From Deltaproteobacteria bacterium (GTDB lineage Bacteria > Bdellovibrionota > Bacteriovoracia > Bacteriovoracales > Bacteriovoracaceae): 40,379 bases of DNA. Of the stretch, positions 1 through 40,379 are shown piece by piece (positions within the stretch are counted from its first letter, which is position 1; each line of letters begins with the position of its first letter). The notes below the pieces were generated by a model that worked only from the letters and a program-made list of their open reading frames with translations, was not told the origin of the DNA and searched no databases. The stretch is from NCBI GenBank assembly GCA_004356615.1, contig SMWT01000072.1, positions 1 through 40,379 on the forward strand. The letters are read 5' to 3'. The translations under genes and the position numbers were made by a program.

Positions 1-913
1 GCACATTAACGTCTAAGTATGCGGGAGGAATATCAAGCATCAGGCAGTAGTTTCCTGATTCTCCCGGATTCCAGAATCCTTCCATGGCCTTTAAGACAGC
101 ACTGTGAATGGCCTTGTCCGAAAAAAGTCTTTTATTGGCAAATAAAAATTGATGGTTTTTAGATGATCCACGAGAGCCTATGGGACTTACCATGCCAAAA
201 ACTTTATGGCCTTCGTATTCACCCGTTATAAGAATCAATTCAACATTTTGTTTTTTATTTTTTTTAAAGATCTGGATTATTCGGTCTTCCACTTTTTTCA
301 AAGGGGCATAAATTGCTTTATCACCATTTCCATATTTAATGGAAAAGGCAACTTGTGGGTTTGATAAAATAAAAGAATTAAGGGTTTTCCATATAGCGTT
401 TTTCTCTGAAATCTTCGATTTTATAAATTTAAGTCGCACAGGTGTATTATAAAATAAATCCTGGATATTTATAGAGGTTCCCATCTCTGAACTTTTAAAA
501 CTTACATGAGATATTTCTTTTCCACCATGGATGACGATTTTTCCGCCTTGGCCTAAACTAGGGATAGAAGTGCAGCTGATTCGCGAAATAGAACTTATGG
601 AGGCCAAGGCCTCACCTCTAAAACCAAAACTGGTAAGTTTATAGAGTTCTTCAAATTTGTTTAATTTAGATGTGGCATGGCGGTCAAAGGCCTTAGGAAG
701 ATCTTCAAAGTTCATGCCATGGCCATTGTCTTCCACTGAGATGAGGTCGAGTCCATTATTTTCTATTTGAATATGTATTTTGGTTGCTCCGGCATCGATG
801 GAGTTTTCAATCAGCTCTTTTAAAATGGAGGCCGATTTTTCAATAACCTCTCCCGCCTTGATTTGGTCAATTAAATGATTAGGAAGGTGTTTAATTTCGG
901 GAGCTATTTCCAT
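1..913 (-). CDS. mutL: DNA mismatch repair protein MutL, N-terminal part (C-terminus lies beyond the window start)
   Basis: Own translation of the minus strand from the ATG at 913: MEIAPEIKHLPNHLIDQIKAGEVIEKSASILKELIENSIDAGATKIHIQIENNGLDLISVEDNGHGM...FGFRGEALASISS. These are classical GHKL/MutL motifs. Not in the ORF track because it is truncated. Confidence 0.95.
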   Translation of the reverse strand, partial: MEIAPEIKHLPNHLIDQIKAGEVIEKSASILKELIENSIDAGATKIHIQIENNGLDLISVEDNGHGMNFEDLPKAFDRHATSKLNKFEELYKLTSFGFRGEALASISSISRISCTSIPSLGQGGKIVIHGGKEISHVSFKSSEMGTSINIQDLFYNTPVRLKFIKSKISEKNAIWKTLNSFILSNPQVAFSIKYGNGDKAIYAPLKKVEDRIIQIFKKNKKQNVELILITGEYEGHKVFGMVSPIGSRGSSKNHQFLFANKRLFSDKAIHSAVLKAMEGFWNPGESGNYCLMLDIPPAYLDVNV

Positions 914-954
914 AGTCACCCAATATAAATTAAATGGAAGGGATTTAAAAGACT

Positions 955-1887
955 TTAGGCCGCGTCTAATTTGTCAGTAGGTTTAAAAAATTGAACCTGG
1001 TTTCGGCCACTGTCCTTGGCGGCATAAAGTGCTTTATCCGCCCTTTTAAAAAGGTCTTGTGGAGTGTTAACTCCTTGACGGTAATCACTTACGCCAATTG
1101 AGGCGGTAACCGGCAATTCTGTGCCGTCATAGATAAATTTAAAATCCTGAATTTGCACTCTAAGTCTTTCCGCAATAACAAAAGATTGTTTTAAATTAGT
1201 ACCTGGTAGTAAAATACAAAATTCTTCTCCACCATACCGAGCAAATACATCATTTCCCCTAATGGCACTTTTTAAAACAATATTGGCCATGGCCTTTAAG
1301 ACGTAGTCTCCAGCATCATGGCCATAGTCATCATTTACTCTTTTGAAAAGATCTAGATCTAATACGATTAATGAAAGGGGATCTCCAGATATTTTTGATT
1401 TTCTAACTTCCTGGTCGAGCGCCCTATTAAAATAAGTTTTATTGTAGGCACCAGTCCATTTATCAATATTGGCCTCTTTTTGAAGCTTGTCGTAGGTGAG
1501 CCTTTCAGTGTCCCCCCTAGGCAAAAATTTAAAGGCAATTTTACCAATCTTTATAATATCGCCTTTTTTTAAATTAACCTTGGATTCAATTTTATTGTTG
1601 TTTAAATAGGTTCCATTTTTAGAACCCATATCCATTAAGATCACGCTATTTTCGCCAACAATTACTTTGCAGTGTTGGCGGGAAATACCATCAAATTCTA
1701 AAGAAATTTCATTATTTATACTTCGGCCAAGATTATACTCTCGGTTATCCTCTAAATCGTAGAGACTTCCGTTCAATTCGCCACCAATCACTAAAAGGGC
1801 AGCGGGAAGCATTTCAGCTTCTTTATCGGCCGAGGCCAAGGCCGCATGAATATCGGTAATAATGTGGGTTGAGCTATCATCTGCCAT
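955..1887 (-). CDS. FHA domain + GGDEF diguanylate cyclase
   Basis: N-terminal FHA-like segment (YNLGRSINNEISLEFDGISRQHCKVIV...MDMGSKNGTYLNN). C-terminal GGDEF with intact GGEEF and an upstream RxxD (RGNDVFARYGGEEF). Confidence 0.93.
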   Translation of the reverse strand: MADDSSTHIITDIHAALASADKEAEMLPAALLVIGGELNGSLYDLEDNREYNLGRSINNEISLEFDGISRQHCKVIVGENSVILMDMGSKNGTYLNNNKIESKVNLKKGDIIKIGKIAFKFLPRGDTERLTYDKLQKEANIDKWTGAYNKTYFNRALDQEVRKSKISGDPLSLIVLDLDLFKRVNDDYGHDAGDYVLKAMANIVLKSAIRGNDVFARYGGEEFCILLPGTNLKQSFVIAERLRVQIQDFKFIYDGTELPVTASIGVSDYRQGVNTPQDLFKRADKALYAAKDSGRNQVQFFKPTDKLDAA

Positions 1888-1931
1888 TTCAATTCTTTTC
1901 GGAGAATATAAAGATAATTTTAGCGAGCCTT

Positions 1932-3071
1932 TTACTCGGTTATTGAGAGCAAATTCTTAGCGATGATTAAAATCATAATTTCATTAGTTCCAGCACCAAT
2001 TTCCATTAACTTATTATCTCTCATCATTCGCTCAACCGGAAATTCCCTACTATATCCATAGCCCCCATGGACCTGGATAGCATCTAAAGCAATTTTGGTA
2101 GCGAGCTTTGGAATGGCCAATTTTACTTTTGCCGCTTGCACCGGCCCATGATTTCCCTGATCAAACTCATAGGCCACTTGGTAGATAAAACTTCTCATCA
2201 TACCTACTTCTGCTGCCATTTCAGCAATCATTCTCTGGATCATTTGAAAGCTTCCAATAGTTTTGCCAAATTGCTTTCTCTCACCCGCATATTTCACACA
2301 TTGGTCTAAACAGGCCTGAGCAATTCCCACAGAGATACCACTAATAGTAATCCTTTCAATATCTAGGTTTTTCAACATGTGGTAAGTAGATTGATTTTCT
2401 TCACCTACACGGTTTTGGGGAGGAATTTTGGCATTATCAAAAATCAGTTCACCCGTGGGGGAGGCCCGCATTCCCATTTTGTGAATAGGTTTTCCAAAAG
2501 AGAAATGTCCTTTATCTTTTTCCAAAATGAAGGTGGAGATATCTTTTTTATTTTTCCCAGTACGGGCATAGACATAGGCGATATCGGCATATTGAGCATT
2601 AGTGATCCACATTTTGGTACCATTTAAAAGGTAGTGATCTCCTTTATTTTCTGCCTTAGTCTGCATGCCTAAGGCATCAGAACCATACTCTGGTTCACTC
2701 ATTCCCATGCAACCTATATGTTCACCGGATATTAGTTTAGGTAAATACTTTTCTTTTTGTTCTGGACTGGCATTGTTTTCAATATTATTTATCGTCAGTA
2801 TTGCGTGGGCGAGATAACTAAGAGTTGAAGAGGCACAGGCCTTACCAAATTCTTCCATTACCAGGGTAGCGGCAGTACAACCCATTCCAGCGCCACCAAA
2901 ATCGGGAGAGGCAGTTATTCCTAAAACACCAATTTCACCCATTTTACGAAAGGCATCCATATTAAAAGTTTCGTCGGTGTCATGTTTTTCAGCAAAGGGA
3001 GCTAGTTCATTGCGAGCAAAATCTCGGCATACTCTCTGGAGCTCTTTTTCTTCATCAGTAAAAAACCACAT
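1932..3071 (-). CDS. Acyl-CoA dehydrogenase (isovaleryl/short-chain type)
   Basis: ACAD family motifs (GCMGMSEPEYGSDALGMQTKA; ERKQFGKTIGSFQMIQ; QVHGGYGYSREFPVERMMRDNKLMEIGAGTNEI). The start at 3071 (MWFFTDEEKEL) is preferred over the ORF-track start because AGAGGAAA precedes it. Confidence 0.92.
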   Translation of the reverse strand: MWFFTDEEKELQRVCRDFARNELAPFAEKHDTDETFNMDAFRKMGEIGVLGITASPDFGGAGMGCTAATLVMEEFGKACASSTLSYLAHAILTINNIENNASPEQKEKYLPKLISGEHIGCMGMSEPEYGSDALGMQTKAENKGDHYLLNGTKMWITNAQYADIAYVYARTGKNKKDISTFILEKDKGHFSFGKPIHKMGMRASPTGELIFDNAKIPPQNRVGEENQSTYHMLKNLDIERITISGISVGIAQACLDQCVKYAGERKQFGKTIGSFQMIQRMIAEMAAEVGMMRSFIYQVAYEFDQGNHGPVQAAKVKLAIPKLATKIALDAIQVHGGYGYSREFPVERMMRDNKLMEIGAGTNEIMILIIAKNLLSITE

Positions 3072-3198
3072 AATAAATTTCCTCTTAAAGACTCGGCGTG
3101 TAATTTTATACCCAAAATTGTTTAGAGAGGCAAATTCTTTACTCACTTTTCGCATATGGCTATAATGAAAGAAGGATGATCTTTAGCTAAAGGGCCTT

Positions 3199-4887
3199 AT
3201 GGATGACGCCAAGAGTATTGCTGACGAAGAATGGTTTTTTTATTTCAGAATCTCTTCCTCCTTATGGAAGGAAAAAATTGAAAAATTTAAGGGCCAACAA
3301 ATAATTGTTCCCATCCATTGGGCCTTTCACCAGGTCGATGAATACACTTTTGAGTTTGGGGAAAATAGGAAAGAGGCCAATTTAGCACAAATTGTTTCCT
3401 TGGCCGAAGAAGTAAACAAGAAAGTTATTTTTTATCTTCCTCTTACCCCGGCCCCCTTTCTACCAGATGGGGGTATTCCAGATTTTTTAAAAAATACTCT
3501 CTCTTTAAATAAGGAAGGGCTACTTCATACTTGTTTAGACCATGAAGGAAAAGTTAATAAACTATACTCCTTTTTTGATAAGCATATTTACCGGGGATTT
3601 AGTTACTTTGTTAAAAAACTTGGTGAGTATGTAAAAAATGAAAAAATAAATTCAGACTTCTGGGGCGTAATCTCTGGCCATTTAAATGAGGGACGTTTTT
3701 CTAGTTTTTTAGAGGACTATTCTCCCTCATTTCATAGATCTTTTGGCCAGTATATTGAGGCCTTAAGAGACCATGATAAAGAATATTCTTTGGAATCTGT
3801 AAACGAAGAATTAGTTCTTATTAACCGGTTTAATTACTTTATTGGGGATCTATATAAAAAAGTGGCCAGGGAGGGATTGGGCCCTAACTATGAAGGCCAT
3901 CTAGAACTTGTCCTATTAGGGGCCAATACTACAGACTTTATCAAAAGATGTTCAAACTCAGATCTGGAAAATAATTATATCGATGAACTTAAAGAGAGTG
4001 TTTATCAAGGTCTTGTTCCCTGTTCGATCCTTTTAGGGGAAAATTCTAGATCTGAGGTCTTTGGGCGTCAGTTAAATGATCTTTTGCTCGAAAATTATTT
4101 GCCTCAGAAAATAAATCCTCCTCTTAATGAAGAAGACAGTTGTAGCTTTTCTTTGCTCTCATTTTTTAACCTCTACAAATCTCCGATAACGGAAGAAAAT
4201 ATTTGGGTAAATAACGGTTTGGTGGGTTTTTTAAATCAAAAATATAAATGGGCCTATAACTATTATTTTAATGAATACAATTATCCTGACTTCGCTGATG
4301 ATACTAAAGTGAACTTCCTTCCTGGTGAGATAATAAATGGAAAAATTTTTGGGGGCATTTTAAGAAGTTTTATGGAGGGAGGTAAGTTTATTATCGAAAA
4401 AAACAAGCTGGATGAGGAACTCGCTAAAAAATTCGAGCTTTTTGTCCTGGAAAATTCCATAAAAGTTGAAAAGTTGAAATTTTTCTCGGAAATCCAAAAT
4501 ATTACTCTTGGTGAGGGACGGATTTTACTTTTTGAAGGATCCATTTTTAAAGAATTGGCCGAAAATCAAAAGAGTGTTTTTTGGGAAAAAATAATCAACA
4601 CCTTCCATTTAAAGCATGTGGAATTTGAACTGCCAGAAGAAGTGGACTTTTTTTGGACTACTAGGATGATCTCTCCCAGTGAAATAGATTTTCAGGAAGT
4701 GAGGAGATTGCATCTTTATAATACTGGCAAGGGTAAACAGCATTTTAAAGTTAAATTAAGGAATAAGACTTCGTTAGTTAAAGTAGCTAGTAAGTACAAC
4801 GCAAAAGTGAAGACAAAAGCACAAAGTATTGAAGCAGAATTAGACCCAAGCGGAAGCATTGATATGGATTTTGGTATCTGGCCCTAG
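3199..4887 (+). CDS. Putative divergent glycoside-hydrolase-like protein (GH42/GH35-like TIM-barrel N-terminus)
   Basis: VPIHWAFHQVDEYTFEFGE...LAEEVNKKVIFYLPLTPAPFLPDGGIPDFL and ISGHLNEGRFSSFLEDYSPSFHRSFGQYIEALRDHDKEYSLESVNEE resemble GH42-type beta-galactosidase segments. Assignment by eye only. Confidence 0.45.
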   Translation: MDDAKSIADEEWFFYFRISSSLWKEKIEKFKGQQIIVPIHWAFHQVDEYTFEFGENRKEANLAQIVSLAEEVNKKVIFYLPLTPAPFLPDGGIPDFLKNTLSLNKEGLLHTCLDHEGKVNKLYSFFDKHIYRGFSYFVKKLGEYVKNEKINSDFWGVISGHLNEGRFSSFLEDYSPSFHRSFGQYIEALRDHDKEYSLESVNEELVLINRFNYFIGDLYKKVAREGLGPNYEGHLELVLLGANTTDFIKRCSNSDLENNYIDELKESVYQGLVPCSILLGENSRSEVFGRQLNDLLLENYLPQKINPPLNEEDSCSFSLLSFFNLYKSPITEENIWVNNGLVGFLNQKYKWAYNYYFNEYNYPDFADDTKVNFLPGEIINGKIFGGILRSFMEGGKFIIEKNKLDEELAKKFELFVLENSIKVEKLKFFSEIQNITLGEGRILLFEGSIFKELAENQKSVFWEKIINTFHLKHVEFELPEEVDFFWTTRMISPSEIDFQEVRRLHLYNTGKGKQHFKVKLRNKTSLVKVASKYNAKVKTKAQSIEAELDPSGSIDMDFGIWP

Positions 4888-4895
4888 GAGAATTT

Positions 4896-5246
4896 ATGTT
4901 AAAAGGTAATTATTTATTTACGGTATTTTCCCGCCAACATTCTTCCTATCAATTGCTATATCTTTTTACAGAAAATGGTCCTATGACCAAAAGGGCCTGG
5001 GATGAGCTCAAAATAGAAATGGTTGATTTGAAATTTAAAAATTTGGACCGATTGAACGAATTCGTCCATAAAATGGCAGAAAAGCTCAAAGTGTCGAAGG
5101 CCTTTGTTTTCTCCCCCAGGGAATTCAACCAGGTAGTTGAAAATATGGAGAAAGGGGAGGTGTTTTTTGATATTTTGATCAAAAAAGGTCGCCCTCTTGA
5201 GGTCAAAAGGGCCTTAAAAAAGAGCAAATTTTGGGACAATTTCTGA
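4896..5246 (+). CDS. Hypothetical protein (116 aa)
   Basis: ORF immediately downstream of the GH-like gene; AGGAG upstream of the ATG. Confidence 0.7.
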   Translation: MLKGNYLFTVFSRQHSSYQLLYLFTENGPMTKRAWDELKIEMVDLKFKNLDRLNEFVHKMAEKLKVSKAFVFSPREFNQVVENMEKGEVFFDILIKKGRPLEVKRALKKSKFWDNF

Positions 5247-5321
5247 GAAAATATTTCCAACCTAATTGAATTTAGGCCCTACCCATTGTAAATAGTTAAT
5301 TTTATTAATTTGAGACTAAAA

Positions 5322-6380
5322 ATGCGTCCATCTCTTTTTTCATATTCACTAATAGATCTTAGGGACTATTTCGTCTCCCAAGGCCTTGCTAAATTTGCCG
5401 CCGACCAGGTCTATAATTGGATTTACCGTAAATATAATTTTGATTTTGAATCCTGGCCCAACGTCTCGGCCAAGGTGAAGGCCCATATTAAAAATGAGAT
5501 GGATATAACTTTGCCTAAAATTGTATGGAAAGGTTTGTCAGAAGATGGCACGAGAAAATTTTTAGTTCAAATGTCAGATAAACAAACAGTTGAATCAGTG
5601 GTTATACCGGCCAAAAATAACCGACTCACTCTTTGCCTATCAACTCAAGTAGGCTGTGCTATTGGCTGCACCTTTTGTCATACCGGAACCATGGGACTTA
5701 AGCGTCACTTAGGGGCAGGGGAAATAGTAGGTCAATTTATGGCCATAGGTAGCTGGTTATTACAGGAAGAGGGGCCAGAAACTCGCCTCACTAATATTGT
5801 CTACATGGGGCAGGGTGAGCCTCTTCATAATTTCGATAATGTTAAAAATGCTACCATAATTTTTATGGAAGACCATGGACTGTGTCTGGGGCAAAGAAAA
5901 ATAACCCTTTCAACCTCAGGTCTGGTTCCCCAAATAGAAAGATTGTCGGATTTTCCGCCGATAAACGTGGCGATCTCTCTTCATGCGTCGCGTGATGATA
6001 TGAGAACTGAGTTAATGCCGATTAATAAAGTCTATGATCTAAAAAGACTTTTTTCTGCCATCCAGAAGATTCCTCTTAAGGCCCATCGACATATCACTTA
6101 TGAATATCTTCTTATAAAAGACCTAAATGACGGTCAGGAAGATATTGAAGGTCTTTCGCGCCTTCTTCCTAGGAAAGTCTCCAAGGTAAATATAATCCCA
6201 TTCAATGAATACCCTGGATCTAAGTTTAAAAGGCCATCAGATGAACGAATCATCTGGTTTCAAAAATCACTTCTGGCAAAAGGTTTAATCACTACTATCC
6301 GGGCCACAAAAGGTCAGGATATACTCGCCGCCTGTGGACAGCTTAAAAGTGAGCTAGAAACACCAAATCTCTGGAATTAG
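5322..6380 (+). CDS. rlmN: 23S rRNA (adenine-C2)-methyltransferase RlmN, radical SAM
   Basis: CAIGCTFCHTGTMGLKRHL radical SAM motif, MGQGEPLHNFDNV, ATKGQDILAACGQL C-terminal Cys motif. ATG at 5322 preferred over the upstream TTG. Confidence 0.95.
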   Translation: MRPSLFSYSLIDLRDYFVSQGLAKFAADQVYNWIYRKYNFDFESWPNVSAKVKAHIKNEMDITLPKIVWKGLSEDGTRKFLVQMSDKQTVESVVIPAKNNRLTLCLSTQVGCAIGCTFCHTGTMGLKRHLGAGEIVGQFMAIGSWLLQEEGPETRLTNIVYMGQGEPLHNFDNVKNATIIFMEDHGLCLGQRKITLSTSGLVPQIERLSDFPPINVAISLHASRDDMRTELMPINKVYDLKRLFSAIQKIPLKAHRHITYEYLLIKDLNDGQEDIEGLSRLLPRKVSKVNIIPFNEYPGSKFKRPSDERIIWFQKSLLAKGLITTIRATKGQDILAACGQLKSELETPNLWN

Positions 6381-6455
6381 GCCTAAGTTATTTTACGAAA
6401 TTTTCTCTTTATGGGAACATATCTAAATATGGATGTGTAACCGGGAGAACACTTG

Positions 6456-7376
6456 ATGTCGGCCAAAAACAATCGAGCTATTTTTGGAATCTTGATTTTA
6501 GTTTTATTCTTTTTTTTAATCCTGATGGGTTTTTCTGTTTATACCCTAAATGCTTTTAAAAATAGTGAGAACTCAAGTCTATCTTTTATCTCCAAAGGGG
6601 ATCAAATAGCCGTGGTAGAAGTGAACGGCGTCATTTTTGAATCTAAAAAAATAGTTGAAAAATTAAGAATGGCCGAAAAAAACAAAAAAATTAAGGCCAT
6701 TATAGTGCGAATTGATTCCCCTGGAGGGGCGGTTGGGCCTTCACAAGAGATTTATGAAGAGATCAGAAGAATTGATCAGGACGAGGAAAATGGAAAGCCA
6801 GTTTATGCCAGCTTTGGGTCTATTGCCGCATCAGGTGGTTATTATATAGGTGCTGCGACAAGAAAGATTTATTCTAACGCAGGAACGTTAACGGGCTCCA
6901 TTGGGGTTATAATGCAGTTCGTTGACTTTTCTAAACTTTTAAAATGGGCAAAAGTGGATTCCAACGTTATAAAGGCAGGGAAATATAAGGACATAGGTCA
7001 ACCTGGTCGTCCTATGACCAAAGAAGAAAAAACACTACTGGAAAAAATGCTTAAAGGGGTTCACAAGCAGTTTGTTCGAGATATTTTAGCTCTTAGAAAA
7101 GATAAAATTAAAGGGGATATTTGGGAATATGCTCAAGGACAAGTCTTTACTGGTGAAGAGGCCCAAAAAATAGGATTAGTTGATGAACTTGCTGGTCTTT
7201 GGGAGGCCGGACGAAGAATTCACAAGGAGCTAGAGCTTTCAGGAGAACTTAATTTAAAATTTATCAAAAGAAGAAAGAAGTTTTCCATTTTTGATATTTT
7301 AGAAACCCTTGATGAGAGCATATCCCATATAAAGGTTGGGCAATTTATTAAAAGCATTCCGATGTATCTATATTAA
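6456..7376 (+). CDS. sppA: Signal peptide peptidase SppA (S49 family, short form)
   Basis: N-terminal TM, IVRIDSPGGAVGPSQEIYEEI, YASFGSIAASGGYYIGAATRKIYSN, GSIGVIMQF. Confidence 0.93.
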   Translation: MSAKNNRAIFGILILVLFFFLILMGFSVYTLNAFKNSENSSLSFISKGDQIAVVEVNGVIFESKKIVEKLRMAEKNKKIKAIIVRIDSPGGAVGPSQEIYEEIRRIDQDEENGKPVYASFGSIAASGGYYIGAATRKIYSNAGTLTGSIGVIMQFVDFSKLLKWAKVDSNVIKAGKYKDIGQPGRPMTKEEKTLLEKMLKGVHKQFVRDILALRKDKIKGDIWEYAQGQVFTGEEAQKIGLVDELAGLWEAGRRIHKELELSGELNLKFIKRRKKFSIFDILETLDESISHIKVGQFIKSIPMYLY

Positions 7377-7384
7377 GAGGACGG

Positions 7385-8617
7385 ATGGATTACTATATCG
7401 TTTGGACTTGGGTCCGATCACATTTACTGGCCGTAGTAGCATTCTTTATTACTTTGGTTTTAATCTATCATTACTTTAGTGAACGAAGGAAGGGGATAAC
7501 CCTATCTAAAAAATACCGTAATTCCATTTTTGAGGCCCAGTCTAAGATTTATCTAAATGCCACTCAGTACCTTATTTCTGGAAACAAAGATCTGGCCATT
7601 CGTGAATTTTTAAATGCAGTAGATCTTAATAATGAAACCATTGATACCTATTTTGCTCTTGGAGGATTATTTCGGGCAAATGGGGAAATTGACAAGGCCA
7701 TCAGTATCCATCGTTCACTGATTTCTAGAAAAGATATAACGGAATCCATTCGTTTGAAATCTTTAAAAGAGTTAGCAGTGGATTTTGATAAGGGTGGCTT
7801 TTTAGATAAGGCCATTTCTACCTATCAAGACGTTTTAAAAATTAACTGTGATCAATATGAGGTTATTGGCGCCTTATGCAGAATCTTTGAAGATTTAGGT
7901 GAGTGGGACCAGGCCTATAGTTATCGTAAACTGCTTTCAAAAGTTGGCCCGGAAAATCAGGCCCAAACTATTTCCCACATCTTGGTGGAAAAAGCTAAAA
8001 ACTATTTTAAGGAAGGGAACCTTGCAGAATGTATAAATGAATTGTCAGAGGCCTTTAGATATTCACCTGCTGTTTCAGCGAAAATTCTTCAACTTAAAGT
8101 TTATCTGGCCGAAGGCGACCTAGACCAGGCCAATGGTTATTTTTTGGAAATCCTTAAAGAGCATCCCATGTATGCCTCTTTTGTCATTGAGTCCCTTTTT
8201 GAGATCAAGGATAGCTTAAGCTTTTCGGCCAAGTATAAGATGAATTTTGCAAAGCTAAGAGAGTTCTTTTTAAAACTAGATGATAAAGAGCTTCTCTCTT
8301 TTCCCTCAGTGATACTGGCCAAGCTAAGACTTCTAAAAGAATGTGAGAAAATTGAAAAAGCTTTTGTCATGTTAGATGATTGGATTAAGAAAAATCCTAA
8401 CACTTCAGAAGTTTTGAAGGTGGAATACATCAAACTCCTTATTACCCTAGGAAAAAGCGAAAAGGCCCTAGCGGAGACATCCTCGCTACTTGAAAACTTC
8501 CAAAAAACAATGACTAAGCATTATTGTAATCAATGTGGATATGATTCGGATGAAATTTTCTGGCGCTGTTCTCAGTGCCATGAATGGGAAACGATAAAAT
8601 TTAGATGGAAGGTCTGA
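7385..8617 (+). CDS. lapB: LapB/YciM-like TPR protein with C-terminal rubredoxin-like zinc motif
   Basis: N-terminal TM anchor, TPR repeats, C-terminal YCNQCGYDSDEIFWRCSQCHEWETIKFR. Confidence 0.88.
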   Translation: MDYYIVWTWVRSHLLAVVAFFITLVLIYHYFSERRKGITLSKKYRNSIFEAQSKIYLNATQYLISGNKDLAIREFLNAVDLNNETIDTYFALGGLFRANGEIDKAISIHRSLISRKDITESIRLKSLKELAVDFDKGGFLDKAISTYQDVLKINCDQYEVIGALCRIFEDLGEWDQAYSYRKLLSKVGPENQAQTISHILVEKAKNYFKEGNLAECINELSEAFRYSPAVSAKILQLKVYLAEGDLDQANGYFLEILKEHPMYASFVIESLFEIKDSLSFSAKYKMNFAKLREFFLKLDDKELLSFPSVILAKLRLLKECEKIEKAFVMLDDWIKKNPNTSEVLKVEYIKLLITLGKSEKALAETSSLLENFQKTMTKHYCNQCGYDSDEIFWRCSQCHEWETIKFRWKV

Positions 8618-9012
8618 TGAAAACATTTTTAGTTTTACTCTTTCTTATGCCCCCTATAGCTCAGTCAGGGCCTATTCATTATTTATATTATGGTAATATG
8701 TACGGTCATCTTCATCAGGGCCCATCTAGTTATTCGGATTCATTGAAATCACTGACCTGTGGAGATCGTGTTCAATTAATTCAAGACAAGAGCGGGGTTA
8801 CTACTGAGTTTTCCAGATTTTCATGGGTTAAAATAAAATATGGACCGAATGAAGGCTTTATCCGAGCTGAATTTTTAGATAAGAGCAAACCAAAATGCTT
8901 CCAGGCCAAATACATCAAATTTTTTAACCAGTTTAAAATTGAATTAAACGATGTTTTTACTTGGGGCCGGCTGTACGACCAATATGTAACGGGCAGCTCA
9001 AAAGTGAGGTAG
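8617..9012 (+). CDS. Secreted SH3b-like protein, function unknown
   Basis: Signal peptide MKTFLVLLFLMPPIAQSG. SH3-like pattern LTCGDRVQLIQDKSG...FSWVKIKYGPNEGFIRAEFLDKSKPKC. TGATG stop/start overlap with lapB. Confidence 0.65.
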   Translation: MKTFLVLLFLMPPIAQSGPIHYLYYGNMYGHLHQGPSSYSDSLKSLTCGDRVQLIQDKSGVTTEFSRFSWVKIKYGPNEGFIRAEFLDKSKPKCFQAKYIKFFNQFKIELNDVFTWGRLYDQYVTGSSKVR

Positions 9013-9017
9013 GATTA

Positions 9018-9905
9018 ATGTTTATTAGATTTAGTCTCATTCTTCTCTTATTGACCACCTTTTCCTTTGCTGGGGACAGATTGGGGGAGGGACGAAAAAA
9101 GGCAGACGCTGAAATTTTTACGGATTTCAAGGCCATCAAGGAAGTCCTGGAAAATGATCAACTTTCAAACAATGTCAAAAAGATTCAAAACGGTCGGATA
9201 GCTCAGCAAAAGAAAAAGCTGAATAAGGAAATAAAAAGTTACGATATTCCAGGTAAGAATGAATTTTGGAAGTTTATGAGTGAACTATGGGTGGTCCAAA
9301 ATATCTCTAAGCTAAAATGGAATTTTGAAAAGCCAGACTACGGGCTTGATGATTATTTTGCCAGATTTCTCGAGGATTTAGGTTACTACGAAATAAAATT
9401 TAAAGTTCTTTTACTGGATACCTCTTTGGTAACCCACTTTGCCCTTCCAACATCGGGAAGAGATGCGCTTTTTCTCCTCTCGGTTCCTTTTATTCGAGTG
9501 ATGGATTTAAGCAAATTAGAAATTTCTATTTTAATGCTAGAAGATTATATGAGAAGTAATCTGGGGCAGTTTAAAAAGAAAGTCACACCAAAAGGCCTAA
9601 CCGAGCTGTTAGGTAGCAACTTCTACAAGAAAAAGCTGGATATGGGGATTTTTAATGGAGTCCTTCAAAATTATAGCAAGCTGGTTTTTAATACGGGTTT
9701 TAATTTTGAAGAGCAGTTTGCAGTTACAAAGCAAATGCAGGGAATGCTTCATGGCAAGTTAAAATATTGGAAGAGCTATATGACACTTTTAGGAAAGATA
9801 TCCAACTTGGTTAAGGGTAATGTTGTATATAAGGATTATAACAAGATTTATCCATCCCCAGAACTTCAAATCAACTGGCTTAAACCGAAAAAGGAAATAT
9901 TGTAG
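9018..9905 (+). CDS. Hypothetical exported protein
   Basis: Signal peptide MFIRFSLILLLLTTFSFAGD. The start at 9018 is supported by GAGGTAGG upstream. Confidence 0.65.
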   Translation: MFIRFSLILLLLTTFSFAGDRLGEGRKKADAEIFTDFKAIKEVLENDQLSNNVKKIQNGRIAQQKKKLNKEIKSYDIPGKNEFWKFMSELWVVQNISKLKWNFEKPDYGLDDYFARFLEDLGYYEIKFKVLLLDTSLVTHFALPTSGRDALFLLSVPFIRVMDLSKLEISILMLEDYMRSNLGQFKKKVTPKGLTELLGSNFYKKKLDMGIFNGVLQNYSKLVFNTGFNFEEQFAVTKQMQGMLHGKLKYWKSYMTLLGKISNLVKGNVVYKDYNKIYPSPELQINWLKPKKEIL

Positions 9906-9908
9906 GAA

Positions 9909-10742
9909 ATGAAAAACAGTTTATTAAGAGATCTCTCTTATTATGTTTTTTACAATTTAGTTACTCTCGTTTCTATTACCATAATTGTTTCGCTCATTAC
10001 TTTCTTTCATTTTCTTTTAGATCATTCCATAGAGGCCATCGAAAGTTGGATATCTGACAACGGCTGGGGACTTATTACTGCTTCCAAGTTGATTGCACTT
10101 TTTATTGTCATGAAATTTCATGTCTTAAATAAAAACGATAAACCTACATTTAAAAAACTCACTTTGGATCATTTCATTTTTCCTAAGAAAGAATTTTATC
10201 CCATTTTATTGGCCTTTATCGGGCTGTTTTTTGTGCTAGAAAGCGTAAACTTTGTGGTGGGGGAATTTGAACTAGATAATGTAATAAAATCCTTTTTTTA
10301 TGCTTTTCTTTTTTATTTTTCAGATTTATTTTTACTGGCCCAAATTAGCTCGAACGGAAAGACGAGTAGACTTAAAAACTTTTTGTATCCACTCATTTTT
10401 GTCATTATCGCTAAAACTTCATTTCTTTTAATAACCGTTTCAGATGAAAAAGGGCAGTTAACACTTCTCATTACGTATCTAAATATGGTGCTCTTGATGT
10501 TTATAAGCGGACTTAACCGAGAGAATAAGTTTAGTTTGCTCGCACCTTTAATTTTTTTAATCTTCTATATTTGCCCGATAATATCAATCTTTGGCCTAGA
10601 TCCTGTTTGGGGTGATTCCAGGGCGGTAATGACTTTAAAGATTATTCCATATTTAAAAAATTACATTGTTTTTAGCCTGTTGATTTTATGCTATCTTTAT
10701 TTAAAAAATTTCAAATACAAGGAAAATTATGGGATCGAGTGA
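9909..10742 (+). CDS. Hypothetical multi-pass membrane protein
   Basis: About 7 to 8 hydrophobic segments. Located directly upstream of tolQ, which it overlaps by 14 nt. Confidence 0.65.
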   Translation: MKNSLLRDLSYYVFYNLVTLVSITIIVSLITFFHFLLDHSIEAIESWISDNGWGLITASKLIALFIVMKFHVLNKNDKPTFKKLTLDHFIFPKKEFYPILLAFIGLFFVLESVNFVVGEFELDNVIKSFFYAFLFYFSDLFLLAQISSNGKTSRLKNFLYPLIFVIIAKTSFLLITVSDEKGQLTLLITYLNMVLLMFISGLNRENKFSLLAPLIFLIFYICPIISIFGLDPVWGDSRAVMTLKIIPYLKNYIVFSLLILCYLYLKNFKYKENYGIE

Positions 10743-11412
10743 ATTAGATATTGTAAAAATAATTTTACATTCAGGACCTATAGTTAAAGGTGTCTTGATT
10801 CTCTTATTTTTCGCCTCAATTGTTTCCTGGGCGATTATTTTTAAAAAAAGAAGAAATCTTAAGAAGATTGAAAAAGATAATTCTGAATTTTTAGATGCCT
10901 ATTATAGTTGTAAAGACTTAAGGGATGTTCAACTCAAAACCGAGCATCTACCTAATTCTCCCTTTAAAGTAATGTTCTCGGAAGGTTATAGTGAACTCGA
11001 TAGTCTAAGGTCTAAATACGGAAGCGATATAAAAAATCATATTAAAGACTTTGGCACGAGATCCCTAGAGCGGGCGCTTAGGAAGGGTGCTAATGAGGCC
11101 AACTTAAAAATGGGAGCACTTGTGCCTACTCTGGCAAGCATTGGTTCTGTCTCTCCCTTTGTAGGGCTTTTTGGAACAGTTTGGGGCATTATCAATTCAT
11201 TTACCGGCCTGGCCTCCGGTGGCGCAACACTTGATGCCGTGGCCCCAGGTATTGCCGAGGCCTTAGTGGCCACAGCAGTGGGCCTTTTTGCCGCCATACC
11301 CGCTGTTTGGTTTTTTAATAGATTTTCTGGTGAAACCTCTAAGATAAATATAAAAATGGAGAGTTTTGGGGAAGGGTTTTTAAATAACGTAGAAAGAAGC
11401 TTGGATGATTAA
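10729..11412 (+). CDS. tolQ: TolQ/ExbB-family proton channel protein
   Basis: LVPTLASIGSVSPFVGLFGTVWGIINSFTGLASGGATLDAVAPGIAEALVATAVGLFAAIPAVWFFN. Confidence 0.92.
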   Translation: MGSSELDIVKIILHSGPIVKGVLILLFFASIVSWAIIFKKRRNLKKIEKDNSEFLDAYYSCKDLRDVQLKTEHLPNSPFKVMFSEGYSELDSLRSKYGSDIKNHIKDFGTRSLERALRKGANEANLKMGALVPTLASIGSVSPFVGLFGTVWGIINSFTGLASGGATLDAVAPGIAEALVATAVGLFAAIPAVWFFNRFSGETSKINIKMESFGEGFLNNVERSLDD

Positions 11413-11834
11413 TGGGTTTAAATCTAAACAAAAATAATAATAATAATAAATATATGTCCGATATCAATGTGACCCCATTCGTGGATGTTATGTTGGTGCT
11501 TTTGGTAATTTTTATGATTGCCGCCCCCTTAATGTTAAATGCTATTAAACTGCAATTACCCAAGACCAAAGAAATAAATATCATTAACCTAACTACCAAG
11601 CAGGTAGTCTTGTCTATGACCATGGATGGGAACCTATTTATCGGAAAAAAACTGATTGCCAAAAATAAATTGATATCGAAAATAAAAAGTGAATTTTTCA
11701 AAACTAAAAATCAAACCCTTTTCTTGCGGGCCGATTACAAAATATCTTACGGGAAAGTGGCAAAACTAATGTCTTTTCTTAAACATGGAGGAATCACTAC
11801 TATTGCGCTAGTGACAGAAATTGAAAAATCTTAA
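11412..11834 (+). CDS. tolR: TolR/ExbD-family protein
   Basis: MSDINVTPFVDVMLVLLVIFMIAAPLM; TAATG overlap with tolQ. Confidence 0.92.
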   Translation: MGLNLNKNNNNNKYMSDINVTPFVDVMLVLLVIFMIAAPLMLNAIKLQLPKTKEINIINLTTKQVVLSMTMDGNLFIGKKLIAKNKLISKIKSEFFKTKNQTLFLRADYKISYGKVAKLMSFLKHGGITTIALVTEIEKS

Positions 11835-12582
11835 AGCAAATTTACCCCTCTTTCTCGAAGATAGCCTTGTTCCCTACGCTAGATGGTCGTTTATAGTCCA
11901 TTTTTTTATTGCCTTATCTATAATTTTTGTTCCTCGAGTTTTTGACCTAGGCCAGGAAATGCCAAAAATCACCCAAGTGGTCTCGGCCATAAGAGTTGAT
12001 CTGGTGGCCATGCCCAAATATACGCTTAGGGAGCTGAAAAAATTAAGTGCAGCGGCCAGTGCCGCAAAAATTATACCAACCAAAGATAAAGGGCCAACCT
12101 ATTTGAAAAAGGGAAAACAAAAAAGCTTAAAAGATTTGTTGAGAGGGGAGGCAGGCAAAGAATTAAGTGTTAAGGCCAAAGGAAAAACTAAAAAAACTGC
12201 CAAAAGAAACAAGTACGCAAAAGAACTTGGTGGATTGATTCTTCAGGGAAATAAAATCAGTAAGGGATGGGCCATTGTCGGTGATACCAGAGAGATGATC
12301 TTAGATGAGTTTGGTAAATATATGGCGAGTCTACCAGATTATATAAGGCCAAACTGGAAACTACCGGCCAATTTGATGAAAAAAAAATTAAATTGTCGGG
12401 TGCAAGTTTTTATAGGTTCCAAGGGAGAGCTTAAAAAGGCCAAAATGTTTAAATCTAGTGGCAATGGTGAATATGATCGGAAGGCCATGGAAGCAGTGCG
12501 GGAGACGTCTTTTCCCATTCCTAGTAAAAATATTAAGGAGAAGGCCAGAAAGGGCCAAATACTACTGGGCTTTCCCCTATAA
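11821..12582 (+). CDS. TolA/TonB-like energy transducer
   Basis: One N-terminal TM, Lys/Ala-rich middle, C-terminal TonB/TolA-like domain (LNCRVQVFIGSKGELKKAKMFKSSGNGEYDRKAMEAVRETSFPIP). TTG start. Confidence 0.85.
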   Translation: MKNLKANLPLFLEDSLVPYARWSFIVHFFIALSIIFVPRVFDLGQEMPKITQVVSAIRVDLVAMPKYTLRELKKLSAAASAAKIIPTKDKGPTYLKKGKQKSLKDLLRGEAGKELSVKAKGKTKKTAKRNKYAKELGGLILQGNKISKGWAIVGDTREMILDEFGKYMASLPDYIRPNWKLPANLMKKKLNCRVQVFIGSKGELKKAKMFKSSGNGEYDRKAMEAVRETSFPIPSKNIKEKARKGQILLGFPL

Positions 12583-12596
12583 GGTAGAATCTAAAA

Positions 12597-13976
12597 ATGA
12601 AAAAAATTTTATTCTTATTTAGTTTACTTATTTTTGTTAACTCAAGTGCTTCCCAAGATCTAAGTATTGTTAGTGTTGGTAAAGCGACTTTAGAAAAAGA
12701 TCATCTTTTTTTAGAGAATCCATATTTTAAGGGATGGGTCAGTAAATCAAATAAAAAAATTGTTGAAAACGTTATCAAACTCCTTCGATCCGATTTTTCT
12801 TATTACAAAAATCGCTTTGCCGTGTTCCCCAAAAAATATCGAAACCATCCTTCAAAAAAATCTGTGGTTGAGGATGTTAAATATGTTTCTTGGCAAAAAA
12901 AAGAAACAGATTACCTGGTCAAGATGGATTTTTCTTCTTCTGTGTCTAAGAATGAAGGACTGAGGTATGTGGCCAGGGTTTATTCTATAAATACTAAAAA
13001 GGTGATCAGGGAATTACAGGGAAATTTATTTAAAAAGGACTGGAGAAAAGAAGGGCATTATCTGGCCGATAGGATATTTCACAGTATTACAGGTAAGAAA
13101 TCTATTTTTAAATCTAGGGTAATATTTGTCTCTGATGTCACCAGTACCGGCCGAGGTAAAAAAAGAAAGACGAGAAAAGAGATCTACGTGGTGGATTTTG
13201 ACGGGGCCAATCGCCAAAGGATTACTCACCATGGAGGAATAGTGATATCTCCTGCCATTTCCCCTAAAGGGGATAAGCTGGTTTACTCTCTTATAAAAAA
13301 AGGAAAAGGGAAAAAAAGAATAGAATTATATCTTTTGGATTTAGTGACCAAAAAAAGAACGATTCTTTCCCGTCGCAAAGGACTTAACTCAGGGGGAACC
13401 TTTCTCCCCAGTGGCGATGAGATCCTTCTAACCCTATCCAATTTGGGAAATGCAGAAATCTATGCCATGAATCTTGCCACTAAAAATCTAAGAAGGGTGA
13501 CCCACCACTACGCATCCGACGTGGATCCCTCGGTAAATGGTGATGGATCTGTGATGACCTTTTTATCAGGTAGATCAGGTAGGGCCCATATCTATACCTT
13601 AGACCCAAGTGGTAAAGAAAAATCAGTTAAAAGAATAAGTTTTGTGGGGAGGTTTAATGCCACCCCTCGGTTTTCCCCCGATGGTAAAGAGATTGTTTTT
13701 TCTTCTTGGCTAGATAATCGTTTTGATCTCTTTAAAATCAATCCCGATGGCACTGGATTGGCCCGTTTAACCAAGGATTTTGGCTCTAATGAATCTCCCT
13801 CCTTTAGCAATGATGGAGAATTTATCGTTTTTTCATCACAGCGGGTGATTTCTAGGTACCGAGCGGTTCAAAATATCTATCTAATGGACCGGGAAGGGCA
13901 GATTTTAGGCGCCGTAGTAAAGGATTTTGGTAACTGTCTAAGCCCTAGGTGGACAGAAAACTTTACGGGGTTTTAA
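12597..13976 (+). CDS. tolB: TolB-like periplasmic beta-propeller protein
   Basis: Signal peptide and repeated WD40-like PD40 motifs (ISPAISPKGDKLVYSL, PRFSPDGKEIVFSSW, PSFSNDGEFIVFSSQ); position after tolQRA. Confidence 0.9.
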   Translation: MKKILFLFSLLIFVNSSASQDLSIVSVGKATLEKDHLFLENPYFKGWVSKSNKKIVENVIKLLRSDFSYYKNRFAVFPKKYRNHPSKKSVVEDVKYVSWQKKETDYLVKMDFSSSVSKNEGLRYVARVYSINTKKVIRELQGNLFKKDWRKEGHYLADRIFHSITGKKSIFKSRVIFVSDVTSTGRGKKRKTRKEIYVVDFDGANRQRITHHGGIVISPAISPKGDKLVYSLIKKGKGKKRIELYLLDLVTKKRTILSRRKGLNSGGTFLPSGDEILLTLSNLGNAEIYAMNLATKNLRRVTHHYASDVDPSVNGDGSVMTFLSGRSGRAHIYTLDPSGKEKSVKRISFVGRFNATPRFSPDGKEIVFSSWLDNRFDLFKINPDGTGLARLTKDFGSNESPSFSNDGEFIVFSSQRVISRYRAVQNIYLMDREGQILGAVVKDFGNCLSPRWTENFTGF

Positions 13977-14183
13977 ATACTTAGCTCATTGTACAAAGAG
14001 TAGACAGCTGCTCATAACCACCTGAAATTTTCCAGGCCGTCTAAAGTATAGACAGTTTAAGTCCTTGATTTTCATCATTTTATGCCCAAAATATGATCAA
14101 CCGAGTCAAAAGGTCTTGTAAAAATTATAGACGCAATGTATTATAAGGTACATTTATTTAGTCAAGTAATTCGAGGAGAACCT

Positions 14184-15719
14184 GTGAGCACTTTAAAAAA
14201 AACCGAACAAAATGAAATCAATACCCTTTCTTCAACCCTTCTTTCCACACTAGATGAGAAGAAGTTTTTTGGAAAACTTTCTTCCTTTATAGCGAAAAAA
14301 GTTAATGCGGATAATTCTTTTGTATTTCTAGTTTTAGAGGATAAGTCTACTAAGCTTATGGTGGAAAACGGGAAAAAGGCAAAAGGGACAAAAATTATGT
14401 CGGCAGGAGAGGGACCTTCTGGTCACGTTGTAAGAACAAAAAGTCCATATTTTAGTAATAATGTAAAAAGGGATCCACTTTTTAGTGGAGAATCTTATGG
14501 AGAAGATATTAACGCCGAACTTATCATTCCTGTAGCTCATGAAGGAATCATGGTGGCCACAATACATTTTCAGATGAAAGGCGTTGAAAAGACCTTCACT
14601 ATTGATCAATTGGCCTTGGCCAAGGAAATCCTTAATACTCAAACTATTCCCGTTTCAAATATGAAAATGTATTTGGCAGCGAAAAATCTAAATGATGCCT
14701 TATCGAAAAAAATTGATAATCTTATTCAAGATAAAGAAAAAAGAATTGAAACAGGTGGGGCCTATAAGGCCTTAGAACCCGATTTTAATTATCAATCCAA
14801 AGAAATGTCGGTTCTTATCGACCTTGCCGATAAGCTGTCACAAGTTGACGGCCCCGTTTTAATTCAGGGTGAGAGCGCTACCGGTAAAGAACTGGTTGCC
14901 AAGAGAATTCACTGTCGAAGTGAAAGAAAAGACAGACCATTTTTAGTGGTAAGTGCCTCTTCTTTTACTGAAGAAAACCTGGAAATTGAGCTTTTTGGAA
15001 TTGAAGGCCTAAATCCATCAGGAAAACTAATGGTTAGACCTGGTATTTTTGAAAGGGCCAATGGTGGTACTGTTGTCATTAAAGGACTTTCTAGGCTTAA
15101 CAGTAATATTCAATCTAGACTGATTCAATTAATTAGCAGTAAAAAAATCAATAGAGTTTCCGGACATGCTCCAGTATCAACTAATGTTAGAATCATTGCC
15201 ACTGATCAAAACGAAATAGAAGAATTAATGGATAAAGAAGTTATCTCAAAAGAACTAATTTATTTCTTTAATTCCATTAGAGTTCCAGGTCTAAAAGAAA
15301 GACAGGAAGATATTGAACTTTTGGCCACCAAGTTTTTAAACGGAACTAGAACAGGTGAAGAGCAAAAGACTTTAGCGCCAGGTGTAGTAAAAGCACTTAC
15401 AGAATATTCTTGGCCAGGAAATATTAGAGAGCTGCGAAATACAATGGAGCAGGCGTATCTACTTGCAGAAGGTCGGGTAATTGAAAAGGCCCATCTAGCA
15501 AAGCGTGTTATCGAAAATAAAGGTATGCAAGAGGAAAAAGACCTTAGTCCTATCTCTTATACTGGTATGACATTAGGAGATCTTGAGCGATTACATATTT
15601 GCGATACATTAGACCATACTCAAGGCAACAAAACTAAAACGGCCAAAATACTCGGAATAACAGTTAAAACGTTGTATAACAAACTCCATAGTTACGGAAT
15701 GATCCACCCTAAGGTCTAA
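14184..15719 (+). CDS. GAF + AAA+ NtrC-family regulator with Fis-type HTH; AAA+ domain appears degenerate
   Basis: GAF-like N-terminus; GESATGKELVAKRIH Walker A; ATEYSW-type region EYSWPGNIRELRNTMEQA; C-terminal Fis HTH (NKTKTAKILGITVKTLYNKLHSYG). GTG start at 14184 behind GAGGAGA preferred over 14136. Confidence 0.88.
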   Translation: MSTLKKTEQNEINTLSSTLLSTLDEKKFFGKLSSFIAKKVNADNSFVFLVLEDKSTKLMVENGKKAKGTKIMSAGEGPSGHVVRTKSPYFSNNVKRDPLFSGESYGEDINAELIIPVAHEGIMVATIHFQMKGVEKTFTIDQLALAKEILNTQTIPVSNMKMYLAAKNLNDALSKKIDNLIQDKEKRIETGGAYKALEPDFNYQSKEMSVLIDLADKLSQVDGPVLIQGESATGKELVAKRIHCRSERKDRPFLVVSASSFTEENLEIELFGIEGLNPSGKLMVRPGIFERANGGTVVIKGLSRLNSNIQSRLIQLISSKKINRVSGHAPVSTNVRIIATDQNEIEELMDKEVISKELIYFFNSIRVPGLKERQEDIELLATKFLNGTRTGEEQKTLAPGVVKALTEYSWPGNIRELRNTMEQAYLLAEGRVIEKAHLAKRVIENKGMQEEKDLSPISYTGMTLGDLERLHICDTLDHTQGNKTKTAKILGITVKTLYNKLHSYGMIHPKV

Positions 15720-15739
15720 GTTTAGGCCTTAAATTGTTT

Positions 15740-15780
15740 TATTCCTCATAAAGAATTACACTTAAAAAGGTGGAGGAATA
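15740..15780 (+). promoter_or_regulatory. Inverted repeat sequestering the RBS of the 71-aa ORF
   Basis: TATTCCTC (15740-15747) and GAGGAATA (15773-15780), perfect 8-bp arms; the right arm includes part of the GGAGG Shine-Dalgarno. Confidence 0.45.
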
Positions 15781-15781
15781 G

Positions 15782-15997
15782 ATGGCCAAAGATACAGTCG
15801 CAAACCTAGAAGTTATGAACGGAGATGCCGGTCTTACTTGGAAAAACGTGAGAAGGGCATCAGAGATTGAAACTCTCTATCGTTTTATCGATGAGCATGG
15901 GCTTAGAAGAGATGCAAAGATCGTTTTTGAAGCTCTTTGGAGCAAGCTGGGAACGAAAAAACGCGCGCGAAGAAATTCAGTTAAAAAGGTCCACTAA
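15782..15997 (+). CDS. Small basic hypothetical protein (71 aa)
   Basis: Strong GGAGG before the ATG; basic tail GTKKRARRNSVKKVH. Confidence 0.7.
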   Translation: MAKDTVANLEVMNGDAGLTWKNVRRASEIETLYRFIDEHGLRRDAKIVFEALWSKLGTKKRARRNSVKKVH

Positions 15998-16009
15998 AAA
16001 ACAAGAAAC

Positions 16010-17437
16010 ATGGATGTTTCAATAAAAAAAAGAATAATCTTTGATCCCATCTATGGGTTCATCAGACTTACTCCTCTTGAGTGGGAGATTGTCCATTCCC
16101 CTTACTATCAACGTCTAAGGTGGCTTAAACAATTAGGCTTTGCCTGCTATGTTTTTCCGGGGGCCGAGCATTCTCGTTTTGGCCATTCCATTGGATCAAT
16201 GTTTAATGCCCACAATATTTTGATCTCCATCAATAAGGCAGTATCCGATGAAGAATTGGTGGATCCTAAATGTGGGTCGAAGGCCAAAAAGTTTCATCAA
16301 TCCATTAGGCTTGGGGCCTTAATGCATGACCTTGGTACTTTTCCTTTTAGTCATACCACTGAAGCGGCCTATATAAAATTTGGCGAAACGACCCATTCCA
16401 AGGGCGGAAAAGGACTAAAAGATGACCATGAAAACCTTGGCGCTTTTGTAATTAAAAATACTGACTTTCCAGGCGGCATAACCCATATCTTGGAAAAGTA
16501 TGGCCACGAGGCCAAACATATTTCTGATTTGGTTAAAGGAACCTCTACATCCATCTTGGCAAATCAAATTCTCCATGCTGAAGTTGATTGTGATCGTATG
16601 GATTATCTGCTTCGGGATGCTCATTATACAGGGCTTGAATATGGGACCTATGATCGTGACTATCTTCTTCACCATTTTTCCCTGGCCAAGGTGGATAACC
16701 AAGAAATTTTAACCATTAATAGCAATGCTCTTCATTGCGTGGAAGATTTCCTCATGTCTAGGTTTTCCTGGTACTCCCAAGTGGTTAGATCGCCAAGAGG
16801 GGCAAAATACGATGCTTTGGCCGAACATATATGTTTGTATATGTTAGAAAAAAGACTGTTTGTTAGATATAGCGAAATTTTAGAGATGGTGACAGACTCA
16901 CCACTTAGATTTTTGGGATTTACCGATAATTTCTTTTTAACCCAGATCCAAAAAAGTTTGGCCAACGGGAATTTTGATGAGAATCCAAAAATATGCGATA
17001 TGGCGATGGGGCTTTTGCTTGAAAAAGGACCTAAAAGAGTCCGACATGATGACTTAAGAAGGGTGCTTCTAAACCAAGACAATACAGCTGAAAATGATAA
17101 AATTTGTAAGAAGGCGAAGGCCAAGGTGCAAGAGATCAGGGATTTTATTAAAAAGAAAGGTGGACCTAAGGATTGGATCATTTCCGATCTTCCCACCAAG
17201 GATATAACTTTTGTTAAATCCTATAAACAAATTATTAAGGATTCGAAAGGCCCAAATATTTTACTAGAAAGGGACCCCGTCAAAATAAGCTATGAAAATG
17301 GAGATATTAAACTCCTTGGCGAAATAGAAAATTCCACCATTTCAATTTTGCAAGATACTAAAAATTATATACCCAATGTTTTTTGTTCCCAATCGGCCTA
17401 TGAGATTCTTAGCAAAGCAAAACTGATAGATGAGTAG
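16010..17437 (+). CDS. HD-domain phosphohydrolase (dGTPase/SAMHD1-like superfamily)
   Basis: FPGAEHSRFGHSIGSM, LGALMHDLGTFPFSHTTE, HAEVDCDRMDYLLRDAHYTGLEYG. Confidence 0.92.
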   Translation: MDVSIKKRIIFDPIYGFIRLTPLEWEIVHSPYYQRLRWLKQLGFACYVFPGAEHSRFGHSIGSMFNAHNILISINKAVSDEELVDPKCGSKAKKFHQSIRLGALMHDLGTFPFSHTTEAAYIKFGETTHSKGGKGLKDDHENLGAFVIKNTDFPGGITHILEKYGHEAKHISDLVKGTSTSILANQILHAEVDCDRMDYLLRDAHYTGLEYGTYDRDYLLHHFSLAKVDNQEILTINSNALHCVEDFLMSRFSWYSQVVRSPRGAKYDALAEHICLYMLEKRLFVRYSEILEMVTDSPLRFLGFTDNFFLTQIQKSLANGNFDENPKICDMAMGLLLEKGPKRVRHDDLRRVLLNQDNTAENDKICKKAKAKVQEIRDFIKKKGGPKDWIISDLPTKDITFVKSYKQIIKDSKGPNILLERDPVKISYENGDIKLLGEIENSTISILQDTKNYIPNVFCSQSAYEILSKAKLIDE

Positions 17438-17543
17438 CCCGCCTATTTTGCTTTCTTTTTTAATTCGAGGTAAAATTAATTAATCTATCTTGTGACTTTC
17501 AAATTAGGATGATTTGTAAATATAGCTTAGGAAGGGGGCCAAA

Positions 17544-18257
17544 ATGTTGCAAAACTCGATAAGAGGGTTTTCCAAAAAAAGGCCGGTAACAAGCTCTGAT
17601 GATACTCTTTTTTCGTTGGAAGATGTTTCCGTCACTTTTGGAAATTTAAAGGCCTTAGAATCAGTATCTCTAGATATTCACCAGGGAGAGATCTTGTTTG
17701 TCACCGGCTCCTCAGGGGCGGGTAAAACAACTTTACTTAGACTTTTGGCCGAACAACTAAAACCTGACAGTGGCAAGATCCTTTTACCAAAAGATTTAAT
17801 AGGCGTTAGACTTTTCATTTCCCAGGTTTTTCAAGATTTAAAGTTTTTAATGAATAAAACTTGCGAAGAAAACCTTTTTCACAGCTTTGATAAAAAGGTT
17901 TATAAAAATAAAAAAATATTTTTAGGTGAAATGAATGATCTGTGCAAAATTTTAGGGATTACAGATAGACTACATCTTAAAATGGAGCAGGCCAACGGTG
18001 GCCTTAAACAAAAGGTGGCCTTAATTCGTGCACTGCTGGCAAAACCTGAAGTTATCATTTTAGATGAGCCCACAGGATCATTGGATGTAGATAATGCCCG
18101 AAAGATTTATGAGGTTCTTTCTTATTATAATATGAAAAAAAAATTAACCATTATTTGGGCCTCCCATAATCGGGAATTAGTTAAAGAATTCACAGGGAGA
18201 ATAATTCACCTAGATTCGGGGAAATTAGTCTATACGGGGCACGCATGTTTTATTTAA
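17544..18257 (+). CDS. ftsE: FtsE-like ABC transporter ATP-binding protein
   Basis: VTGSSGAGKTTLLRLL Walker A, VIILDEPTGSLD Walker B, position upstream of an FtsX-like gene. Confidence 0.87.
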   Translation: MLQNSIRGFSKKRPVTSSDDTLFSLEDVSVTFGNLKALESVSLDIHQGEILFVTGSSGAGKTTLLRLLAEQLKPDSGKILLPKDLIGVRLFISQVFQDLKFLMNKTCEENLFHSFDKKVYKNKKIFLGEMNDLCKILGITDRLHLKMEQANGGLKQKVALIRALLAKPEVIILDEPTGSLDVDNARKIYEVLSYYNMKKKLTIIWASHNRELVKEFTGRIIHLDSGKLVYTGHACFI

Positions 18258-19030
18258 AGAATTTTTTCAAGATCATCAAAGACAATCTTTTAAGCGGGAT
18301 TTTACTGTCACTTATTTCCTTGATCATTGTAATTTATATGGGAAATATAGACCTTTTTAAAAATAAAATAATCGGCCTCTATCCGGAATATTTAAAAGGG
18401 CCTTATTTTTATGCTCTTCTTTCTGCTACTGAAAACCATTCCAGAATAAAAAGAAAGATGCTTCTTTTACCTGGTGTGAACAAGGTGAGTATTATTGGTA
18501 AAAATGAAGTAAAAAACCAGACTTTAGAAATTTTGGATAATTTAAGCATGGGCCAAGAAGAGGAATTTAATTTTGAATATAGAGGCATGGAAATTGCTCT
18601 GGATCGGGATGTGAATGCCAGAGGCCAGGAGTTGATTAGAGGATATTTAAAACGGCTTGCTGGGGAAAGCAATATTACTCTTGGCAAGGTTTACCCTCCC
18701 TCTATTAGTAAAAAGCTCAAAGAGAATTTGGATATATTTAACAAATATGGAGGAATGGCCATTGGTCTTTGCTTGTTTTTGGTTTGGCTTTTGGCCTTCT
18801 TTTCTCTTAAGCAAAAAGTGAAGAAAGTTTCTTTTATAATCGAGCAATATCAGCGCAAACGAGGGGTGGAAATAAAAATAATCCTTTCTGGGGTGGCCCT
18901 TTTTTATATAATTGGCTGCTTGATCTCATACCCACTGCCTACCACCCAGTGGTATTTGGTAGCAGGGGTAGGGGCAGTATTTTTTGCTATAATGGCCTTG
19001 CTTAGTGGAAGACCTTCATGGGAAAGCTAA
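18245..19030 (+). CDS. ftsX: FtsX-like permease
   Basis: Four predicted TM segments with an extracytoplasmic loop after TM1; gene order ftsE-ftsX-envC-like. Confidence 0.8.
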   Translation: MFYLKNFFKIIKDNLLSGILLSLISLIIVIYMGNIDLFKNKIIGLYPEYLKGPYFYALLSATENHSRIKRKMLLLPGVNKVSIIGKNEVKNQTLEILDNLSMGQEEEFNFEYRGMEIALDRDVNARGQELIRGYLKRLAGESNITLGKVYPPSISKKLKENLDIFNKYGGMAIGLCLFLVWLLAFFSLKQKVKKVSFIIEQYQRKRGVEIKIILSGVALFYIIGCLISYPLPTTQWYLVAGVGAVFFAIMALLSGRPSWES

Positions 19031-20049
19031 TTCTTGCTTTTTTAATTTTAATTTCACCGGTTTATGCGAAGGTAAAAAGACCCAAGTTTAATTCTTTAAC
19101 TAAACTTCAAAGCAAGATTTTTAGAATTGAAAAAAAGATCTTTAAAATTACTGGTGAGCTAGAAGAATTAGAGAAAAATTTAGAAGAAAAGAATAAGGCC
19201 TATCTTGAAAACCTAAAACAAAAAAGATCGATTGAGGATAAGCTGGCAGAGTATCGCACGATTATAGAAAATGAAAAAGGACAACTTCAGGTGAAGATTG
19301 ATCATGCTCAGGATAGTTTTAGGCATGCTCTTTTAAACGATGTTGATCAAAATGATTATCCTAAAAATATTCTTGGCAGAAAAATGATTAAAAAGATCCT
19401 CAGAAAAAATTTGGAGGTCTTTTACCAGGGCAAGATTAGGTTAATTACTCTTGGGAATGAACTAATTGACCTTGAAAATAAGTTCCTTGAACATATTAAT
19501 AATGAAAATCAGTTGGTAGAACTTTTAAATCATTTGGAAATGGAAAAAAAAGATCTGGCAAGTAATTACTACCGTGAGGAAGAAAAAAAGAAAAAATGGA
19601 GATTAAAATTCAACAAGCTTAAAAGTAAGCTTGTTCAAGGAAAACAACAGAAAAAGAGTAGTATGAGAATTGGCCGATTTGCCTCTCCTTTGGAGGAGTT
19701 TTCTGATTTGACCTACCAGAATAAAGGAATAACTTTTAAGTACAAAGGTATCAATCAGGTTTTTGCCGCCAGATCTGGTAAAGTCGTTTATTCTGGAAAA
19801 CTTTCCACTTATGGAAATGTCGTCATAATTGATCATGGAAAAAGTACTCGTTCAGTTGTCCTGGGGAGTTTTGATATCAGAATTAAAAAAGGTGAAAAGG
19901 TAGAAAAGGGCGATGTGATTGGATATACTTCTAAAGCAGAAAGTGGAAAGTTATATTTTGAGGTAAGAAAAAAAGATAAAGTACAAAAAACCATTCTATT
20001 TATGGATGGTAATTTCATTTCTAAGAATACTACAAAAAAGAAGGTTTAA
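19018..20049 (+). CDS. EnvC-like coiled coil + degenerate LytM (M23) domain protein
   Basis: Signal peptide, long Lys/Glu coiled coil, C-terminal M23-like fold (ARSGKVVYSGKLSTYGNVVIIDHG...KVEKGDVIGYTSKAESGKLYFEVRKKDK). Confidence 0.85.
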   Translation: MGKLILAFLILISPVYAKVKRPKFNSLTKLQSKIFRIEKKIFKITGELEELEKNLEEKNKAYLENLKQKRSIEDKLAEYRTIIENEKGQLQVKIDHAQDSFRHALLNDVDQNDYPKNILGRKMIKKILRKNLEVFYQGKIRLITLGNELIDLENKFLEHINNENQLVELLNHLEMEKKDLASNYYREEEKKKKWRLKFNKLKSKLVQGKQQKKSSMRIGRFASPLEEFSDLTYQNKGITFKYKGINQVFAARSGKVVYSGKLSTYGNVVIIDHGKSTRSVVLGSFDIRIKKGEKVEKGDVIGYTSKAESGKLYFEVRKKDKVQKTILFMDGNFISKNTTKKKV

Positions 20050-20050
20050 A

Positions 20051-21424
20051 GTGATTAAGATCTTAATATTAAGTTTGCTTTTAATAAATCCCGTTTATTC
20101 TCAGAAAACAGATCTTACCAATATTCCCCAGTCTAGGTATGAAAAGTTAGAATTGTTTAACAGGGTTTTATACCTAATTGAAACCCAATATTATCGAGAC
20201 ATTAATTTTGAAAAATTAATTGAAGGCGCTCTTAAGGGGATGATGTCAACCCTTGACCCTCATTCGGCCTATCTGCCAGCAGAGAGCTTCTCCAAAATGG
20301 AAGAAGAAACTCAAGGTGAGTTTGGGGGACTTGGAATAGAGGTGACACTTAAGGATGGTGTAATCGTGGTCATTACCCCCATTGATGACACTCCAGCTTT
20401 TAGGGCCGATATCAGACCGGGAGATAAGATCGTAGAAATTGAAGGCGAGAGTATGGTTGGGATCACGCTTAATGAAGCGGTCAAAAAAATGAGAGGTAAA
20501 CCTAATTCAAAAATAAAAATTGGAATCTTAAGAGAAGGTGTGGAAGGAGTGAAAAGAATAACTCTTACTAGAGAGAAAATAAAAGTAAAACCAGTTAAGG
20601 CAGAGTTAGTGGATGAAAAATATGCCTATATAAGACTTGTGCAATTTCAAAGAAATTCTGCCAAGTATATCGCTTCAACCCTTAAACGTTTTAAAAGAAA
20701 GACTAAGAAAAAAGGCGGGTTAAAAGGCATTATTCTAGACCTTAGAGCTAATCCTGGCGGATTACTAGATGAGGCAGTCAATGTTTCATCCCTGTTTTTA
20801 AGAGATGGGATTGTAGTTTCCATAGAAGGACGAGATAAGAAATTTAATGAAATAAAATTTGTGAACAAAGGAGGTATGAAAGATATTGATACCCCCATGG
20901 TCGTATTAATTGATGGCTCTTCTGCCTCGGCATCTGAAATTGTGGCGGGGGCACTTAAAGATCATAAACGGGCGATCTTGATGGGGTCTAGGTCTTTTGG
21001 AAAAGGTTCAGTTCAGACCGTGGCCAAAATTGATAAGACAAGAGGAATGAAACTTACCATTGCTCAATATATGACACCAAGTGGAAAGAAGATTCAGGCC
21101 ATAGGTGTGGAGCCCGATGTTTATTTAGACCAAGTAAAAGATGACTGGTCAAAGTTAACTAGAAAAAGCCACTACACCAGAGAAAAAGATTTAAGAGGAC
21201 ATTTAACCGCCACCATTGAAACCAAGGAAGAAAAAGCACTTCGCTTAGAAGAAGAGAAAGAAATAAGGGCCGAGCGAATTAAAAGGATTGAAGAACTTAA
21301 AAATAAAAAAGATAAGAAGGTAGATAAAGCTTTAAAAAGATATGATCCCAATGAAGACTATCAGGTTATTCAGGCCATTAATTATCTAAAGAGTTTAGAA
21401 ACCTTTAGAAAGTTGAAGTTTTAA
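20051..21424 (+). CDS. ctpA: C-terminal processing peptidase (S41, CtpA/Prc type) with PDZ domain
   Basis: GALKGMMSTLDPHSAYL, GLGIEVTLKDG PDZ, LDLRANPGGLLDEAV, IDGSSASASEIVAGALKDH, SFGKGSVQT. GTG start at 20051 giving VIKILILSLLLINPVYSQ signal peptide. Confidence 0.93.
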   Translation: MIKILILSLLLINPVYSQKTDLTNIPQSRYEKLELFNRVLYLIETQYYRDINFEKLIEGALKGMMSTLDPHSAYLPAESFSKMEEETQGEFGGLGIEVTLKDGVIVVITPIDDTPAFRADIRPGDKIVEIEGESMVGITLNEAVKKMRGKPNSKIKIGILREGVEGVKRITLTREKIKVKPVKAELVDEKYAYIRLVQFQRNSAKYIASTLKRFKRKTKKKGGLKGIILDLRANPGGLLDEAVNVSSLFLRDGIVVSIEGRDKKFNEIKFVNKGGMKDIDTPMVVLIDGSSASASEIVAGALKDHKRAILMGSRSFGKGSVQTVAKIDKTRGMKLTIAQYMTPSGKKIQAIGVEPDVYLDQVKDDWSKLTRKSHYTREKDLRGHLTATIETKEEKALRLEEEKEIRAERIKRIEELKNKKDKKVDKALKRYDPNEDYQVIQAINYLKSLETFRKLKF

Positions 21425-21438
21425 GTTATAAAGGGTTA

Positions 21439-22725
21439 ATGCAAAGCAATCCCATCACTGTCACCGAATTAGTATTAAGCGTAAAATCTCTTTTAGAAGG
21501 AGAATTTAGGAATGTTTGCCTGGTAGGTGAAATTACTAATCTATCTAGTTCTTCCGCAGGACATTATTACTTTTCTGTCTCTGATAAAGATTCGGCGATA
21601 AGCGCTGCTTTATTTCGGGGAAGCGCCATGAGAAATCCTTTAATTAAAGAAATGCGAGATGGGGATAAAGTAATTTTGCATGGGAGCATGGGAGTCTACG
21701 CTAAAAGAGGAACTTTCCAAGTAATTGTTACCCGAATAGAAAAGGCCGGAAAGGGAGATCTACTGGCCCAATTTGAAGCGCTTAAAAGAAAATTGGCCGG
21801 TGAAGGTCTCTTTGATCCCAGCATAAAGAAAGCAATTCCTCCCTATCCTAAAAGGATTGCCGTTATTACCTCTATTGGGGGGGCAGCGCTGCATGATTTT
21901 AATAATGTTTATAAAAGAAGATCCATTTGGATGGATAATTTGGTAGTGGGTGCGGTTGTCCAAGGCGATGCTTCACCAGCTTCTCTCCGCAGAGCTCTTA
22001 AGCTTGTTCTGCAATATTCAGAGAAGGCACCTGTGGATAAAAAAATAGATGTGGTTGTCTTTACTAGGGGAGGAGGAAGCTTGGAGGACTTATGGGCCTT
22101 TAATGACGAATTGCTTGCCAGGGATATTTTTTCCTGCCCTATACCAACCGTAAGCGCCGTAGGGCATCAGGTGGACTATACCATCTCAGATTTCGTAGCT
22201 GATTTAAGATGTGAAACCCCTACAGCGGCAGCAGAAGTGTTAACTCATCATCAAACAAAATTAAAAGAGGGCCTCCAACATTCTATAACCAGATTAAACT
22301 CACAAATTCGCCATCTCTTAGCTGATATAAGGGAAGTGTTGGATAAGGCCCATCCGCGAGAAATTTTAAATAGGATTTTGCAGAATTTTTTATCTTTGCA
22401 AAAAAAATTAGAAACCCTAAATATATCTCCGCGCTTTTATGAGCTGACCCGTCTTTATGAGAAGCAATTGTTTTTAGATGAAATGATTACCCGAATGAAA
22501 CAGAAGATGTTAGAATGGTGCAGAGATAAAACAGCTCAAAATGAAAAATCATTTGAGCTGCTCCGGGTTTTAAATCCCCATAATGTTTTAGGAAGGGGAT
22601 ACGTTTATATTCGGGATGAAAATGGAAAAATCATACCTAGTTTTAAAATATATTCTACGTTAAAAGAAAAAGAACACCTGGGCCTTAAATTTCACGACGG
22701 CGAGGGGAGTGCATTAAAGGATTGA
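21439..22725 (+). CDS. xseA: Exodeoxyribonuclease VII large subunit
   Basis: LVGEITNLSSSSAGHYYFSVSDKDSAISAALFRG (OB fold), GGGSLEDLWAFNDE, VSAVGHQVDYTISDFVADLRCETPTAAAE. Confidence 0.95.
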   Translation: MQSNPITVTELVLSVKSLLEGEFRNVCLVGEITNLSSSSAGHYYFSVSDKDSAISAALFRGSAMRNPLIKEMRDGDKVILHGSMGVYAKRGTFQVIVTRIEKAGKGDLLAQFEALKRKLAGEGLFDPSIKKAIPPYPKRIAVITSIGGAALHDFNNVYKRRSIWMDNLVVGAVVQGDASPASLRRALKLVLQYSEKAPVDKKIDVVVFTRGGGSLEDLWAFNDELLARDIFSCPIPTVSAVGHQVDYTISDFVADLRCETPTAAAEVLTHHQTKLKEGLQHSITRLNSQIRHLLADIREVLDKAHPREILNRILQNFLSLQKKLETLNISPRFYELTRLYEKQLFLDEMITRMKQKMLEWCRDKTAQNEKSFELLRVLNPHNVLGRGYVYIRDENGKIIPSFKIYSTLKEKEHLGLKFHDGEGSALKD

Positions 22726-22729
22726 GCGC

Positions 22730-23566
22730 ATGAAAATAGGACTTTTACTACTCTTTTTGATTTCTTGTTCTAGTACTCAGAATAAAAAACCTTATACTCC
22801 TTATAAAGTTTCCCTAAAACCAGGCGAGGTAAAGCTTGTATCGTTTAAGGTGCCCAAAGCTAACCCTTTAGGGAAAGTCTATTGTAATAATCAAGAGATT
22901 CCTTATGTCGAAAAAGATGGGAAGATGATCATCTTTTTGGCAGAGTCTTATTTTTCTAAGCTTAAACCTTTTAGCTGCAACTATTTAGAAAAAAAGACCC
23001 AGGTTCACTTGGCCAATATTAACGTAGTGGAAAAAAAATTCCCTTTTGAAAAATTAAATGTTGATAAGAAGAAAGTTTTTTACAGTAAAAAAGATTTAAA
23101 AAGGATCATAAGGGAATCAGAAAAATTAAAAATTGTATATGGGGGGAGCAAGAAAGATCTTTTTCAAGGGCCTTTCGAATTACCTCTGCGGTCAAAGGTG
23201 ACCTCTATCTATGGCACTAAAAGATTATTTAACAATAATAAGAAATCACAGCATCTCGGTACAGATTATAGGGCCAAGGTAGGAACTCCTATAAGGGTTT
23301 CAAATGGTGGAAAAGTTGCCTTGGCAGAAGATCTGTTTTTTACTGGTAATACGGTTATTATCGACCACGGACTAGGAGTTTTTACCATGTATGGGCACCT
23401 ATCAAAAATATCTGTAAAAGTAGGTGAACATGTGACAAATGATCGAGTGGTGGGTCTTTCGGGTATGACTGGGCGAGTGACAGGGCCTCATCTTCATTGG
23501 GGTGTTAAGGTACATGGACATTGGGTAGATGGAAACAGTCTGGTTTTGGAAACTGAAAAATTATGA
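22730..23566 (+). CDS. M23 (LytM) family peptidase, predicted lipoprotein
   Basis: Lipobox LLFLISCSS; intact M23 motifs HLGTDY and TGPHLHWGVKV. Confidence 0.9.
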   Translation: MKIGLLLLFLISCSSTQNKKPYTPYKVSLKPGEVKLVSFKVPKANPLGKVYCNNQEIPYVEKDGKMIIFLAESYFSKLKPFSCNYLEKKTQVHLANINVVEKKFPFEKLNVDKKKVFYSKKDLKRIIRESEKLKIVYGGSKKDLFQGPFELPLRSKVTSIYGTKRLFNNNKKSQHLGTDYRAKVGTPIRVSNGGKVALAEDLFFTGNTVIIDHGLGVFTMYGHLSKISVKVGEHVTNDRVVGLSGMTGRVTGPHLHWGVKVHGHWVDGNSLVLETEKL

Positions 23567-23919
23567 ATTTACTCGCGGTATTTCTAGGCGGAGGCCTAGG
23601 AGCAGTTTCTCGGTGGCTTATTACCTATGGAGTTCTTTTAATCACTCACCGGGTTTGGGCGGGAACCCTGCTTGTTAACTGTATCGGTTCTCTTATTCTT
23701 TTTCTAATTCATAAATACTGGGTTCCAACAGCTCCAGCATTAAATTTATTTTATAAAGTAGGGCTAATGGGTGGACTTACCACTTTTAGTACCTTTTCCC
23801 TAGAGATGGTTATCTACTTCAAAAACGGTGATTATTTAGAAAGTTTTCTTATTATGTTTTTAAATATGGGAATTTGTTTTTTAATGGGGTTTTTCATACT
23901 TAGAAATACCGCAACTTAA
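23563..23919 (+). CDS. crcB: Fluoride ion transporter CrcB/Fluc
   Basis: GGGLGAVSRWLI, GTLLVNCIGSLIL, GLMGGLTTFSTFSLE; 118 aa. Confidence 0.92.
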   Translation: MNLLAVFLGGGLGAVSRWLITYGVLLITHRVWAGTLLVNCIGSLILFLIHKYWVPTAPALNLFYKVGLMGGLTTFSTFSLEMVIYFKNGDYLESFLIMFLNMGICFLMGFFILRNTAT

Positions 23920-25196
23920 ATATGTTCTCCGGGAAATAATCCAGAATTGGGGTTTTTCCTAACAAACTTGTTGAAAAGAGCGAAAAAACCATCCGCATTA
24001 TTTTTTGGAATTTCCTTATTGATTAAAAAGATATCAGTGGCCGAAAGCAGGTAGCTTTTAACTAAAGACTCAACATCACTTGAAAATGCGGTTTGTTTTA
24101 TTTTTTTCCGATCTATTTTTAGGCCTTTAGAAATTAAAAATTGATGAAGCTTTTTTCTTTGTGCCGGATAGGTGAAGACTAACTGGGATCTGGTATTTAA
24201 GGCGCTGACGGGAAACACCACATATTGTCCTGGGATTAAATGGTTGGCGATGAAAAAATCCGGGAGCTTTTGATCACTTTCTTCAATCTGGAGAAATTTT
24301 AATATTTCTTTAAGGGTCTCGGGTGGAAGCTTTGAAGATATGTGGGCAAAATGGATTAGGGCCTCAAGAAAAGGCCCATATAATTTAATTGTCACCATGG
24401 CCCATTCAAGTTTTGTTAAATGACTCTTGATAAAATCTATTTCCTCCCCGTTTCCTTTACAGGGAAGGGAAAAGAGAATAACCCCATTTTTTCCCTTGAT
24501 TGCTAAAAGGTAGGGAATTTTATTTTTTTTGAGTTGGCGGATTACTTCATCATTTCCCGATTCTGACCTGAAATTTTTACGGTCGAGTTCAAATCGATTC
24601 CTGGGATAATAGAGATGATTTATTTTACTAATATCTTTTTCTATAAAAAAATCTAGGTATTTTAAAAGTAACTGGGCCGCAGCTCTGGCATCATCTAGGG
24701 CGCGATGGGCCTTCGTGTGGGCGATTCCAAAAACTGAACTCATGTAATTTAAATTGGAGTTGATTAAAGATGGAATCAGGTATTTAGTCATTAAGTTGGT
24801 ACAAAGACTATTATTTTTTAAGGGTAACTTATCTAACTTTTTTAAAACAGCATTAAAAAATGGAACATCAAAAGAAATATTATGGGCCACAAGGATTGAA
24901 TCCCCCATGAAATCAAGGATTTCATCAATCACCTTTTCAATGGTGGGAGAGTTTTTCACATCATTATTGCTAATAGAGGTTAATTTTTGGATAAACTCTG
25001 GAATCCTAATTTGGGGGTTTATTAAGAAATCTTTTTCCTCAACAATTTTTTTGTTTTGAATCTTAACCAGGCCAATTTCAATTATTTTGTCCTGATCATG
25101 ATTAGGGCCTGTGGTTTCAAGATCAAAAACACAAAAGGTGAGATTTTTTACAAGATTTTCTGAAGGTGTGGTCATAGATAAGCTCCGAGTATTCAC
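23916..25196 (-). CDS. DEDDh 3'-5' exonuclease (DnaQ/Pol III epsilon-like) with long uncharacterised C-terminal region
   Basis: FCVFDLETTGPNHDQDKIIEIGLVKI, LVAHNISFDVPFFNAVL, HRALDDARAAAQLLLKYL. Confidence 0.88.
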   Translation of the reverse strand: MNTRSLSMTTPSENLVKNLTFCVFDLETTGPNHDQDKIIEIGLVKIQNKKIVEEKDFLINPQIRIPEFIQKLTSISNNDVKNSPTIEKVIDEILDFMGDSILVAHNISFDVPFFNAVLKKLDKLPLKNNSLCTNLMTKYLIPSLINSNLNYMSSVFGIAHTKAHRALDDARAAAQLLLKYLDFFIEKDISKINHLYYPRNRFELDRKNFRSESGNDEVIRQLKKNKIPYLLAIKGKNGVILFSLPCKGNGEEIDFIKSHLTKLEWAMVTIKLYGPFLEALIHFAHISSKLPPETLKEILKFLQIEESDQKLPDFFIANHLIPGQYVVFPVSALNTRSQLVFTYPAQRKKLHQFLISKGLKIDRKKIKQTAFSSDVESLVKSYLLSATDIFLINKEIPKNNADGFFALFNKFVRKNPNSGLFPGEHI

Positions 25197-25220
25197 TCGA
25201 GAAAAGTTTAATTACTTCTA

Positions 25221-25613
25221 TCACCTAAATGATTCTTTGGAAAATGAATTGGGATAAATTTCCGCAAAATCATAGACTTGATGGCCCTGACTGCTTGCTA
25301 CCACTACTTTTAAATCCTTGGCGGCAAATTCGCTCAAGACCTGACGGCAAGGCCCACAGGGAGGAAATCCTTTTTCCGAATAGATATAGATCAGGGAAAT
25401 TTCCTTCTCTCCCTCAGATAAGGCCTTGAAAATAGCAACCCTTTCGGCACAGATGGTTTCACTAAAACTGGCATTTTCAATATTGCATCCAGTATAAGTT
25501 TTTCCCGAGCTGGTTTTTAAGGCGGAGGTTACTTTTATTTTTGAATAGGGTGAATAGGAATTCTTTAGATTTTCCTGGCAAAGGTCTTTTAATTTTTCAA
25601 TGTCCTCTTTCAC
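25221..25613 (-). CDS. cdd: Cytidine deaminase
   Basis: YSPYSKIKVTSAL, GCNIENASFSETICAERVAIFKAL, GFPPCGPCRQVLSEF. GTG at 25613 preceded by GGAGTGGGAA is preferred; ATG at 25640 is an alternative. Confidence 0.92.
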   Translation of the reverse strand: MKEDIEKLKDLCQENLKNSYSPYSKIKVTSALKTSSGKTYTGCNIENASFSETICAERVAIFKALSEGEKEISLIYIYSEKGFPPCGPCRQVLSEFAAKDLKVVVASSQGHQVYDFAEIYPNSFSKESFR

Positions 25614-26433
25614 TTCCCACTCCAATTTTAATAATGACATTTTTAAGCAAAGAGCTGAAGTCTTCCATAACGGATAAGGCCTGTAGGGTAATATCTTCAT
25701 GGCGAAGTGAGTCGTCAATAATTCCCGCCGCCATATTAGAAATAAGTGATACCCCACATACGTTTAATCCCATATGATGAGCAGCGATGGCCTCAGGGAC
25801 AGTACTCATGCCAACCATATCTGCACCAAGAGCTCGAAACATTCGAATCTCCGCAGGTGTTTCATAACTGGGACCAAGAACGCCTGCATAAACCCCAGCT
25901 TTAAGGCCTATATTCAACTCCATGGCGCTTTGTCTGATGATTTCATTTAATTGGGGATTCCAGGCCTTAGACATATCTGGAAATCTAGGAGCAAAATCAA
26001 AAATATCAGGCCCTACCAGGGGGTTGTTTCCTGTTAGGTTTAAATGATCTTCGATTAGTACAAAATCACCAGGGAAAAAGGATTTGTTAATGCCACCGGA
26101 AACATTGGTAAGAATTAAACTTTCTATTCCGAGGAGGCCTAAGCTGCGAATTGGGTAAACCACTTGATCCTGACTATATCCTTCATAAGCGTGGAGCCTA
26201 CCCTGCAAAGCAATGATTTCCACTCCATTTATTTTTCCTAGCACCAACTGGCCCTCATGACCTTCAACTGAAACATTTTGAAAATGTGGGATTTTAGAAT
26301 AAGGGACAGAAATTTTTTCGCTAAAGGAAGCAATAAAATTCCCGAGTCCTGAACCCAAAACCACTCCAATTTTAGGATGGTAGGGAGATAAGGACTGAAT
26401 ATATTTGGCCGTTGTCTCCAGCATTTTAATCAC
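25597..26433 (-). CDS. punA: Purine nucleoside phosphorylase (class II, PNPase/MTAP family)
   Basis: IGVVLGSGLGNF, LTNVSGGINKSFFPGDFVLIEDHLNLTGNNPL, GPSYETPAEIRMFRALGADMVGMSTVPEAIAAHHMGL. Start may be GTG 26433 or ATG 26424. Confidence 0.95.
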   Translation of the reverse strand: MIKMLETTAKYIQSLSPYHPKIGVVLGSGLGNFIASFSEKISVPYSKIPHFQNVSVEGHEGQLVLGKINGVEIIALQGRLHAYEGYSQDQVVYPIRSLGLLGIESLILTNVSGGINKSFFPGDFVLIEDHLNLTGNNPLVGPDIFDFAPRFPDMSKAWNPQLNEIIRQSAMELNIGLKAGVYAGVLGPSYETPAEIRMFRALGADMVGMSTVPEAIAAHHMGLNVCGVSLISNMAAGIIDDSLRHEDITLQALSVMEDFSSLLKNVIIKIGVGSERGH

Positions 26434-26494
26434 GCTTGACTCATCCCTGAAAAGAACTCAAAATTAATTAAGACAAATAAAATGGGCCATTACA

Positions 26495-26917
26495 ATGAAA
26501 AAATATTTATACGCACTTTTTTTTCTTAATCTTATTTTATTCTCTATTCCAGGTTTTGCTGAAGACGACACCTTTATGGAAAAAACCATCAATAAAACAA
26601 AAAGAGATTTCTTTACCATTGGGGGATTGGGACTTGGAGGTGCAGCTTTAGGTCTATCTACACTGGCCTTTGTGGACGATCCTAAGGCCAATCTTAAAAA
26701 TGTTGCCATTGGTGGGGCAGTAGGAATCATATTAGGGGTAGGTATCGTCGCTATCAGTCATGCTACTGAGGGAAATATGTATTATGAATCAAACAAATTA
26801 GATCCTAAGGAGTTTGATACTAGCGAGCGAATTAGTTGGCATAAGAGGCAAGTCGAAAAAAATATTTTAGTAATTAAATCAGACCTTCCGCCTTTGACTT
26901 ACGATATTCAATTCTAA
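26495..26917 (+). CDS. Hypothetical exported protein with Gly-rich hydrophobic segments
   Basis: Signal peptide MKKYLYALFFLNLILFSIPGFAED; GGLGLGGAALGLSTLAF and IGGAVGIILGVGIVAIS. Confidence 0.65.
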   Translation: MKKYLYALFFLNLILFSIPGFAEDDTFMEKTINKTKRDFFTIGGLGLGGAALGLSTLAFVDDPKANLKNVAIGGAVGIILGVGIVAISHATEGNMYYESNKLDPKEFDTSERISWHKRQVEKNILVIKSDLPPLTYDIQF

Positions 26918-26919
26918 TC

Positions 26920-27891
26920 ATGAAAATTTTATTTAATCATCCGGAGGTCGTACCCGTCCAGAGGTATGGAGGAACGGAGCGAATTCTGTATTGGCTTATG
27001 AAAGAACTAGTTCTTTTAGGCCATCAAGTATGTTTAGTGGGGAATTATAAAAGTCAGGTAGAAAAAATAGGGGTAGAGCTTATTCCTATTGATAAAAATC
27101 TATCTGATTGGCGCCTCCACATTCCTGGTGATGTGGACGTCATTCATTTATTTATCTCCCCCCATCTAGAATTTGAGCAACCCTTAATGGTTACCCTTCA
27201 TGGTAATGGGAAAGTTGGCGAAATCTTTGATAAAAATACGGTATTTTTATCCAGAAACCATGCCCAGAACCATGGCTCTAAAGAATTTGTCTACAACGGA
27301 ATAGATTTGGCAGAATATCCAGTGTCCACAATTAGAAATAAGGGGTGGGATAAATTTTTATTTTTGGCCAAGGCATCCTGGAAAGTTAAAAATTTAAAAG
27401 CATGTATTGGCGCCTGCAAGGCAGTTAAAAAACATCTTGAGGTGGCCGGTGGGAGAGGGTTTAGTCTCTCTTCCTACATTAACTATAACGGTATAGTTGA
27501 TCAGGATAAAAAGTTAGAGCTCTTAAATGAAACAGATGCTCTCTTGTGGCCTGTTCGTTGGAATGAGCCATTTGGTGTCGCTGTTATTGAATCTATGGCG
27601 CTTGGTAACCCGGTGATTTCCTCTAAGTTTGGATCCTTGCCGGAGCTCATCAATGAAAAAACTGGAATTCTTTGTGATAATTACCTCGATTTTGAAAGCG
27701 CCGTTGGTTTAAACGAGAATAATTTTGACCCAGAATACCTAAGGGATTACGTGGAAAATAAATTCACTGCTAAAATTATGGCCCAAAATTACCTGAAGTA
27801 TTATGAGCGAGTGGACCGGGGAGAGACGCTAAATCCTACCAATCCACATACTGTATCATCTAGAGACCCTCAGGAACTGCTTCCATTCTAG
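26920..27891 (+). CDS. Glycosyltransferase family 4 protein
   Basis: YGGTERILYWLMKELVLLGHQVCLVG; LLWPVRWNEPFGVAVIESMALGNPVISSKFGSLPELI. Confidence 0.88.
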   Translation: MKILFNHPEVVPVQRYGGTERILYWLMKELVLLGHQVCLVGNYKSQVEKIGVELIPIDKNLSDWRLHIPGDVDVIHLFISPHLEFEQPLMVTLHGNGKVGEIFDKNTVFLSRNHAQNHGSKEFVYNGIDLAEYPVSTIRNKGWDKFLFLAKASWKVKNLKACIGACKAVKKHLEVAGGRGFSLSSYINYNGIVDQDKKLELLNETDALLWPVRWNEPFGVAVIESMALGNPVISSKFGSLPELINEKTGILCDNYLDFESAVGLNENNFDPEYLRDYVENKFTAKIMAQNYLKYYERVDRGETLNPTNPHTVSSRDPQELLPF

Positions 27892-27952
27892 CTAGAATTA
27901 TAATAACTTGACCTAGTATTCTAAAATTAGCCTTGTGCGGTGAGAAATTATT

Positions 27953-29533
27953 ATGGCCAAAGAATTAGTTATTAATCAGACCTTAAATGAATGTCGGGCC
28001 GCCCTCATCGAAAACGGAGAAATCCTCGACTATTTGATGGATAGAAAACCGGAGGAAAATGATAATCGCCCATCGGTGGGAAATATTTATAAGGCCAAGG
28101 TCTTAAGGGTTCTTCCCGGTATGCAATCGGCCTTTCTCGATATTGGTTACGAAAAGGCCGCCTTTTTATATGTAGATGATGCATATCTTCCAACATTGGA
28201 TGAACAACGGGAGATGGTTGAGCGGGCAAAAAAAAGTAAATTAAAACCTGGGCGTCCAGGTGAAATTATCCCCGATGAACTATCCACTCTGGGAGAAACT
28301 GTAGATATGAGGTTTCGACCAGAAAATGCTATTGAGGATTTTTTAAAAGAGGGCCAAGAAATAATGGTCCAGGTGGCAAAGGAACCGATTTCTACCAAAG
28401 GCCCAAGGGTTACTAGACAGATTACGCTCGCGGGAAGACATGTGGTTTTTATGCCATTTATCGAACACTCTGGGGTCTCTAGAAGAATTGAAAACGAGAA
28501 AGAGAGAGATCGTCTAAAAGAGATATTGGAAAAAATTCGGCCTGAAGGACAGGGGATAATTGCGCGAACTGTCGCTGAGGGACAATCTACTAAAACCATC
28601 AAGGCAGATTTTAATATGTTGGTTAAAATCTGGCGTGAAGTGGATAAAAAAGCAGAAAAACCCAAGGCGCCGGCCTTAATTTATAAGGATTTAACTTTCA
28701 TCCAAAGGGTACTGCGAGATATTACAGATGAAGATGTCTCGCAAATTGTGGTTGATTCGAAAGATAATTACAAAGAAGTAGAAAAATTTATTGGTAAATA
28801 TCTTCCCTCCATGAAAGGTAAGGTCAAACAATATGATGGGGCCATTCCTATCTTTGAACATTATGGAATTGATCTAGAAATTGAAAGGGGACTATCAAAC
28901 AAAGTTTATCTGCCATCAGGTGGTTCACTAAATATTGATCAAACCGAGGCGCTTGTTTCCATCGATGTTAATACTGGGAAGTTTGTAGGGCGGAAAACCC
29001 TGGAAGATACCATTCTTAGAACTAACTTAGAGGCGGTGAGAGAAATCTCTTATCAACTAAGACTTAGAAACTGTGGTGGTTTGATTATTATCGATTTTAT
29101 CGATATGGAAAAAGAAGAAAATCGCAACACCGTTTATTCCGTTTTATTAGAAGCTCTTAAAAAGGATCGGGCCAAAACTAATGTTCTGCCTATATCTGGT
29201 CTTGGTCTAGTGGAGATGACTAGAAAAAGGACCAGGGATACCTTGACCAGAATTATGTGTGAGCACTGTCCATACTGTGAAGGAACGGGAAGGGTAAAGT
29301 CTACTCTATCTGTGAGTTATGAACTTGTTCGGGCGCTCTATAAAGTATTGAGGAAATCGCGGGGCTATAAAAAGGTTTTCATCTATGCCCATCCGGAAGT
29401 TACCGCAAAACTTTGCGGGGAGGATCTTGATGTTATTGAAACTCTTGAGCAGAAATTTGGCACTTCACTCCTCATCAGGTCAGAGAACAACTACCATATA
29501 GAGCAATACGAGATATTTCCCCAGGAATCCTAA
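27953..29533 (+). CDS. rng: Ribonuclease E/G family (RNase G-like)
   Basis: GNIYKAKVLRVLPGMQSAFLDIGYEKAAFLYVDD S1 domain; ALVSIDVNTGKFVG; IIIDFIDMEKEENR; CEHCPYCEGTGRV. Confidence 0.93.
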   Translation: MAKELVINQTLNECRAALIENGEILDYLMDRKPEENDNRPSVGNIYKAKVLRVLPGMQSAFLDIGYEKAAFLYVDDAYLPTLDEQREMVERAKKSKLKPGRPGEIIPDELSTLGETVDMRFRPENAIEDFLKEGQEIMVQVAKEPISTKGPRVTRQITLAGRHVVFMPFIEHSGVSRRIENEKERDRLKEILEKIRPEGQGIIARTVAEGQSTKTIKADFNMLVKIWREVDKKAEKPKAPALIYKDLTFIQRVLRDITDEDVSQIVVDSKDNYKEVEKFIGKYLPSMKGKVKQYDGAIPIFEHYGIDLEIERGLSNKVYLPSGGSLNIDQTEALVSIDVNTGKFVGRKTLEDTILRTNLEAVREISYQLRLRNCGGLIIIDFIDMEKEENRNTVYSVLLEALKKDRAKTNVLPISGLGLVEMTRKRTRDTLTRIMCEHCPYCEGTGRVKSTLSVSYELVRALYKVLRKSRGYKKVFIYAHPEVTAKLCGEDLDVIETLEQKFGTSLLIRSENNYHIEQYEIFPQES

Positions 29534-29621
29534 CCTAAAATCAGCACCTTATAATTAATATAATCCTTTGAGTTTTCAGCTCTTTGGTGTTAGGTTACAT
29601 GCAGCAATTTTAGCTTATCTC

Positions 29622-29642
29622 GCCCAATTATGGGCCTTTTTT
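29622..29642 (+). terminator. Short attenuator/terminator-like hairpin in the leader of the S6-S18 gene
   Basis: GCCCA-ATTA-TGGGC followed by C and six T's, immediately upstream of AGGAGG. Confidence 0.4.
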
Positions 29643-29657
29643 GTCCAGGAGGTAAAT

Positions 29658-30284
29658 ATGATCTACGAACTGGCCGTAGTTTTAAAAGATGGTTCCGGTG
29701 ATGCCGGAGTCGAATCCACAACAAAAACCCTTAAAGAAATCGTCGCTCAACATGGTGGAGAAATCCTAGTAGAGGATAACTGGGGTGTTTTAACCTTTGC
29801 CCAACCATCTTCTGCAGGCATCAAAAGAGGTGGATATTTATACTTTATGTATAGTTCAGATACTGAGGCCAACAAAGAAGTTAACCGAAGGTTTAATATT
29901 GATGAGTCGATTCTAAAATATATGGTTCTTCGCCTAGGTGAAAATGCTGAAGCTGAAGCTTTAGTTAAAAATTATAAAACCCCATATTCTACTAGTCATA
30001 AGGGCAGTGCCACTGATGGTATTAGTGAAGAGTCTGGTATGGATATGGAAAAAGACCGAAAGAAATTTGCCAAGAGAAAAACTTGTTGGTTTACCGCTAA
30101 AAATGTAAAGGCAGATTGGAAAGACCCTAAAACCTATTCATGGCTGGTTAATGAGTTTGGTAAAATTTCCCCAGCGCGTGTTTCTGGTATTAGCCGGAAA
30201 CATCAAAGAGTTGCCAACAATGCAATTAAGCGTGCAAGAAATCTTGGGATTGCTTCTGCTTTATCAAGAAGAAACGCGGAATAA
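29658..30284 (+). CDS. rpsF-rpsR: Fused ribosomal proteins bS6 and bS18 in one ORF
   Basis: S6 part: MIYELAVVLKDG...DNWGVLTFAQPSSAGIKRGGYLYFMYSS...VNRRFNIDESILKYMVLRLGE. S18 part: DRKKFAKRKTCWFTAKNVKADWKDPKTYSWLVNEFGKISPARVSGISRKHQRVANNAIKRARNLG. AGGAGG before the ATG at 29658; the ORF track shows no intervening stop. Confidence 0.9.
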   Translation: MIYELAVVLKDGSGDAGVESTTKTLKEIVAQHGGEILVEDNWGVLTFAQPSSAGIKRGGYLYFMYSSDTEANKEVNRRFNIDESILKYMVLRLGENAEAEALVKNYKTPYSTSHKGSATDGISEESGMDMEKDRKKFAKRKTCWFTAKNVKADWKDPKTYSWLVNEFGKISPARVSGISRKHQRVANNAIKRARNLGIASALSRRNAE

Positions 30285-30285
30285 A

Positions 30286-31290
30286 ATGGTCTCAGAAAAC
30301 AACGACCGCCGGATGGTGGAAGAAAATGAAAGTCCTCAGTTTGGTAAAATGGTTTTTTTGATCATTATTGCTCTCGCTTTGACTTCTTTTCCTCCCCTAA
30401 GCATTTTAGCTCCGGCCCCAATCGCCTTTGGGTTGCTGCTTTTTGGCAGAAGAAGAGGACTCGTTATGGCAGGCGCCTACGTAGTAGCTCTGTCTTTCTT
30501 GTCTTACTACTACCCAAAGATTTTTCCTCTTTTAGGCCCAATAGCTTTTGCTATGGCATTAGTTGGATATCTTTTGGCCGAAGTGGTTTTAAGGAAAATT
30601 CCACCTAGAAAGGGAATGGTTTATAGCGGATTGGCCCTTTTTTTAGGAATGGGATTGATCGTTGGTCTGGCAACTATGGCCACAGATTTTAGTATTGAAA
30701 AATTGATCGAAGTAAAAGTTGTTGAAGTCATTGAGGAGTTTAAAGCTTCCAATAAACTAGATGGCCTTAAGGCCCAAAGTGGAGAGGAGGCCAGGGCCTT
30801 ATTAGATGTTATCAACAACCCTAAAACACTGGTGAAAAAAATAGTTACTTGGCTTCCTGCGGGAGTTTTTGTTTCAACAATTTTCGCTGTATGGGCCTGC
30901 TTGTATGTGATTCTTAGAAATTCACTACTTTGGCGGGGGAAAGTCTCATATCCTTTTGGACTTAGGGATCTGCTTAATTTTAAGGTGCCGGATTATTTTG
31001 TCTGGCCGCTGATTGGCGCATTGGCCTTAACTTTGGGCGGGGATTATCTTTTAGGAGAAACCGGAGTCATCGTAGGCACCAACCTTTTATACATCTTGGG
31101 AATTTTTTATTTTTTCCAGGGGTTTGGTGTTTTAGTGGACTTTATGGATCACCTCAAAATATATGGCTTTTTTAGAACCCTGCTTATGGCCTTCATATTT
31201 TTCATGGCCTGGAAGGTGCTTGTCATAGTGGGTGTTTTTGACCTTTGGGTTAATTTTAGAAAATTTTTAAAGAAAAAAGAAAGTAAATAA
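30286..31290 (+). CDS. DUF2232/YybS-like multi-pass membrane protein
   Basis: Hydrophobic protein starting MVSENNDRR; located between S18 and L9 as YybS-type proteins often are. Family call from architecture and context. Confidence 0.65.
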   Translation: MVSENNDRRMVEENESPQFGKMVFLIIIALALTSFPPLSILAPAPIAFGLLLFGRRRGLVMAGAYVVALSFLSYYYPKIFPLLGPIAFAMALVGYLLAEVVLRKIPPRKGMVYSGLALFLGMGLIVGLATMATDFSIEKLIEVKVVEVIEEFKASNKLDGLKAQSGEEARALLDVINNPKTLVKKIVTWLPAGVFVSTIFAVWACLYVILRNSLLWRGKVSYPFGLRDLLNFKVPDYFVWPLIGALALTLGGDYLLGETGVIVGTNLLYILGIFYFFQGFGVLVDFMDHLKIYGFFRTLLMAFIFFMAWKVLVIVGVFDLWVNFRKFLKKKESK

Positions 31291-31300
31291 GGAGAATGAA

Positions 31301-31900
31301 ATGAAAGTAATATTAACAAAAAAAGTTCCTACACTTGGAAATATTGGAGAAGTTGCCAATGTTTCACAAGGATATGGAAGAAATTATCTTATTCCAAATG
31401 GGATGGCCGTTTTAGCAGACAATGCTCATAAAAAAGAATTTGAAAACCACAAAAGAAGACTGACCAAAAAAATTGAAGAAGAAAAAACTGCTGCCATGGA
31501 TATAAAAAAGAAAATCGATGGTTTGGTTATCGAACTTGAAAAGAAAGTTGGCGCAAATGGTAAACTGTTTGGAACAGTAACTACTAGTGAGCTTTCCAAG
31601 CTATTAGGTGATAAAGAAATTGAAGTAGAAAAAAGGTGGATTACCCTTTCTACCCCGATTAAGAGCACCGGCTCTTTTACCGCGGATGTAAAACTATTTA
31701 CTGATGTTATTGCCCAGTTTGAAGTTAAAGTGGCGATGGATCCAAAACAGGCCTTAGAACTTAAAGAAAAACAGGCCCAAGCGGAAAGAAATAAGTCCAA
31801 GAAAAAAGCTGCAGCTGAAACAAAAGAGGTAGCAGAAGAAGAAGTTGAAAAGACCGAGGAAGAAAAACTGCGCGAAGAAGCAGAAAAAATAATTGGTTAG
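31301..31900 (+). CDS. rplI: 50S ribosomal protein bL9 with charged C-terminal extension
   Basis: MKVILTKKVPTLGNIGEVANVSQGYGRNYLIPNGMAVLA; GKLFGTVTTSEL. Roughly 50-residue Lys/Glu-rich tail. Confidence 0.95.
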   Translation: MKVILTKKVPTLGNIGEVANVSQGYGRNYLIPNGMAVLADNAHKKEFENHKRRLTKKIEEEKTAAMDIKKKIDGLVIELEKKVGANGKLFGTVTTSELSKLLGDKEIEVEKRWITLSTPIKSTGSFTADVKLFTDVIAQFEVKVAMDPKQALELKEKQAQAERNKSKKKAAAETKEVAEEEVEKTEEEKLREEAEKIIG

Positions 31901-31908
31901 ATTATAAG

Positions 31909-31935
31909 GGGATGCATTATGCATCCCTTTTTTTT
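31909..31935 (+). terminator. Rho-independent terminator downstream of rplI
   Basis: GGGATGCAT-T-ATGCATCCC perfect inverted repeat followed by eight T's. Confidence 0.85.
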
Positions 31936-31968
31936 GACGCCACTTTATTAACTAAGATGGCCTTGTCA

Positions 31969-32009
31969 ACAACCTCTTAAAAAAGTAGATTCTATTTTTA
32001 AGAGGTTGT
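31969..32009 (+). promoter_or_regulatory. Long perfect inverted repeat overlapping the dnaB ribosome-binding site
   Basis: ACAACCTCTTAAAAA (31969-31983) and TTTTTAAGAGGTTGT (31995-32009), 15/15 complementary, loop AGTAGATTCTA. AAGAGG is the SD for the ATG at 32013. Confidence 0.75.
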
Positions 32010-32012
32010 AAA

Positions 32013-33356
32013 ATGTCCGAAGCAAGAAAAGAACTCCCCCATGATTTATTGGCCGAAAAATCCCTTTTGGGGTGCTTGATTATTGATAGCTCGGCGATGG
32101 ATGATCTTTCAGATTTAAAGATCGATAAAAAGGATTTTTATCATCCGCAATATGGAATCATCTTTGAATCCATTCTCGATTTAAACCTTGCGGGCCAACC
32201 GGTTGACTACGTCACCCTGACCTCAAGACTTACTGAAAAAGGAAAGATTGAGGGTATTGGTGGGCAAAAGGCGCTTTTAAATATTATTGAAGATCAGGCC
32301 TCATCGGCCAATGTCTACACTTATGGAAAAATTGTAAAAGATAAGGCCTCGCTTCGTAAGATGATTAGAACTGCTAGTCGAATTGTTGATAAAGGAATGA
32401 ACTTTTCCGGAAAGATTGAAGAGTTTATTCAAGAGATTGAAGAATCCTTTTTTAAGCTAACTCTTGATGCCAGAAAAGGAGGCATGCAAAGGTTAAATAC
32501 TGTTTTAAAGGATAATTTAAAAGAGCTAGAAAATACCTCCAGAAAACCTGGGGAAATAATGGGGATTCCCACTGGCTTTCCAAAACTGGATCAGATCTTA
32601 CTGGGAATGCAGCCAGGGCAACTAATTATCCTCGCCTCCAGGCCTGCCATGGGAAAAACTTCACTTGCGCTGAACATGGCGATAAATGCGGTAGAACAGT
32701 CTGGACTGCCCATCGCCATCTTTTCCCTGGAGATGATGGCCCAGGAATTAAGTTTTAGACTGTTATCAGGTCGGGCCAAGCTAGATTCTAAAAAATTAAA
32801 AACCAAAAACTTTACTGATACTGATCTTAGATCTATTTCAAGAGCGGTTAGAGAACTTTCAGAATTTCCAATTCTTATAAATGATGATGGGGTGAATGTT
32901 TTAGATATTCAAAGTCAGTGCCGTAAAATTAAAGCAGAGCAAGGCCTTGGAATGGTCATTATTGATTACCTCCAGCTAATGAAATCTCACACGGGAAACC
33001 CTTCAAGGGAACAACAAATTGCCGAGATATCTAGAAGCTTAAAGGAAATGGCCAAGGAGCTTGAGTGCCCGGTTTTTTGCCTTTCACAGCTAAACCGGGC
33101 AGTTGAAAACCGTCCAGGCAATAAAAGGCCTAATGTTTCAGATCTAAGGGAATCGGGAGCGATCGAGCAAGATGCTGATGTGGTCATGCTGATTTACCGG
33201 GATGAAGTTTATAACCCAGATACCAAGGACAAAGGAATAGCTGAAATCATTGTCGGGAAAAATCGTAGCGGAGAGATGGGCACTGTTAAGTTGGCCTGGG
33301 TCGGGCCTTATACAAGCTTTGAAAATTTGTCCTACACTGAAAGTGCAGAATACTAA
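32013..33356 (+). CDS. dnaB: Replicative DNA helicase DnaB
   Basis: LPHDLLAEKSLLGCLIID; LIILASRPAMGKTSLALNMA; MVIIDYLQLM; DLRESGAIEQDADVVMLIYRDEVY. Confidence 0.96.
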   Translation: MSEARKELPHDLLAEKSLLGCLIIDSSAMDDLSDLKIDKKDFYHPQYGIIFESILDLNLAGQPVDYVTLTSRLTEKGKIEGIGGQKALLNIIEDQASSANVYTYGKIVKDKASLRKMIRTASRIVDKGMNFSGKIEEFIQEIEESFFKLTLDARKGGMQRLNTVLKDNLKELENTSRKPGEIMGIPTGFPKLDQILLGMQPGQLIILASRPAMGKTSLALNMAINAVEQSGLPIAIFSLEMMAQELSFRLLSGRAKLDSKKLKTKNFTDTDLRSISRAVRELSEFPILINDDGVNVLDIQSQCRKIKAEQGLGMVIIDYLQLMKSHTGNPSREQQIAEISRSLKEMAKELECPVFCLSQLNRAVENRPGNKRPNVSDLRESGAIEQDADVVMLIYRDEVYNPDTKDKGIAEIIVGKNRSGEMGTVKLAWVGPYTSFENLSYTESAEY

Positions 33357-34518
33357 TCCTTATTCCATTGTCTATTTAAATAAGGGAGATAAATTTTTAA
33401 AATTTTCAGGGGTGAAATCTGCCTTTGCCTATTATAAAAATCATAGAATCAACCTGCTAGATGGTTCAAGGCAACCTTCTTCTTTAAAAAAACTACAAAT
33501 TAAGCTGGAGCAGTTAAAGATAAAAGACTCTTACCAGGATCCCACGATAATTCATTTGTTTTATGAATATGGATTTAATTTTATAGGCAATGAATCCCTT
33601 ATAGCGGCCGATGAACTCCTTTTGATTGAACTAAATTACAAAAAGGCGTCACCCTACCAATTAAGTGGAAATAAAAATACCGTTAAAGGGCCATTAAACA
33701 ATATTAAACTTAGCGATTATCAAAAAAGTTTTTATGAAGGCAGAGATCATCTTTTAAAGGGCAATTGTTATCAGTTTAACCTGACCTTTCAGCATAAATT
33801 TTCCCTGGAAGGTGAACCCGAGGACGTATTTCATTCTCTTTGGGCCAAAAAGGAAAATCGTGGTGCCTACGCCCACGCCAGTGTGATTCCAAGGCTAAAC
33901 AAGATTTTTGTAAGCAATTCTCCCGAATGCCTTTTTCAAATAAAAACGAAAAAGGAAGGCCATCTTCTTTGGAGCATGCCCATAAAGGGAAGCCAGTTGC
34001 TAGAAAACAATCCCAAGCTCTCTTGGGAAAAATTAAAATCTTGTCCAAAAAATCAGGCCGAGCTTTATATGATTACAGACCTTCTTAGAAATGATCTCTC
34101 TAAAATTGAAAATCCTAAGGCCAAGGTAATTAAAAAAAAATCTCCCTTGAAGGTTCCGGGAATTTTACATCAATACTCTTTGGTTTCTGTACTGCTTAAT
34201 AAAAATATTTCTCTTTATAAAATCATCTCTAGTTTATTTCCCGGAGGAAGTGTCACCGGCGCACCCAAAAAAAGAGTCATGGAAATTTTAAAAGATTTAG
34301 AATTTTCGGGAAAAAGAGGCTTTTACTGCGGTTCCACAATTATTCTTTATAAAAATTTAAAGGCAGCTTCAATAAATATTCGCTCGGCCACAATCGATTT
34401 AAACTCAAAAGAATTTTTTTATGGCTCAGGCGGAGGTATAACTCTTTTAAGTGAAGCGGAAGAAGAATATAAAGAGATGAAATTAAAAATTGGCAGCTTC
34501 ATAAATATCTTAAGTTAA
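33343..34518 (+). CDS. pabB: Chorismate-binding enzyme, aminodeoxychorismate synthase component I-like
   Basis: GNCYQFNLTFQHKF; SPECLFQ; MPIKG; ELYMITDLLRNDLSKI; FPGGSVTGAPKKRVMEI; FYCGSTI. GTG start at 33343 inferred. Confidence 0.85.
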   Translation: MQNTNPYSIVYLNKGDKFLKFSGVKSAFAYYKNHRINLLDGSRQPSSLKKLQIKLEQLKIKDSYQDPTIIHLFYEYGFNFIGNESLIAADELLLIELNYKKASPYQLSGNKNTVKGPLNNIKLSDYQKSFYEGRDHLLKGNCYQFNLTFQHKFSLEGEPEDVFHSLWAKKENRGAYAHASVIPRLNKIFVSNSPECLFQIKTKKEGHLLWSMPIKGSQLLENNPKLSWEKLKSCPKNQAELYMITDLLRNDLSKIENPKAKVIKKKSPLKVPGILHQYSLVSVLLNKNISLYKIISSLFPGGSVTGAPKKRVMEILKDLEFSGKRGFYCGSTIILYKNLKAASINIRSATIDLNSKEFFYGSGGGITLLSEAEEEYKEMKLKIGSFINILS

Positions 34519-34553
34519 AAACAAATATTATCTGACATTAGAATTGAGCTTAT

Positions 34554-34583
34554 TTGACAGGATTACATCTTTATAGATATGAT
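34554..34583 (+). promoter_or_regulatory. Sigma70-type promoter
   Basis: TTGACA (34554-34559), 18-nt spacer, TATGAT (34578-34583), upstream of the 74-aa ORF. Confidence 0.55.
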
Positions 34584-34646
34584 TTTTTTTGACGCTAAGT
34601 AAAAACTGCAGATAAATGGTATATTGAATTTTGCAAAGGAGTGTAA

Positions 34647-34871
34647 ATGACAATATCTGGACCTATCTTTAGGCCAATATTATTTTCTAGCAAAAGATCA
34701 GAGGATGAATTGATTCCACTCGATTGCCTCTCAGAATTGGTTGGTTTTCCTGTGGAACAGCTAAAAGAAGAGCTTGAACTAGAAGGTGATGAGGTTTCCG
34801 TGGAAAATCTGAGGGAATCAGTTCTGAAATTCCTCGATTTAACCATGGAAGAATTCAAAAAGACCGAGTAA
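34647..34871 (+). CDS. Small acidic hypothetical protein (74 aa)
   Basis: ORF with AAAGGAG upstream; own promoter-like and terminator-like flanks. Confidence 0.65.
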   Translation: MTISGPIFRPILFSSKRSEDELIPLDCLSELVGFPVEQLKEELELEGDEVSVENLRESVLKFLDLTMEEFKKTE

Positions 34872-34899
34872 AACATGTTATTAATTTACGGTTTTTTTT
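34863..34899 (+). terminator. Putative terminator overlapping the stop codon of the 74-aa ORF
   Basis: ACCG(AG)TAAA pairs with TTTACGGT with a 2-nt bulge, followed by seven further T's. Confidence 0.5.
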
Positions 34900-34954
34900 T
34901 CCTCTTAGTCCCTAATTCCTAAATAAATTCATCTCTATTAACTAATTCCCGAAC

Positions 34955-34970
34955 AGATTTAAGTAAATCT
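34955..34970. repeat. Inverted repeat upstream of motA
   Basis: AGATTTA-AG-TAAATCT, 7/7 arms with a 2-nt spacer, 18 nt before the motA ATG. Confidence 0.5.
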
Positions 34971-34987
34971 ATAAGGATATAAAGTTT

Positions 34988-35752
34988 ATGGATATTTCCA
35001 CCGTTATAGGTCTGATATTGGCCAATGCGATGATGATGATGGCCATCTTTTTAGGTGGTGCGGGATTTGGGGCCTACCTAGATGTCCCCTCAGTAGCAAT
35101 TGTTATCGGAGGGCTGGCCGGTGTAACCATCGCTAAATGGCCTTTGGAAATTTCGCTGAGCTTATCAAAAGTGCTACTAAAGACCATATTCTATAAACAA
35201 ATGAATCATGCCGCTACCATCAATGAAATTATTGGACTGGCGGAAAAGGCAAGAAGAGAATCCATTTTTGCGCTTGAAAAAGTTGAAATAGAGGATCCTT
35301 TCACTAAAAAGGCCGCCAATTTAGCAGCAGATAATCGTCCTCCCGAAGTAATCTATTCTATCTTGCAAATGGATGTAGACAGTATGGAAGAGCGGCATAA
35401 AAATGCCATTTCGGTAATTGGTGAAATGATCTCCGATGCTCCGGCCATGGGGATGCTTGGAACCTTGATTGGACTTGTGGCCATGCTGCAAAACCTTTCT
35501 GATCCGGCCGCCATTGGGCCTGGTATGGCGGTTGCCCTTTTAACAACTTTTTACGGTGCCTACATTGCCAATATCTTGGCCAATCCGTGCAAAAAGAAAC
35601 TCGAATATAGAAGTAATGAAGAATCAAAAAATATGGCCATCGTTATTACCGGAATACTTGGTATTGTGGCGGGGGAAAACCCCAGACTTATCAGAGAAAA
35701 ACTAGATTCCTTCTTACCGCCTGCAGAGAGAATGAAGGGGGAAGAGGAATAA
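34988..35752 (+). CDS. motA: Flagellar motor stator protein MotA
   Basis: GGLAGVTIAKWPLEI; SDAPAMGMLGTLIGLVAMLQNLSDPAAIGPGMAVALLTTFYGAYIANILANP. Confidence 0.93.
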   Translation: MDISTVIGLILANAMMMMAIFLGGAGFGAYLDVPSVAIVIGGLAGVTIAKWPLEISLSLSKVLLKTIFYKQMNHAATINEIIGLAEKARRESIFALEKVEIEDPFTKKAANLAADNRPPEVIYSILQMDVDSMEERHKNAISVIGEMISDAPAMGMLGTLIGLVAMLQNLSDPAAIGPGMAVALLTTFYGAYIANILANPCKKKLEYRSNEESKNMAIVITGILGIVAGENPRLIREKLDSFLPPAERMKGEEE

Positions 35753-35755
35753 AAT

Positions 35756-36598
35756 ATGGCGGAAGAGATAGAAGCTGCCCCAGCAAGTGAAGGGACCATA
35801 ACTCCCGTTGTAAAATGTCCTCCTTGTGAGGAGGGCCTACCATTTTGGATGGCGACCTTTACCGATTTAATCCTCTTACTTTTAACCTTTTTTGTTCTTC
35901 TTTTATCATTTTCCAAAACAGAAACAGCAAAATATCAGGCGGCCTTAGGATCCATTAGAGATGCTTTTGGCGGTAACGTTCTTCGCCAAGGAGAGGTTAT
36001 TGAAAAAGGTAAATCGGCGGAAGATATGCCGGTGATGATGGAGAGTAAGGATTTTATCAGGCCGTTTCCAATAGAGTTTTTAACCACTGAAGGATTTTTT
36101 GATAAGTATGAGTTCAACCGAGAATCAGAAGAGAATCTGAATCTGATGAGGGAGGATCTCAAAGAGTTTAATCTTGCCGATTCGGTAAAAATTCATGAGA
36201 TGCCGGAGGGCGTTAAGGCCAGATTTAAAGACAAAATATACTTTGGCCAGGGATCAACCCGTATTTCAAGCATGGCCTCCTCAGTCTTTGAAAAACTTGT
36301 AAGGCTACTTTCCAAGAAAAATTGGACTATATTTGTTGAAGGATACTCCAGCACAGGTGAAAGATCTATCGATGGCAAATCAGATTCTTTCATCCTATCA
36401 TCCTTGAGGGCAGCAGAAGTCGTAAAGATGTTGGTGGCAAAGGGTGTGCGACCTGAAAAAATTACCACCGTTTTCTATGGTGATTCAAGGCCCATCAAGG
36501 TGAATGGAAAGATTAATAAAAAATTAAGTCGCCGAGTAGAATTTATAATCAGAAAGAGAGATCTTAGTGCGCCGGGATTTAAAGTCCATGGTAAGTAA
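35756..36598 (+). CDS. motB: Flagellar motor protein MotB (OmpA-like C-terminus)
   Basis: PFWMATFTDLILLLLTFFVLLLSFS; C-terminal OmpA/MotB fold with LSSLRAAEVVKML; follows motA. Confidence 0.92.
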   Translation: MAEEIEAAPASEGTITPVVKCPPCEEGLPFWMATFTDLILLLLTFFVLLLSFSKTETAKYQAALGSIRDAFGGNVLRQGEVIEKGKSAEDMPVMMESKDFIRPFPIEFLTTEGFFDKYEFNRESEENLNLMREDLKEFNLADSVKIHEMPEGVKARFKDKIYFGQGSTRISSMASSVFEKLVRLLSKKNWTIFVEGYSSTGERSIDGKSDSFILSSLRAAEVVKMLVAKGVRPEKITTVFYGDSRPIKVNGKINKKLSRRVEFIIRKRDLSAPGFKVHGK

Positions 36599-37484
36599 GG
36601 AAACAGAGCTTTGTTTCTTAACGAATTTTGATTCTATAGAAGAGGCGCTTAAAATCACACTTGGGATTTCTGGATCCCAGATAAAAAAACAACATTTTTC
36701 TAAAGAATTTTTAAAATCTAGAGTATCAAAAGAAAAAAGTTTTAAACTACCTCTAAATTTAATAAATAGAGGAATAATAAACCCAAAATACCTTGGGCCT
36801 GAAGTTGAGATATTGTTTGAAGATGAAAGTTTAATTGCCATAAACAAACCCCCAGAAATTCATTGTCATCCTTTAACCTATTTGGAACAGGACAACTGTT
36901 TAAGCTTTTTAAGAGAAAATCTCTTTTTTAAAAAAAGTGAATTCGCTCATGAGAGAAATTTTGACCCGGGGCTTTTATATAGACTCGATCTAGGTACTTC
37001 TGGTGTGCTTTTTTTGGTTAAGAGTAAAAAAGATTACGAGGAGATTAGAAAAAACTTTCTATCTCACGCCAAGATCAAAACTTATCTGGCCATCATCTCA
37101 GGAGAGTTTAACCAAGAAGGAGAATATAGGCATTTTTTTAAGGCCTTTGGGGAAAAGGGAAATAAAATTATGGTGGCCGATATCCCTTTTGCAGGGGACA
37201 GCTTAGGTGAAGGCAAAATAGAAATTAAAAAATTAGGATATAAAGAGGGTCTTACTCTCGTATCGGTGGAACTCGGGGCCGGTATCAGGCATCAAATTCG
37301 CGCGCAGCTGGCCCATTTAGGTTATCCCATTCTAGGTGATACTCTTTATGGTGGAGAGGACAGCGAACGTCTATTTCTTCACGCCTACCATTACAAAATT
37401 AGTTTTGCTGATAAAGTTTTTGAAGTAATTGCCAAAAACGCCCCATTATTTGGGCGTTTCTTTGACCTTGACGGTATTTTTTAA
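36588..37484 (+). CDS. RluA-family RNA pseudouridine synthase
   Basis: LIAINKPPEIHCHP; LLYRLDLGTSGVLFLVKS; AGIRHQIRAQLAHLGYPILGDTLYGG. Start at 36588 or GTG 36567. Confidence 0.9.
   Translation: MVSKETELCFLTNFDSIEEALKITLGISGSQIKKQHFSKEFLKSRVSKEKSFKLPLNLINRGIINPKYLGPEVEILFEDESLIAINKPPEIHCHPLTYLEQDNCLSFLRENLFFKKSEFAHERNFDPGLLYRLDLGTSGVLFLVKSKKDYEEIRKNFLSHAKIKTYLAIISGEFNQEGEYRHFFKAFGEKGNKIMVADIPFAGDSLGEGKIEIKKLGYKEGLTLVSVELGAGIRHQIRAQLAHLGYPILGDTLYGGEDSERLFLHAYHYKISFADKVFEVIAKNAPLFGRFFDLDGIF
37436..37459. terminator. Bidirectional intrinsic terminator inside the convergent CDS overlap
   Basis: AAACGCCC-CATTATTT-GGGCGTTT: 8-bp perfect stem. Followed by CTTTG on the plus strand and TTGG on the minus strand. 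Confidence 0.6.
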
Positions 37485-37937
37485 ATGCTCTCTAATTATC
37501 TCTGGTGAGTTTAGGGTAGTAAGATTAACCAAAGAATCGCCCGTAGTTAAGGCCTCAATATTTAAGTTTTCGGAATTTAATTTAACTAACACGCTGGAAA
37601 TATTTTCAAGGTTTGCCACTGGCGAATTTTTGGCAATAAAAGAGAGGTGATTGGCCATTTCGCGATAAAGTAAAATTTTAATTTTGGCCGGATCTGTTAT
37701 TGTAGGAGGAATCTTCTCTTCAACTTCTACCAATAGATGGTTTTTATCGCAATTTGCCGACCAGTTTTCTGGAATTTTTAATTCCAACTTTACCAGGGCG
37801 GCTATGCAGGGCGTGCCCTCTAGTAATTGCCTTCTTCTGCTGAAAATACCGTTTTTATCAAAATAGATAAATAAAAGGTAACTAAAAAGGATCGCCATAA
37901 TGGCCAAGGGGTATTTGAGTAGTTTTTGTGACATCAT
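37446..37937 (-). CDS. Hypothetical membrane-anchored protein (163 aa)
   Basis: N-terminal TM (YPLAIMAILFSYLLFIYF), periplasmic-type remainder; ORF convergent with the pseudouridine synthase. Confidence 0.6.
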   Translation of the reverse strand: MMSQKLLKYPLAIMAILFSYLLFIYFDKNGIFSRRRQLLEGTPCIAALVKLELKIPENWSANCDKNHLLVEVEEKIPPTITDPAKIKILLYREMANHLSFIAKNSPVANLENISSVLVKLNSENLNIEALTTGDSLVNLTTLNSPEIIREHLKNTVKVKETPK

Positions 37938-37967
37938 AATTTAATTATGACAGGGTATTGTAGAAAT

Positions 37968-39065
37968 TTACACCCCGCTGATGATGTCGGTTTGCGATTT
38001 GAGGGATTCAGCATGAATATGGCCAAAAATATCCCTTACAAAGTCATCGGATAGTCCCAATTCCCGGCCCTTTTGTACTCTTTGGTTTAAAAGGAATTCG
38101 ATGCGATTCTTTTGAAGGGCCGTAATTTTGCTTTTCCTTTTAGACTCGCCAATTATTTTTACAATCTCCATACGAACTTTTAGGTTTTCCAGCAATTCAA
38201 AGTCTATATGGTCTATCTTTTCTCTCAGGGCCTCAAGTTCCGGCCCAAAATCCTTGTCGGGAGAAAACTCTGTTTTATAACTGAGGTCACGAAGAATTTG
38301 CTGGAGATTTTGTGGGGTTACCTGTTGGGATTTATCACTTAGGGCATTATTTGGATCAATGTGGGATTCAATCATAAGTCCGTCAAAATCTAGGTCCATG
38401 GCCTTTTGAGAGATTTCTTGAATAAGTTCTCGCTTTCCGGCTATATGGCTTGGATCACAAATAAGAGGCAAATTAGGAAGTAAAAGCTTAAGTTCAATGG
38501 GAATTTTCCAATTGGGCCCGTTGCGAAAGCGCGAATCTAGGGTGGTTGAAAATCCTCTGTGAACTGCCATTAATTTAGTGATTCCGACCTTGGAAAATCT
38601 TTCCAAAGCGCCAATCCACAGGGCAATATCAACTGATATGGGGTTTTTAACCATAACGGGAATATCAACTCCCTTCAATGCCGAAGCGATCTCCTGGACG
38701 GCAAAGGGCCCAGTTGTAGTTCTCGCGCCAATCCATAGAATATCGACTTCATTTTTAAGCGCCAACTCTACATGAGAAGCATTTGCTACCTCTGTACAGA
38801 TGGGCAGACCTACTTCCTTTTTAACCTTTAATAGCCATGGGAGAGCTTTTTCACCCATGCCCTCAAAAGAATTTGGCCTGGTTCTTGGCTTCCATATGCC
38901 AGCTCGGAAGATATGGGCCGATTCCCTGCCTTTGAGCTCTCGGGCAGTCTCTAGAACTTGCTGTTCGCTTTCAGCGCTGCAAGGGCCTGAAATGATCAGG
39001 GGACCTGTGAATTTGAATGGCCAATCTTTAAGGGGAGTTATTTCCATAGAAGCAGGTGATAGCAT
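37968..39065 (-). CDS. Bifunctional DAHP synthase (type I, KDSA-like) - chorismate mutase
   Basis: GPLIISGPCSAESEQQV, FRAGIWKPRTRPNSFEGMG, VMVKNPISVDIALWIGALER, PLICDPSHIAGKRE. C-terminal CM (LEALREKIDHIDFELLENLKVRMEIVKIIGESK). Confidence 0.93.
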   Translation of the reverse strand: MLSPASMEITPLKDWPFKFTGPLIISGPCSAESEQQVLETARELKGRESAHIFRAGIWKPRTRPNSFEGMGEKALPWLLKVKKEVGLPICTEVANASHVELALKNEVDILWIGARTTTGPFAVQEIASALKGVDIPVMVKNPISVDIALWIGALERFSKVGITKLMAVHRGFSTTLDSRFRNGPNWKIPIELKLLLPNLPLICDPSHIAGKRELIQEISQKAMDLDFDGLMIESHIDPNNALSDKSQQVTPQNLQQILRDLSYKTEFSPDKDFGPELEALREKIDHIDFELLENLKVRMEIVKIIGESKRKSKITALQKNRIEFLLNQRVQKGRELGLSDDFVRDIFGHIHAESLKSQTDIISGV

Positions 39066-39142
39066 TTCCTTGGTGCATTATCCACCTCTTAAAAATCCCC
39101 CAAATTATTATGATAGAATTTTACAAACAGACAAGGATGGCT

Positions 39143-40379
39143 ATGATTAAATGCGTTACCATATTGCTATTATTGATGGGAAATACCTTTGCCCAAAACC
39201 TCAATATCGAAATTTATCCCATGGCAGATGTTAAAAAAATGCAGGAATTGCCATTTCTTTTTATTGCCGATAATCAATTTAACAATTTTTTGGCAGATCC
39301 TAATATAATTAGAAATACTCTTTTTGATAATTTAAATCCAGTGTCCATAAGACCACCTCAGCTTGATTTATTTGCCCCAGACCTCACATCCTTTGTACTT
39401 AATAAATATGCCAAGTCTAAATACATTATTCATTTGGGGGACGCTTTAAATATCGCCTGTCAAAATGAGTGGAAAGTTCATGTTAATAAATTTAATCCCA
39501 TCAAGTTTGGCAAGAGGGTTCATAGGGGCTGGGTGATGTTACCTGGAAATCACGACGCTTTTTATTATGGCAACACTGCGGGAAACACCTTCTTAAAAAG
39601 AGGGTTTATAAACAGATCATGGAGAGATGCCTGCAATTCAGATACCTATCCACCGGCAGGAGATGTAGAAATCAAAGATGTGGCCATGACTAAAGATATT
39701 CTTACTAAAAGATATTTTACAGAACTCCTCAAACAGGGAAAATTATTTCCAAAAGATTTTCCCCAAATAAAAGATGTCAAATGTGAAACCACCGAAAAGG
39801 CCAATCGAAATAATTTTCGGGAAAAAAGAACCAAGCTAATGGTTTGTGAGTGGAAGAGCTCAAATCCCAAAAGTTTTTTGCAGAGGATGAAATTTACCTA
39901 TCCCATCGAACAGGATATTAGAATCGCTTATAGGTCTTATATCGTTCAAGAGCTAAATATGGGAGTGGTGCCGGGAACTGATTTAAAAATCAAAGGGATA
40001 CTTCTCGATACCGTTGACTATATAAAGGCACCAAGATCTTTTGTCGGGGCCATTGGAATCATGGGGAAACTGTCTGTATTTGGTTCCTATAAAGCCGGTT
40101 TAATGGGAAATATAACAGATATTCAAGCGAGTGTGGTAAAAGATTGGCTTTTATCAGACGGGGAAGCTTCGCTGGTAATATTTATGGGGCATCATCCTTA
40201 TATAAGTCTTTCTCCCTCATCACAAAAGCATTATATGGGATTTAAAAAATTGGCCCCCAATTCTTTTTACATATCCTCTCATACCCATACGGGATTTACC
40301 ATTAATTCAGGCCCGGTAAAAGAAGTTAACGTTGGTTCCATTACCGATTATCCAAATGAATTTGTTTCCCTCTATATGA
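39143..40379 (+). CDS. Secreted calcineurin-like metallophosphoesterase (3' end truncated by window)
   Basis: Own translation from the ATG at 39143: MIKCVTILLLLMGNTFAQ signal peptide; HLGDALN; VMLPGNHDAF; IFMGHHPYISL; YISSHTHTGF. Not in the ORF track because it runs off the window. Confidence 0.85.
   Translation, partial: MIKCVTILLLLMGNTFAQNLNIEIYPMADVKKMQELPFLFIADNQFNNFLADPNIIRNTLFDNLNPVSIRPPQLDLFAPDLTSFVLNKYAKSKYIIHLGDALNIACQNEWKVHVNKFNPIKFGKRVHRGWVMLPGNHDAFYYGNTAGNTFLKRGFINRSWRDACNSDTYPPAGDVEIKDVAMTKDILTKRYFTELLKQGKLFPKDFPQIKDVKCETTEKANRNNFREKRTKLMVCEWKSSNPKSFLQRMKFTYPIEQDIRIAYRSYIVQELNMGVVPGTDLKIKGILLDTVDYIKAPRSFVGAIGIMGKLSVFGSYKAGLMGNITDIQASVVKDWLLSDGEASLVIFMGHHPYISLSPSSQKHYMGFKKLAPNSFYISSHTHTGFTINSGPVKEVNVGSITDYPNEFVSLYM

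Follow-up and report, generated by a model that had tools for sequence, protein, structure and literature searches.

Does the open frame that joins ribosomal proteins bS6 and bS18 in a Deltaproteobacteria bacterium of the family Bacteriovoracaceae encode one protein, or is the fusion only apparent? The two proteins form the textbook assembly heterodimer, and ribosomal-protein fusions are, to our knowledge, rare in bacteria. The DNA analysed, hereafter the window, is a stretch of 40,379 nucleotides (contig SMWT01000072.1 of assembly GCA_004356615.1). Direct translation of its positions 29658 to 30284 (plus strand, as are all parts of the gene, its leader and the two genes that follow it) gives 208 residues and then a stop, with zero internal stops. 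Within this single frame Pfam finds a complete bS6 domain (PF01250) at residues 3-92 (29664-29933) and a complete bS18 domain (PF01084), with an acidic linker in between. This confirms, by translation and by Pfam, the original prediction of an uninterrupted 208-codon frame made of an S6 domain, a linker and an S18 domain. The linker, about 30 residues of Ser/Gly/acidic composition, covers residues 106-135 (29973-30062), and the extent first proposed for it, T108 to D133, proved correct; two in-frame ATG codons lie in it at codons 128 and 130 (30039-30047). The bS18 domain, which is of a one-cysteine form, occupies residues 136-208 (30063-30281) with its PF01084 core at 30099-30251. Translation starts at the ATG of position 29658, which follows the Shine-Dalgarno (SD) sequence AGGAGG (29647-29652). 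A longer ORF from 29568 was considered as the true start and ruled out, since the MIYE found at the 29658 start is invariant in 44 aligned fused proteins.

Such a frame could arise if an error of sequencing or assembly masked a stop and a start between the domains, and the genome of the window is indeed fragmented (161 contigs, 82% completeness). However, a full-length fused frame is shared by 110 genomes of 40 genera, as counted from the search table of the 129 same-family genomes searched, and these include the single-contig G137 and the two-contig G003. Furthermore, comparison of the linker with that of the sister species gives a pS of 0.46 and a pN of 0.08, so that synonymous differences are far above replacement ones. 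The error was therefore rejected and we give it practically no credence; the indel that had been named as one way in which the prediction could fail is refuted by the same 110 genomes. Another concern raised with the prediction, that intact rpsF or rpsR genes might exist elsewhere, found no support either. Indeed, no second S6 or S18 gene is present in the 161 contigs of the window's genome, at 82% completeness, and no credible separate copy of bS6 or bS18 was seen in the 110 fused-frame genomes; only in G109 was the S6 part matched weakly a second time, with 22% identity and an E of 7e-4.

Given a genuine frame, bS18 could still be made, mainly or additionally, from a start inside the linker, in which case the fusion would be only apparent. 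Some extra bS18 is possible from the two ATG codons of the window, and one subclade carries an ATG directly in front of the S18 domain (KKMFSKRK), at the usual position of the rpsR start. The region that aligns with window residues 106-141 was compared in 45 representatives; it is 26-41 residues long there, with D, E, G and S abundant. In 24 of the representatives, however, the linker contains no in-frame ATG, GTG or TTG, and in 28 no ATG; a separate bS18 start is therefore not a conserved mechanism, and internal initiation was rejected as a general one. The window and its sister species share their linker ATGs but with no clear SD ahead of them, while the upstream start has a strong SD which is conserved in relatives. 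Hence we consider a bS18 made from the linker very improbable. The dN/dS of the linker against the sister species is 0.12, between the values of the S18 half (0.07) and of the S6 half (0.23), therefore the linker is read as protein in this frame and is under purifying selection. A translated linker could also be cut by a protease, the fusion being then a small polyprotein that fixes the synthesis ratio only and delivers separate bS6 and bS18 to the ribosome. Its acidic, low-complexity composition and its length of 26-41 residues are those of exposed linkers, but no conserved cleavage motif is visible in it: a proline at its start (P109) is invariant and a basic stretch precedes the S18 cysteine, and the remaining sequence varies. 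We regard cleavage as unlikely. The explanation that we favour, and hold to be quite probable, is a single protein of ~23 kDa in which an acidic flexible linker ties bS6 to bS18, which would form an intramolecular heterodimer on the 30S platform and would repress its own synthesis via its leader.

As regards domain identity, the Ribosomal_S6 match has an E of 6.5e-17 and 62 bits (cut-off 27) and covers positions 2-90 of the 90-position profile, and the Ribosomal_S18 match, at residues 148-198, has an E of 9.6e-16 and 58.1 bits (cut-off 21). The bS18 half also passes the NCBIfam model TIGR00165 (52.3 for a cut-off of 38.75). The bS6 half, at 31.5 bits, stays below the equivalog cut-off of TIGR00166 (42.9 bits) and is divergent as judged by this model. 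It is taken as the bS6 candidate because it holds the full domain, because of the gene order and because no other bS6 was found; in a fold search it matches the S6 chains of solved ribosomes with a TMt of up to 0.90. In E. coli S18, K60 and R63 touch a conserved cytosine pair, present in the leader as in the rRNA, and Y23 and K24 contact S6 (PMC4647458). The equivalent residues of the fused bS18 half, namely K191 and R194 for K60 and R63, and W154 and K155 for Y23 and K24, are invariant in 44 fused proteins, the aromatic W154 standing in place of Y23. The AlphaFold2 model computed from the fused-protein alignment has, over the whole chain, a mean pLDDT of 84.9 and a pTM of 0.79, the confidence being lower in the region of the linker. 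It suggests two domains in a defined arrangement within the chain.

In order to read the distribution of the fusion, it should be considered that the family, order and class searches cover the same 129 genomes, the class being represented by one family, and that the phylum sample consists of about 80 genomes of other families. Among the matches listed for these ~80 other-family genomes, none has one frame spanning both domains. G195, which belongs to another family and whose two halves had been assigned to one long open frame, was examined as a second fusion and rejected, as direct reading shows a stop followed by a new ATG and thus split genes. Two named records have a fused gene: L034 is labelled Halobacteriovoraceae, and L033 (QNFX01000013.1) is titled Epsilonproteobacteria, a title that is probably wrong as the record is apparently of the window's genus. 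Within the family, five genomes of four genera (G002, G019, G025, G104 and G028) have rpsF and rpsR in separate frames with their own starts, and their bS6 ends soon after a conserved tail motif that the fused bS6 has as well. Their bS18 has an acidic, linker-like N-terminal extension, from which the linker of the fused protein most likely derives, the rpsF stop having been lost. A further genome, G026 (L030, G026:C61:11570-12163, minus strand), has a frame of the fused type except for a single TAA in the linker, and from this TAA to the S18 domain there is no ATG, GTG or TTG; the TAA may be a base error, or may correspond to a broken gene or to unusual decoding.

In the dnaB+L9 tree the split G002, G019, G025 and G104 come first and G028 lies inside the fused group. 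The RpoB+RpoC tree has a different root. In both trees G019, G025 and G104 group together, but the place of the split genomes relative to the two fused groups differs. When a single fused clade is forced, the AU test gives p values of 0.047 with the outgroup and 0.053 without it, which is at the border of rejection. On these sequences, the fusion may have been gained once, with or without a later loss, or twice. Since the split G028 sits among or near fused lineages and G026 carries a stop, the fusion may not be indispensable.

The bS18 proteins of the split family members and of several outgroup genomes exhibit the pattern CxFC ... GxCxxHQR, which is of the CxxC...CxxH zinc-ribbon type. In the fused members examined only the first cysteine of this pattern is found, unlike in the split relatives. 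The pattern is also absent in some outgroup families, hence its loss is not unique to the fusion. Across the families of the phylum it varies, as seen for L041, L042 and L048 compared with the window. Among the aligned genomes of the family, it distinguishes the split from the fused: G028 has it and G026 does not. This suggests that G028 was never fused, which argues against its being a simple revertant, and that the ancestor of G026 was fused.

Upstream of the fused gene, a leader RNA element was delineated at 29615-29655. Its closing stem P1 pairs 29615-29621 with 29649-29655, and four bases of the SD lie within the 3' arm; its inner hairpin P2 pairs 29622-29626 with 29631-29635, and a conserved CC stands at 29645-29646. 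Upstream of fused genes in general the element can be written CUC-G-stem-loop-stem-GGGC ... CCAGGAGG. In the relatives, the CC that precedes AGGAGG has one invariant C and one that hardly varies, and in 6 of the 7 consensus leader pairs both partners have changed with the pairing maintained. The P2 arms have 7.25 of 8 positions paired, compared to 5.85 (maximum 6.18) with shuffled partners. Support for the fold is comparative, as the window leader alone folds no better than its own shuffles (z about -1). Window positions 29622-29642 read GCCCAATTATGGGC followed by a T run, which gives them the look of an intrinsic terminator; the hairpin is kept in relatives and the T run mostly is not, therefore it is read as P2 of the leader.

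In E. coli, the S6:S18 complex acts as a repressor on the rpsF leader (PMC4647458). The leader of the window's family shares with this RpsF_leader (RF02893) the closing stem, the inner hairpin, the conserved CC on the 3' side and the location directly ahead of rpsF, but its closing stem includes the SD itself. The Rfam covariance model of RF02893 gave no match in the window or in the family at E values up to 1 or 2, while the E. coli leader used as positive control was found at 2e-26. Hence the element has the layout of the RpsF_leader and is not filed under RF02893; judging by this layout, it probably works like the rpsF leader, with repression predicted to be exerted by the fusion protein. 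The original suggestion that a fusion could alter operon autoregulation is thereby indirectly supported.

In other bacteria bS6 and bS18 pair before 16S rRNA binding. In the single fused protein that we favour, both halves belong to the same chain, so that the bS18 half would dock on the bS6 half in a necessarily 1:1 ratio, and the fused unit would fill the sites of both proteins on the 30S platform. When in excess, the free protein would repress its own translation, with the CC adjacent to the SD recognised by its bS18 half. The gene of a DUF2232 membrane protein (30286-31290) starts with an ATG one base past the stop of the fused gene, therefore repression may reach DUF2232 by translational coupling, and perhaps rplI, the bL9 gene at 31301-31900. 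From these elements we infer an uncut chain in the ribosome, intramolecular docking and repression through the leader; a locked stoichiometry, as originally proposed, is a consequence of the arrangement provided that the chain is uncut. The 30S subunit of the window's family would then probably have one fewer separate part.

Compared to the known rpsF-(priB or ssb)-rpsR-(rplI) operon, the locus has the same protein families in the same order, with bL9 and a replicative helicase gene downstream; dnaB follows rplI at 32013-33356, and the order rplI-dnaB is also found in relatives. The fused form differs by being one polypeptide with no gene in between. That ssb is absent from between the two domains, as originally noted, holds true. 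However, this absence is not tied to the fusion and is not novel, as the five outgroup loci in which rpsF and rpsR are adjacent (L041, L042 and L046-L048) have no ssb between them either. With bS18 encoded by a separate gene, the fused bS18 has in common the S6:S18 contact residues and the RNA-binding residues. In contrast to separate bS6 and bS18, the C-terminus of the fused bS6 and the N-terminus of the fused bS18 are not free, and the bS18 is of the one-cysteine form. The free ends are sites of modification, since RimK adds glutamate to the bS6 C-terminus and RimI acetylates the bS18 N-terminus. If the fusion is uncut, both modifications would be impossible at their usual places. A loss of RimI as a corollary of the fusion was considered and dropped, because every genome contains many acetyltransferases that match the rimI profile, which is thus uninformative.

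No published S6-S18 fusion was found in the open-access literature searched. The fusion is thus real, conserved in the family and, as far as the open-access literature goes, undescribed. The chances are about even for the wider picture, in which nearly an entire class would have 30S subunits with bS6 and bS18 permanently joined by a covalent link, the zinc ribbon lost alongside, the known end modifications ruled out, and one molecule both assembling into the subunit and repressing its own mRNA. A natural fusion would show that bS6 and bS18 can reach the 30S as a joined unit. It would also provide a ready-made covalent pair for studies of assembly and autoregulation, which gives it interest for specialists in ribosome assembly and in the regulation of ribosomal proteins, and whether it matters that bS6 and bS18 have free ends, and that these are modified, becomes testable. 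Furthermore, the fusion can serve as a marker for a large, mostly uncultured and partly predatory bacterial group.

Two other features of the window may be mentioned. At 3199-4887 it contains an open frame of 562 residues with no Pfam match at E 1e-5. The DUF2232 gene, which lies between the fused gene and rplI, is fast-diverging, with 46% identity to its counterpart in the sister species.
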